Part shown: positions 1-47,901 of the stretch, piece after piece
Layout of the letters: the number at the start of each line of letters is the position of its first letter
How positions within the stretch are numbered: the first letter of the stretch is position 1
Assembly: GCA_017546725.1 (NCBI GenBank)
Contig: JAFYRX010000064.1
Span: 1-47,901 of the forward strand
DNA length: 47,901 nt
Direction of reading: 5' to 3'
DNA from: Alistipes sp.
GTDB lineage: Bacteria; Bacteroidota; Bacteroidia; Bacteroidales; Rikenellaceae
The notes under the pieces: generated by a model
Databases searched by the model: none
Told to the model about the DNA's origin: nothing
What the model saw: the letters and a program-made list of their open reading frames with translations, nothing else
Program-made: the position numbers and the translations under genes

Positions 1-22
1 CGAGTGACGGAGGAGTCTGTAA
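1..22 (-). repeat. Repeat A copy 1 (cut by window edge)
   Basis: Reverse complement of the start of repeat A, ending in GGAGGAGTCTGTAA. The rest lies outside the window. Confidence 0.75.
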
Positions 23-40
23 CACAACCTCACTTTCCCA

Positions 41-256
41 AATTAATCCACTTCGTGTCTTTTTCACCTTTTTAGCCGTAAAAAGGTGAGTAAAAAACGG
101 CGCGGTGATAAATTTTAGGGGCTAACCGAATAAATTTCCTAAAACGGATGCATTCGCACTTTTACTTCGTGAAAAGGTCTCCGTTTTTTAACGGAAATTT
201 CTCCGCTTATCCTTTTTCCTAAAATTCATCTGCCGCGGATAGGCTTCGCACGGTAA
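41..256 (-). repeat. Repeat B copy 1, structured element of about 215 bp
   Basis: Reverse-strand copy of the large repeat B. It contains the terminal hairpin at 65-88 (arms CACCTTTTTA and TAAAAAGGTG) and the long stem arms around GATAAATTTTAGG. It lies downstream of ftsL on the same strand. With A1 and A2 it fills the 386 bases before the window edge, and no gene is seen there. Confidence 0.85.
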
Positions 257-286
257 TTTTTTATTTATCTTTCCTCTTTTATCTAT

Positions 287-347
287 TTCCTCCTCTAAGT
301 TAGAGGAGGTGGCACTCGCCCCAAGCGAGTGACGAAGGAGTCTGTAA
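287..347 (-). repeat. Repeat A copy 2
   Basis: Reverse-strand A repeat. Outer arms CCTCCTCTAA and TTAGAGGAGG, inner arms CACTCGC and GCGAGTG. The orientation follows the minus-strand gene that precedes it. Confidence 0.85.
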
Positions 348-386
348 AACTTAAAACTCAATTTTGAATTTTGAATCTTGAATTTC

Positions 387-905
387 TCAATCCTCAACCA
401 CCTCTTTGGTCTTTTTGGGGTCTTGCAGATTGATGCCACGTCGTTGCAACTCCTCGCGGATGGCGGCGTGGGTGGTCTTGCCATACAACTGCTCCTGCAA
501 ACGTATTGAGCGCTCACGCACCAACTGCACCTCACGCTCGACACGCGAATAACGCAGGTCGGCATACAAGGCCGTAAACATCACGAAGATGCTCACGAAA
601 CACATCACCGCGATGGCTATCAAGTAGGAGTAGTTGGCCTTGACGCTGCTCGTCACGAGGATATTACCCGAAAACAACTGCCAGAACAGACGTGAGCGGC
701 GACGTTGCTTCTTCACGGCTTCGGCCTGCTCGCGCTCCTGCTCCTCACGCACCTGCTCCTTATCGGCCTCGATGTCTTCGTCGGCCTCGCCGCTCTGGAT
801 GCGCAACACCTCACGACGAACTCGGCGGCGGAACTCCTCGTCCTCAGCCAAGCGGCGCAACTCCTCCTCGGTTAGAGGATTAAATTCATCGTCTTGAGGT
901 CTCAT
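387..905 (-). CDS. FtsL-like cell division membrane protein
   Basis: 172-residue bitopic protein. Residues 1-90 are charged and mostly Glu/Arg/Lys-rich, 93-114 form one hydrophobic segment, and 118-142 are a heptad-like Arg/Glu/Leu helix that would form a periplasmic coiled coil. This topology, together with its position 55 bases downstream of rsmH on the same strand, matches the FtsL-like proteins of Bacteroidota division clusters, which bridge FtsB/FtsQ to the FtsW/FtsI synthase. FtsL sequences are poorly conserved, so the assignment rests on topology and neighbourhood. Normally ftsI follows directly; here repeats fill at least the next 386 bases. Confidence 0.75.
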   Translation of the reverse strand: MRPQDDEFNPLTEEELRRLAEDEEFRRRVRREVLRIQSGEADEDIEADKEQVREEQEREQAEAVKKQRRRSRLFWQLFSGNILVTSSVKANYSYLIAIAVMCFVSIFVMFTALYADLRYSRVEREVQLVRERSIRLQEQLYGKTTHAAIREELQRRGINLQDPKKTKEVVED

Positions 906-960
906 AACTTTGTTTACTTTTATTGAGTCAATTTAACGGCGGAATCTATCAATCCCTACT

Positions 961-1875
961 CTATAATTTTGCAGCGGCACGCAACTTTGCCGAGCGTGAA
1001 CGGGGATTACGCTCCACCTCCTCGGGCGTGGGAACGACCACCTTGCGCGTAACAATCTCGAAGGGAGTCTGCGCACGACCAAAGAAGTCGCTCTCGACCT
1101 TACCCTCGAAGTTACCGCTACGCATAAAGTTCTTCACCAATCTATCCTCCAGCGAGTGGTATGATATAACCACCAGACGGCCACCCGGCTTGAGTAACTT
1201 GAGCGACTGCTCCAGAGCCATCTTCAGCGCCTCCATCTCGCCATTGACCTCGATGCGCAGAGCCTGAAAGAGTTTGGTCAGGAACTTCGACTCGTCACGC
1301 TTGGGGGTACAGGGCTTGACAGCCTCGACCAATTCGCGGGTAGTGGTGATGGGTTGCTGCTCGCGAGCACGGACAATGCACGAGGCTATCTTCCACGTTG
1401 TATCCAACTCGCCATACTCCTTGAAGATGCGGCCCAATGTCTCGGCATCGTAGTTATTGACCACATCGGCTGCGGTACGACCGCCACGCTGATTCATACG
1501 CATATCGAGCGGGCCATCGCCACGGAACGAGAAGCCTCGCTCGGCGGCATCGAAGTGGTGCGACGAGACACCCAAGTCGGCCAGCACGCCATCCACCTGC
1601 TCGACTCCACGCAGGCGCATAGCACCACGCAGAAAGCGGAAGTTGCTCTCGACATAGTTGAAACGCTCATCGTCGGGGGCATTGGCAAGCGTATCGCGGT
1701 CCTGGTCGAAGGAGTACAACTGCCCCTTGGGGCCCAACTTCGAGAGTATATGGCGCGAGTGTCCTCCACCGCCAAAGGTGAGGTCGCAATAGATGCCGTC
1801 GGGCTTGATGTCGAGCAACGAAACCGACTCCTCGAGGAGCACCGAAACGTGGTATGTATTGTCGTTTGAGGGCAT
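961..1875 (-). CDS. rsmH: 16S rRNA (cytosine(1402)-N(4))-methyltransferase
   Basis: 304-residue SAM-dependent methyltransferase (RsmH/MraW) that methylates N4 of C1402 in the 16S rRNA P site. The start HVSVLLEES, the SAM-binding loop TFGGGGHSRHIL near residue 34, the segment GVLADLGVSSHHFD near residue 97 and the C-terminal ISYHSLEDRLVKNF motif are all present. Length is normal for the family. It is the first gene of a minus-strand pair with the ftsL-like gene. mraZ, the usual upstream neighbour, is absent; the divergent gene is guaB. Confidence 0.97.
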   Translation of the reverse strand: MPSNDNTYHVSVLLEESVSLLDIKPDGIYCDLTFGGGGHSRHILSKLGPKGQLYSFDQDRDTLANAPDDERFNYVESNFRFLRGAMRLRGVEQVDGVLADLGVSSHHFDAAERGFSFRGDGPLDMRMNQRGGRTAADVVNNYDAETLGRIFKEYGELDTTWKIASCIVRAREQQPITTTRELVEAVKPCTPKRDESKFLTKLFQALRIEVNGEMEALKMALEQSLKLLKPGGRLVVISYHSLEDRLVKNFMRSGNFEGKVESDFFGRAQTPFEIVTRKVVVPTPEEVERNPRSRSAKLRAAAKL

Positions 1876-2011
1876 ATTCCTAATTATATTCCTTTTTTAT
1901 ATATAAATTTGGGGGTAAAGTTACAGATTTTGCCGCAAAACTCGGTAATAATATTCGGGATATTTATTAACAATTTCGAAAAAACAACTGTGGAGTGACG
2001 TTTTTATATTA

Positions 2012-2061
2012 ACAGACTCCTCCGTCGCTAAAGCGACACCTCCTCTAACTTAGAGGAGGAA
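2012..2061 (+). repeat. Repeat A copy 3
   Basis: ACAGACTCCTCC, inner arms GTCGCT and AGCGAC, then outer arms CCTCCTCTAA and TTAGAGGAGG. Sits about 155 bases before the guaB start. Confidence 0.85.
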
Positions 2062-2161
2062 TTATTTACCTATAAAGACTCTGTTGAGCGACGTAGAGAA
2101 ACAAAAATTATCGCGCAAAAACCTATTGCAGCAAAAAGGAACGAAATTTTGAATTTTGAAT

Positions 2162-2192
2162 TTTGAATTATGAATTTTTATCTCTATCTTTG
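2162..2192 (+). promoter_or_regulatory. guaB promoter
   Basis: TTTG at 2162-2165, a 19-base spacer, then TATCTTTG at 2185-2192. This matches the Bacteroidota sigma-ABfr consensus (TTTG, then TAnnTTTG). The expected transcript start is about 2198, giving a leader of roughly 20 bases. Confidence 0.7.
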
Positions 2193-2216
2193 TGCGCAAC
2201 AAAAACCCGAAGAATT

Positions 2217-3689
2217 ATGTCGTTCATAAATGAAAGGGTACAATCGATGGGCCTCACCTTCGATGATGTGTTGCTCGTACCCGCCTACTCAGAAGTTCTG
2301 CCGCGTACAGTCTCTACCGAGACCCGTTTTTCGCGCAATATCAAATTGAACATACCTATCGTCTCTGCCGCAATGGATACCGTTACGGAGGCTCCGTTGG
2401 CTATCGCATTGGCTCGTGAGGGAGGTATTGGTGTAATCCACAAGAATATGTCTATCGCCGAGCAGGCTGCGCACGTGCGTCGTGTAAAGCGTGCCGAGAG
2501 TGGTATGATATATGACCCCATCACTATCACCAAGGAGCAGACCGTAGGTGATGCGCTCAAACTTATGCACGACAACAAAATCGGCGGCATCCCCGTTGTC
2601 GATGAGCAGAATATGCTTATCGGTATCGTGACAAACCGCGACTTGCGTTTCCAGCGCGATATGGATTGCCTGATTGAGGAGGTGATGACCAAGGACAATA
2701 TCATCACAACTCACTCTACAGAGTTGGAGAAGGCATCGGAGATTTTGCTCAAGAACAAAATCGAGAAGTTGCCCGTAGTGGATGACAACGGCAAACTCAT
2801 CGGTTTGATTACTTATAAGGATATCACAAAGATTAAGGACCACCCCAACGCTTGCAAGGACTCGAAGGGTCGCTTGCGTGTAGCCGCAGGTGTGGGTATC
2901 ACTCCCGACGTGTTGGACCGCGTGAAGGCTTTGGTTGCCGAGAGCGTAGATGCTATCGTATTGGATTCGGCTCACGGCCACTCAAAGAATATCATCACTA
3001 CGCTGAAGAACGTGAAGGCTCACTACCCCGAGTTGGATGTTGTGGTAGGTAACATCGCTACAGCCGAGGCTGCCAAGATGTTGGTGGAGGCAGGTGCTGA
3101 CGGTGTGAAGGTGGGTATCGGTCCAGGTTCAATCTGCACAACTCGTATTATCGCAGGTGTGGGTGTGCCTCAACTTACAGCAATCTACGACTGTGCATCG
3201 GCTATCAAGGGCAGCGGTGTTCCCGTAATCGCTGACGGTGGTTTGCGTTACTCGGGCGACTGCGTGAAGGCTTTGGCCGCAGGTGGCGATTGCGTGATGG
3301 TTGGCTCGATGTTTGCAGGCACCGAGGAGTCTCCTGGCGAGACTATTATATATAATGGCCGTAAGTTCAAGACTTACCGTGGTATGGGTTCTATCGACGC
3401 TATGAAGGCTGGTTCGAGTGACCGTTACTTCCAGGGTGGCGAGAAGAACGATATGAAACTCGTTCCCGAGGGTATCGTAGGTCGCGTACCGTTCAAGGGC
3501 TCATTGAGCGAGACTGTGTATCAGTTGGTAGGTGGTATCCGCGCAGGTATGGGTTACTGCGGAGCAAACACCATCGCTCTGTTGCAGCAGGCCAAGTTCG
3601 TACAGATTACATCGAACGGTGTGGTCGAGAATCACCCGCACGATATAACAATCACGCGTGAAACTCCTAACTACTCACGCGGAGAGTAA
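2217..3689 (+). CDS. guaB: IMP dehydrogenase
   Basis: 490 residues from the ATG at 2217. An upstream in-frame TTG at 2163 overlaps the promoter and is rejected. Catalyses the NAD-dependent oxidation of IMP to XMP, the first committed step to GMP. A TIM-barrel is split by two CBS domains at about residues 100-215. The catalytic loop [11 protein letters not shown] (Cys307) and the flap segment near [11 protein letters not shown] are intact. Product feeds the GMP synthase encoded about 530 bases downstream, from which it is separated by a terminator and a GIY-YIG element. Confidence 0.98.
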
Positions 3690-3693
3690 AACT

Positions 3694-3731
3694 TAAGGCT
3701 CGCCACGCACTCACGCGGGCGGGCCTTTTTT
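3694..3731 (+). terminator. Rho-independent terminator after guaB
   Basis: GC-rich hairpin (AAGGCTCGCC with GGGCGGGCCTT) followed by a T run, starting 5 bases after the guaB stop. Confidence 0.8.
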
Positions 3732-3761
3732 GACAAATCCACATATAGTGGATATAAATTA

Positions 3762-3803
3762 ACGTCATTCCCCGGAGGGCGAAGCCCGACGATGGGAATC
3801 TAC
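3762..3803 (-). repeat. D repeat copy, left end of GIY-YIG element
   Basis: Hairpin-forming end with the constant edge CGTCATTCC and GGGAATC. It is oriented opposite to most D copies in the window. Confidence 0.75.
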
Positions 3804-3822
3804 CTTATACTAAAATTGGAGT

Positions 3823-4101
3823 ATGGAGAAGTCGTATGTCTATATGCTCACTAATCAAGATAACGATGTTCTCTACACGGGGGTGACGAGTAATTTATCA
3901 CAACGCATTATGCAACATCGTGATAAACGATATGGCGGATTTACTGCTAAATATAATGTGACGAAGTTGGTCTATTTTGAGGAGTTGCCCTCTATTACCG
4001 ACGCTATTTTTAGGGAGACACGTATTAAGCAATTACCTCGCCGAAGAAAGGATTTAATGATTGAGAGGATTAATCCTTTTTGGAAGGAGTTGATGCCATA
4101 A
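3823..4101 (+). CDS. Single-domain GIY-YIG nuclease (COG2827/UvrC N-terminal type)
   Basis: 92-residue protein that consists of one GIY-YIG domain: VYM near residue 6, YTGV near residue 18, the catalytic Arg in LSQRIMQHR near residue 28, and the metal-binding Glu in IFRETRIKQ near residue 64, followed by a basic RRRK patch. Proteins of this kind cut DNA by one metal-ion chemistry, but the small COG2827 members have no settled cellular role. The gene starts 19 bases inside the left inverted repeat and ends about 40 bases before the right one, so it appears to be the cargo or the driver of the repeat pair. Confidence 0.88.
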   Translation: MEKSYVYMLTNQDNDVLYTGVTSNLSQRIMQHRDKRYGGFTAKYNVTKLVYFEELPSITDAIFRETRIKQLPRRRKDLMIERINPFWKELMP

Positions 4102-4140
4102 GGAGAGTAAACAGATTTGCTCCCTGTGGAATAAAAGGTT

Positions 4141-4182
4141 GATTCCCATCGTCGGCAACAAGTTGCCTCCGGGGAATGACGT
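4141..4182 (+). repeat. D repeat copy, right end of GIY-YIG element
   Basis: Starts GATTCCCATCGTCGG and ends CCTCCGGGGAATGACGT. It is the inverted partner of 3762-3803. Confidence 0.75.
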
Positions 4183-4220
4183 AGTTGAATTTATTAAAAA
4201 TTTAAAACTATACAAAGACA

Positions 4221-5528
4221 ATGAAACAGGATATGATTGTTATTTTGGATTTGGGTAGCCACGAGAATACCGTGCTGGCCAGAGCCATCCGTGCATTGGG
4301 TGTTTACAGCGAGATTTACCCACACGACATCACTGCTGCAGAGTTGAAGGCTCTGCCCAACGTTAAGGGTGTAATCATCAATGGTGGCCCCAACAACGTA
4401 ATCGACGGCGTGGAGATTGACGTTCTGCCCGAGATTTATGAGGCTGGATTCCCCGTAATGGCCGCTGGCCACGCAAAGGCATTGTGCGAGGTTAAGTTGG
4501 AGCAGTTCACCGACGACGAGGAGGCTATCAAGGCTGCCGTTAAGTCGTTCGTGTTCGACACTTGCAAGGCCGAGGCCAACTGGAATATGAAGAACTTCGT
4601 GAACGACCAGGTGGAACTTATCCGTCAGCAGGTGGGCGACAAGAAGGTGTTGTTGGCCTTGTCAGGCGGTGTGGATTCATCGGTTGTAGCAGCCCTCTTG
4701 TTGAAGGCTATCGGTAACAACCTCGTATGCGTTCACGTTAATCACGGTTTGATGCGTAAGGGCGAGTCGGAGGCTGTTGTAGAGGTATTCGGCAAGCAGT
4801 TGTGCGCCAACCTTGTATATGTTGACGCTACGGAGCGCTTCCTCACAAAGTTGGAGGGCGTTGAGGACCCCGAGCAGAAGCGTAAGATTATCGGTGGCGA
4901 GTTCATCCGCGTATTCGAGGAGGAGGCACGCAAGTTGGACGGCATCGACTTCTTGGGCCAGGGTACAATCTATCCCGACATCGTCGAGAGCGGTACAAAG
5001 ACTGCCAAGATGGTGAAGTCACACCACAACGTAGGTGGTCTGCCCGAGGATATGAAGTTCGGCTTGGTAGAGCCTTTGAAGCAACTCTTCAAGGACGAGG
5101 TTCGTGCCTGCGGTGTAGAGTTGGGCTTGCCCTACGAGATGGTTTACCGTCAGCCGTTCCCCGGACCGGGCTTGGGCGTACGTTGCTTGGGCGCAATCAC
5201 ACGCGACCGTTTGGAGGCTGTTCGTGAGTCTGACGCTATCTTGCGCGAGGAGTTCGCAAAGGCAGGCTTGGACAAGAAGGTATGGCAGTACTTCACTGTA
5301 GTGCCCGACTTCAAGTCGGTAGGTGTGCGCAACAACGCACGTTCATACGACTGGCCTGTAATCATCCGCGCCGTGAACACTATCGACGCAATGACAGCCA
5401 CCATCGAGCACATCGACTGGGAGATTTTGGACCGTATCACAAAGCGTATCTTGGACGAGGTTCCGACCGTCAACCGCGTATGCTACGATATGTCACCCAA
5501 ACCCAGCGCCACAATCGAGTGGGAATAG
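4221..5528 (+). CDS. guaA: GMP synthase with degenerate, shortened glutaminase domain
   Basis: 435 residues, against about 510 in usual GuaA. The ATP-pyrophosphatase half is complete: PP-loop LSGGVDSS (residues 147-154), the C-terminal dimerization part with RQPFPGPGLGVRCLG and the C-terminal KPSATIEWE. It adenylates XMP and aminates it to GMP. The N-terminal class I amidotransferase starts normally (ILDLGSHENTVLARAIRALG), but the nucleophile segment, normally GICYG, reads AAGHA near residue 82. About 80 following residues, which should include the catalytic His and Glu, are missing. It probably uses free ammonia or a partner glutaminase (inference). The frame is open and no frameshift is visible. 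Confidence 0.93.
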   Translation: MKQDMIVILDLGSHENTVLARAIRALGVYSEIYPHDITAAELKALPNVKGVIINGGPNNVIDGVEIDVLPEIYEAGFPVMAAGHAKALCEVKLEQFTDDEEAIKAAVKSFVFDTCKAEANWNMKNFVNDQVELIRQQVGDKKVLLALSGGVDSSVVAALLLKAIGNNLVCVHVNHGLMRKGESEAVVEVFGKQLCANLVYVDATERFLTKLEGVEDPEQKRKIIGGEFIRVFEEEARKLDGIDFLGQGTIYPDIVESGTKTAKMVKSHHNVGGLPEDMKFGLVEPLKQLFKDEVRACGVELGLPYEMVYRQPFPGPGLGVRCLGAITRDRLEAVRESDAILREEFAKAGLDKKVWQYFTVVPDFKSVGVRNNARSYDWPVIIRAVNTIDAMTATIEHIDWEILDRITKRILDEVPTVNRVCYDMSPKPSATIEWE

Positions 5529-5552
5529 TAATATCTTGAAAATAAGATAATT

Positions 5553-5588
5553 AAATCGGTTTCGAGAATCCTCGGGACCGATTTTTTA
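5553..5588 (+). terminator. Terminator after guaA
   Basis: Hairpin with arms AAATCGGT and ACCGATTT plus an inner TCGAG/CTCGG pairing, followed by seven T bases. It starts 25 bases after the guaA stop. Confidence 0.85.
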
Positions 5589-5636
5589 TTTTTGAGTTTT
5601 GAGGGGAATGAAATATTATATTTCAATATAATTACC

Positions 5637-5644
5637 TATCTTTG
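5637..5644 (+). promoter_or_regulatory. Promoter -7 element of the uvrD-type helicase gene
   Basis: TATCTTTG ends only four bases before the ATG at 5649. In this promoter class transcription begins about five bases after the element, so the mRNA would be leaderless. No clear TTTG -33 element is seen. Confidence 0.55.
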
Positions 5645-5648
5645 CATT

Positions 5649-8180
5649 ATGGAATCGACAATACTTCAAGGATTAAATAAGGCTCAATATGATGCGGTGG
5701 TGAACTACGAGAAGCCGTCGCTTATTATTGCGGGTGCGGGCTCGGGAAAGACGCGCGTGCTCACATCGCGCATTGCATATATGTTGGAGCAGGGCATAAA
5801 GCCCTGGAACATCTTGGCGCTGACCTTTACAAACAAGGCGGCCGAGCAGATGCGCTCACGCATCGAGCAGATGGTGGGCCCGACAGCACGACACATTCGT
5901 ATGGGTACGTTTCACTCTGTATTTTCGCGCATCCTGCGTGAGAATGCCGAGCGCATAGGCTTTACGCAGAGTTACACCATCTATGAACCGTCGGATTGCA
6001 AGAACCTCATCAAGACAATCTGCAAGGAGATGGGCTTGGGTGACGACAAGTACAAGCCCACGAAGGTGCTTTCGCGCATCTCGTTTGCCAAGAACTGTTT
6101 GGTGACGCCAGGGGCCTATGTGGCAAACTCAACATACGCCACCGAGGATAGGCAGATGCAGATGCCACGCTTTGGTGAGATATATGTGGAGTACTGCCGT
6201 CGCTGCAAGCAGAACGGCTCAATGGATTTTGACGACCTGCTGTTGCAGACCAACATCCTGCTACGCGACTGCCCCGATGTGTTGGAGCAGTATCAGCGAT
6301 TGTTTGAGTACATCCTGGTCGATGAGTATCAGGACACCAACTATGCGCAGTACATTATCATCCGCCGCCTATCGCAGTTGCACGGCCGTGTGTGCGTCGT
6401 GGGTGATGATGCGCAGAGTATCTACTCGTTCCGAGGGGCGAAAATCGAGAATATCCTCTCGTTCCGCAACGACTACCCGCAGGCCCTGACCTTCAAGTTG
6501 GAGCAGAACTATCGCTCGACGCAGACCATCGTAAATGCCGCCAACTCGGTAATCGAGCGCAACTCACGCCGTATGGACAAGAAGTGTTTCTCGGCAGGAG
6601 ATGAGGGTGAGAAGATTCACATCGTACGCTCATACACCGACCGCGAGGAGGCTGACGACATAGCCAACGCTCTGCGTGACCGCATCCGCCAGACGGGTGA
6701 TGGCTGGAACGAGGTGGCCATACTCTACCGCACAAACAACCAATCGGCTGTGATGGAGACCGCCCTGCGCCGACGTGGCATCCCATATCGCATCTACAAG
6801 GGAAGTTCGTTCTACGACCACAAGGAGATACGCGATATGTTAGCCTACATACGCCTGATAATCAACCCCAAAGATGACGAGGCGCTGAAGCGCGTAATCA
6901 ACTACCCCGCACGAGGCATAGGCGATACGACGGTTAGTCGCATCGAGCAGTTGGCGCGTGAGCGAGGTCAGTCGATGTGGGAGGCGATAGATGCCCTGGT
7001 GGCCGAGGCTGCCACGTTGGGTGACCCTATGCAGAAGACCATAGCCCGCAAGGTGACAGAGTTTGTAAACCTCATCCGCTCGTTGGGCGACGTACGCCGC
7101 GAGAAGGGGCTCTACGACTTCGGTTTGGAGGTGGCATCACGTTCGGGCATCCTGGCATCGTACCGTGCCGACAACACCCCCGAATCGACCAGTGCAGTGG
7201 ACAACATCGAGGAGTTGTTGAACTCGATGCAACTCTTCACCGAGCAGTGCGAAGCCGAGATTCGTGCGGGCGAGCGTGAGGAGGAAAACAAGCCCACGAT
7301 AGAGGAGTGGTTGCAGAATATTATGCTCCTGACCGATATGGACAACAAGGAGGAGGACGGCTCGGACGACAAGGTGACGTTGATGACCGTACACTCAGCC
7401 AAGGGATTGGAGTACAAATACATATACATAGTAGGTTGCGAGGAGCGATTGTTCCCCTCGGAGCGTGCTATGGAGTCTCCCGACGGCTTGGAGGAGGAGC
7501 GACGACTATTCTATGTAGCCCTCACACGCGCCAAGGCCGAGGCTACTTTATCCTACTGCGAGATGCGTTTCAAGTGGGGTAATATGGAGTTCTCGTCACC
7601 GAGCCGATTCTTGCAGGAGATTGACACGCAGTATGTGGACTGCGACGAAGATTTGCGCCGTCCGCAACGACGCAACACAGGCGATAGCGACTCCGACGGA
7701 GCACTTACTGGCCGTATGGGTAACTTCTCGCGCGGGGGATATGGTAACAGCGGCTACGGAGGTAATGGTTATGGTTCACGCGGAGCGGGCAGCAGCATAG
7801 GAGGCGGAGCAAGTCGCAACGCCAAAGGCAATACCGCCATCGAGGAGTTGCGCCAGCGATTCGACTACCGCTTCAAGCAGCAGCGTGATGAGCGTGCAGC
7901 AGGTGTAAAGCAAGCACCCGACCCACGTCTTGTACAGCAACCCGTCGCAACTCGTTCTACCGAGGGTATGCGCCGCATAACTCCCTCTGCATCAGGCAGT
8001 GCAGCACCGCTGGGCCCCTGCGCCTATGAGGTGGGCAACCGAGTGGAGCACCCGAAGTTCGGAGTCGGAATCGTGGCCCGCATAGAGCAGATGGCCGAGG
8101 ATTATAAATTGGTGGTGGACTTCGGGCAGTACGGCGAAAAGACGCTGTTGGCAAAGTTTGCAAAACTGACGAAGTTGTAG
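5649..8180 (+). CDS. UvrD/PcrA-type superfamily 1 DNA helicase
   Basis: 843 residues from the ATG at 5649, which is the only start that keeps the Q motif (LNKAQYDAV) near the N terminus. ATP-driven 3'-5' helicase of repair and replication restart. Motif I AGAGSGKT (28-35), motif Ia LTFTNKAA, motif II VDEYQDT (224-230), motif III GDDAQSIYSFRGA, motif IV LEQNYRS, motif V TVHSAKGLEYKYI and motif VI VALTRAKA are all intact. A Gly/Ser/Tyr/Arg-rich linker follows the core near residue 710-740. A terminal Tudor-like domain (YEVGNRVEHPKFGVGIV) matches the RNA polymerase-binding tail of PcrA/UvrD. It stands alone between the guaA terminator and a repeat block. Confidence 0.95.
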   Translation: MESTILQGLNKAQYDAVVNYEKPSLIIAGAGSGKTRVLTSRIAYMLEQGIKPWNILALTFTNKAAEQMRSRIEQMVGPTARHIRMGTFHSVFSRILRENAERIGFTQSYTIYEPSDCKNLIKTICKEMGLGDDKYKPTKVLSRISFAKNCLVTPGAYVANSTYATEDRQMQMPRFGEIYVEYCRRCKQNGSMDFDDLLLQTNILLRDCPDVLEQYQRLFEYILVDEYQDTNYAQYIIIRRLSQLHGRVCVVGDDAQSIYSFRGAKIENILSFRNDYPQALTFKLEQNYRSTQTIVNAANSVIERNSRRMDKKCFSAGDEGEKIHIVRSYTDREEADDIANALRDRIRQTGDGWNEVAILYRTNNQSAVMETALRRRGIPYRIYKGSSFYDHKEIRDMLAYIRLIINPKDDEALKRVINYPARGIGDTTVSRIEQLARERGQSMWEAIDALVAEAATLGDPMQKTIARKVTEFVNLIRSLGDVRREKGLYDFGLEVASRSGILASYRADNTPESTSAVDNIEELLNSMQLFTEQCEAEIRAGEREEENKPTIEEWLQNIMLLTDMDNKEEDGSDDKVTLMTVHSAKGLEYKYIYIVGCEERLFPSERAMESPDGLEEERRLFYVALTRAKAEATLSYCEMRFKWGNMEFSSPSRFLQEIDTQYVDCDEDLRRPQRRNTGDSDSDGALTGRMGNFSRGGYGNSGYGGNGYGSRGAGSSIGGGASRNAKGNTAIEELRQRFDYRFKQQRDERAAGVKQAPDPRLVQQPVATRSTEGMRRITPSASGSAAPLGPCAYEVGNRVEHPKFGVGIVARIEQMAEDYKLVVDFGQYGEKTLLAKFAKLTKL

Positions 8181-8214
8181 AGAGCGGGAGTTTTTGAATT
8201 CAAAATGCAAAATT

Positions 8215-8275
8215 GACAGACTCCTCCGTCACTCGCTACGCGAGTGCCACCTCCTCTAACGCAAGAGGAGGAATT
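8215..8275 (+). repeat. Repeat A copy 4
   Basis: Inner arms CACTCGC and GCGAGTG; the outer stem loop reads AACGCA in place of the AACTT type. Confidence 0.85.
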
Positions 8276-8293
8276 TGTTGGACTCCCAATATT

Positions 8294-8340
8294 AGAGACT
8301 CCAATCATCACTCACTAATGTTCGTGATGTGGAGTGACGT
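8294..8340 (+). repeat. D repeat copy
   Basis: Constant edges AGAGACTCCAATC and GTGGAGTGACGT around an inner stem CATCAC/GTGATG. Confidence 0.75.
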
Positions 8341-8352
8341 GAAAGGCAAAAT

Positions 8353-8641
8353 ATTCACGTGCGTCAGCCTAATCGCAGCAGATGAATTTTAGGAAATAGG
8401 ATAAGCGGAGAAATTTCCGTTAAAAAACGGAGAATTTTTCACGTAGTAAAAACGCGAAGGCGTCCGTTTTAGGAAATTTGTTCGGTTAGCCCCTAAAATT
8501 TATCACTGCGCCGCTTTTTAACCCACCACAAGGGTGGCTTTTCCTCCTCGCGGCTCGGCAAAGTATGTAAACATTCTCTGCTCTCGCTCCGCAGCGTCGG
8601 TTGTCTCACCTTTTTACGGCTAAAAAGGTGAAAAAGAGAGA
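8353..8641 (+). repeat. Repeat B copy 2, interrupted by F
   Basis: Standard B from GTGCGTCAGCC to the GCGCCGCTTTTT block. An F module is then inserted before the terminal CACCTTTTTA/TAAAAAGGTG hairpin. Confidence 0.85.
8525..8605 (+). repeat. Repeat F copy 1
   Basis: Segment around CGGCTCGGCAAAGTATG with arms TATGT and ACATT, ending CGCAGCGTCGGTTG. Near-identical to 39993-40060. Confidence 0.65.
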
Positions 8642-8797
8642 AAAATGGAGGTGGATATAATTGCCTAAATTGTGATTGGTATCAGTTAAGCAATTACTTA
8701 AAAGGTAGATTCCAATCATTTTCGCAAGGGTGATATTAATGTATCAACAATGCCTACATTGCGAAAATGTGGAATGACGTTTTTTATTTAAGATTAC
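8641..8797 (+). repeat. Repeat E copy 1 (contains a D-type hairpin)
   Basis: About 155 bp shared with 37061-37217. AATTGC and GCAATT arms come first, followed by a D-type unit (8708-8780) with edges GATTCCAATC and GTGGAATGACGT and long inner arms CATTTTCGCAA and TTGCGAAAATG. Confidence 0.75.
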
Positions 8798-8855
8798 AGA
8801 CTCCTCCGTCACTCGCCGAGCGAGTGCCACCACCTCTAACGCAAGAGGAGGAATT
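8794..8855 (+). repeat. Repeat A copy 5
   Basis: Ends 33 bases before the nth start codon. Confidence 0.85.
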
Positions 8856-8887
8856 TATTAAAGATAACAGATTATATTTACAAAAAT

Positions 8888-9535
8888 ATGACTACCAAAG
8901 AGCGATACGAAGGCGTTATCGGATACTTCCAGCAGGCGATGCCCGTAGCCGAGAGCGAACTCAACTACAGCAACCCATTTGAGTTGCTGGTGGCGGTGAT
9001 TCTATCGGCGCAATGTACCGACAAACGTGTCAATATGACTACGCCCGCGCTCTTTGAGGCATACCCCACGCCACAGGCTATGGCAGAGGCTACGACAGAG
9101 GATATCCTGCACTATATCAAGAGTATATCATACCCCAATAACAAAGCCAAACACCTGGCAGCAATGGCACGTATGCTGTGCGACGAGTTCGGTGGCGAGG
9201 TGCCATCTGACCTCCAGGAGTTGCAACGTCTGCCCGGTGTAGGACGCAAGACGGCAAACGTCGTAGGCGCTGTAATCTGGCAAAAAGAGGTGATGCCAGT
9301 CGATACTCACGTCTTCCGTGTGGCGGCACGCATAGGACTCACACGAGGTGCAAAGACACCCCTGCAGACCGAGTTGCAGTTGGAGAAAAACATCCCCTCG
9401 CATCTGCTCCCCATAGCACATCATTGGCTGATTTTGCACGGCCGTTATGTCTGCACAGCACGCTCACCAAAGTGCGCAGAATGTGGCATAAAGGAGTGGT
9501 GCAGGCATTTTTCTACGGAAAAAGCGGAAAATTAA
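8888..9535 (+). CDS. nth: Endonuclease III (DNA glycosylase/AP lyase)
   Basis: 215 residues, normal length. Removes oxidized pyrimidines and cleaves the abasic site in base-excision repair. The helix-hairpin-helix LQRLPGVGRKTANVV (about 112-126) carries the catalytic Lys121. The catalytic Asp139 lies in VDTHVFRVA. The C-terminal iron-sulfur loop C-X6-C-X2-C-X5-C uses Cys189, 196, 199 and 205. It follows repeat A copy 5 and precedes an unrelated transcription unit. Confidence 0.97.
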   Translation: MTTKERYEGVIGYFQQAMPVAESELNYSNPFELLVAVILSAQCTDKRVNMTTPALFEAYPTPQAMAEATTEDILHYIKSISYPNNKAKHLAAMARMLCDEFGGEVPSDLQELQRLPGVGRKTANVVGAVIWQKEVMPVDTHVFRVAARIGLTRGAKTPLQTELQLEKNIPSHLLPIAHHWLILHGRYVCTARSPKCAECGIKEWCRHFSTEKAEN

Positions 9536-9547
9536 ATAAAGAATCAC

Positions 9548-9555
9548 TATATTTG
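9548..9555 (+). promoter_or_regulatory. Promoter -7 element for the S41 protease/phosphoesterase pair
   Basis: TATATTTG matches TAnnTTTG and lies 44 bases before the start at 9600. A clear -33 TTTG is not seen. Confidence 0.5.
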
Positions 9556-9599
9556 AGGGTTGTATTTAACTGATTATTAATTTAACACTAACTTATATT

Positions 9600-11525
9600 A
9601 TGAAAACAAACTTTTTGCGTATGGCCTCAAATATGATTCTTGGCCTTACAAAAACTGCTCTTATCGTTGCGTTGGCAGTCGCTACACCTATGCTGACTGC
9701 GTGTACGAAGGATAATACCGACAACAAAGAGACTCCCAAACCAAAGCCCACGCCCGAGGCAGGTTTCACATATACGGGCGGTGACCAGACCTGCACTGCA
9801 GCAGAGTCTACTATCAGTTTCTCATTCTCGACAACTGCAGGCTTCGTTCTCGACACCGATAAGACTAACATCGTGGAGTTCCTTACTCCCGAGCAGTCTT
9901 CTTCAGGCGGTACATTCAACTCTACAGTAAAAGTTAAGAAAAACGAGTCAAGAGAAGAGCGTAAAGCAAACATCTACATCACCGTTAGCGGTGGCGAGCG
10001 CGAATTGTTGCTCACCATTACACAGAAAGGTGCTACTATGAATGAGATTGAAGACGAGGTGTTGGCTTATGTAGACAAGCGTTTGCAGGAGGAGTATTAC
10101 TGGTTGGAGGAGTACAACGAGAAGCGTTCTACATTTGACCCCACACTCGCCGCTGACGAGTATCTCGACGAGTCGTTGCTCTCATTGACTACAAATATTG
10201 CAGATGGTGGTTACGACTATCGTGGCAACCGTTACATCTACTCTTACATCTATGCCCTCGACGCTGCTTCAGCACAGGCTGGCACACGTGCATCATCGGT
10301 ATCGGGTTACGGTATTATGATGAGCGGCAACTATTGGGCGCTGAACAATCAGGGTACAGAGTTCGGTATTGTTATCGAGCACGTTTATCCCGACTCACCT
10401 GCCGAGAAGGCTGGCCTGAATCGTGGTAATATCATTGCAAAGTACAACGGTAAGGCTATCACTGCCAACAACCTCAATGAGGCTTGGGCTGATTTGCATT
10501 ACTCGCTCTCAAGCAACATTACAGTAAGCATCTTCGATTTGGCGGAACAGAAGATTACCGAGACCAAGACAATCAGTACAGGCTCTTATAAGGAGAATCC
10601 CGTAGCAGCATCTATGGTACTTGAACTTGAGGATGGACCTAAGGTGGGTTATTTGAGTTACCTCGGATTTGAGAGCGCCTTCGACAGCGAACTTATCGAC
10701 GCTATGCGTTCGTTGAAGGACAACGGTGCCGAGGAGATGGTTCTCGACTTGCGTCTCAATGGCGGTGGCTCGGTGAACTCAAGTACAATCTTGGGTAGTA
10801 TGTTGCTCGATGCATCGTACAACGACCAGACTTACGCTATATTGGCTCGTAACGCGGCTAACAAGAAGGCCAACACAACTTGTAAAATCACATCATCATA
10901 CAACGGTCAGTCATTGCCCCGCTTGGGCATCAAGCGCCTCTATGTAATCACAACTGACAACACCGCTTCAGCAAGTGAGATGGTAATCTCGGGCTTGCGT
11001 GGCTTGGATGTTGAGGTTATCTTGATTGGTACTACAACCGAGGGTAAGAACTGCGGTATGGATGTAACTCAAATCACTCGCAAGGGTGTGACTTATGAGT
11101 ATGCTCCCATCACATTTATGAACTTCAACGCCAAGAGTTACGAGCAGTATCTGGCTGGTCAGCCCTACTTCGACTATCCCGACGGTATCGAGGCAGACTG
11201 CGATATGGAGTATTATGCTGTTAATGCCAAGGACAATACTGTAAAGGCGTTGGCTAATTATTATCCTATGCCGTTGGAGCCTTGGGGTGAGGCAAGTATG
11301 GATGTGGCCTTGATTGAGGCTTTGATGCAGATTCAGGGCAAGTCACTCTTGACCTTTACATCAGCAAATGCTCACAAAGAGATTAACTTGCAGCCCGCAC
11401 ACAAACTCGCCAATATGACTCGCGCAGGTGAGATTGAGTTGCCCACATTGGAGCGTAAGTTCAAGGGTGGTGCTACACTCACCGAGGAGGAGCGTATAGC
11501 ATTCGATTCGCAGGCTTACAAATAG
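9600..11525 (+). CDS. S41 family peptidase lipoprotein with BACON-like and PDZ domains
   Basis: 641 residues. The SPII signal has lipobox LTAC with Cys35. A BACON-like beta-sandwich spans about 55-150 (ends LLLTITQKGA), a PDZ domain covers about 235-320 (PDSPAEKAGLNRGNIIAKYNGKAI), and the S41 core follows. The serine nucleophile is in NTASASEM and the general-base Lys in TTEGKNCG. Family members are C-terminal processing-type serine proteases; the target here is unknown. The start lies 64 bases after nth. It ends 24 bases before the phosphoesterase gene, so the two are probably cotranscribed. Confidence 0.9.
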   Translation: MKTNFLRMASNMILGLTKTALIVALAVATPMLTACTKDNTDNKETPKPKPTPEAGFTYTGGDQTCTAAESTISFSFSTTAGFVLDTDKTNIVEFLTPEQSSSGGTFNSTVKVKKNESREERKANIYITVSGGERELLLTITQKGATMNEIEDEVLAYVDKRLQEEYYWLEEYNEKRSTFDPTLAADEYLDESLLSLTTNIADGGYDYRGNRYIYSYIYALDAASAQAGTRASSVSGYGIMMSGNYWALNNQGTEFGIVIEHVYPDSPAEKAGLNRGNIIAKYNGKAITANNLNEAWADLHYSLSSNITVSIFDLAEQKITETKTISTGSYKENPVAASMVLELEDGPKVGYLSYLGFESAFDSELIDAMRSLKDNGAEEMVLDLRLNGGGSVNSSTILGSMLLDASYNDQTYAILARNAANKKANTTCKITSSYNGQSLPRLGIKRLYVITTDNTASASEMVISGLRGLDVEVILIGTTTEGKNCGMDVTQITRKGVTYEYAPITFMNFNAKSYEQYLAGQPYFDYPDGIEADCDMEYYAVNAKDNTVKALANYYPMPLEPWGEASMDVALIEALMQIQGKSLLTFTSANAHKEINLQPAHKLANMTRAGEIELPTLERKFKGGATLTEEERIAFDSQAYK

Positions 11526-11549
11526 TTTAGAAAACATAATCGCTATTTT

Positions 11550-12803
11550 ATGAATAGTCGAAACATAAAGAACACTATGTTACTGCTGGCCGTTGCTATG
11601 TGCATCGCGCCGGCAGCGGCATTTTCTGCGGAGGGCGATAAGACATCGGCCCCCGTACTCATCACACTTGCCGACAACAAGACAGAGACCTATACGGTCA
11701 ATCACGGCCCCTACCTTCAGGGCGTGACCTACGATGGTGCTACGGTTGTCTTCACCACCTCGCACAAGGGATTCTCGAAGGTTGAACTTCGCAAAAAGGG
11801 CAGTAGCGAGGTGCGCCTGTGCGACAGCCGTAAGGATGGTCTTATTATGGCCGACAATACGCACAATGTAATCCACCTGCTGGATTTGGAGCCCGCTACG
11901 GAGTACGAATACCGCATTGTATCGACTCAAGTAAAGGATTTCCAGCCCTATAAGGTCACCTTTGGCGAGAAATATACTTCGCCCTGGTACTCGTTCCGCA
12001 CATTCGACCCCAAAGCCAAGGAGTTTACCTTCGTTGCAATGAACGACATCCACGACGACAGTAAGAAGTGCGCCGATTTGCTCGACCTGCAACCTATGGA
12101 CGAGGCGCAGATGGTATTCTACATCGGCGACATTATGAGTTACTACAACCGCGAGGGCCAGCCCTACTCAAGTTTCATCGATGTGTCGGTGGAGCGTTTC
12201 GCAAAGAATAAGCCCTTTGCCGTAGTGCGTGGTAACCACGAGACTCGCGGTAATATGGCCCGCAGTTACGATGAGTATATACACAACACCCGCGACGGCA
12301 AGTATTACGGCGTATATTACTGCGGCGATACGGCTGTCATTATGTTGGACAGTGGCGAAGATAAGTTGGATTCGCACGAGGTATATGCAGGCTTTACGGC
12401 CTTTGACGAGTATCGCCTGGAGCAGGTGGAGTGGCTCAAGCAGGTAATCAAGAGCAAGGAGTTCCGCAAGGCCAAGCACCGCATCATCCTGCTTCACATA
12501 CCGCCCGCAGTGGAGGCTATGAAGGAGCGTCAGGAGAAGGTTGTAACCTCTATGCTGGAGTGGCACGGCAATGAGCATTGGGGCGAGATTTTGTTCCCCG
12601 CATTGAAGGGCACACGCATCGACCTGATGATTTCGGCGCATATGCACCAGCACCTCTACTTCCCGACGCATAAGGGCGTACACGACTTCCCGATTGTGGT
12701 GAACGACAATGTGAGTTCGATGCTCGTGCGCTGCAACGAGGAGGGCATCAGCCTCAAGATTACCAACCGCAAGGGTGAAGTAACCTTTGATGAGAAATTT
12801 TAA
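11550..12803 (+). CDS. Secreted calcineurin-like metallophosphoesterase with N-terminal FnIII-type domain
   Basis: 417 residues. Signal peptide 1-27 ends near AAAFSA. A purple-acid-phosphatase-type FnIII domain (about 45-150, NHGPYLQGVTYDGATVVFTT) precedes a two-metal phosphoesterase. Metal ligands lie in AMNDIHDD, YIGDIMS, RGNHETR, LLHIPP and SAHMHQHLY. Predicted to hydrolyse phosphate esters in the periplasm or at the cell surface; substrate unknown. Forms a two-gene unit with the S41 lipoprotein. The final GHxH motif reads AHMH, a tolerated variant. Confidence 0.88.
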   Translation: MNSRNIKNTMLLLAVAMCIAPAAAFSAEGDKTSAPVLITLADNKTETYTVNHGPYLQGVTYDGATVVFTTSHKGFSKVELRKKGSSEVRLCDSRKDGLIMADNTHNVIHLLDLEPATEYEYRIVSTQVKDFQPYKVTFGEKYTSPWYSFRTFDPKAKEFTFVAMNDIHDDSKKCADLLDLQPMDEAQMVFYIGDIMSYYNREGQPYSSFIDVSVERFAKNKPFAVVRGNHETRGNMARSYDEYIHNTRDGKYYGVYYCGDTAVIMLDSGEDKLDSHEVYAGFTAFDEYRLEQVEWLKQVIKSKEFRKAKHRIILLHIPPAVEAMKERQEKVVTSMLEWHGNEHWGEILFPALKGTRIDLMISAHMHQHLYFPTHKGVHDFPIVVNDNVSSMLVRCNEEGISLKITNRKGEVTFDEKF

Positions 12804-12810
12804 TTCAAAA

Positions 12811-12871
12811 TTACAGACTCCTCCGTCACTCGCACAGCGAGTGCCACCTCCTCTGACTCAGAGGAGGAATT
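12811..12871 (+). repeat. Repeat A copy 6 with compensated stem
   Basis: The outer stem reads CCTCCTCTGA and TCAGAGGAGG. Relative to the usual arms one A-T pair is replaced by G-C on both sides. Confidence 0.85.
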
Positions 12872-12887
12872 AATTAAACAACATTGA

Positions 12888-12983
12888 TGTCATTACGAGG
12901 AGGACTTTAGTCCGACGTGGTAATCCCCCACGTTCCTCGATGCAGGAGATTGCCACGGCTTGTACCAAGCCTCGCAATGACAG
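12888..12983 (+). repeat. Long REP-like inverted repeat
   Basis: 96-bp imperfect palindrome with outer arms TGTCATTACGAGG and CCTCGCAATGACA and inner pairs GGACT/AGTCC and ACGTGG/CCACGT. Repeats with this CATTGCGAGG type of edge are known from many unrelated bacteria. Confidence 0.7.
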
Positions 12984-12998
12984 GCACAAAATAGTTTA

Positions 12999-13041
12999 GA
13001 GACTCCAATCAAAATCGACAAACGATTTTGTGGAGTGACGT
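12999..13041 (+). repeat. D repeat copy
   Basis: Edges AGAGACTCCAATC and GTGGAGTGACGT with inner arms AAAATCG and CGATTTT. Confidence 0.8.
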
Positions 13042-13049
13042 AAATAAAA

Positions 13050-13100
13050 AATTCTCCCTCTAAGTTAGAGGGAGTACCCGAAGGGGGAGGGAGTGTGTAA
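13050..13100 (+). repeat. Repeat C copy 1
   Basis: Arms CTCCCTCTAA and TTAGAGGGAG, then TACCCGAAGGGGGAGGGAGTG. Confidence 0.8.
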
Positions 13101-13164
13101 TTAGAAATTAAAATTGAGAGATATGCCTATCTGTAAGATTAGGTTTTGAGTTAAGTAAGATATT

Positions 13165-14193
13165 ATGAAGTTAGAGCAAGAGAAAATAGATGCACTTCGT
13201 CTTTTGGTGGAGACCGAGCCGAAGAACATAGTAATACTGTCGCACACCAACCCCGACGGTGACGCCCTCGGCTCATCGCTGGCGTGGGGTGAGGCTCTGC
13301 GTGGCAAGGGCCACAAGGTGACCTGCATCGTGCCGAACAAATACCCCTACTACCTCGATTGGATGACAGGCATCGAGCAGATGGTTATATTCAAGAGCAA
13401 CGAGGAGGTGGCCATTAAGGCTGCCGCAGAGGCCGACATCATCTTCTGCCTCGACTTCCACACGCTCTCACGTCTCGACGAGCCGTTGAGCAAGGTCATC
13501 GACTCTAACTCATCGGCCAAGCGCGTGCTTATCGACCACCACCTCAACCCATCGGAGTCGTTCGACGTGATGTTCTCATACCCCGAGGCGTCGAGCACAT
13601 CATACCTGGTGTGCAACATCATTGTTGCGCTGTGGGGTGCAGAGTCTATCTCGGCGGCACAAGCCGAGGTGTTATATGTGGGTATGATGACAGATACGGG
13701 CAACTTCTCATTCTCGAACCTCACACCGACACTCTACCGCACATTAGCTGTTTTAGCCGAGACGGGCATCAACATACCGCAGATTTACAACAACGTCTAT
13801 AACTCATTCACCGAGGGGCGTGCACGCCTGTTCGGCTACACCATCAACCGCAAGATGCGCCTGCTGCGCAAGGGTACGGTGGCCTATATGTCGCTGACCG
13901 AGGAGGAGATGCGACGCTTCTGGTTCCAGCAGGGTGACAGCGAGGGATTTGTGAATTACCCGCTGACGATAAAGAAGATGCGAATGTCGGCAATATTTAT
14001 CGAGCATAAGGATTTCATCCGTGTGTCGTTGCGTTCGCGCGGTGCTGTGGATGTAAACCTCTTTGCGGGCCGATACTTCGAGGGTGGCGGTCACCACAAC
14101 GCCGCAGGCGGCAAGTCGTTTGTGTCGATGGCAGAGACCATTGCCCGCTTTGAGGCCGCCGTCGAGGAGTTCGCCAAGGAAGGGTTGTTGTAA
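13165..14193 (+). CDS. DHH-family phosphoesterase, NrnA-like (oligoribonuclease/pAp phosphatase)
   Basis: 342 residues. The DHH domain has SHTNPDGDALGSS (about 26-38), CLDFHTLSRLD, and the family motif IDHHLNP near residue 128. The C-terminal DHHA1 domain ends with the nucleotide-binding GGGHHNAAGG near residue 309. NrnA-type enzymes degrade 2-5-mer RNA and dephosphorylate 3'-phosphoadenosine 5'-phosphate; the domain order fits, but RecJ-like relatives cannot be fully excluded. It is monocistronic between two repeat blocks. Confidence 0.9.
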   Translation: MKLEQEKIDALRLLVETEPKNIVILSHTNPDGDALGSSLAWGEALRGKGHKVTCIVPNKYPYYLDWMTGIEQMVIFKSNEEVAIKAAAEADIIFCLDFHTLSRLDEPLSKVIDSNSSAKRVLIDHHLNPSESFDVMFSYPEASSTSYLVCNIIVALWGAESISAAQAEVLYVGMMTDTGNFSFSNLTPTLYRTLAVLAETGINIPQIYNNVYNSFTEGRARLFGYTINRKMRLLRKGTVAYMSLTEEEMRRFWFQQGDSEGFVNYPLTIKKMRMSAIFIEHKDFIRVSLRSRGAVDVNLFAGRYFEGGGHHNAAGGKSFVSMAETIARFEAAVEEFAKEGLL

Positions 14194-14265
14194 TTCAAAA
14201 TTCAAAATTATTTTTGGAGTTGATTTTTGGGTGATAAATTATAAAGAGTAGTAAACTAAATAAAA

Positions 14266-14314
14266 ATTCTCCCTCTATGTTAGAGGGAGTACCCGAAGGG
14301 GGAGGGAGTGTGTT
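14266..14314 (+). repeat. Repeat C copy 2
   Basis: C repeat with loop variant CTCTATGTTAGAG. Confidence 0.8.
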
Positions 14315-14340
14315 AATGGGAAGAATAGATACATTCTAAA

Positions 14341-14400
14341 TTACAGACTCCTCCGTCACTCGCACAGCGAGTGCCACCTCCTCTAATTAGAGGAGGAATT
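14341..14400 (+). repeat. Repeat A copy 7
   Basis: A repeat; outer stem CCTCCTCTAATTAGAGGAGG is a perfect 20-base palindrome. Confidence 0.85.
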
Positions 14401-14436
14401 AATTAGACACATACAAAGAAGTAGAAAACAAATAAA

Positions 14437-14486
14437 ATTCTCCCTCTAAGTTAGAGGGAGTACCCGAAGGGGGAGGGAGTGTGTTA
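14437..14486 (+). repeat. Repeat C copy 3
   Basis: C repeat in the second C-A unit of the array. Confidence 0.8.
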
Positions 14487-14510
14487 ACGGACAGAACAGG
14501 CCCTTGAAGA

Positions 14511-14571
14511 TTACAGACTCCTCCGTCACTCGCACAGCGAGTGCCACCTCCTCTAACTTAGAGGAGGAATT
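14511..14571 (+). repeat. Repeat A copy 8
   Basis: Ends 30 bases before the DUF559 start codon. Confidence 0.85.
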
Positions 14572-14601
14572 AGTTAAGCAAAGTTGTAAAAAGTAGCAGA
14601 A

Positions 14602-15012
14602 ATGGTTGTTAGGAAACAGCGAACGCACAACACTCTCGAACAAAAGGAGTTGCGTCGCATCTTGCGAACAAACAGCACCTCGGCAGAGGCTACGTTGTGG
14701 AGCTTGATTAACAATAGACAACTACTTGACACACGCTGGAGACGACAATTTTCGATTGGGCAATACATACTCGACTTCTATTGTCCCGAATTGAAGATTG
14801 CAATAGAGTTAGATGGCTCGCACCACTTTACGGCAAATGGCAACGAGAGAGATTTTGTAAGAGACAAATACCTTGCCGAACAAGAGGGCATTGTCTTGTT
14901 GCGATTTGAGAATAAGGCTGTGTGGAACAACACTCCAGAATTGATACAGACTATTATTGACACGATAATAGATAGGCGTAATCAAATAGATTACTGCAAC
15001 TCAAACAATTAA
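14602..15012 (+). CDS. DUF559 small PD-(D/E)XK-type endonuclease
   Basis: 136 residues of the DUF559 family, distantly related to very-short-patch-repair endonucleases. It has the usual LRTNSTSAEATLWSLINNRQL start, the strand YILDFYCPELKIAIELDGSHH (about 52-72, active-site Asp and Glu) and the second core strand VLLRFENKAV near 96. Family members are predicted nucleases without an established role. The gene follows a C-A-C-A repeat array directly and stops 18 bases before the ABC exporter gene, so it may have arrived with the repeats (inference). Confidence 0.88.
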   Translation: MVVRKQRTHNTLEQKELRRILRTNSTSAEATLWSLINNRQLLDTRWRRQFSIGQYILDFYCPELKIAIELDGSHHFTANGNERDFVRDKYLAEQEGIVLLRFENKAVWNNTPELIQTIIDTIIDRRNQIDYCNSNN

Positions 15013-15030
15013 ACCGAAAAACGACAGGAT

Positions 15031-16875
15031 ATGAAAAGTTCGATGATGAAAACATACACGCGACTGCTGGGGTTTGCAAGGCCGTTGAGTCGCTACACAG
15101 TACCATACTTCTTCTACTCGGTACTGCACGCGGTGTTCAACACCTTCACCTACACGATGATTATACCTATCGTCGGTACGCTCTTCTCGGAGGGCTACAC
15201 ATTCACCCCCGTGTATGAGTTTCCGCACATCGAACTCAACACCGAGTGCCTGAACAGCGTTATCAACTACATCTACACCGCTATCTTCGGCACCGAGTAC
15301 AAGATTACGCATCTGCTGGCGCTGCTCTCGGCGATACTAATCTCTTCGAATATGCTGAGCAACCTGTTCCGTTACCTGGGTGCTATGACCGTAGAGACTC
15401 TGCGTACACGCACCTTGCAGAGTATGCGTAACCAGATGTTCGAGCGCACGATGTCGATGAACGTGGGTTACTTCAGCGACCAGCGCAAGGGCGATATAAT
15501 GTCGAAAATTACATCCGACGTGATGGTCGTGCAGTTCTGCATCACCAACACCCTGCAGGTGGCCTTCCGCGAGCCATTCCTCATCATAGGTTACTGCGTG
15601 ATGATGGTGAAGATTTCGTGGGAGTTGACCGTATTCTCGATTCTCTACCTCCCCATCGTGGGCCTTATCATTGGTCAGATTGTGAAGCGTCTGCGCCACC
15701 CCGCACAGCAGGGACAGGAGCGTATGGGCGATATGGTGAGCGTGATGGAGGAGTCGTTGTCGGGTGTCAAGGCGGTGAAGAGTTACAACGCATTTGGTTA
15801 CATCAGCAACAAGTTCCGCACTATAAATGCCGAGATGTCGAACATCCTGCTCTCGATGGCACGCAAGCAGCAGTTGGCTTCGCCTATGAGCGAGTTCCTG
15901 GGTATTACCGCCATATCGGTGGTGCTGGTGTTCGGTGGTTCGCTGGTGATGAAGGGCGCTATCACAGCGGCGGGATTTGTGGCATACATTGCGGCATTCT
16001 CGCAACTTACACGCCCCCTGCGTTCGTTCATCGACCAATTTGCCAACATCAACCAGGGTATCGCGGCGGGAGAGCGTATATTCTCAATCATCGACGCCAA
16101 GAGCGAGGTGGAGGATAAGAACGATGCCATTGCGCTGGGCGAGTTCAGCGACAAGATAGAGTTCAAGGGCGTAAACTTCACCTACGACGGTCAGCGCAAG
16201 ATTCTGCGCGACGTATCGTTCGAGGTGCGCAAGGGCGAGACGGTAGCGTTGGTGGGTCCGTCGGGCGGTGGTAAATCGACCTTGAGCGAGTTGGTGCCAC
16301 GCTTCTACAACGCCTGCGGAGGCGAGATTTACATCGATGGTCGCCCAATAAGCGACTACACGCAGGAGAGCATACGCGAGCATATGGGTATAGTGTCGCA
16401 GGAGACAATACTCTTTAACGACACCATAGCCAACAACATAGCAATGGGACGCACGGACATCACACCCGAGCAGATTGAGGCTGCTGCGCGTGTAGCCAAT
16501 GCCCACGACTTCATTATGCAGACCGAGCAGGGCTACCAGACCAACATCGGCGATAGAGGTATGAAACTCTCGGGCGGTCAGCGACAGCGCTTGAGCATCG
16601 CGCGTGCCGTACTGCGCAACCCCGAGATTTTGATTTTGGACGAGGCTACATCGGCCCTCGACACCGAGAGCGAGAAGTTGGTGCAGGAGGCGCTGACCAC
16701 ATTGCTCGATGGTCGCACATCGATAGTCATCGCCCACCGCTTGAGCACAATTCACAACGCCGACCGCATCATAGTAATCGACGCTGGTCGCATTGCCGAG
16801 CAGGGTACACACGCCGAGTTGATGGCCAAGGGCGGCATATATGCTAAACTGATTGAGATGCAGAGTTTGGCGTAG
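15031..16875 (+). CDS. MsbA-like ABC exporter (fused permease-ATPase)
   Basis: 614 residues. An N-terminal six-helix exporter domain (about 1-340) is followed by the nucleotide-binding domain with Walker A GPSGGGKST (near 409), Q loop VSQETILFND, signature LSGGQRQR (near 513), Walker B ILILDEAT and H loop IAHRLST. Half-transporters of this class dimerize and flip lipids such as lipid A core or export other hydrophobic compounds in the inner membrane. Length slightly exceeds E. coli MsbA owing to an extracytoplasmic insert after TM1. A start at the second Met pair (15043-15048) is also possible. Confidence 0.93.
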   Translation: MKSSMMKTYTRLLGFARPLSRYTVPYFFYSVLHAVFNTFTYTMIIPIVGTLFSEGYTFTPVYEFPHIELNTECLNSVINYIYTAIFGTEYKITHLLALLSAILISSNMLSNLFRYLGAMTVETLRTRTLQSMRNQMFERTMSMNVGYFSDQRKGDIMSKITSDVMVVQFCITNTLQVAFREPFLIIGYCVMMVKISWELTVFSILYLPIVGLIIGQIVKRLRHPAQQGQERMGDMVSVMEESLSGVKAVKSYNAFGYISNKFRTINAEMSNILLSMARKQQLASPMSEFLGITAISVVLVFGGSLVMKGAITAAGFVAYIAAFSQLTRPLRSFIDQFANINQGIAAGERIFSIIDAKSEVEDKNDAIALGEFSDKIEFKGVNFTYDGQRKILRDVSFEVRKGETVALVGPSGGGKSTLSELVPRFYNACGGEIYIDGRPISDYTQESIREHMGIVSQETILFNDTIANNIAMGRTDITPEQIEAAARVANAHDFIMQTEQGYQTNIGDRGMKLSGGQRQRLSIARAVLRNPEILILDEATSALDTESEKLVQEALTTLLDGRTSIVIAHRLSTIHNADRIIVIDAGRIAEQGTHAELMAKGGIYAKLIEMQSLA

Positions 16876-16928
16876 AAAGGGAGAGGTTTTGAGATGAAAG
16901 TTCAAAGATAAGATTTCATTTACAGATT

Positions 16929-16981
16929 TTACAGACTCCTCCGTCGCTAAAGCGACACCTCCTCTAACTTAGAGGAGGAAT
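16929..16981 (+). repeat. Repeat A copy 9
   Basis: Inner arms GTCGCT and AGCGAC. With the D pair that follows it fills the 262-base gap before the hemolysin III gene. Confidence 0.85.
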
Positions 16982-16996
16982 TAAATAAGTAAAAAT

Positions 16997-17041
16997 GTCA
17001 TTCCACATCACGAGCGGATGTGAGTGATGAATGGAATCTCT
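16997..17041 (-). repeat. D repeat copy, reverse orientation
   Basis: Edges GTCATTCCACATC and GGAATCTC. It faces the next D copy head to head. Confidence 0.65.
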
Positions 17042-17059
17042 AAAATAATAATAACGGTT

Positions 17060-17100
17060 AGAGACTCCAATCCTCGCCTGAAGGCTCGGTGGAGTGACGT
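17060..17100 (+). repeat. D repeat copy
   Basis: Edges AGAGACTCCAATC and GTGGAGTGACGT with a new inner stem CCTCGCC/GGCTCGG. Confidence 0.75.
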
Positions 17101-17137
17101 GGGTAAAGATAAAAGTTAAAAGAGAGAAAGAAAACCT

Positions 17138-17782
17138 ATGGCAAAGATTTACATTCAATCATTTGGTGAAGAGGTGGGAAATGCCGTCTCGCACGGTGTG
17201 ATGAGCATACTGACGCTCATTGCGTTGCCCTTTGCAGCGGTGTGGTCATACGTCGCAAGTGGCGGTCAGGTGCAGACCGCAATAGGCGTGAGTATATTCT
17301 GCATTTCGATTTTTATGATGTTCCTCATATCGACGCTCTACCACTCGATGGCACCCGAGTCGAAGCACAAGGATGTCTTCCATATCTTGGACCATATATT
17401 TATATATGTAGCCATCGCAGGCTCATATACGCCCATTGCGCTGGATATCATCGGAGGCTGGCAGGGCATCGTGATTTTTGTGGTGCAGTGGGTAGCCGTG
17501 ATTTTTGGAATATTCTACAAGTCGTTGAGCCGCAAGTCGATACCCGCATTGAGTTTGAGCATCTATCTGGTGATGGGCTGGACTATTGTATTCTTCTTTC
17601 CGATATTTTTGCGCCACTCGTCGGCGATATTTATCTCGCTGATTGGTTTGGGTGGCGTGTTCTACACCATAGGTGCGGTGTTCTACGCGATGAAGAGTTT
17701 CAAGTACCACCATTTGGTTTGGCACCTGCTCATCAATCTCGCTGCGGCCTCGCACTTCGTGGCGATAGTATTCTTCCTGTAA
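17138..17782 (+). CDS. Hemolysin III/PAQR family membrane protein (YqfA-like)
   Basis: 214 residues with seven predicted membrane segments. Family signatures are the N-terminal GEEVGNAVSHG, the metal-ligand motif STLYHSM (near 70), the HILDH segment near 89 (metal ligand region) and the C-terminal HLLINLAAASHFVAI with paired His. Bacterial members are integral inner-membrane proteins implicated in membrane lipid homeostasis; the hemolysin label is historical. It ends 24 bases before a strong terminator. Confidence 0.9.
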   Translation: MAKIYIQSFGEEVGNAVSHGVMSILTLIALPFAAVWSYVASGGQVQTAIGVSIFCISIFMMFLISTLYHSMAPESKHKDVFHILDHIFIYVAIAGSYTPIALDIIGGWQGIVIFVVQWVAVIFGIFYKSLSRKSIPALSLSIYLVMGWTIVFFFPIFLRHSSAIFISLIGLGGVFYTIGAVFYAMKSFKYHHLVWHLLINLAAASHFVAIVFFL

Positions 17783-17805
17783 GAGATTTTATTTATCAAT
17801 ATCGA

Positions 17806-17841
17806 CAACTCTCCTTCTGCATTAGAGGGAGAGTTTTTTTG
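17806..17841 (+). terminator. Terminator after the hemolysin III-like gene
   Basis: Arms AACTCTCC and GGAGAGTT followed by seven T bases. Confidence 0.8.
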
Positions 17842-17979
17842 TATGCACCTCTAACGGCATCTTTTTCTGCCGAAAAAAAATCAAAAAATTTATCTTTTGT
17901 TGCTATTTGATTTTCAGCGACTTTTGGGGTGACGCTTGGCTATCTGTGTTAATTTATTGAATTTTTATTGTCAAAATAC

Positions 17980-18010
17980 TTGACAAACGGGGTTTCGTGT
18001 ATTATATTTG
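17980..18010 (+). promoter_or_regulatory. Promoter of the phage-like structural cluster
   Basis: TTGAC at 17980-17984, an 18-base spacer, then TATATTTG at 18003-18010. It fits the Bacteroidota housekeeping consensus, so the host sigma factor could transcribe the cluster. Expected transcript start is about 18016. Confidence 0.65.
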
Positions 18011-18121
18011 CATTGTCGTTAGTGACAAACAAAACCGTAAAATAGGGCGCAGGATATAGTTTAAGCCTGATTTGCAGATGTTTTAACACGAAACGACAGC
18101 GAATAAATCAAAGATAAATTA

Positions 18122-18268
18122 TTGAACATCGAAAATTCATATAAAATATGCCGAACAGAGCGAAATATCCACCGCACCGACATCGGAGTGCAACTGCCAG
18201 GAGTAGGCAGCGGCAGATATGAACATATCAACATAGATGGACGGAGAGTTTTCAACAAAGAGTTATGA
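18122..18268 (+). CDS. Possible small leader ORF (48 residues, TTG start)
   Basis: An open frame from TTG 18122 to TGA 18268 whose C-terminal part reads GVQLPGVGSGRYEHINIDG, which is protein-like rather than repeat-like. There is no ATG start, no known family and no clear ribosome site. It may be a remnant, a leader peptide or chance. Confidence 0.25.
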   Translation: MNIENSYKICRTERNIHRTDIGVQLPGVGSGRYEHINIDGRRVFNKEL

Positions 18269-18401
18269 GGGTTTAACGACCTATATAACAACAGATTACA
18301 TACTCTCTCCAACTATCAATCAACACAATATTAACCACCATTAACAATTTTATCAACACAAAGGCCGATTGCTCGGCCCGACCTTTAACACCCTGAAGAT
18401 T

Positions 18402-18806
18402 ATGAATCGCACCTTTTTGATTAATGCCATCGAGAGCATTGCGACGGCCGACGGCTACTCGTTCTACACCGACAGCGAAGAGAGAACATCGGAGCAGATT
18501 AAATCGTACCCTGCAGCGTGGTTACTACCTCCGAAATTTCAGCAGATGGAGGGCCGCAAACACGGCAAGGTGACCTACAGCCTGACACTCCACGCAATGG
18601 ATGCAGGGGCTAAACTATCACCCGCCCAGCGTGAGCAGACGTGGTCACGTCTGGAGGAGGAGTTGATAGAGATGTTCTCAAAACTATCGGACACAGAACG
18701 AGTCATAGCCGTCGAGAAACTCAAAATTCAACACTCGTCACTCTCGCTCACAACTCACGGAGAGGTGGCAGCAACGGCTACGGCCGATGTAGTAACCTTC
18801 TTCTAA
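18402..18806 (+). CDS. Small phage structural-type protein, first gene of the cluster
   Basis: 134 residues from ATG 18402. No signal peptide or membrane segment. Mixed alpha/beta protein with NAIESIATADGYSFYTDSEE at the start and a C-terminal beta stretch (SSLSLTTHGEVAATATADVVTFF). Size and position just before two tail-type genes would suit a tail-completion or neck protein, but no family motif is recognised and this is inference. It is separated by 38 bases from the next gene, in what looks like one transcript from the promoter at 18003. Confidence 0.65.
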   Translation: MNRTFLINAIESIATADGYSFYTDSEERTSEQIKSYPAAWLLPPKFQQMEGRKHGKVTYSLTLHAMDAGAKLSPAQREQTWSRLEEELIEMFSKLSDTERVIAVEKLKIQHSSLSLTTHGEVAATATADVVTFF

Positions 18807-18844
18807 CGAGCAACTAAACCACACACAAAAACCACAAAAAAACT

Positions 18845-19813
18845 ATGAAATTCACATCTATTCCAGAGGCCTACTCCTCATTTAACTCGCCACTCATCTA
18901 TGAGTTCGACAGCGAACAGGAGGCCAAAGACCTGTTGGTCGAGATAACCGACCTAACGACAAACGAGGTCATAGGCCGCAAGAGACTCTATGCCGCAACC
19001 GTCGGCAACATCGACATCGCCCCCTATGTGCGTCGCAGGGCCGTAGCACATCTGCCCGAGAACGTAGCATCGTGCGGGCTTGTGGAGATTGGCTCGCAGA
19101 TAAAGGTGCGTGTAACCATTGATGGCACAGCATCATCGTCACGCACTTTCATTGCGGCCAAAGTCGCTCCCGAAACCCATTACACACTTCTCACACACCA
19201 ACTGCTGCAACGCACGATGGCCCGCGACGAGTTCGACCTAATCGCATATTTCGCAATGCCCGATGCGGTTGTCGAGGTCGTGGTGGAGGCTACGGGCAAG
19301 GAGCGTGAGAGCATCACGATTGAGGCTGCGGGCGGTCATCGCTGCATAGCCGTAACGGCAGCCACGTTTGATGAGGCGACGGAGGAGTTGAGAGTGAAAA
19401 TAGTAATCGACGGCGAGATAGCCTCAACCATCGACTATGAGATTAAGCCCAACCTTAACGGGGCACGTCGCATAGCGTGGATAAACCGAGAACATTCGCC
19501 CGAGATTTACACCTTCCCACTACGCAAGGCCGTACTCATAGAGGCCACACGCAAACGCATAGCGACCATTTGGGGCAAGGAGGCCGCCGAGGTGGAACAT
19601 CACAACGAACTCAAATTGTTGTCGGCCTACGAGCCCGAGCGACAGATTGAAGCCCTGCAGGAGATTGTCGCCAGCCCCAAAGTTTGGCTCATAAAGGGCG
19701 GAGAGGTGCAGAACATCGACCTCAGGACCGACCGACTGTTCCACACATTGAATGAGGGTATGGGCATCGTAGAACTCGACATCCGCAGCGCAGAGGAGGG
19801 CGCAACATTATGA
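18845..19813 (+). CDS. Phage tail-associated protein, unknown family
   Basis: 322 residues, no signal peptide, rich in beta-strand patterns with repeated short Ig-like units (about 20-115, 120-205, 210-235). It overlaps the next gene by 4 bases (ATGA), so the two are translationally coupled. Proteins of this size preceding a large hub-like protein occur in Bacteroidales prophages, which supports a tail or baseplate role; exact function is not known. Frame fully open, no sign of decay. Confidence 0.65.
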   Translation: MKFTSIPEAYSSFNSPLIYEFDSEQEAKDLLVEITDLTTNEVIGRKRLYAATVGNIDIAPYVRRRAVAHLPENVASCGLVEIGSQIKVRVTIDGTASSSRTFIAAKVAPETHYTLLTHQLLQRTMARDEFDLIAYFAMPDAVVEVVVEATGKERESITIEAAGGHRCIAVTAATFDEATEELRVKIVIDGEIASTIDYEIKPNLNGARRIAWINREHSPEIYTFPLRKAVLIEATRKRIATIWGKEAAEVEHHNELKLLSAYEPERQIEALQEIVASPKVWLIKGGEVQNIDLRTDRLFHTLNEGMGIVELDIRSAEEGATL

Positions 19814-22212
19814 GGACAAGAGTAAAAATTGACGGCCGTTACTGCGACCTCGATGAGGATTTCTCGCCACCGAGAAACATCGTTGAGTTCTCCGATGAGG
19901 AGTACGCTCAAGGGGGCTCGCGCCGGGCGCATAAGGTGAAGATTACCCTGCCCTCATCCCCGACGAATGATGAGATTGCGGGCTTTGCGGCAGATGCCTT
20001 CGCGGCGGAGAGTTTCAACGCCGAGCCTCACACAGCCTCTATAGAGGTAGATGGGGTGGAGTTATTCAGCGGAGAGGCGGCTCTGGCGGCTATATCGCAC
20101 AAGGGTGAGGAGTTGCGATATGAGGTCATAATAACACGACAAGGCGATAACTGGCGAGCGATGTTGCACGACAGGCAACTGGCCGAGACCTCACTCGACT
20201 TCAACGCTACGCTCAACGGCGACACCATTGGTAAGAGTTGGCAGAAGGGCCGTGTGGTGATATTTCTGCCCGTACACTTCGACCAATACATCGCACCGTA
20301 TGACCAGCAGAGCCTCTATCCGCCTAATCACACTATGGGTGTCGAGAGTTATATGCCTTTTATCTCGGTGGCGGCCCTGCTAAAGCAGATTTTTGCCGAT
20401 GCGGGTTACGAGGTGGTAAGCCAATTCGTCGAGAGCGACCTGTTTCAAAAACTCCACATCTCGGGGCGTTATGAGCAGGCGGGCAAATCATCCGACAGAC
20501 TCGATGCAATAGCGGGATTCTGCGCAGGCCGCAAGGTCGAGGCTACCACTACGGCCGACTCCGTAGGGCGAGCCTATATGTCACAGGCTGTGCTTAACAG
20601 TTCGCTGGGCTCGTTTGTCGATACCGCCGACAGCGATGTTGCGCCCGACCTCTATGACAACAGCCGAGCGTTGGATGTCGAGGCCATACGCCTTAACTAC
20701 AAGTCGCCGATAAGCACCACCGTGAGGTTTGAGTTGCTGATAAACTACACCACCGACTACATCATCGCCACACGCCAAAGGCTCAAATGCTTCGACAGCA
20801 TCTACCTGGGGCCCAACTGCGATATGACCATCAAGGTGGCAAACCCGCTGAAGGACAGACGCAACCAGATGCAGCCCAACACGACCTATCACTGCATAAT
20901 CTTTGACCACGCTACGGGCGACAGATACCGCATCATAGCGACAACAACGCAGGGTGAGGTCATCGTACAGGAGTTTGCTGCACGTTCGGCAAAGGTGACA
21001 ATGCCAACAGGGCTGACGAGTGCCGAATGCCGTTTGGAGGTGAAGGACAGGTATGGCGACTTTGTACCTTATGGCAACGATTGGGCTATGTACGACGGCT
21101 TTGTCGAGGATAGAGGCACGACGGATGTCACGATGAGGGTATCGACCACCCCCGAAGAGTTGGGGCCATCCGTCACGCGATACTTCGATATGATGTATCT
21201 CTACGGAGCCGAGCAGGGACAGAGCATCACGCTGAAGAGCGATTGCCGTTTGCGAACAATCTTTTCGCCTACGCCTTCGCTGGGCTCTGCGCTCACTTTG
21301 CCCGATATTATGCACTACGACTGTACGCAGGAGGAGTTTGTCGATGCTCTGCAACAACTCTTCAACCTGAGAATCTGCGTGCAGGGAGGTAAGGTCTATA
21401 TCGAGCCAAAAGGCGACTTCTACAGCGGGCAGGAGTGTGACCTGAGCGACCGCATAGTACTCTCGGAGGAGATTCGGGCCGAGGAGTTGGCGGCAGAACA
21501 TCGCTCGACACTGCAACTCGGCTACCGTGCAGAGAGCAATGGTGTGGTCGATAGATTCAACAACGCCACAGGGCAGAAGTTGGGGCGCTGGAGCATCGAC
21601 TGTCAATCGTCGCTCGCCGAGCAGGGTATCGAGCGCAACAACAACCCGCTCTTTTGCCCTACGTTATCGGCTACGGGGATTCTTGCCTCGGCACCTTCGG
21701 CGGCCTTGTTGCAGGTGGGTGACCGCGACAGCGAGGAGCAGGGTGATAGCGTAATGCGAATAGTACGTTACGAGGGTACGCAGTCTTTGCGAGGCAGTGA
21801 ACGCTGGGTATTTCCCACCTTTGGCTCGACATATCCGTTAGCGGCATTTCACTACCCCGCAGGGCAGACCGAGAACGACGGTGCGGCCATAGTGGGAGAT
21901 ACCAAAGCCGCAGGACCTGCAGAGCCTTTCACCCTGTGCTTCGAGTCGAGAGATGGTGCAGAGGGGTTAAAGACCTATTACGAAGAGGAACTATCGACAT
22001 TAGCGCGACGACGCAGAATGCGCGTAGGATTGAGGGTAAGTCCCGAGGAGTTGCAACAACTCACCGATTATGAGGCTGCGGAGCCTTCACGTCGTTCGCT
22101 TTTCAGATTGGGACTCGGGCAGAAGGCTCTCTACCGTTTGTATGGGATAGAGGGTTATGATGCCGCGACAGGGGTGGCCTACTGCGTAATGGAGAGGACG
22201 GAGAGAGATTAA
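19810..22212 (+). CDS. Large tail hub/baseplate-type phage protein
   Basis: 800 residues, the largest protein of the cluster. The start at 19810 is fixed by the ATGA overlap. The N-terminal part (VKIDGRYCDLDEDFSPPRNIVEFSD) is followed by a region resembling tail hub proteins that process coordinates in domains (about 60-260), and long beta-rich stretches up to residue 560 (VGRAYMSQAVLNSS, LRICVQGGKVYIEPKGDFYSG). No hydrolase motif or tape-measure-like helix is seen. Role in tail assembly or host contact is inference from size, composition and neighbours. Confidence 0.65.
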   Translation: MRTRVKIDGRYCDLDEDFSPPRNIVEFSDEEYAQGGSRRAHKVKITLPSSPTNDEIAGFAADAFAAESFNAEPHTASIEVDGVELFSGEAALAAISHKGEELRYEVIITRQGDNWRAMLHDRQLAETSLDFNATLNGDTIGKSWQKGRVVIFLPVHFDQYIAPYDQQSLYPPNHTMGVESYMPFISVAALLKQIFADAGYEVVSQFVESDLFQKLHISGRYEQAGKSSDRLDAIAGFCAGRKVEATTTADSVGRAYMSQAVLNSSLGSFVDTADSDVAPDLYDNSRALDVEAIRLNYKSPISTTVRFELLINYTTDYIIATRQRLKCFDSIYLGPNCDMTIKVANPLKDRRNQMQPNTTYHCIIFDHATGDRYRIIATTTQGEVIVQEFAARSAKVTMPTGLTSAECRLEVKDRYGDFVPYGNDWAMYDGFVEDRGTTDVTMRVSTTPEELGPSVTRYFDMMYLYGAEQGQSITLKSDCRLRTIFSPTPSLGSALTLPDIMHYDCTQEEFVDALQQLFNLRICVQGGKVYIEPKGDFYSGQECDLSDRIVLSEEIRAEELAAEHRSTLQLGYRAESNGVVDRFNNATGQKLGRWSIDCQSSLAEQGIERNNNPLFCPTLSATGILASAPSAALLQVGDRDSEEQGDSVMRIVRYEGTQSLRGSERWVFPTFGSTYPLAAFHYPAGQTENDGAAIVGDTKAAGPAEPFTLCFESRDGAEGLKTYYEEELSTLARRRRMRVGLRVSPEELQQLTDYEAAEPSRRSLFRLGLGQKALYRLYGIEGYDAATGVAYCVMERTERD

Positions 22213-22271
22213 TCCGCCTTAAATTAAGTCCGTAAGGAAAAACAATTAAACACAAACCAACAAAAAAACTT

Positions 22272-23366
22272 ATGCAAACAAAAATCACAATCAGAAACGA
22301 AGCCCAGACCTGCTACATCGACATCGAGGGTACAATCGGAGTGCCCGAACAGCATCAGTTCGAGAATGCCTCGTCACGGGTAGCAACCTTCGAGACCTTC
22401 CAACGTGAGGTGGCCCGCATAAGCGAGGTAGCCGCAACGTCGGTGGTGGTGAACATACGCTCGACGGGTGGTGACGTGAACGATGCTCTGCTCATCTATG
22501 AGGCCTTGCAGGGACTCGATGCACGCATTACCACACGCTGCTACGGCTACACCGCCTCGGCAGCTACAATCATCGCACAGGCCGCCGACAAGGGGTGTCG
22601 CGAGATTTCGAGCAACGCGCTCTACCTGATTCACAACTCGATGTGTGCCATCGAGGGCAATGCCTCGACCTTGGAGAGCCGTGCCGAACTCCTTCGCAAG
22701 ACAGATGAAAGATTGGCACACCTCTACGCCCAGCACTCGGAGCGTGATGCGGCAACATTCGCCTGCTTGATGGCCGAGAACAATGGCGAGGGCCGCTGGC
22801 TCACAGCCGAGGAGACGGTAGAGGCTGGCTTGGCCGACAAGATTATCGACAACCTCATTGTAGGCTCGCTGATTCCCGATGCAGAGGATGCAGAGGGTAA
22901 TGCCGATGCTGATGCAACCGCTACGACCTCTGCGGGAGATGAGGCCCTGCCTCAAAACCGAGGAGCAAAGGGCGGCAAGCAGGATGTAAAGAAGGCTGTA
23001 AACCGTGCTGTCGGGGCATTGTTAGGCTATCTGTTGCGCCGATTCTCATACCGCTGGGAGCAGTGGATGGACAACATCCAGCAGAAACGCGAGGAGCGAC
23101 AGCAAGCAGAAGATACGGCAGCAAAGAGTGTGCCTGCCGAGAATCAATCAGCCGAGAGTGTGCCCACGCAGGGGGAGCAATTACCGCAAGCAGCGGCAAC
23201 ACATAAGGCGGCCCAACATCGCTCGGCATTGCTCTTCAGCGAGGGACAGCGACTTTACAAACCCTCGAGAGTGAAGCCCACCGAGGACCCCTCGATGAAC
23301 CAGCCGAACACAGGCTCTAACTTCTCGGCCTACGCCGAGGATGCCAGAGCATTTGGCAGGTATTAG
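22272..23366 (+). CDS. ClpP-like prohead protease with scaffold-like C-terminal extension
   Basis: 364 residues. Residues 1-200 form a ClpP/S14 fold: oxyanion segment STGGDVNDALLIYEALQ (64-80), nucleophile Ser96 in GYTASAAT and His121 in LIHNSM, then GRWLTAEETVEAGLADKI near 175-191. Phage members cut scaffold and capsid proteins during head maturation. Residues 205-364 are low-complexity and Gln/Ala/Glu-rich, with an amphipathic helix (LLRRFSYRWEQWMDNIQ), and could serve as a fused scaffold (inference). It lies 59 bases after the hub gene and is separated from the capsid gene by a repeat block. Confidence 0.85.
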   Translation: MQTKITIRNEAQTCYIDIEGTIGVPEQHQFENASSRVATFETFQREVARISEVAATSVVVNIRSTGGDVNDALLIYEALQGLDARITTRCYGYTASAATIIAQAADKGCREISSNALYLIHNSMCAIEGNASTLESRAELLRKTDERLAHLYAQHSERDAATFACLMAENNGEGRWLTAEETVEAGLADKIIDNLIVGSLIPDAEDAEGNADADATATTSAGDEALPQNRGAKGGKQDVKKAVNRAVGALLGYLLRRFSYRWEQWMDNIQQKREERQQAEDTAAKSVPAENQSAESVPTQGEQLPQAAATHKAAQHRSALLFSEGQRLYKPSRVKPTEDPSMNQPNTGSNFSAYAEDARAFGRY

Positions 23367-23416
23367 GGTTTGGGGCGAGCCCAAATAATTCAGAATTCAA
23401 AATTTAGAATTCAGAA

Positions 23417-23474
23417 TTACAGACTCCTCCGTCACACCTTGCGGTGTGCCACCTCCTCTAACTTAGAGGAGGAA
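23417..23474 (+). repeat. Repeat A copy 10
   Basis: Inner stem is CACACC/GGTGTG, a third stem type; outer stem standard. Confidence 0.85.
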
Positions 23475-23494
23475 ATAGTTGGACTTCCAATTTT

Positions 23495-23538
23495 AGAGAC
23501 TCCAATCAAAATCGACAAGCGATTTTGTGGAGTGACGT
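23495..23538 (+). repeat. D repeat copy
   Basis: Edges AGAGACTCCAATC and GTGGAGTGACGT, inner arms AAAATCG/CGATTTT. Confidence 0.8.
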
Positions 23539-23549
23539 GAAGAAATAAA

Positions 23550-23598
23550 AATTCTCCCTCTGTGTCAGAGGGAGTACCCTTTAGGGGGAGGGAGTCAG
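23550..23598 (+). repeat. Repeat C copy 4
   Basis: Variant arms CTCCCTCTGTG and CAGAGGGAG, pairing kept; then TACCCTTTAGGGGGAGGGAG. Confidence 0.8.
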
Positions 23599-23641
23599 TA
23601 AAACAACAAAAAAAACATTAACCACAAAAAAACTTTTTATT

Positions 23642-24643
23642 ATGTCAAACATTATTGTAAACCCAAAGAACTACACAGGTCACGAACTTGAAACAATCTT
23701 TTTCCGCCCGTTGCTTTCGGGCCCCACTGCCGAGCAGTTGGGTATCCGCATCTTGTACAATATGCCGATGCCTACCGTAGTGCAGATGTGGGACCACTCG
23801 AACAACGTGCTAAAGCCCTTTGACGAGAACTCATCGTGGAGCGGCGGCTCGAAGTCAACCCACTACCAAAAGACAATCCCTATGGCACGTGTGAAGGCCG
23901 AGAACGCATTCTCGGCAAGCGACTACTTCTCGACAATCTTCGAACTCATCACCAACCGCGCCGACATAAATATGGAGGATTTGACAGGTACCGAGTTGGA
24001 GGCTGCCGAGACCGAGTTGTTCCGTCGTGCCATTGCCGAGAGCATCCGTATGAATCTCTGGTTGGGCGACAAGGGTGGCTCTTATGAGACAGGCTACACA
24101 AGTTTCGACGGCTTATTGAAGTTGGTAGCCGAGCGCGTGAAGAACAACAACTTCTACTACGCAAAGCCCAACCTCGATGCCCACTTGGGCGATTATCTGG
24201 TGTCGGAGATTTTCGACCTGATGGTAACCAACGCAAGTCCCCGCCTGAAGGGCCTCTACAACGAGGGCGAGGTGGCATTCTTCGTGTCGCCCTACATCTA
24301 CACTCTCTATGAGCAGTACCTCAACACCAACTTCGGTGCGGCAGCATACGGCGACTTGCAGAACGGCCGCCGCTGCTTGATGTATCGTGGCTTCCCCATC
24401 GTGGAGATTAACCTCGAGCCCGCAATCTCGTCATCGAAGTTGTCGCAGGACTTCATCCTTTTCACCGACCGCCGCAACCTTGTGATGGCCGTAAATACTG
24501 CCGACAGCCCCGGCTCGGAGGTACGTATGTGGTACAACCCCGACGAGATGGAGAACCGTCAGCGTGCAGTGTTTGCCATCGGTTGCGAGGTGTTGGATGA
24601 TGAGTTGGTATGTGCATTCATCAACCAGGAGGAAGAGGAGTAG
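23642..24643 (+). CDS. Major capsid protein, HK97-type fold (predicted)
   Basis: 333 residues, soluble, no signal peptide. Resembles Bacteroidales phage major capsid proteins in size and composition: an N-terminal arm (ELETIFFRPLLSGPTAEQLG), a spine-like central helix region (about 95-135), the segment YTSFDGLLKLV, and a C-terminal part with WYNPDEMENRQRAVFAIGCEVLDDELVCAF. Position after the protease gene fits the usual protease-capsid order. It starts a second transcription unit after a repeat block. The assignment rests on family resemblance and context and has not been tested by structure. Confidence 0.8.
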   Translation: MSNIIVNPKNYTGHELETIFFRPLLSGPTAEQLGIRILYNMPMPTVVQMWDHSNNVLKPFDENSSWSGGSKSTHYQKTIPMARVKAENAFSASDYFSTIFELITNRADINMEDLTGTELEAAETELFRRAIAESIRMNLWLGDKGGSYETGYTSFDGLLKLVAERVKNNNFYYAKPNLDAHLGDYLVSEIFDLMVTNASPRLKGLYNEGEVAFFVSPYIYTLYEQYLNTNFGAAAYGDLQNGRRCLMYRGFPIVEINLEPAISSSKLSQDFILFTDRRNLVMAVNTADSPGSEVRMWYNPDEMENRQRAVFAIGCEVLDDELVCAFINQEEEE

Positions 24644-24665
24644 GAATTAAAAACAGCGTAAGAAG

Positions 24666-25127
24666 ATGACCGAAAATAAGTTTTACAAACCTGTGGGCGG
24701 CATCTTATCGGCAGAGTTATTCTTCGCCTCGGAGGTTAACACCGCAGGGGATTTACCCGAAGGCAAAGGGGTGGCCGTAGAGTTAATCGACGATGAATCG
24801 ACGTATGAGGAACTTTTTTCGGCCAGCAACGGCTTGGTGAGCGTGCAACACACGCTCACCCTTGTCGCCGACAGGAACAGGGCTAACGAATGGCTGCAAA
24901 GAGAGTTCTTGGAGCGTTGCTCGACGGAGGGTGCGGTGGCACACATCGTCTTCGCCAGCAAGGAGGAGATTAAGGTTGGCTACTGCCCACGCTTTCTTGT
25001 CGAGCAGGCTTTGCGTCTGGACTCGCTGCGATTCTCATCGGGCGACAGGCTCAACGCCTCGCCCCGAGTGACGCTCACGCTGAAGTGCCACGACACCCAC
25101 TCGGCTATAGGAATTCAGAATGCATAA
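24666..25127 (+). CDS. Phage structural protein of unknown type next to the capsid gene
   Basis: 153 residues, 22 bases downstream of the capsid gene. Beta-rich, with GGILSAELFFASEV at the start, a basic middle (LVADRNRANEWLQREFLERC) and a C-terminal strand run (NASPRVTLTLKCHDTH). No catalytic motif is evident. Head decoration, neck or tail-tube roles would all fit its size and place. It ends directly at repeat C copy 5. Confidence 0.6.
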   Translation: MTENKFYKPVGGILSAELFFASEVNTAGDLPEGKGVAVELIDDESTYEELFSASNGLVSVQHTLTLVADRNRANEWLQREFLERCSTEGAVAHIVFASKEEIKVGYCPRFLVEQALRLDSLRFSSGDRLNASPRVTLTLKCHDTHSAIGIQNA

Positions 25128-25128
25128 A

Positions 25129-25179
25129 AATTCTCCCTCTAAGGTAGAGGGAGTACCCTTTAGGGGGAGGGAGTCTGCT
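25129..25179 (+). repeat. Repeat C copy 5
   Basis: Begins at the very end of the preceding gene; arms CTCCCTCTAA and TAGAGGGAG. Confidence 0.8.
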
Positions 25180-25194
25180 TTGAGATGAAAGATG

Positions 25195-25252
25195 GACAGA
25201 CTCCTCCGTCACACCTTTGGTGTGCCACCTCCTCTAACTTAGAGGAGGAATT
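25195..25252 (+). repeat. Repeat A copy 11
   Basis: Inner arms CACACC and GGTGTG; joined to C5 by a short spacer. Confidence 0.85.
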
Positions 25253-25263
25253 AATTTGAAATA

Positions 25264-25478
25264 ATTACCGTGCGAAGCCTAATCGCAGCAGATGAATTTT
25301 AGGAAATAGGATAAGCGGAGAAATTTCCGTTAAAAAACGGAGAACTTTTCACGTAGTAAAAGTGCGGATGCATCCGTTTTAGGAAATTTATTCGGTTAGC
25401 CCCTAAAATTTATCACTGCGCCGCTTTTTGTTCACCTTTTTACGGCTAAAAAGGTGAATAAGACACGAAGTGGATTAA
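25264..25478 (+). repeat. Repeat B copy 3
   Basis: Full-length B from CCGTGCGAAGCC to CACGAAGTGGATTAA. The inner segment reads GTGCGGATGCATCC where most copies have ACGCGAAGGCGTCC; the hairpin pairing is kept. Confidence 0.9.
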
Positions 25479-25526
25479 GTAGGGAGGGAGTAAAGAGCCT
25501 GAACGTGGGAGATTAATCCGCTACGC

Positions 25527-25585
25527 GGCTTTTCACTGCTACGGCTCGGCAAAGTATGTAAACATACTCTGCTCTCGCCTTAATC
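25527..25585 (+). repeat. Repeat F copy 3 (partial)
   Basis: CGGCTCGGCAAAGTATG with arms TATGT and ACATA; the end of F is missing. Confidence 0.55.
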
Positions 25586-25588
25586 GCA

Positions 25589-25630
25589 ACTTTCCAATCA
25601 AAATCGACAAGCGATTTTGTGGAGTGACGT
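25589..25630 (+). repeat. D repeat copy
   Basis: Left edge altered to TTTCCAATC; right edge GTGGAGTGACGT intact. Confidence 0.7.
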
Positions 25631-25722
25631 ATTCTACAAAAGAAAATTTTGAATTATGCATTATGCAATTTTGAATTTCATTGGCCCTTCAAAAACCAAC
25701 AAACACTAAAAACCAAAACATT

Positions 25723-26952
25723 ATGGAACAGACAAAGACAAAAAGCCTTGTGGCGGTGGGTAATCGCAAGCCTGAGCCTCTGTTTGCACTCTCGCCACAA
25801 GAGGTGCGCAGTGACAAATTCTGGCGCTGGGGCGACGACAATATGATGCCTTATGCGCTGTCGCTGATGTCACGCCGCTCGACCACACACCGCCGCATCA
25901 TAAACGACAAGGCCGACTACATAGCAGGCAAGGGCTTCTCCTACGACGAAAGTGAGCCTCTGCTCGGATTCCTTGTCGGTCGGGCCAATGGCGAGGGCGA
26001 GTCGTTGCGCACAATACTCTATCGCCTGGCCTTCGACAAGGCACTGATGGGCAACGCCTTTCTGGAGGTGGTGACCGACGATAAGCACTCGACACTCTCA
26101 CTCTACCATCAGGATGCCGCGACGTGCCGCATCACACGCGACTCGCAACACGTATGGCTACACCACAATTGGAATCAATTCAAGGAGGATGAGGCACGAC
26201 TGCTACCCCTCTATCCACTCTTTGAGCGACAGGAGGATGGCTCGCTACGCACCATTGTTCACTACAAGGAGTATGAGCCTATGTTCACCCACTACGGCGT
26301 GCCGAAGTACATAGCAGGTATGGGTGTCTCGGCCATAGCCTACAAGACCGATTGCTGGAACATCTCGCGACTCGATAACTCGTTCCAACTCTCGGGTGTG
26401 ATGATGCTCGATGCATCGACCGACAGCGAGGCCGAGACCGAACGCATAGTGCGTGCTGCCGAGCAACGCTTTGCGGGCAACCCCGGGCAGGTGATGTTCG
26501 TCATCCGCGAGGGTGCCGAGAGCGACAACTCGAAGTTCATACCCGTAGAGTCGCACAACGAGGGCGACTGGTCGGCACTGCACGACCAAGCGACTACCGA
26601 CATAGTGATTGCCCACTCGTGGTTCCGCTCGCTCAGCGGATTGGACTACTCGGCGGGCTTCAGCGCAGAGCGCATCCTGCACGAATATGAGGTGGCGCTG
26701 AACACAGTCATCCTGGCCGAGCAGGAGGAGTTGATAGCCCCCATAAAGCGACTGATGCAAGAGGTCTTGGGGATAAATCCCACATCGCTGGAGATTGTGA
26801 ATCGCCCGCCGACACGCTCTAAACCCATCTATATGAAGGTATGGGAGGCTCGCAAGGCCGATGGTCTGGAGTATGACGAGCAGGATGAGCGTCAGCAGGC
26901 CTGGCTTTCGGAGATAACAAAGTACAACGTAACAAAGATTAATCAGGAGTAA
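25723..26952 (+). CDS. Phage portal protein
   Basis: 409 residues from ATG 25723; the longer frame from TTG 25681 is rejected because 25723 has an A-rich leader and a normal start. Portal rings form the DNA entry vertex of the head. The portal-type pattern includes the N-terminal clip/stem with RSTTHRRIINDKADYIAGKGF, the central LAFDKALMGNAFLEVV, the HSWFRSLSGLDYSAGFS segment near 310 and the C-terminal helix QEELIAPIKRLMQEVLG. Gene order is unusual: in typical phages the portal precedes protease and capsid, and here it follows them. It starts the third block of the cluster. Confidence 0.85.
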   Translation: MEQTKTKSLVAVGNRKPEPLFALSPQEVRSDKFWRWGDDNMMPYALSLMSRRSTTHRRIINDKADYIAGKGFSYDESEPLLGFLVGRANGEGESLRTILYRLAFDKALMGNAFLEVVTDDKHSTLSLYHQDAATCRITRDSQHVWLHHNWNQFKEDEARLLPLYPLFERQEDGSLRTIVHYKEYEPMFTHYGVPKYIAGMGVSAIAYKTDCWNISRLDNSFQLSGVMMLDASTDSEAETERIVRAAEQRFAGNPGQVMFVIREGAESDNSKFIPVESHNEGDWSALHDQATTDIVIAHSWFRSLSGLDYSAGFSAERILHEYEVALNTVILAEQEELIAPIKRLMQEVLGINPTSLEIVNRPPTRSKPIYMKVWEARKADGLEYDEQDERQQAWLSEITKYNVTKINQE

Positions 26953-26953
26953 T

Positions 26954-27427
26954 ATGGCAGAGTTAATTACAGCCGAAGAGGTGATAGCGATAGCATTCAC
27001 CGACGGCCAATACATTGATGCAGGGGTGATTGCTCGGTGCGACATAGATGCCGCCATAGAGCGCTGGGTAGTGCCCGTCGTGGGCCGAGCCTTGCTGGAG
27101 GCCGTAGCAGAGGGAAAGTATGAGGAGTTGAGGGAGCATTACCTGAAACCCGTCATCGCCCTCTACACACGACAGATAGTGCAACCCCGATTGAACGTCT
27201 CGACCTCGCAAGCGGGCCTGTCCGTCGTAACGACATCCTCACGCAAGGCTGCCGACGAGGCGGCACGCCGCGAGTTGCAACGCTCATTAAAGGCGAGAGC
27301 GAAATTCCTCAGACAACGCCTGGAGGAGTATCTCGATGAGCATAAGGCGGAACTTACGGAGTACGACGAGAAGCAGAACATATTAAAGAGGTGTCGCTGC
27401 GATGGAGGCTTTGTACAGATACATTAA
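26954..27427 (+). CDS. Head-tail connector-type protein (DUF6712-like)
   Basis: 157 residues, 1 base after the portal stop. Helical protein starting AELITAEEVIAIAFTDGQY, with PVVGRALLEAV and a C-terminal arginine/lysine-rich helix (LQRSLKARAKFLRQRLEEY). Its pattern resembles the small adaptor proteins that sit after portal genes in Bacteroidales phages. Overlaps the holin gene by 26 bases, so the two are tightly coupled. Confidence 0.65.
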   Translation: MAELITAEEVIAIAFTDGQYIDAGVIARCDIDAAIERWVVPVVGRALLEAVAEGKYEELREHYLKPVIALYTRQIVQPRLNVSTSQAGLSVVTTSSRKAADEAARRELQRSLKARAKFLRQRLEEYLDEHKAELTEYDEKQNILKRCRCDGGFVQIH

Positions 27428-27827
27428 CGGAGCGGTGGCAGGTGTGGCGGCACTATTTGCGCCTGTCGTGCCACTCATCTGGGCATTGGTGACATTCATC
27501 GGGATAGACTTCCTGACGGGTGTCACCGCCTCACGGGCCGAGAGCCGCCGACAAGGGGCTGAGTGGTATTTCGAGAGTCGTGAAGCGTGGCGTACGGTAG
27601 AGAAGTTGGGGTTCACGATTATAGCGCTGCTGATGGCCTACCTGATAGATACGCTGATGCTCGATTTTCTGGGGCTCAACCTCACCAAACTCTTTGCTGG
27701 GTTTGTCTGCGGAGTGGAGATGTGGTCATTCATAGAGAACGCCTGCCGCATAAGCGATGCCCCGTTGTTGCGCCACGTAAGACGGCTGGTGAGAGTAAAA
27801 CTAAAAGAACAAACCAAGGATTTATGA
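27402..27827 (+). CDS. Phage holin family protein
   Basis: 141 residues with two or three membrane segments (about 8-38, 65-88, and a weaker one near 88-105) and the holin-4-type motif VTFIGIDFLTGVTASRAES between them, followed by a basic cytoplasmic tail. Holins open the inner membrane so that lysins reach peptidoglycan. It overlaps the lysin gene by 4 bases (ATGA at 27824-27827), the usual lysis-cassette arrangement. Confidence 0.85.
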   Translation: MEALYRYINGAVAGVAALFAPVVPLIWALVTFIGIDFLTGVTASRAESRRQGAEWYFESREAWRTVEKLGFTIIALLMAYLIDTLMLDFLGLNLTKLFAGFVCGVEMWSFIENACRISDAPLLRHVRRLVRVKLKEQTKDL

Positions 27828-28225
27828 GTAGAGGAACAGATAATTGCAACCCCGGCAACATACGCCGTTCGAAGATTCGTTACAAGGGCGAGCGTCACCC
27901 CTCGACAGATGCCGCATTCAAGCAGTTTGAGTCGATGGAGTGGGGCTATAGAGCGATGTTCGTATTGCTGGATACCTACCGAGTACGTTACTCGCTGAAC
28001 ACCCTGCGAGAGATGATTTCACGCTACGCCCCACCCTCGGAAAACCATACGGGGCTCTACATCGATACGGTCTGCAATCTAACGGGCGTAGAGCCTGACG
28101 AGATAATCAACACCCGCTCGCGCAAGACTATGGTGCCGATTGTGGCGGCTATGTCGCGCATAGAGAATGGTTGCGTCGCCGACCGTGATGAGGTGGAGCG
28201 AGGGTTCGACCTTACGGGATTTTGA
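27824..28225 (+). CDS. P5-type phage structural lysin (predicted peptidoglycan hydrolase)
   Basis: 133 residues starting at the ATG in the ATGA overlap; the longer upstream frame is a shadow of the holin. It carries the family pattern NPGNIRRSK, FKQFESMEWGYRAMFVLLDTY, the block LNTLREMISRYAPPSENHTGLYI and VPIVAAMSRIENG. This matches structural protein P5-type predicted lysins of Bacteroidota phages. No signal peptide, consistent with release by the holin. It is the last gene of the cluster. Confidence 0.82.
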   Translation: MSRGTDNCNPGNIRRSKIRYKGERHPSTDAAFKQFESMEWGYRAMFVLLDTYRVRYSLNTLREMISRYAPPSENHTGLYIDTVCNLTGVEPDEIINTRSRKTMVPIVAAMSRIENGCVADRDEVERGFDLTGF

Positions 28226-28279
28226 AAGGAGAGGGTTTTTTATTAATTTTACAGAGGAAAATTTTATAACACACACATT

Positions 28280-28322
28280 AGAGACTCCAATCAAAATCGA
28301 CTTCTTGATTTTGTGGAGTGAC
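28280..28322 (+). repeat. D repeat copy
   Basis: Edges AGAGACTCCAATC and GTGGAGTGACG with inner arms AAAATCGA and TGATTTT. It lies between the lysin and comEC. Confidence 0.75.
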
Positions 28323-28366
28323 GCAGAATGATGTGGATTGAAGAAAAACTATAAAACCTAAAATTA

Positions 28367-29638
28367 ATGAAACCCTTTGTAGATAGGATACGCCAGCGTT
28401 GGGGTGAGATGACAATGCTACGATTGCTGGTGGCTATTATATTGGGTATTACTTTAGCCGACTGTGTGGCGTTTCCTTTGTGGAGCGTGACAGTCGGCTT
28501 TGTTTTTACGGTAGGTGCAGCCTGGATGTGGCGACACAGGGCAGCGAGCGACCTATATGTGATGGCGGCAGCGGCTCTGGCGGCAATGATGACGATGAAC
28601 ATCAGCGACTCCCAACAGTTTGTATCACGGCAGGCGACAAGGCCCTCGTGGGCAATAAACCTGCAACATAAGGCCGAGCAGAGAATCGAGCAGATGGGGC
28701 TACGGCCCGATGTGGAGGCGCTCGCCAAAGGTGTCACTATAGGCGCACGCAAGGATATAACGCCAGCCCTGCGACAAACGTACACACGCAGTGGTGCAGC
28801 ACATCTGCTGGCAGTATCGGGACTGCACGTCGGGTTTATATTCTTTATGATAAACTTGGCGCTGGGCGGATTGGCACTGATGCGACACGGGCCCATCATA
28901 AGGAGCGGAGTGACGATTATCTGCATCTGGACCTATGCCGCAATGGCTGGAGCAGCACCCTCGATAGTACGTGCCGCATTGATGTTTACGCTGTTGCAGG
29001 TGGCCCTGAGCCTAAGCCGAGGAGGAGCACCACTCAACAGATTGGCAGGTGTGGCGGCCCTGATGCTATTGTGGAATGGCAGATGGTTGTACGATGCGGG
29101 ATTTATGCTCTCGTTCATCTCGGTGGCGGCAATTGTCGAGTGGGGAATACCGCTTACGTGGTGGAGATTCCGACATCGGGACGAGTGGGACAAGGCAAAG
29201 TATGAGGCCGACAAATTGGAACGCCTGCGCTCACGCTGGGGCAGGCTGCAGTTTGCCGCACAATGGGTTGCAAGGAGCATCTGGGCGGCCTTTGCCATAA
29301 GCATTGCAGCGAGCGTAGCCACGATGCCGCTGGTGAGTGAGATGTTCGGCGTGGTGACCTTATGGAGCATCGTTGCAGGGCCTGTGATGGTGTGGCTTTG
29401 CAGCATAGTCGTAGGGGCTACGATGTTGCATATAGTGGTAGGAAGAGGTCTGCTGACCGACCTTTTGGGGTGGGTTGTAGAGTTCTCGGGCAGCACAATG
29501 AACGCCATTGCCCAAGGGTGCGCATCGCACGATATACTCATAGCCGAGCATCAACTGAGCCCGCTATGGAGTGCCGTTTGCTACGCAGGATTTATCTTGC
29601 TGACGATAGTGATGTGGGGCACAGAGAAGAGGAGATAA
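28367..29638 (+). CDS. Short ComEC/Rec2-type DNA uptake channel
   Basis: 423 residues. Three N-terminal membrane segments (about 17-85), a short soluble stretch, then the Competence domain with RSGAAHLLAVSGLHVGFI (about 142-159) and several further membrane segments. ComEC carries single-stranded DNA across the inner membrane in natural transformation. Bacteroidota ComEC proteins usually run to about 650-700 residues; here the N-terminal OB-fold part and the C-terminal metallo-beta-lactamase domain are missing. The frame is open, so it looks like a minimal form rather than a broken gene. It starts 141 bases after the phage-like cluster, on the same strand. Confidence 0.88.
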   Translation: MKPFVDRIRQRWGEMTMLRLLVAIILGITLADCVAFPLWSVTVGFVFTVGAAWMWRHRAASDLYVMAAAALAAMMTMNISDSQQFVSRQATRPSWAINLQHKAEQRIEQMGLRPDVEALAKGVTIGARKDITPALRQTYTRSGAAHLLAVSGLHVGFIFFMINLALGGLALMRHGPIIRSGVTIICIWTYAAMAGAAPSIVRAALMFTLLQVALSLSRGGAPLNRLAGVAALMLLWNGRWLYDAGFMLSFISVAAIVEWGIPLTWWRFRHRDEWDKAKYEADKLERLRSRWGRLQFAAQWVARSIWAAFAISIAASVATMPLVSEMFGVVTLWSIVAGPVMVWLCSIVVGATMLHIVVGRGLLTDLLGWVVEFSGSTMNAIAQGCASHDILIAEHQLSPLWSAVCYAGFILLTIVMWGTEKRR

Positions 29639-31351
29639 TTAAAACTCACTGATGCCACAGACCTCGGTCGAGAGTTCGCCAAGATGGCCCGCTGTAGCAT
29701 TGATGGCGCTCTGAACCTTCACGAAATCAACGTATTGCAGCTCGGCATCCAAGCCCGCAGCCGTCACGGCATTCGAGATGTCGAAGGCATTGCTCTGCTC
29801 ATTATCGGCACACACATCGCTACCTATGTTATCGGCGTAACCCCACGCAAAGGGGGCATTGACGTAGTTGCCCGTAACCTCATCGACTGTTGTGCGTGAC
29901 TCCAGGCGAGTACCGTAGAGCGTGAAACTTGAAGCCCCAACCCACACAGGATAGTAACTCGGATATGGGTGAGCATCGACTCTGGCTATGCGGCCCTGCT
30001 CACCACGATTGTCGCGCCACAGCACATCCATATCATCACCCGCAGGGGCATAATAGGTGACGGCATAGTCACGCCACGTCGTAGGAGAATCCCACTCCGA
30101 GCCTCGCAACTCATACCACTCATCATCGGGCAGGCCGTTGCCGTTGCTGTCCTGCGACACCCACACGATGCCCGCCTCCGAAGAGCCTTCGTGCATATTT
30201 CCCTTTACTATGATATCGTTGCCCTCGCCATTGGAGATGCTGTGGTCGAAGCCCACAACGATGTAACCACCCCAACCGCCAAGCGACACATAAGAGCCTG
30301 ATGCAAAGCGCTTAGTGGCATAGGCCACAGCCGCCTCGGCTGTACTTTCTGCGGCAAAGCCCGACTTCGGCTCGTTGATGAATTGACCTGCAGCGGGGGT
30401 ATATTCAAATATCTGATTGCACTCTGCGGCGCTCTCGGCCGTAGGCTCACGACGGAAAGTACCCTCCTCAGCACAACACTCCACCACAACCTCGGCCTTG
30501 AGGCTTGTGCCATCGGCATCGGTCACCACAACCTCAACCACACACTCGCCCTCCGTCGCAGGTGCATAGCGCAACACCGCATCGTGGCCGACAACCTCGC
30601 CATCGACACTCCACACGAATGTAGGCTCCGAGAAGTTCTCCACAAGGGGCGAGAGATGCAACTCACGACCAAGCGAAACATAGCGGCGTGAGGGATTCGT
30701 CGCAGTGCAATAATTAATAAATTCTATTTTTTTAGTCAATTTTTCTACTACGCAGAGCCTTGCCGAAGCCTCGCCCACGCCATCCTCGTTATGCACCTTG
30801 AGCGTCAGCGCATATTCGCCCGATTGGTCGATTTGTACACTCAAAGAGGGCTCTGCACCCACCTTCTTGCCATCAATCAACCACTCATACTCGGCACCTT
30901 CGGAGTGAGCCACCGACGAGAGCAATGTGGTGCGCTTACCAGCCAACAACTCCATACGTCCATCAGCACCTACGGCCAGCGACACAACGGGCGGCTCGAT
31001 GGGCAACACCTCGATTCTAAAATCGGCCCTGTCGCTACCCGCAGCATTACTTACACGCAGAGTGATGTAGAACGTACCAACCTGCTCGGCCTTAAACTTA
31101 TAGGTGCGAGATGTAGCGACCGTACGGCCATCGATACTCCACTCAAATTCTGCCCCATCAGCATACTCCACCTCGGGCGACAAGGTAACCTCGCCACCTA
31201 CTTTAACCTCGAAAGCATTGCCACCCTCGACCTTGATGACGGGTACGGGGTCGGCAGTAAAAGTTTCGTCCACATTGCACGATGTAAGCGCAAATGCAAG
31301 TGCAAATGCAAGCGCCAAAAGAGTATAGGCAAAGAGTGTTTTCAGTCTCAT
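29639..31351 (-). CDS. Surface lipoprotein with PKD-like repeats
   Basis: 570 residues from the ATG at 31351 (an upstream in-frame ATG at 31387 lacks a signal start). SPII signal with lipobox LTSC and Cys25. Three PKD/Ig-like units follow, at about 35-115, 120-200 and 210-300 (each with a VSLAVGADG or EWSIDGR type pattern). The C-terminal third contains GGYIVVGFDHSI and a calcium-loop-like DSNGNGLPDDEWYELRGSEW near residue 420. Likely outer-membrane surface protein for ligand or glycan binding; no specific partner is encoded here. Its stop codon abuts that of comEC, with no base between them. Confidence 0.82.
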   Translation of the reverse strand: MRLKTLFAYTLLALAFALAFALTSCNVDETFTADPVPVIKVEGGNAFEVKVGGEVTLSPEVEYADGAEFEWSIDGRTVATSRTYKFKAEQVGTFYITLRVSNAAGSDRADFRIEVLPIEPPVVSLAVGADGRMELLAGKRTTLLSSVAHSEGAEYEWLIDGKKVGAEPSLSVQIDQSGEYALTLKVHNEDGVGEASARLCVVEKLTKKIEFINYCTATNPSRRYVSLGRELHLSPLVENFSEPTFVWSVDGEVVGHDAVLRYAPATEGECVVEVVVTDADGTSLKAEVVVECCAEEGTFRREPTAESAAECNQIFEYTPAAGQFINEPKSGFAAESTAEAAVAYATKRFASGSYVSLGGWGGYIVVGFDHSISNGEGNDIIVKGNMHEGSSEAGIVWVSQDSNGNGLPDDEWYELRGSEWDSPTTWRDYAVTYYAPAGDDMDVLWRDNRGEQGRIARVDAHPYPSYYPVWVGASSFTLYGTRLESRTTVDEVTGNYVNAPFAWGYADNIGSDVCADNEQSNAFDISNAVTAAGLDAELQYVDFVKVQSAINATAGHLGELSTEVCGISEF

Positions 31352-31452
31352 TTCAGTAATCGGTTTATCGCCCCCGAGATTGGTCATTTTGTAGCATCAG
31401 CGCAGAGTTTGCGCCGCGACCAAATGGCAACGTGGGGTACTATTAACAGTTA

Positions 31453-31483
31453 CAAAAATAGTAGTTATTTCCCGTTTGGCAAA
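31453..31483 (-). promoter_or_regulatory. Promoter of the PKD lipoprotein gene
   Basis: On the minus strand, TTTG (31480-31483), a 19-base spacer and TATTTTTG (31453-31460). The leader would be about 95 bases. Confidence 0.6.
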
Positions 31484-31503
31484 ATCTGCGGGGCGAAGGG
31501 GCA

Positions 31504-31535
31504 TTTGCTTATATCGCATAATATTTTTAACTTTG
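31504..31535 (+). promoter_or_regulatory. Promoter of the flippase gene
   Basis: TTTG at 31504-31507, a 20-base spacer and TAACTTTG at 31528-31535; the start codon is 66 bases further. It overlaps no repeat. Confidence 0.65.
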
Positions 31536-31600
31536 CGAGTTAAACGCGCTTGCGGGCGCATTACGCGCACGCGAGAGAGAGCGTGTTTGGAGACAAAATT

Positions 31601-33091
31601 ATGTTAGAAAAATTAGCAAAACAGACAGCCATATACGGCATCAGCACCATTGTCGTGCGATTCCTGAGTTACCTGCTGACACCCATCTACACCTACACGT
31701 TCACGCAGGCCGAGTACGGAATCGTCACCGACATCTATGCGCTTATACCCTTTGCACTGGTGTTGCTGTCGATGGGTATGGAGTCGAGTTACTTCCGTTT
31801 TGCTGCCAAGGCCGAGGAGGCGGGTGGCACCGCCGAGCAGATTAGCGAGGGCAAGCGCAAGGTCTTCGCTACGACGTGGGGCGCGACGATAGTGGCGGCT
31901 TCGCTCTTCTTTGCGGTGGTGATGCTGTTGCTCGATAAGGTGGCCGAGGTGATGGGTGCGGCATACGTCGCACACCCCGAATACGTCATTTTGGTGGTCC
32001 TTATCATCCTGCTCGATGTGGCTGCAATGATACCCTTCTCGCGCTTGCGTGAGCAGGGACGTGCGCTGAAGTTCGTGATGCTCAAGGCACTCAACGTATT
32101 TGTCAATGTCGGCCTCGCCATCACCTTTATGGCCGTAGGGTTGTTCGATAGCGAGTTTGGTGTAGGGTGGGTATTTGTCGCAAACCTCGTGGCGAGCATC
32201 ATAACCCTTGTGGCGTTGATACCGACAACAGAGCGCACTGTGCCGACCATCGACAAAGCGTTGTTACGCAAGATATTCGCCTACTCGTTGCCGCTGCTCA
32301 TAGGTGGTGTGGCAGGTACTGCGGGCGAGTTTCTGGACAGGCAGATGATAAAATACATCCTGCCCGAAGATATATCGATGGCGCAACTCGGCGTATATGG
32401 AGCGATTACGAAGATTGCTGTTGTGATGACGCTCTTCACGCAGATGTACCGCTTGGCCGCCGAGCCATTCTTCCTGGCCAACTTCAGCCGTGAGGAGTTC
32501 AAGGAGTCGGCTGCCGCCGCAATGAAATACTTTGTTATGGTCTCGATGGCCATATTCCTCGGCATCACGCTCTTTAGGGATTTGTTTGCGCTGATTGTGG
32601 GACGCGACTTCCGCGAGGGAGTCGATATATTGCCCATAATTCTGGCGGGAAACATACTCTCGGGCGTGTGGCTCAACCTGTCGTTCTGGTACAAGCGCGA
32701 GGAGAAGACTCGCTACGCCGTTTATGTCACCTTCGCTGGCTTGGGTGTCAGCATCGTGGCTTGCTTGACGCTCATTCCGCTGACGGGAGGTTATGCAGGT
32801 GCAGCGTGGGCACGTTTGGCAGCAGAGGCGGCTATGGTGGGGGTTAGTTACCTGCTGATGCGCCGCTACTACCCCGTGCAGTATGATGTACGTCGCATAG
32901 CGGAGTATGTCGTGGCGGGTATAGCGCTCTATATCGTAGCAGAGGTGTTTGCCGAGCAATGCCAGCCCACGGCGGTGGTGCATTACGGAGTTAATGCGGT
33001 GCTGATGGTGGCCTACTTCGCCTATGCGGTATGGAGGGAGAAGATTGACCTGAGGGCTATGGTGAGAGCCATTTTGAAGAGAAGGGTTTGA
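31601..33091 (+). CDS. Polysaccharide/lipid-linked oligosaccharide flippase (MATE/MOP superfamily)
   Basis: 496 residues from ATG 31601; the upstream ATG at 31550 gives an implausible hydrophilic extension. Twelve to fourteen membrane helices and the characteristic start LAKQTAIYGISTIVVRFLSYLLTPIYTYTFTQAEYGIV match Wzx-type polysaccharide biosynthesis flippases, which move undecaprenyl-linked sugars across the inner membrane. There is no glycosyltransferase neighbour, so the substrate cannot be inferred. It has a promoter of its own and is followed by repeats. Confidence 0.9.
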   Translation: MLEKLAKQTAIYGISTIVVRFLSYLLTPIYTYTFTQAEYGIVTDIYALIPFALVLLSMGMESSYFRFAAKAEEAGGTAEQISEGKRKVFATTWGATIVAASLFFAVVMLLLDKVAEVMGAAYVAHPEYVILVVLIILLDVAAMIPFSRLREQGRALKFVMLKALNVFVNVGLAITFMAVGLFDSEFGVGWVFVANLVASIITLVALIPTTERTVPTIDKALLRKIFAYSLPLLIGGVAGTAGEFLDRQMIKYILPEDISMAQLGVYGAITKIAVVMTLFTQMYRLAAEPFFLANFSREEFKESAAAAMKYFVMVSMAIFLGITLFRDLFALIVGRDFREGVDILPIILAGNILSGVWLNLSFWYKREEKTRYAVYVTFAGLGVSIVACLTLIPLTGGYAGAAWARLAAEAAMVGVSYLLMRRYYPVQYDVRRIAEYVVAGIALYIVAEVFAEQCQPTAVVHYGVNAVLMVAYFAYAVWREKIDLRAMVRAILKRRV

Positions 33092-33098
33092 GAAAATA

Positions 33099-33150
33099 AA
33101 TTCTCCCTCTAAGATAGAGGGAGTACCCGAAAGGGGGAGGGAGTGTGCTT
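33099..33150 (+). repeat. Repeat C copy 6
   Basis: Followed by the spacer GTGCTTTGAGATGAAA and then A12, the same composite as at 25129-25252. Confidence 0.8.
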
Positions 33151-33196
33151 TGAGATGAAAAATGAAAGTTCAAAGATGAAAGTTGAAAACTGAATT

Positions 33197-33249
33197 AACA
33201 GACTCCTCCGTCGCTGAAGCGACACCTCCTCTAACTTAGAGGAGGAATT
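33197..33249 (+). repeat. Repeat A copy 12
   Basis: Inner arms GTCGCT and AGCGAC with GA in the loop. Ends 36 bases before the dut start. Confidence 0.85.
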
Positions 33250-33284
33250 AAAAAGAAAATTATGAATTAAACTAAATAAAAACT

Positions 33285-33716
33285 ATGGAAGTAAAGATTG
33301 TAAACAAGTCGAGTTTTGCGTTGCCAGAGTATCAGACTCCGCAGTCGGCAGGATTGGATATTCGTGCCAACATCGAAGAGAGCATCACTCTCCAGCCGCT
33401 GGAGCGTGCTATGGTGCCTACGGGCCTCTATGTAGAGTTGCCCGAGGGTTGCGAGATGCAGATACGCCCCCGCAGTGGCTTGGCGGCAAAGCACGGTATC
33501 ACTGTGCTGAACTCACCCGGCACTATCGATGCCGATTATCGTGGCGAGATTAAGGTTATACTCGTGAACTTGAGCAACACGCCCTTTACCATCGAGGCGG
33601 GCGAGCGCATAGCACAGATGATTGTGGCACGTTACGAGCAGATTGAGTGGCAGGCCGTAGAGGAGTTGGGCGCTACAGAGCGTGGTGCTGGCGGATTCGG
33701 CTCAACAGGCAAGTAA
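33285..33716 (+). CDS. dut: dUTP diphosphatase
   Basis: 143 residues, the standard trimeric dUTPase. All five motifs are present: AGLDIRANI (22-30), [12 protein letters not shown] (about 61-72), [11 protein letters not shown] (about 79-89), ERIAQMIV (about 108-115) and the C-terminal [10 protein letters not shown]. Hydrolyses dUTP to dUMP and keeps uracil out of DNA. Flanked on both sides by repeat A copies, so likely monocistronic. Confidence 0.97.
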
Positions 33717-33734
33717 GTGGGGTTTTAAAATTAA

Positions 33735-33794
33735 TTACAGACTCCTCCGTCACTCGCAAGCGAGTGCCACCTCCTCTAATTTAGAGGAGGAATT
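33735..33794 (+). repeat. Repeat A copy 13
   Basis: Inner arms CACTCGC and GCGAGTG. Ends 25 bases before the next start codon. Confidence 0.85.
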
Positions 33795-33818
33795 TGAATA
33801 CTGAAAGAGAAAAACACT

Positions 33819-34784
33819 ATGCGTAAGGGGTGGTACATAGTTTTGGCTTTGGTGTGGCTCGCTGTGGCGGGGTGCGGCAGGGTGAACGGCTCGGAGGAGG
33901 ATTCGGGGCGTGAACTCATAGTCGATGCCCGTTTTGAGCGAGGTGCGGCTCTATCACCACTGTGGCCCCACATAGTGCAGCAGGGCGGCGGTTTCAGCAA
34001 GACCTGCACCGATACGTTGCGCTTCGCAGAGAGCGAACTTGAGCCTATATGGCAACTGTGCCAATGGTCGAGCCGCTACGACTTGGCAGGGGCAGAGGCT
34101 ACGGCGCAGGGGGATGAGATTATCTTCGCTAACGAGGGCAAGCGTGTAACACTTGCCAAAGATGGCACGCTGACGCTGGGCCTGACGACAAGCCGCGAAT
34201 ATGACCATCCACGAAGGGCCGATGAGCCTTGGATACACCTCTTGGTGCAGCAAGATTTTCAGGCTCCGCCACGCATTGCCGAGATTGGGGCGTTGCACTT
34301 CGGGATGGAGTTGAGAATAGACCACTGCCACAACCGTATGGGCGAGGCCTTTGACGAGACGTTACATACGGCGCAAGCGCCCTTCTACCTGATGGTGCGC
34401 AACCTCAACAGCGAGAGCAAGGATTACGGCTTGGGGCTTTGGGTAGGCATCCCTACCTTCGACTACCGTTACCAGCGCCTGGCCGATAAGGAGACCGTAC
34501 ATTGGGATGTAGGCACCGCGACATACATCTACACCATTCCGCCACGAACAGTTTGGGGTGATGTGAATTTGGGTGACGGCAAGTGGCACAAGGCCGACAA
34601 GGATATACTGCCGATGGTGCAGAGGGCTGTCGAGGCTATGCGCGAGAAGGGAAGTTTCACGGATAGCAGATGGGAGGATTTGGCCATCACGGGAATGAAC
34701 TTCGGATGGGAGATACCTGGCACGTTTGACGCCGAGTTGAAGATGCGAGGAATGAGCCTCCGAGCCGAGGAGATTCAAAATTAA
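33819..34784 (+). CDS. Lipoprotein of unknown function
   Basis: 321 residues. SPII signal with lipobox VAGC and Cys19. The mature protein is rich in Trp, His and acidic residues and looks beta-sandwich-like (EPIWQLCQWSSRYDLAGAE, LHFGMELRIDHCHN, PFYLMVRNLNSESKDYGLGLWVGIP, ITGMNFGWEIPGTFDAELKM). The GMNFGWEIPGTFDA element recalls carbohydrate-binding lectin-like folds, but no family is recognised. No catalytic motif seen. Outer-membrane or periplasmic location is likely. Monocistronic. Confidence 0.75.
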   Translation: MRKGWYIVLALVWLAVAGCGRVNGSEEDSGRELIVDARFERGAALSPLWPHIVQQGGGFSKTCTDTLRFAESELEPIWQLCQWSSRYDLAGAEATAQGDEIIFANEGKRVTLAKDGTLTLGLTTSREYDHPRRADEPWIHLLVQQDFQAPPRIAEIGALHFGMELRIDHCHNRMGEAFDETLHTAQAPFYLMVRNLNSESKDYGLGLWVGIPTFDYRYQRLADKETVHWDVGTATYIYTIPPRTVWGDVNLGDGKWHKADKDILPMVQRAVEAMREKGSFTDSRWEDLAITGMNFGWEIPGTFDAELKMRGMSLRAEEIQN

Positions 34785-34851
34785 GAATTCAAAATTTTTG
34801 AGTTTGAATTTGAAGGTTGGATTAGAAAGCATCGAAAACTAAATAAAAATA

Positions 34852-35065
34852 TTACCGAGCGTTAGCCTAATCGCGGCAGGCAAGTTTGCGGATAAAGGGC
34901 GACGCGCAGGCGGAGGGTTAAGAAACGGAGAATTTTTCACGAAGTAAAAACGCGTAGGCGTCCGTTTTACCGACGACAAGAGGCGACCCCGAAAACTTGT
35001 CACCGCGCCGATTTTTGCTCACCTTTTTACGGCTAAAAAGGTGAAAAAGACACGAAGTGGATTAA
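34852..35065 (+). repeat. Repeat B copy 4, divergent with compensatory stem changes
   Basis: Ends and central hairpins match other B copies, but the main stem arms are GGCAAGTTTGCGG (34879-34891) and CCGAAAACTTGTC (34989-35001), where other copies have GATGAATTTTAGG and CCTAAAATTTATC. Pairing is largely kept. Confidence 0.85.
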
Positions 35066-35087
35066 ATTGGGGGAGGTGAGGTTGTGT

Positions 35088-35139
35088 TGCAGACTCCTCC
35101 GTCGCTAAAGCGACACCTCCTCTACCTTAGAGGAGGAAA
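35088..35139 (+). repeat. Repeat A copy 14
   Basis: Inner arms GTCGCT and AGCGAC. Ends 32 bases before holB. Confidence 0.85.
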
Positions 35140-35170
35140 ATAAAAGAGGAAAAATTGAATTAAATAAAAT

Positions 35171-36322
35171 ATGAGATTCAAGGACATTATAGGACACGAA
35201 ACGCTAAAGCGTCATTTGGCCGAGGGTATCGACAAGGGGCGCATAAGCCACGCACAACTCTTCAGCGGTGCTGTGGGAGTGGGTACTCTGCCCCTGGCTA
35301 TAGCCTACGCACAGTACCTGAACTGTACCTCACGACGTGATGGCGACTCGTGTGGCGTGTGTCCTTCGTGTATCAAGATGCAACAGTTGGCGCACCCCGA
35401 CCTGCACTTTGTATTCCCCGTAAACAAGCAGGGCAAGAAGAGTGGCGAGGTGGTACTGAGTGCCGACTTTATGCCTCTGTGGCGTGAGATGGTGGCCGAG
35501 AGTGGCGGTTACTTCACACGTCAGGAGTGGTACGACAGGCTGGATTTGGGTAAGACCTTGCGAGGCATTATCTCGGCAAGGGAGGCCGACGAGATTATTC
35601 GTCGCCTGCAGTACAAGAGTTTCGAGTCGGAGTACAAGATTACAATCATCTGGCAACCCGAGACTATGAACGAGGAGGCAGCCAACAAGATACTCAAAAT
35701 CCTGGAGGAGCCTTGGGACAAGACGCTCTTTATACTTGTGAGCGAGCGCACCGACCTGCTGCTGCCGACAATCATATCGCGTACACAGGAGGTGGCTGTA
35801 CCTCGCCTGAAGAACGAGGATTTGATGGCGCTGGCACAGGGTGGCGAGGGCACGATTGACGAGCAGCAACTCCACAACACGGCTCGCTTGGCGGCGGGTG
35901 ATGTGATAGAGTGGCGACGACTGACGGGCGGTGGCGAGGATGCCGTCCGCAAGGAGGCCTTCGACTTGTTCTGTGCGCTGATGCGACTCTCGTACAACGA
36001 CAAGCACTTGGAGTTGATGGATTGGGCCGATGAGGTGGCTCAACTATCGCGCGAGCAACAACGCTCAATGCTTCTGCACGCGGCACGTCTGTTGAGAGAG
36101 AGTTATATGTTGCACGCAGGCTTGGGCAGCATAAGTTACCTGTGGGGTGAGGAGGCGAAGTTCTGCCAGAACTTTGCGCCCTTCATCGGTAACCAAAACA
36201 TAGAGTACCTGATATCGGAGATTGAGACCGCAATGCGCCAGGTGAGCCAGAACGGTAACTCACGCATCATATTCACCCACTTCGCCCTGGCAGTGAGCAA
36301 ACAGATAAACCGACTGAAGTAG
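35171..36322 (+). CDS. holB: DNA polymerase III delta-prime subunit of the clamp loader
   Basis: 383 residues. AAA+ clamp-loader subunit with the start FKDIIGHETLKRHLAEGI and SHAQLFSGAVGVGTLPLA; the P-loop lacks the GKT, as expected for the non-ATP-binding delta-prime. The zinc module uses Cys52, 61, 64 and 67 (C-X8-C-X2-C-X2-C). Sensor and helical segments EEAANKILKILEEP, RTDLLLPTIISRTQ and the C-terminal collar domain follow. Separated from folK by 3 bases, hence a two-gene operon. Confidence 0.92.
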   Translation: MRFKDIIGHETLKRHLAEGIDKGRISHAQLFSGAVGVGTLPLAIAYAQYLNCTSRRDGDSCGVCPSCIKMQQLAHPDLHFVFPVNKQGKKSGEVVLSADFMPLWREMVAESGGYFTRQEWYDRLDLGKTLRGIISAREADEIIRRLQYKSFESEYKITIIWQPETMNEEAANKILKILEEPWDKTLFILVSERTDLLLPTIISRTQEVAVPRLKNEDLMALAQGGEGTIDEQQLHNTARLAAGDVIEWRRLTGGGEDAVRKEAFDLFCALMRLSYNDKHLELMDWADEVAQLSREQQRSMLLHAARLLRESYMLHAGLGSISYLWGEEAKFCQNFAPFIGNQNIEYLISEIETAMRQVSQNGNSRIIFTHFALAVSKQINRLK

Positions 36323-36325
36323 GCG

Positions 36326-36832
36326 ATGGGGGCTGTGGGCAGACATAGCGTAGCGTTGCTGACGGGTAGCAACTTTCGGGGCAAGGAGCAGATACTTAGC
36401 CGTGCTGCCGAGTGCATAGCCGAGCGAATGGGCACCATAGTGAGGGCCTCGCAGATTCACTACTCGGAGGCTTGGGGATTCAAGTGCGAGAGCGAGTTTG
36501 CCAATCAGGCGCTCATAGTGGAGACCTCGCTGCAACCCCTCGAGGTGCTGACGCTGACGCAGGCCATAGAGCAGGAGTTGGGACGTGACCGCACCGAGGA
36601 GGCTCGGGAACGTGAGGCTACGGGACAGAGGTATGCTTCGAGGGTGGTCGATATAGATATAATTTTCTACGACGACTACGTCTGCGAGGATGAGCGGCTG
36701 ACGCTGCCACACCGTTTGATGCACGAGAGGGAGTTTGTCCTGCGCCCGCTGTGTGAGGTGGCTGCCGAGTGGAGGCATCCGATAATTGGGCGGACAACGC
36801 AAAAGATGCTGGAGGGGATTTTGAATTCATAA
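36326..36832 (+). CDS. folK: 2-amino-4-hydroxy-6-hydroxymethyldihydropteridine pyrophosphokinase
   Basis: 168 residues. Transfers pyrophosphate from ATP to 6-hydroxymethyl-dihydropterin in folate synthesis. The motif near LLTGSNFRGKEQILSRA (10-26), the QALIVETSLQPLEVL segment and the signature RYASRVVDIDIIFYDD (about 102-117), with the metal-binding DIDI, are present. Start codon lies 3 bases after holB, so expression is coupled. folE, the first step of the pathway, is about 9 kb further on the same strand. Confidence 0.95.
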   Translation: MGAVGRHSVALLTGSNFRGKEQILSRAAECIAERMGTIVRASQIHYSEAWGFKCESEFANQALIVETSLQPLEVLTLTQAIEQELGRDRTEEAREREATGQRYASRVVDIDIIFYDDYVCEDERLTLPHRLMHEREFVLRPLCEVAAEWRHPIIGRTTQKMLEGILNS

Positions 36833-36860
36833 TTCAAGATTCAAAATTGAGAATTGAGAA

Positions 36861-37060
36861 TTACCGTGCGAAGCCGAATCGCGGCAGATGAATTTTAGGA
36901 AAAAGGATAAGCGGATAAATTTCCGTTAAAAAACGGAGAATTTTTCACGAAGTAAAAACGCGAAGGCGTCCGTTTTAGGAAATTTATGCGGTTAGCCCCT
37001 AAAATTTATCACCGCGCCGCTTTTTAGTCACCTTTTTACGGCTAAAAAGGTGAAAAAGAG
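36861..37060 (+). repeat. Repeat B copy 5
   Basis: Typical B with main stem arms GATGAATTTTAGG and CCTAAAATTTATC and the terminal CACCTTTTTA/TAAAAAGGTG hairpin. Confidence 0.9.
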
Positions 37061-37217
37061 AGAAAGAAATGGAGTTTTATATAATTGCCTAAATTGTGAT
37101 TGGTATCAGTTAAGCAATTACTTAAAAGGTAGATTCCAATCATTTTCGCAAGGAGAGTATTTATGTATCAACAATGCCTACATTGCGAAAATGTGGAATG
37201 ACGTTTTTTATTTAAGA
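37061..37217 (+). repeat. Repeat E copy 2
   Basis: Near-identical to 8641-8797, and likewise directly after a B terminal hairpin. It contains the D-type unit 37132-37204. Confidence 0.75.
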
Positions 37218-37219
37218 TT

Positions 37220-37262
37220 AGAGACTCCAATCAAAATCGGCAAGCGATTTTGTGGAGTGACA
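37220..37262 (+). repeat. D repeat copy
   Basis: Edges AGAGACTCCAATC and GTGGAGTGAC with inner arms AAAATCG/CGATTTT. Confidence 0.75.
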
Positions 37263-37299
37263 TAAAGATGAATACAAGAAATAAACTAAATAAAAACTG

Positions 37300-37806
37300 A
37301 TGAAAAAGAGTTTGAGATATATAGTTTGCCTGCTGGTGGTGGTGCCTATGTTGCAGGGATGCTTCAAGGATGTGGTGTCGTACACCGACTACCGCATTGC
37401 TGCCTATGAGCAGACGGAGAGCAACGGCGAGTTCTTGCGCTCGACAGACCTCGAGACCTACGCATTCTATGTCGATACGACGGAGTGGAAGGTGGCAAGT
37501 TATGAGGATGCTCTGGCACGCCGCATTACCAACAAGACTACGGGCAAGACCTTGACCGAGCCCGATGCTGTGGCTACGTTCGATGCCAACGAGGAGTATC
37601 AGGCAACTATCCGTCTCGAGGCCGAGATATCGATGCTGGTGACGGTAAACCCGACACTGAAACTCTATGCCTACCGTAAATATCCGTTGCCCGAGAATCT
37701 GCCCTCGGTAGATACCAAACTCTATATGGCATCGTGGCGACCATCGCACTCACTGTCGGGCTGGCGCATAGTGAACGAGTTTTATGCTCCACCGACTCAG
37801 GAGTAG
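37300..37806 (+). CDS. Small lipoprotein of unknown function
   Basis: 168 residues. SPII signal MKKSLRYIVCLLVVVPMLQGC with Cys21. The mature part reads as a small beta domain (TDLETYAFYVDTTEWKVASYEDALARRITNKTTGK, EYQATIRLEAEISMLVTVNP, then a C-terminal LYMASWRPSHSLSGWRIVNEFY). No family is recognised. It precedes the Ig-like lipoprotein by 51 bases with no repeat or terminator between them, so the two probably form an operon and may act together in the outer membrane. Confidence 0.75.
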   Translation: MKKSLRYIVCLLVVVPMLQGCFKDVVSYTDYRIAAYEQTESNGEFLRSTDLETYAFYVDTTEWKVASYEDALARRITNKTTGKTLTEPDAVATFDANEEYQATIRLEAEISMLVTVNPTLKLYAYRKYPLPENLPSVDTKLYMASWRPSHSLSGWRIVNEFYAPPTQE

Positions 37807-37857
37807 TGTAACAATGAAGTGAAAGACAACATAAGATTTAGAAGCAAATAAGTTAAG

Positions 37858-39963
37858 ATGAACAAAACTTTCAACACATACCAAACGGGCAATCGCTCGG
37901 TTTCACGTTGGCTATCGGTGGTCGTAGGTCTGCTGTTTGCGGGTGCTTTCTTCAGCCGCTGTGCATCGATAGGCACACTCGATGGTGGCCCCTACGATAC
38001 GTTGGCACCCGTCATCACCCACATTTCGCCGATGGACTACACCACAAACTTCAAGGGCAACAAGATAACCTTTATGTTCGACGAGTACATACAACTCAAG
38101 AACCAGCAGAAGGAGGTCTACACATCGCCCGCAATGAAGAAGAAGCCGCTGCTGACGATTCGTGGCAAGAGCATCATCATCGAACTGCGTGACGACTCGC
38201 TGAAGCCCAACACAACCTATTCGATAGAGTTTGGCTCGGCTCTGGCCGACAACAACGAGGGTAATCCGTTGCACGGTATGCGTTATGTATTCTCGACAGG
38301 CGACAAAATCGACTCGCTCTATATGTCGGGCTACACCGAGGATAGCCAGATGGCCGATTCGCTGGGTAAGACCTTCATCTACTTCTTCGAGGCCGACTCC
38401 ATAGAGGCACCCGACAAGTACGACTCGACGATGTTCAAATACCAGCCCTCGAAGATTGCCCGCGCCAACACCAACGGTATCTTCTTGGCGCAGAACCTCA
38501 AGCCCGTAGATTATCGTGTCTATGCCTTCTTTGACAGCAACGACAACCACACCTACGAGCCTTCGCTGGACAAGATTGGATTCCTCGACAGCGTATATAA
38601 CCCCACGCGAATGCCAGGATTCACGATTTGGTACGACTCGGTGCGCCGCTACGTCTCGGCGGACCCGCAACTCTACTTCCGTATGTTTATGGACGTAAGT
38701 TTCAGCAACCAGAAACTCAACGAGCAGAAACGTCCCGACCAGCATAAAGTCGAGTTGCAGTTCAATGCCGCACACCCCCAGATACGTTCAATCGTCTTCG
38801 ACAGCATCCCCGAGGAGGATATCATCATAGAGCCGATGACCAAAGGCCGTGATACACTTGCCTTGTGGCTCAAGCGCCCCTCGGAGTCACTGCCCGACAC
38901 ACTGCGTGGTAAGATTACATATATGCGTCACGACTCTTTGCGCCGCCTGCAGGAGGTAACCGAGGATTTGATGGTATCGTGGCGATTGGTCGAGACCAAG
39001 GAGCAGGAGAAAGAACGCGAACGTCTGGAGAAGGAGAAGCGTAAAGCCGAAGAGGAGGGCCGCGAATGGAAGGAGCCCGCACGTCGTTCGAAGTTCCGTA
39101 TGGTAAATTTCAAGGAGAACGTAGAGGTCAATCCCGATGAAAATTTCGCTATGGAGTTCACTTCACCGCTGACGAAGTTCGACACTACGGCCTTTGTGCT
39201 GCGCTCGTGGAGCGAGAAGGGTGACACCCTGCGCGAGAGGATGGAGTTCATACCCGACACGCTGAGCATACGCAAGTGGCGAATGAAAACCGCTTGGGAC
39301 CCGACACGCAAATACAAACTCTTCATCCCGACAGATGCTATGGCCGACATCACAGGCGAGGGCAACGACTCGTTGCAGGTAAACCTCACCGTCTCGGACA
39401 AGGATAAGTATGCTACGATGATGCTCAACGTAGTGCCACGCGTCGAGGGTGCACTCTACATCTTGCAGATACTCAGCGATAACGGCTCGACGGTACGCGA
39501 ACTTCGTAACCTGGGACCAGGCATCCATAAGGTGGAGTACATACCCGCAGGCGATATGCGTATGCGCATCATCGAGGACCTGAATGCCAATGGAGTATGG
39601 GATTCGGGTAATCTGGTCGAGCGCCGTCAAGGTGAGCGTTCCGAGATGTACAAGAACGACAAGGAGGAGGAGATATTCACCACCAAGACGGGTTGGGAGT
39701 TCGAAATCACACTCGATATGAACCGACTCTTTGCGCCCGTCACGATGGAGCAACTCATCGAGCGACTCAACAAACGTGAGCAGGCCCGACTCCTCAAGGC
39801 CGAGGAGGAGCGTCGTGAGCGCGAGGCCAAGGAGAAGAAGGAAAATGGTGGCCATAGTCACGGCAGCGGAATGATGGGCGGCTCAGGCGGCCTCGGTGGT
39901 ATGATGGGAGGCGCTGGCGGTATGATGGGCGGCGCTGGCGGCCTGATGGGAGGCAGAAGGTAG
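37858..39963 (+). CDS. Ig-like (Big_5) lipoprotein with Gly/Met-rich tail
   Basis: 701 residues. SPII-type signal with Cys35 in FFSRCAS. The first domain (about 45-150) is an SbsA-type Ig-like domain: GPYDTLAPVITHISPMDYTTNFKGNKITFMFDEYI. Several beta-rich units follow, with a charged coiled-coil-like stretch at about 383-400 (EQEKERERLEKEKRKAEEEG). Residues 664-701 form a low-complexity tail of G, M and S with MMGGAGG repeats. Such proteins occur in many Bacteroidota as cell-surface components; the role is unknown. Second gene of a likely operon. Confidence 0.82.
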   Translation: MNKTFNTYQTGNRSVSRWLSVVVGLLFAGAFFSRCASIGTLDGGPYDTLAPVITHISPMDYTTNFKGNKITFMFDEYIQLKNQQKEVYTSPAMKKKPLLTIRGKSIIIELRDDSLKPNTTYSIEFGSALADNNEGNPLHGMRYVFSTGDKIDSLYMSGYTEDSQMADSLGKTFIYFFEADSIEAPDKYDSTMFKYQPSKIARANTNGIFLAQNLKPVDYRVYAFFDSNDNHTYEPSLDKIGFLDSVYNPTRMPGFTIWYDSVRRYVSADPQLYFRMFMDVSFSNQKLNEQKRPDQHKVELQFNAAHPQIRSIVFDSIPEEDIIIEPMTKGRDTLALWLKRPSESLPDTLRGKITYMRHDSLRRLQEVTEDLMVSWRLVETKEQEKERERLEKEKRKAEEEGREWKEPARRSKFRMVNFKENVEVNPDENFAMEFTSPLTKFDTTAFVLRSWSEKGDTLRERMEFIPDTLSIRKWRMKTAWDPTRKYKLFIPTDAMADITGEGNDSLQVNLTVSDKDKYATMMLNVVPRVEGALYILQILSDNGSTVRELRNLGPGIHKVEYIPAGDMRMRIIEDLNANGVWDSGNLVERRQGERSEMYKNDKEEEIFTTKTGWEFEITLDMNRLFAPVTMEQLIERLNKREQARLLKAEEERREREAKEKKENGGHSHGSGMMGGSGGLGGMMGGAGGMMGGAGGLMGGRR

Positions 39964-39992
39964 GAATTGGGAATTACGAGAGATAAACTCTC

Positions 39993-40096
39993 GTTTCCTC
40001 CTCGCGGCTCGGCAAAGAGTGTTTACACTCTCTGCACTCGCTCCGCAGCGTCGGTTGCCTCACCTTTTTACGGCTAAAAAGGTGAAAAAGAGATAA
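39993..40096 (+). repeat. Repeat F copy 2 with terminal hairpin
   Basis: CTCCTCGCGGCTCGGCAAAG with arms AGTGT and ACACT, then the CACCTTTTTA/TAAAAAGGTG hairpin that also ends B repeats. Confidence 0.65.
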
Positions 40097-40102
40097 AGAA
40101 AT

Positions 40103-40152
40103 AAATTCTCCCTCTAAGTTAGAGGGAGTACCCGAAGGGGGAGGGAGTGTGT
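40103..40152 (+). repeat. Repeat C copy 7
   Basis: C repeat followed by a short spacer and A15. Confidence 0.8.
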
Positions 40153-40172
40153 TTTTGAGATGAAAGATAGAT

Positions 40173-40224
40173 TTACAGACTCCTCCGTCGCTAAAGCGAC
40201 ACCTCCTCTAACTTAGAGGAGGAA
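40173..40224 (+). repeat. Repeat A copy 15
   Basis: Inner arms GTCGCT and AGCGAC; directly followed by B6. Confidence 0.85.
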
Positions 40225-40235
40225 ATTGGAAAATT

Positions 40236-40432
40236 TCTGCGCGAAGCCATTCGCAGCAGATGAATTTTAGGAAATAGGATAAGCGGAGAAATTTCCGTTA
40301 AGAAACGGAGAATTTTTCACGAAGTAAAAACGCGAAGGCGTCCGTTTTAGGAAATTTATGCGGTTAGCCCCTAAAATTTATCACTGCGCCGCTTTTTACT
40401 CACCTTTTTACGGCTAAAAAGGTGAAAAAAGA
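40236..40432 (+). repeat. Repeat B copy 6
   Basis: Typical B; left end shortened to GCGCGAAGCCATTCGC, terminal hairpin complete. Confidence 0.9.
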
Positions 40433-40464
40433 GGAAAGATAAAAAGAATAAAAATAGATATAGA

Positions 40465-41337
40465 ATGAAAAAAGGGTTTTATTATCTCGTGCTTTTGGCG
40501 AGTCTTGTGACGATGGGTTGTAACAAACCGAAGGTTATCCCCGACGATGTGCTGGGTAAAATCTTCCACGATGCTATGCTCACCAACTCCTACATCAACA
40601 ACGTGATGGTCAAGGCCGACTCGTTGAACTTCTACGAGCCTATATTGGAGAGTTACGGCTATACATCCGAAGATTTGCAGAACACCATCGTCAACTTCTC
40701 GCGCCGCAAGTCTGCCCGCCTGAGCGACGTGGCCGAGCATATGATTCTGCTGCTGGAGCGTGAGGCTATGGTGCTGGAGAAGCAGGTGTCGGTACTCGAC
40801 ACTATAGACAACGTGGCACGCCGTCACTTCACCGAGACGTTGCTGTACGATACACTCATCGTAGCCACCACACCGGCCGACTCTACATTGCTGCACTTCG
40901 AGGTGCCCTTCGCTGGACCGGGCGACTACCGATTTGACTGTACCTATACGCTCGACTCGCTGGACAAGACTTCAGGCCGCCGCTACCACATCGACTGGTT
41001 GCGAGAAGACTCAACAACCACAGTGGCATCATCGGGCCACCTCACACAAGGTGTAAAGCGCAACTTCAACTTTGCTTATACCATACGCGAGGATAATACA
41101 AACATAGGTTTTATCATCTCACTGAACCACGTGCAGGAGCGTATATCCCGCCCTGGCAAACCCTCGATACTCAAGAACAAGACCAATACTCCACGCATAA
41201 CAATCAATGAGATAAAGGTTACCTATGAGCCGAGTGCCAAGGTGAGTGTCGCGAAATTGTATGAGGAACAGTTGAATGCCCGCGTCTTGTCGGACACATT
41301 GCTGCAATACATCGAGCAGAAGGCAAAGGAAGAGTAA
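40465..41337 (+). CDS. DUF4296 domain lipoprotein
   Basis: 290 residues. SPII signal with Cys19 in VTMGC. DUF4296 spans about 22-105: KVIPDDVLGKIFHDAMLTNSYIN, followed by YEPILESYGYTSEDLQNTIVNFSRRKSARLSDVAEHM. The remainder is beta-rich with ARRHFTETLLYDTLIVATT and DYRFDCTYTLDSLDKTSGRRYHIDWL. DUF4296 proteins are conserved in Bacteroidota and have no established function. The start lies about 30 bases after the end of B6. Confidence 0.85.
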   Translation: MKKGFYYLVLLASLVTMGCNKPKVIPDDVLGKIFHDAMLTNSYINNVMVKADSLNFYEPILESYGYTSEDLQNTIVNFSRRKSARLSDVAEHMILLLEREAMVLEKQVSVLDTIDNVARRHFTETLLYDTLIVATTPADSTLLHFEVPFAGPGDYRFDCTYTLDSLDKTSGRRYHIDWLREDSTTTVASSGHLTQGVKRNFNFAYTIREDNTNIGFIISLNHVQERISRPGKPSILKNKTNTPRITINEIKVTYEPSAKVSVAKLYEEQLNARVLSDTLLQYIEQKAKEE

Positions 41338-41345
41338 TTTTGAAT

Positions 41346-41403
41346 TTACAGACTCCTCCGTCACACCTACGGTGTGCCACCTCCTCTTGCCTTAGAGGAG
41401 AAA
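41346..41403 (+). repeat. Repeat A copy 16
   Basis: Inner arms CACACC and GGTGTG. Outer stem slightly decayed (TTGCCTTAGAGGAG). Ends 33 bases before the amidohydrolase start. Confidence 0.8.
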
Positions 41404-41435
41404 TTAGATAAAAAAACAAAAATTATGAATTACCT

Positions 41436-42578
41436 ATGCGTCGCATAGCAGCACATTACCTGATAAACCGTGGCGAAGTAATCGCTCGGCCTGTGGTCAC
41501 GATAGACGACGGGGGCACGATTGTGGCCATCGACGTGTGGGAGCGTCTCGACACCCTGGCGCAGACGGAGTTCTACGCAGGGGCGTTGTGTGCTGGTTTT
41601 GTGAATGCACACTTGCACATCGAACTGTCGTATCTGCGTGGTGCTATCGAGCGAGGTAGTGGCTTTGCTGGCTTCGCCCGTCAGATAGGTGCTGTCAGGG
41701 GTAACTTCACGCCCGAGGAGCGTGAGCAGGCACTGCGTGCTGCAGATGCTGTGATGTGGGAGCAGGGTGTAGATGCTGTGGCCGACATAGCCAATGGTGC
41801 GACATCTATGGAGATGAAGCGTCAGAGCCCGATACGTTACACCACATTTGGTGAGGTTTTTGGTCTGAACTCCACGCTGGAGCCTATGGCTGCGCTGAAG
41901 GCAGATTGGCCCGAGGTGGTGCTCACGCCACACTCTACATACTCGTTGCAGGATGGACTGTTCCGCCAGACCATAGAGGCGGATGCCGAGGCTGATGCGC
42001 CACTCTCGATTCACTTTATGGAGTCGGAGGCCGAGGCAGCACTCTACCGAGGTGAGGGGTCGCTGCAGGCCTGGTATGAGAGGATGGGCTGGAGTTGCGA
42101 CTTCATAGGTTATGGCTCGCCCACAAGGCGAATCATAGAGTCTGTGCCCGCCACGCGCAAGGTGTTGCTGGTGCATAACTGCTACGTCGAGCAAAGGGAT
42201 GTGGAGCAGTTGCAGGAGCACTTTGGCGAGAGGGTGAGTTGGGTGCTGTGCCCCTGCTCGAACGATTTTATTTCGGGTGTGAAGCCGCCCGTAGAGTTGT
42301 TGCGAGGGATGGGTTGCCGCATCTGTATAGGTACCGACTCGCTGGCCTCGAACGAGAGCCTCTCGATGGTGAGGGAGATGCAACACTTTGGCGACTATCC
42401 GTTGCGTGAGGTGGTCACCTGGGCAACCTGGAACGGTGCCGAGGCGCTTGGTCTGCAGAGTGAGATAGGCTCGGTGGAGGTAGGTCGCAAGGCAAGCATC
42501 GTACTCATTGAGGGCATCGAGCAAAGAGATGGTGAGTTGTGGATGACACAGCAGACCAAGACGAGGAGATTGTGTTGA
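41436..42578 (+). CDS. Amidohydrolase family metal-dependent deaminase/hydrolase
   Basis: 380 residues. The ATZ/TRZ-type amidohydrolase has a TIM barrel with composite beta domains at both ends. Metal ligands are HLH in VNAHLHIELS (about 67-76), His in LSIHFMESEAE, His in LLVHNCY and Asp in CIGTDSLASNESLS (about 288-301). The C-terminal GSVEVGRKASIVLIEG strand is typical of the family. It could act on a purine- or pterin-like amine, but the substrate cannot be told from sequence; a deoxyfutalosine-type deaminase is a further possibility. Flanked on both sides by A repeats, so monocistronic. Confidence 0.85.
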   Translation: MRRIAAHYLINRGEVIARPVVTIDDGGTIVAIDVWERLDTLAQTEFYAGALCAGFVNAHLHIELSYLRGAIERGSGFAGFARQIGAVRGNFTPEEREQALRAADAVMWEQGVDAVADIANGATSMEMKRQSPIRYTTFGEVFGLNSTLEPMAALKADWPEVVLTPHSTYSLQDGLFRQTIEADAEADAPLSIHFMESEAEAALYRGEGSLQAWYERMGWSCDFIGYGSPTRRIIESVPATRKVLLVHNCYVEQRDVEQLQEHFGERVSWVLCPCSNDFISGVKPPVELLRGMGCRICIGTDSLASNESLSMVREMQHFGDYPLREVVTWATWNGAEALGLQSEIGSVEVGRKASIVLIEGIEQRDGELWMTQQTKTRRLC

Positions 42579-42590
42579 GAATTCAAAATT

Positions 42591-42648
42591 GACAGACTCC
42601 TCCGTCACACCTACGGTGTGCCACCTCCTCTAACGCAAGAGGAGGAAA
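42591..42648 (+). repeat. Repeat A copy 17
   Basis: Inner arms CACACC and GGTGTG. Ends 34 bases before the nitroreductase start. Confidence 0.85.
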
Positions 42649-42682
42649 TAAAATAAGAAAAAACTTAAAAAAATATAAAATT

Positions 42683-43210
42683 ATGGAACTGAAAACTATT
42701 CTTGAGAAGCGTCGTAGTGTACGCAAATTCCTTGACCGCAAGGTGGAGAAGGAGAAACTACAGCGCATAGCCGATATGGCGCTCACAGCACCCTCATCAC
42801 GCAATTCGCGCTCAACACGACTGATGATTGTCGACAAAAAGGAGCACTTGGAGCATATAGCAACGATGCGTGACTACGGTGCGGCATTCGTGAAGAATGC
42901 GGCGGCGGCCATCATCGTAATGGGCGACAAGACGAAGAGCGACCTCTGGTTGGATAACTGCGTTATCACGGCTACAACACTGCAGTTGGCTGTGGTGGAC
43001 GAGGGCCTTGCATCGTGCTGGGTACACATCAACGACCGTCCCTGCCTGAAGGATGAGCCCGAGGGCAAGCAGGCTGTGGAGCATCTGCGCGAGGTACTGC
43101 CCATACCCGAGAACTACGGCGTGTTGTGCGCCATAGCGTTGGGTTACTCTGATTTTGAGCCAGCACCCCTGCCACCCTACGAGGGCGACGAGAGGATTTT
43201 GTGGGGATAA
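42683..43210 (+). CDS. Nitroreductase family FMN protein
   Basis: 175 residues. The nitroreductase fold begins LEKRRSVRKFLDRKV (FMN-phosphate-binding Arg), followed by ALTAPSSRNSR (about 32-42), the dimer segment DNCVITATTLQLAVVDEGLASCWVHI, and IALGYSDFEP at the end. It probably reduces quinones, nitro compounds or similar substrates with NAD(P)H; true substrate unknown. It ends at a symmetric terminator shared with the convergent surface-protein gene. Confidence 0.9.
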   Translation: MELKTILEKRRSVRKFLDRKVEKEKLQRIADMALTAPSSRNSRSTRLMIVDKKEHLEHIATMRDYGAAFVKNAAAAIIVMGDKTKSDLWLDNCVITATTLQLAVVDEGLASCWVHINDRPCLKDEPEGKQAVEHLREVLPIPENYGVLCAIALGYSDFEPAPLPPYEGDERILWG

Positions 43211-43212
43211 AC

Positions 43213-43247
43213 AAATGAGCCTGTCCTAATTAAGGACAGGCTCATTT
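43213..43247. terminator. Bidirectional terminator
   Basis: Perfect palindrome with 15-base arms, AAATGAGCCTGTCCT and its complement, around a short AATT loop, bounded by A and T runs. It lies between two convergent genes. Confidence 0.9.
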
Positions 43248-43283
43248 ACAATAATACAAAACTGCAACGGTGGGTGATTGTTT

Positions 43284-45383
43284 TTACTGTTTAGTAAATG
43301 TTATGCTATAACTGTCATCTCCAATAGTTATTTTCGTAGAGGAAATAAATGTAACAGTCCAGGGACATTCACCCAAAGTATTTATAAGAACCGAGCCACC
43401 TTCCATATTCCACTCTGTTATCTTTCCATCAGAATACTTATATCTTCCTGACATTGAAAAAGTACCTTCGCTATATGTTAATTTCTCTGTGGCTTTGTTT
43501 GAACTATGAAATGTTAATGTGTATTTATCGGTCGAGTCATAGCCAACCCAAGTACCAATCAGTCTCTTCGTTTCATCATCTTCAGAGTCACTGTCACTCT
43601 TATAATCGGCATATACACTTACCTCCACATCCTGCGTACCATCTGAAAAGATAAACGAAGTACAAATGTTCTCTGTCATACTCTCGCGGTCGAGTTTCAC
43701 CTGAATCATCTTACTTGTTCCTTCAGCAAGTTCACCCTCGGTTGCCGATACTGAAAATGGTGCAGTAACATTAGAGATGGTCCATTTCAAGGGTGCAGTG
43801 CCGATATTATGAATAGTAATAGTCTTCTCTGAAAGATCATCACCAAAGTCGAGTAATGAGGTCTCTACCCACAACTCGCCCTTTATAATTTTCTTCTTGG
43901 CTTTGATAGTAATAGACATCTCTTTCGTGCCGTCAGAGATAATAAATGTAGTAGTGAGATCCTCCGCAAGTTGCTCGCGGTCGAGTTTTACTTTAACGAT
44001 TTTGTTACCACCAACATCAAGTTTGCCCGATGTTTCAGATACAGAGAGACACGGAGCTGTGATATCAGAAATGGTCCAATTCAGCACATCATTACCTACA
44101 TTCTTTATTTTGAGATTCAACTCTGTTGCATCTTCTCCAAAATCAAGATATGAAGACTCCACTGACAATTCGCCCTTCAGAATCTTTTTTCTGGCTTTGA
44201 CTATAACAGACACCTCTTTCGTGCCGTCAGAGACGATGAATGTAGTATTAAGGTCCTCCGCAAGTTGCTCGCGGTCAAGTTTTACCTTAACGATTTTATT
44301 GCCTCCTGCATCGAGTGTGCCCGATGTTTCAGATACAGAAAGGCAAGGTGCCGTCATATCTGAAATGGTCCAATGCAACTCGCCATCGCCGATATTCTTA
44401 ATATTGAGATTCAATTCAGTTGTATTTTCTCCAAAATCAAGAGATGTAGAAGATACTGATAACTCGCCTTTCAGAATTTTTTTCTTGGCCGTGACTGTAA
44501 TAGATTTACTGTTTGAACCATCAGAGACTATAAATGTTGTCGAAAGGTCCTCTGTGAGTTTTTCACGGTCGAGTTTTACCTTAACAAAATTATAATCGCC
44601 AATATCAAGTTTGCCTGATGTCTCTGAAACAGAGAGGCAAGGAACTGTAATGTCTGATATAGTCCAATTCAACACATCATCACCAACATTCTTAATCTTG
44701 AGACTCAACTCTGTTGCGTTCTCTCCAAAATCGAGAGATGTAGGCTCTACTGACAACTCGCCGTGAGTCTGTTTTGGGGCGCAAGACACAGAGATAGGAT
44801 AGGTATTGCCAAACGCAGCGATATTCACCACGATTGACTTCTCCTCGGTAAGGAGTTCTCGCTTGACACTGAAGACGATAGTCTGCGACTTGCCTGCATC
44901 AATACGGCCCATCTTGGGACTTGCCGACAACCAACTGTTGTTGCCCATATCGACTGTCCATTCAGTCTCTTCTGTACCTTTATTTGTGATAGTTACAGAC
45001 ATCTCGGTTTGAGACGTGCCGAAATTAAGGGTTATAGGAGATACCGTAAGGTTCTGGATAATTTCGATAGGTTTAAGGCGGAAGTCACAAGTTACATCCT
45101 TACCGGGGACTACTGTCACCTGACGGCTGTTATACTCATAGCCATCGGCCTCGACACTAACTTTATACTGTTCCGCTTCGAGGTCACGAAACTCGAAATG
45201 GCCATCCATACCAGATACAATGGTTTTGTTGCCCGGCGATATAATTACCTCGGCATTACGCACAGGTTCTCCCGTTTTTGAATCGGTAATAGTACCATAG
45301 ATATTACCAAAAACAGAAACCACATCATCGGAACAACTTACCAACATCGTTGCACACAGCAACATCGCTAAAAATCTCTTCAT
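43284..45383 (-). CDS. Surface lipoprotein with four tandem Ig-like repeats and lipocalin-like C terminus
   Basis: 699 residues from ATG 45383 (an ATG at 45395 is four codons longer). SPII signal with lipobox LVSC. A CarboxypepD-regulatory-like domain follows (about 26-104, GNIYGTITDSKTGEPVRNAEVIISP), then one BACON-like Ig unit (about 108-205), then four tandem 98-residue units (about 209-590), each starting GEL-V---LDFG and holding NWTISD or KWTISN and CLSVSETSG. A lipocalin-like domain (LIGTWVGYDSTDKYTLTFHSS) ends the protein. Likely a surface-exposed binding or adhesion protein; ligand unknown. Confidence 0.85.
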   Translation of the reverse strand: MKRFLAMLLCATMLVSCSDDVVSVFGNIYGTITDSKTGEPVRNAEVIISPGNKTIVSGMDGHFEFRDLEAEQYKVSVEADGYEYNSRQVTVVPGKDVTCDFRLKPIEIIQNLTVSPITLNFGTSQTEMSVTITNKGTEETEWTVDMGNNSWLSASPKMGRIDAGKSQTIVFSVKRELLTEEKSIVVNIAAFGNTYPISVSCAPKQTHGELSVEPTSLDFGENATELSLKIKNVGDDVLNWTISDITVPCLSVSETSGKLDIGDYNFVKVKLDREKLTEDLSTTFIVSDGSNSKSITVTAKKKILKGELSVSSTSLDFGENTTELNLNIKNIGDGELHWTISDMTAPCLSVSETSGTLDAGGNKIVKVKLDREQLAEDLNTTFIVSDGTKEVSVIVKARKKILKGELSVESSYLDFGEDATELNLKIKNVGNDVLNWTISDITAPCLSVSETSGKLDVGGNKIVKVKLDREQLAEDLTTTFIISDGTKEMSITIKAKKKIIKGELWVETSLLDFGDDLSEKTITIHNIGTAPLKWTISNVTAPFSVSATEGELAEGTSKMIQVKLDRESMTENICTSFIFSDGTQDVEVSVYADYKSDSDSEDDETKRLIGTWVGYDSTDKYTLTFHSSNKATEKLTYSEGTFSMSGRYKYSDGKITEWNMEGGSVLINTLGECPWTVTFISSTKITIGDDSYSITFTKQ
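43594..44760 (-). repeat. Tandem 294-bp in-gene repeats
   Basis: Four units at about 44467-44760, 44173-44466, 43879-44172 and 43594-43878. The first three are nearly identical at DNA level (for example the stretch encoding GNKIVKVKLDREQLAEDL), the fourth is diverged. Unit number may vary by recombination. Confidence 0.8.
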
Positions 45384-45431
45384 ATTTAATTTCATTTACA
45401 TTCCAACATATAATTGCCCGCAAGCAACTCA

Positions 45432-45439
45432 CAAATTTA
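45432..45439 (-). promoter_or_regulatory. Possible promoter -7 element of the Ig-repeat lipoprotein gene
   Basis: Minus-strand TAAATTTG about 50 bases before the start. Candidate TTTG elements upstream have poor spacing. Confidence 0.35.
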
Positions 45440-45502
45440 AGAAACAAATACAACAAAATGAAATTCAATTTATAAAATATAAAGTTATACTCATTTTTTC
45501 TT

Positions 45503-45510
45503 TACCTTTG
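45503..45510 (+). promoter_or_regulatory. folE promoter -7 element
   Basis: TACCTTTG matches TAnnTTTG and is 24 bases before the ATG; no clear -33 element is seen. Confidence 0.5.
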
Positions 45511-45534
45511 CAATGTAATTAAAAGCATTTTACT

Positions 45535-46158
45535 ATGGACCAGATAGAGAAGATTGAGAGTAATTATACGCGTGAAGATTGTTACAATGCCGAGCGCATA
45601 GAGAAACTTGCGTACCACTATCGTGAGATTTTGGCGTTGTTGGGCGAGGACCCCGAGCGTGAGGGCTTGATTAAGACTCCTGAGCGTGTGGCAAAGGCTA
45701 TGTCGTTTGTGACCAAAGGTTACACGCAGGACCCTGTAGAGATTATCAAGTCGGCAATATTCAAGGAGGAGTATCAGCAGATGGTGCTGGTGAAGGATAT
45801 CGAACTATTCTCGATGTGCGAGCACCACTTGATGCCCTTCGTTGGTAAGGCGCACGTTGCGTACATCCCCAACGGTCGCATCACGGGACTATCAAAAATA
45901 GCCCGCGTGGTGGAGTGTTTCGCACGCCGTCTGCAGGTGCAGGAGCGACTGACGGTGCAGATTCGTGACTGCATACAGCAGGCGCTGAACCCGATAGGTG
46001 TGGCTGTGGTGATTGAGGCGAGCCATATGTGTATGCAGATGCGCGGAGTGGAGAAGTTGGGCTCGGCCACAACTACTTCGGCCTTCACGGGTATATTCTT
46101 AAAGGATACGCGCACGCGCGAGGAGTTCCTGACGCTGATTAGTAATAAGTATAGATAG
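45535..46158 (+). CDS. folE: GTP cyclohydrolase I
   Basis: 207 residues. Opens the GTP ring to give dihydroneopterin triphosphate, the first step of folate synthesis. The core signatures are [18 protein letters not shown] (about 38-55), [20 protein letters not shown] (about 95-114) with the zinc Cys/His ligands, [21 protein letters not shown], and [10 protein letters not shown] near 163. Normal length and an open frame. It stands alone with its own promoter. Confidence 0.97.
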
Positions 46159-46160
46159 TT

Positions 46161-46219
46161 TTACAGACTCCTCCGTCGCTACAAAAGTAGCGCCACCTCC
46201 TCTAACTTAGAGGAGGAAA
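46161..46219 (+). repeat. Repeat A copy 18
   Basis: Inner stem GTCGCTAC/GTAGCG differs from all other copies but is still paired. Confidence 0.85.
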
Positions 46220-46231
46220 ATTAGGGAAATA

Positions 46232-46446
46232 ATTACCGTGCGAAGCCTAATCGCGGCAGATGAATTTTAGGAAAAAGGATAAGCGGAGAAATTTCCGTTA
46301 AAAAACGGAGAATTTTTCACGCAGTAAAAACGCGAAGGCGTCCGTTTTAGGAAATTTGTTCGATTAGCCCCTAAAATTTATCACCGCGCCGCTTTTTACT
46401 CACCTTTTTAGCCGTAAAAAGGTGAAAAAGACACGAAGTGGATTAA
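46232..46446 (+). repeat. Repeat B copy 7 with inverted hairpin loop
   Basis: Full B. The terminal hairpin at 46401-46424 has the loop in the opposite sense (AGCCG between the arms instead of CGGCT) although the flanks are in plus orientation. Confidence 0.9.
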
Positions 46447-46499
46447 GTGGGGAGGAAGGAGTTGAAAGATGAAAGATGAAAGTTGATAGATAAAAGAAA

Positions 46500-46551
46500 G
46501 ACAGACTCCTCCGTCGCTAAAGCGACACCTCCTCTAACTTAGAGGAGGAAA
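46500..46551 (+). repeat. Repeat A copy 19
   Basis: Inner arms GTCGCT and AGCGAC. Ends 38 bases before the next start codon. Confidence 0.85.
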
Positions 46552-46589
46552 TATAAAACAATAAACTACTAACAAAAATTTATACAACT

Positions 46590-47417
46590 ATGAAGAGAGT
46601 TTTACTTTTTGCTTTGACGCTGTTCGTAGCAGCGGGTTTCACATCTTGCTCGAAGGGTAAGAATGAAATCAAGATTATGTCGTTCAACGTGCTTGTTAGC
46701 CAAAACGACAACGTGAATAACTGGGGCCAGCGCAAGGTCGCTGCTCTGAATATGCTCAACGAGGAGAAGCCTACAATCCTCGGTTTGCAGGAGGCTACGT
46801 TGCCGCAGGTGAACTACCTGGCCGAGAATCTGCCCCAATATGGTTGGGTGGGTATAGGTCGTGAGGATGGCTTGAACAGCGGCGAGTTTATGGCTATCTT
46901 CTATCTGAAGGATGAGGTTGAGTTGCTCGACAGCGGTACTTTCTGGTTGTCGGAGACTCCCGACACACCCTCGATGGGTTGGGATGCAGCCTGCAAGCGC
47001 ACCTGCACTTGGACAAAACTCAAGATGAAGAAGACAGGCACCGAGTTCGCCTACCTGAACACTCACCTCGACCACGTTGGCAAGCAGGCACAGCGCAATG
47101 GTTTGGCATTGATGGTTGAGCGTTGCGCTCAAATCGTGCCGAAGGGTATGACGGCTTTCGTAACGGCCGACTTCAACGCTACAACCGACGACCCGATTTT
47201 CGAGCCCTTGAAGGCCGATATGTTGGATGCTCGTGAGACAGCGCCCGAGACCGACCGCCGAGGTACATTCAACGGTTTCGACAACTTGCAGAATGTGGTT
47301 ATCGACCACATATTCTATCGCGGTGCCGAGGCTCACACATTCCGCGTGCTGGATAAGTTCTACGGTGCGCCCTACATCTCGGACCACTACCCCGTAGTGA
47401 TGACAGCAACGTTTTAA
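46590..47417 (+). CDS. Endonuclease/exonuclease/phosphatase family lipoprotein
   Basis: 275 residues. SPII signal with lipobox FTSC and Cys20. The EEP fold is complete: MSFNVLV (about 30-36), the Glu in LGLQEAT, the His in LNTHLDHVG, TADFNAT with catalytic Asp/Asn, DHIFYRG and SDHYPVV at the end. Exported members act on DNA, sphingomyelin or sugar and inositol phosphates; the type cannot be fixed from sequence. Surface or periplasmic location is predicted from the lipobox. It is monocistronic and followed by repeats. Confidence 0.88.
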   Translation: MKRVLLFALTLFVAAGFTSCSKGKNEIKIMSFNVLVSQNDNVNNWGQRKVAALNMLNEEKPTILGLQEATLPQVNYLAENLPQYGWVGIGREDGLNSGEFMAIFYLKDEVELLDSGTFWLSETPDTPSMGWDAACKRTCTWTKLKMKKTGTEFAYLNTHLDHVGKQAQRNGLALMVERCAQIVPKGMTAFVTADFNATTDDPIFEPLKADMLDARETAPETDRRGTFNGFDNLQNVVIDHIFYRGAEAHTFRVLDKFYGAPYISDHYPVVMTATF

Positions 47418-47496
47418 TTCAAAATCGAGTTTTTGAAACTATAAAAATTTCCTTCTCTAAATTAAGAGGAGGAATTTTTTTATATAATAAATTGAT

Positions 47497-47542
47497 GCCA
47501 TTCTCACACTCTTGACAGACAAACGATTTTGTGGAGTGACGT
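47497..47542 (+). repeat. D repeat, partial copy
   Basis: Only the right half, ACGATTTTGTGGAGTGACGT, is recognisable. Confidence 0.55.
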
Positions 47543-47566
47543 GAAAAAATCAAGTTGAGTAAAATT

Positions 47567-47618
47567 AATTCTCCCTCTAAGGTAGAGGGAGTACCATTTA
47601 GGGGGAGGGAGTGTGCTT
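47567..47618 (+). repeat. Repeat C copy 8
   Basis: Followed by the GTGCTTTGAG spacer and A20, as in the other C-A composites. Confidence 0.8.
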
Positions 47619-47659
47619 TGAGTGGAAAAATAAAAGTTCAAAGATAAAAGATAACAGAT

Positions 47660-47719
47660 TAACAGACTCCTCCGTCACTCGCCGAGCGAGTGCCACCTCC
47701 TCTAACTTAGAGGAGGAAT
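47660..47719 (+). repeat. Repeat A copy 20
   Basis: Inner arms CACTCGC and GCGAGTG; the stem is followed by AATTTTTT. Confidence 0.85.
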
Positions 47720-47740
47720 TTTTTACTATACAATAAATCA

Positions 47741-47901
47741 TTCCCGTGCGTCAGCCCATCCGCAGCAGATGAATTTTAGGAAAAAGGATAAGCGGAGAAA
47801 TTTCCGTTAAAAAACGGAGAATTTTTCACGAAGTAAAAACGCGAAGGCGTCCGTTTTAGGAAATTTGTTCGGTTAGCCCCTAAAATTTATCACTGCGCCG
47901 C
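47741..47901 (+). repeat. Repeat B copy 8 (cut by window edge)
   Basis: B from CCGTGCGTCAGCC to GCGCCGC, where the window ends; the terminal hairpin is outside. Confidence 0.85.

Follow-up and report, generated by a model that had tools for sequence, protein, structure and literature searches.

Known gene transfer agents (GTAs) are few, and two of them provide the closest comparison for the locus described here. The RcGTA type of Alphaproteobacteria is a phage-derived head cluster inherited with its host, with genes spread over several loci, and its uptake is linked to ComEC (PMC10883770). FpGTA of the gut anaerobe Faecalibacterium has a structural operon of ~10 kb with ten frames and divides its functions over two operons; TerL lies with portal and capsid in FpGTA I, holin and endolysin belong to operon II, and particles and 9 kb DNA have been shown (PMC12946183). 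In the same faecal particle study, 23 of 25 GTA-like events were assigned to three Bacillota families, and its main text leaves Alistipes unmentioned though Rikenellaceae are among the most abundant families, which counts against a GTA reading of the present locus (PMC12946183). The main texts of two GTA overviews contain no word starting with "Bacteroid" (PMC9662315, PMC11841831), and no GTA report in Alistipes, Bacteroidota, Bacteroidales or Rikenellaceae was found among the titles and abstract openings of the open-licence PMC matches listed.

The cassette analysed here comes from an Alistipes-like MAG of the family Rikenellaceae and lies in a stretch of 47.9 kb, hereafter called the window. 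It shares with RcGTA a head cluster of phage origin, transmission along the host lineage and genes spread over several loci; unlike RcGTA, the Alistipes system places TerL beside a CI-like repressor at a separate locus, no tape measure was recognised, and the host belongs to a different phylum. The gut anaerobe host, the structural operon of ten frames and the division of functions recall FpGTA, whereas in Alistipes TerL and repressor stand apart and the lysis genes accompany the head genes; moreover, FpGTA has demonstrated particles, while the Alistipes system is known from genes alone. It is probably a domesticated, multi-locus, GTA-like system that is vertically inherited in Rikenellaceae.

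Ten co-directional, intact frames on the + strand (18402-28225) make up the cassette, in the order g1-g2-g3-ClpP protease-capsid-g6-portal-connector-holin-lysin (Table 1). The preliminary description had correctly recognised a co-directional set free of frameshifts and had counted nine frames. Intergenic gaps range from -26 to +59 nt, except in front of the capsid gene (275 nt) and the portal gene (595 nt). The downstream gene, which we presume to be comEC-like from its earlier naming and general knowledge, neighbours the cassette in 31 of 70 loci. A tRNA search of the window found none.

Table 1. Features of the cassette and its surroundings (window coordinates).
Feature	Position	Strand	Basis or remark
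Operator-like palindrome	17949..17961	.	matrix rank 3 of 47,889 window positions
Cassette promoter, TTGAC ... TATATTTG	17980..18011	+	single-copy pattern; near-invariant block in alignment
Structured leader with nine TNAACA repeats	18012..18401	+	repeat counts, fold score
Operator-like palindrome in leader	18114..18126	.	matrix rank 1 of 47,889 window positions
g1, 134 aa	18402..18806	+	structural candidate; conserved first gene, without family match
g2, 322 aa	18845..19813	+	structural candidate; without identified family
g3, 800 aa	19810..22212	+	tail-hub-like from position only
ClpP-type prohead protease with C-terminal extension	22272..23366	+	Pfam, PHROGs, aligned homologues
Capsid-like protein	23642..24643	+	phrog_1623 4.5e-7; match in 110/111 loci
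g6, 153 aa	24666..25127	+	without identified family
Portal protein	25723..26952	+	Pfam and PHROG; alternative ORF start 25681
Head-tail connector candidate (DUF6712)	26954..27427	+	DUF6712 match 2.6e-11
Holin (Phage_holin_4_1)	27402..27827	+	PF05105 9e-13
Lysin (phrog_873 endolysin)	27824..28225	+	phrog_873; ATGA overlap with holin
comEC-like gene	28367..29638	+	141 nt downstream of cassette

Family searches bore out the identities first proposed for protease, capsid, portal, connector, holin and lysin. The ClpP-like head protease matches Pfam CLP_protease at 1.5e-27 and also head maturation protease PHROGs, and the Ser and His described as intact (Ser96 and His121) are kept in 105 of 105 aligned homologues. 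The portal matches phrog_11226 at 2.4e-17 and Pfam Phage_portal at 5e-9, the latter under that family's cut-off, and the lysin matches the endolysin family phrog_873 at 4e-41; connector and holin rest on the matches in Table 1, as does the capsid-like protein, which is without a Pfam match. The proposal of "tail-type" proteins found no such backing: searches of g1, g2 and g3 against Pfam, PHROGs and PDB sequences produced nothing significant, and a family search with g1, g2 and g6 returned weak single-member matches only. The tape measure family PF10145 is not conserved, being over its cut-off in 3 of 20 genomes.

In a scan of 26 further window ORFs, 24 PHROG families scored E 1e-5 or better; 8 of them lack a named function, and terminase, integrase, tape measure and structural families do not occur among the remaining 16. 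These ORFs match cellular-type families. Neither in the cassette nor in the window scan was a replication or integration gene named, and the 47.9 kb of the window, the flanks of the cassette included, contain no complete prophage, in which integrase, replication genes and the whole morphogenesis set would stand together. The preliminary description had seen no terminase, integrase, repressor or tape measure; for all four this holds within the window, while a terminase and a repressor are present elsewhere in the genome.

The genome search for a terminase, suggested at that time, led to a second conserved locus (G000:C56) in the same genome, unlinked to the cassette, which carries TerL, the 98-aa protein s98 and a divergent S24-type repressor. 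The repressor matches Peptidase_S24 at 7e-13 and the phage repressor family phrog_4 at 1.9e-33, and the S24 motifs were seen by eye in 17 of 20 homologues. TerL matches Terminase_6N above the cut-off, and its catalytic motifs, Walker A (PPQHGKS) and the acidic residues, are invariant in 8 aligned sequences. No family match was obtained for s98 or for the 131-aa ORF preceding TerL in L171, and no TerS was recognisable. The large terminase is present in all 34 portal-positive Rikenellaceae tested and in 0 of 19 other Bacteroidales, and the 7 genomes of genera g22, g24 and g34 all lack both TerL and portal. At 18 other TerL loci the repressor was found in 18 and s98 in 17 (L235 has no s98 match). 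The genes of the system are thus dispersed over several loci; in the single-contig genome G127 more than 1 Mb separates TerL from the cassette, and in G114 TerL is in two pieces. Since TerL is upstream of the head genes in two other genera, g20 and g26, a later split of TerL from the head genes is likely; no repressor was found beside TerL at two g20 loci. A phrog_2/phrog_3717-type terminase was also considered as the motor of the system and rejected after 31 genomes were searched, the matches being mostly weak; the weak ones, in frames of ~340 aa, are presumably RuvB-like ATPases. The L157 protein served as terminase query in 25 genomes, and its strong matches (G127, G209), together with the strong phrog_2/phrog_3717 matches (G015, G016, G017), were taken as scattered prophages.

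The occurrence of TerL and repressor at a second conserved locus strengthens the GTA-like idea. It bears as well on a domesticated particle with another job, such as a head for killing, a protein shell or a device for programmed lysis, for which DNA transfer would not be the selected function. We regard such a particle as unlikely, though worth keeping in mind: no PF10145 tape measure is conserved and no known tail protein was found, g1-g3 are without known relatives and the lysis genes are matched in most loci, all of which would suit it, whereas a TerL present in all portal-positive genomes tested, with motifs invariant in the 8 aligned sequences, points to DNA packaging, and tailocin-type killing particles have, to our knowledge, no capsids.

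Phage-derived structural genes are kept in these cellular genomes to a large extent. The portal was found in 144 of 151 genus genomes (own genome counted), confirming retention in close relatives, and in 131 of 150 family genomes, including 95 of the 99 near-complete ones, and in only 9 of 294 genomes drawn from the order. Cassette gene order is preserved in the genus and, for the most part, in other genera. All ten genes are under purifying selection, with median dN/dS of 0.12-0.24 and 0.05-0.12 in window-L032 pairs, so the relaxed values near 1 named earlier as a possible refutation were not obtained; g2 and g3 evolve fast. These selection values contradict a decaying prophage remnant without function, which is very improbable, and the retention of the portal in near-complete family genomes and the conserved promoter and palindrome speak against it too, even though the cassette is wholly or partly gone from two near-complete genus genomes (the species G109 is without it, and G128 lost capsid and portal through deletion, TerL being kept in both) and one TerL is in two pieces. 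The wide retention, the purifying selection and the second locus together support the domesticated or GTA-like set first suggested for this DNA.

Inheritance appears largely vertical. With NusA as host marker, Mantel correlations are 0.81 for portal-NusA, 0.79 for TerL-NusA and 0.85 for portal-TerL, each with 0 of 999 permutations as high, and of 26 splits, 16 are common to portal and TerL, 14 to portal and NusA, and 12 to TerL and NusA, where shuffling gives at most 2. Across the family the agreement is looser for capsid and repressor, with repressor distances correlating poorly with those of the capsid (r 0.19, 24/999 permutations) and of g3 (r 0.25, 70/999). These low values weigh against the GTA-like reading, as do the fast evolution of g2 and g3, the cassette losses in G109 and G128, the divided TerL of G114, the g20 loci with no repressor beside TerL, and the failure to recognise a TerS or a conserved PF10145 tape measure.

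Relatives outside the family were sought in phage collections. In IMG/VR the capsid query hit 9 loci and the portal query 8, on contigs of 4-15 kb, and there was in addition a weak portal match on a contig of 31 kb. Among GenBank phages only two Mexican faecal scaffolds (MT838736, MT838805) were hit, besides Yersinia phage vB_YenM_324, present as two records, whose portal match is weak. PMC8361208 was considered as the source of the two scaffolds and set aside, the accessions being absent from its main text. The IMG/VR contig 3300000062_000045 (L124, 14.8 kb) has relatives of ClpP, of the capsid (38% identity) and of g6, portal and connector in the same order; next come a major tail protein, a holin and a phrog_315 endolysin, and g1-g3 have no match there. 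Prophage-like loci of other Bacteroidales (G407, G393, G527) have relatives of capsid, portal and DUF6712-type connector in the same order and no match to g1-g3, ClpP or g6; the TerL of G407 is of a different type (phrog_3717/phrog_2). The nearest phage relatives of TerL (~48% identity) include those of Bacteroides phages B40-8 and B124-14, whose full genomes measure 45-47 kb; tblastn reported no portal, capsid or g3 relative in them. The L124 contig brings to mind a highly successful prophage or satellite family that keeps re-infecting Rikenellaceae and only seems to be core, as do the phage-type repressor adjoining TerL, the head-gene relatives in three other Bacteroidales families (G407 with a TerL nearby) and the diverged extra portal copies of G006, G108 and G127. 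This explanation is disfavoured and seems quite improbable, given that the copy number is usually one, the trees of two unlinked loci largely match the host tree, no integrase or replication gene was recognised in the cassette or window scan, TerL is remote from the cassette in G127, comEC is a recurrent neighbour, and no complete phage with this cassette occurs among the IMG/VR and GenBank matches.

The upstream region suggests how the GTA-like system may be controlled. The cassette promoter, which we take to be of Bacteroidota type, is overlapped by an inverted repeat (17968-17986), and its pattern occurs once in its own genome, once in 5 of 7 relatives, not at all in the remaining 2, and never in reversed controls. 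In the leader, TNAACA occurs 9 times on the + strand and 0 times on the - strand, against a mean of 1.16 in shuffles, and the RNA fold has a z of -4.45; Rfam at the gathering threshold gave no match. An interpretation of the repeats as DnaA boxes was dropped because the window contains no TTATNCACA. Palindromes of the same kind are present at the cassette and at the repressor/TerL locus. The matrix used was built from repressor/TerL loci only and accompanied by a permutation control; the version that ranked window positions comprised 17 sites, two of them (L221, L223) from a wrong promoter, and the control used 16 chosen sites, leaving out L224 and L229. As shared operator, the inverted repeat at the cassette promoter was rejected, since it differs from the repressor-locus palindrome and the common site was found beside it.

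From these elements a mechanism can be proposed. In most cells the CI/LexA-like S24 repressor would bind the palindromes and keep TerL and the cassette off, until DNA damage or another signal inactivates it, perhaps via self-cleavage. The dedicated promoter would then transcribe the structured leader and the cassette, procapsids would assemble on the portal and be matured by the ClpP-type protease, and TerL from the second locus would drive DNA into the heads, presumably host DNA, since no phage genome is left for packaging. Holin and lysin would release the particles, and uptake via ComEC of sister cells is a further guess. We lean slightly towards regarding the system as a candidate for the first GTA of Bacteroidota, ancient in Rikenellaceae, in which a structural/lysis operon split from a distant terminase operon would be governed by one CI/LexA-like self-cleaving repressor via a common operator, with the RNA leader as second control and the ComEC neighbour for uptake, and would package DNA of the gut commensal on SOS induction. 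The comparison across genera seems to present stages in which a phage is broken up into parts that sit at separate places under joint control, the direction of change being inferred. As Alistipes is a cultured gut genus, movement of chromosomal DNA in the gut by a family-wide particle system would be directly testable.

The window is contig C3 of a source genome of 2.14 Mb (74 contigs, 85% complete). Its cassette consists of ten intact frames (see the table), and all 105 homologues of the protease keep the Ser and the His. Searches of Pfam, PHROGs and PDB sequences gave no significant relative for g1-g3 or g6, so that a tail of the predicted particle is only putative. Both large gaps of the cassette contain near-identical intergenic repeats, in families of 52, 41 and 38 nt, and a similar stretch follows the last gene. 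A scan of 26 non-cassette ORFs of the window matched 24 PHROG families, eight without a named function, and the 16 named ones include no terminase, integrase or structural family. The statement in the preliminary description that a terminase is lacking thus holds for the window but not for the genome, since a genome-wide search found TerL on another contig, C56.

Positions of the features discussed
Feature	Sequence	Position	Strand	Remark
Cassette, ten intact frames	window	18402 to 28225	+	g1, g2, g3 (no known family), ClpP-type prohead protease, capsid-like protein, g6, portal, DUF6712 connector, holin, endolysin
Leader	window	18012-18401
Palindrome match	window	18114-18126		best of 47,889 window positions
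Palindrome match	window	17949-17961		third best
Repeat and related stretches	window	23443-23596, 25124-25259, 23501-23538, 25593-25630, 28288-28323
TerL	own genome, C56	16193-17722		block with divergent repressor and 98-aa protein
98-aa protein (L220)	G000, C56	15884-16180		conserved PVWWEFHT stretch
Transposase-like frame	L186	10446-11525		between g2 and g3

The repressor at the C56 locus carries an HTH and a Peptidase_S24 domain and matches phage repressor family phrog_4, and the 98-aa protein, which has no family match, was matched at TerL loci only among all loci compared. All of 18 further TerL loci had matches for the repressor and for TerL, and 17 of them also for the 98-aa protein. A TerL relative was found in all 34 portal-positive Rikenellaceae tested, own genome included. 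As judged from coordinates, the distance between the cassette portal and TerL is about 2.4 kb in G175, 11 kb in G198, 18 kb in G216, 215 kb in G170 and more than 1 Mb in G127 and G249. TerL was present in 11 and absent in 14 of 25 Rikenellaceae that gave no full portal match, many of them incomplete genomes; both genes were missing in 7 of 7 genomes of genera g22, g24 and g34, and TerL of this kind was found in 0 of 19 other Bacteroidales tested. Among phages, the closest TerL relatives belong to Bacteroides phages (48-49%). Three loci of genera g20 and g26 (L171, L175, L182) have a phrog_38 TerL upstream of their head genes, adjoined by an S24-type repressor in L175, with no repressor found at L171 or L182; we infer, from an unrooted comparison, that this joined state is the older one. 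In these genera (L171, L175, L182, L255-L257) the terminase has stayed next to the head genes, and g1-g3 are not recognisable. Weak g3-like N-termini were seen in three g20 genomes, so the tail genes of g20 and g26 may form a separate module.

Among the best 80 of 238 loci, portal relatives with names come from Alistipes and other Rikenellaceae. The portal was found in 144 of 151 genus genomes (59 of 61 near-complete ones), a count in which the own genome and a 33-residue fragment (G016) are included, in 131 of 150 family genomes (near-complete 95/99, genera 17/22), and in only 9 of 294 order genomes, four from the window's own family and five from four other families. Absence from close relatives, against which the preliminary description was to be checked, was therefore not observed. 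G006, G108 and G127 each carry a second, diverged portal, with identities of 49% in the first two and 24% in the third. Gene order is nearly always the same across 111 loci, many only about 4 kb long, in which window proteins were matched as follows: portal 111, connector 111, capsid 110, lysin 100, holin 96, ClpP 80, g3 70, g6 67, g2 65 and g1 36. All of 20 loci, one from an Alistipes and the others from 15 further genera, contain capsid, portal and connector; g1-g3 are not recognisable in three of them (genera g20 and g26), and two more end before reaching g1-g3. The cassette is no chance prophage. Alistipes-type cassette pieces also occur in MT838736.1 and MT838805.1 (L146, L147), whose database records are unannotated phage scaffolds of human faecal origin from Mexico, and one single-contig Alistipes genome carries between g2 and g3 a frame that we take to be transposase-like.

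Median dN/dS was 0.16-0.24 for nine genes, those of capsid, portal and protease included, and 0.12 for g1 (a single pair), so that relaxed selection with values near 1 was not found; the pairs (protein identity 72-99.5%, dS 0.05-1.5) are not independent, and these limits favour low values. Between the window and L032 the seven genes with that pair gave 0.05-0.12. Protein distances in 30 genomes agreed between portal and the host marker NusA (r 0.81), TerL and NusA (0.79), and portal and TerL (0.85), with 0 of 999 permutations as high for each pair. Family-wide agreement was weaker for capsid-NusA (0.62), capsid-TerL (0.44) and repressor-NusA (0.61; 28 genomes), and for repressor-capsid (0.19; 24/999) and repressor-g3 (0.25; 70/999); inside the genus all pairs ranged from 0.56 to 0.90. 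In maximum-likelihood trees of 29 genomes, portal-TerL shared 16 of 26 splits, portal-NusA 14 and TerL-NusA 12, while label-shuffled trees had at most two in common.

In 15 of 18 listed regions between the repressor gene and that of the 98-aa protein, a TANNTTTG box is directly preceded by a palindrome, TTMAANNNTTKAA (at most one mismatch). A matrix built from these regions only and then run over the window placed two of its three best matches next to the cassette promoter, one on each side. With the first matrix, 12 of 15 cassettes had the top site of the entire locus compared inside the 270-base stretch round the promoter, which makes up 1.2% of the sequence, and with the second matrix 13 of 15 did, against at most 9 with any of 25 column-permuted matrices; the AT-rich setting accounts for part of this enrichment, not all. 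A single copy of the promoter pattern is present in the own genome and in each of five out of seven relatives searched, always upstream of the cassette by coordinates; the other two have none. The motifs GDSMYP, VKYIQ and EGTAGL, read by eye, are present in 17 of 20 repressor homologues, and the Ser is kept in L175 and lost in L235 and L238, so that self-cleavage and SOS control are put forward as inferred features.

The promoter is followed by a leader of 236-396 nt in 15 cassettes, in which TNAACA totals 88 on the sense strand and 4 on the opposite strand (13 expected); the count was reached by 0 of 500 shuffles in ten leaders and by 4 to 16 of 500 in five. The predicted fold of the window leader is better than that of its own shuffles (z -4.45). 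In the window and 14 related leaders the repeats recur, several leaders showing successive spacings of 8, 24 and about 68 nt. The leader has the look of an unclassified regulatory element acting at the RNA level.

Some observations, the putative state of the tail among them, count against a gene-transfer-agent (GTA) reading. The portal is missing from two near-complete genus genomes: in G109 the repressor block alone was found, and G128 retains the holin along with g2 and g3, plus a deletion-derived fusion of ClpP to the connector. At the latter locus (L266, G128:C12) the protease is fused in frame to the connector C-terminus and capsid and portal are gone, a head-gene loss in one species. Furthermore, in a faecal particle study (PMC12946183) the families Ruminococcaceae, Oscillospiraceae and Christensenellaceae were assigned 23 of the 25 GTA-like events, and the word Alistipes is absent from the study's main text.

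Of 70 loci with 3.5 kb or more of downstream sequence, 31 have a comEC-like gene that follows in the same orientation within 3 kb, six have one that overlaps, is opposite or lies elsewhere, and 33 gave no match. Uptake of RcGTA makes use of ComEC (PMC10883770). The tie of comEC to the present cassette is one of position only.

The domesticated particle system proposed in the preliminary description stands and has grown, as judged from sequence, to two loci conserved in Rikenellaceae, both probably under one repressor. On computable features the system resembles a gene transfer agent and is a candidate member of that class.
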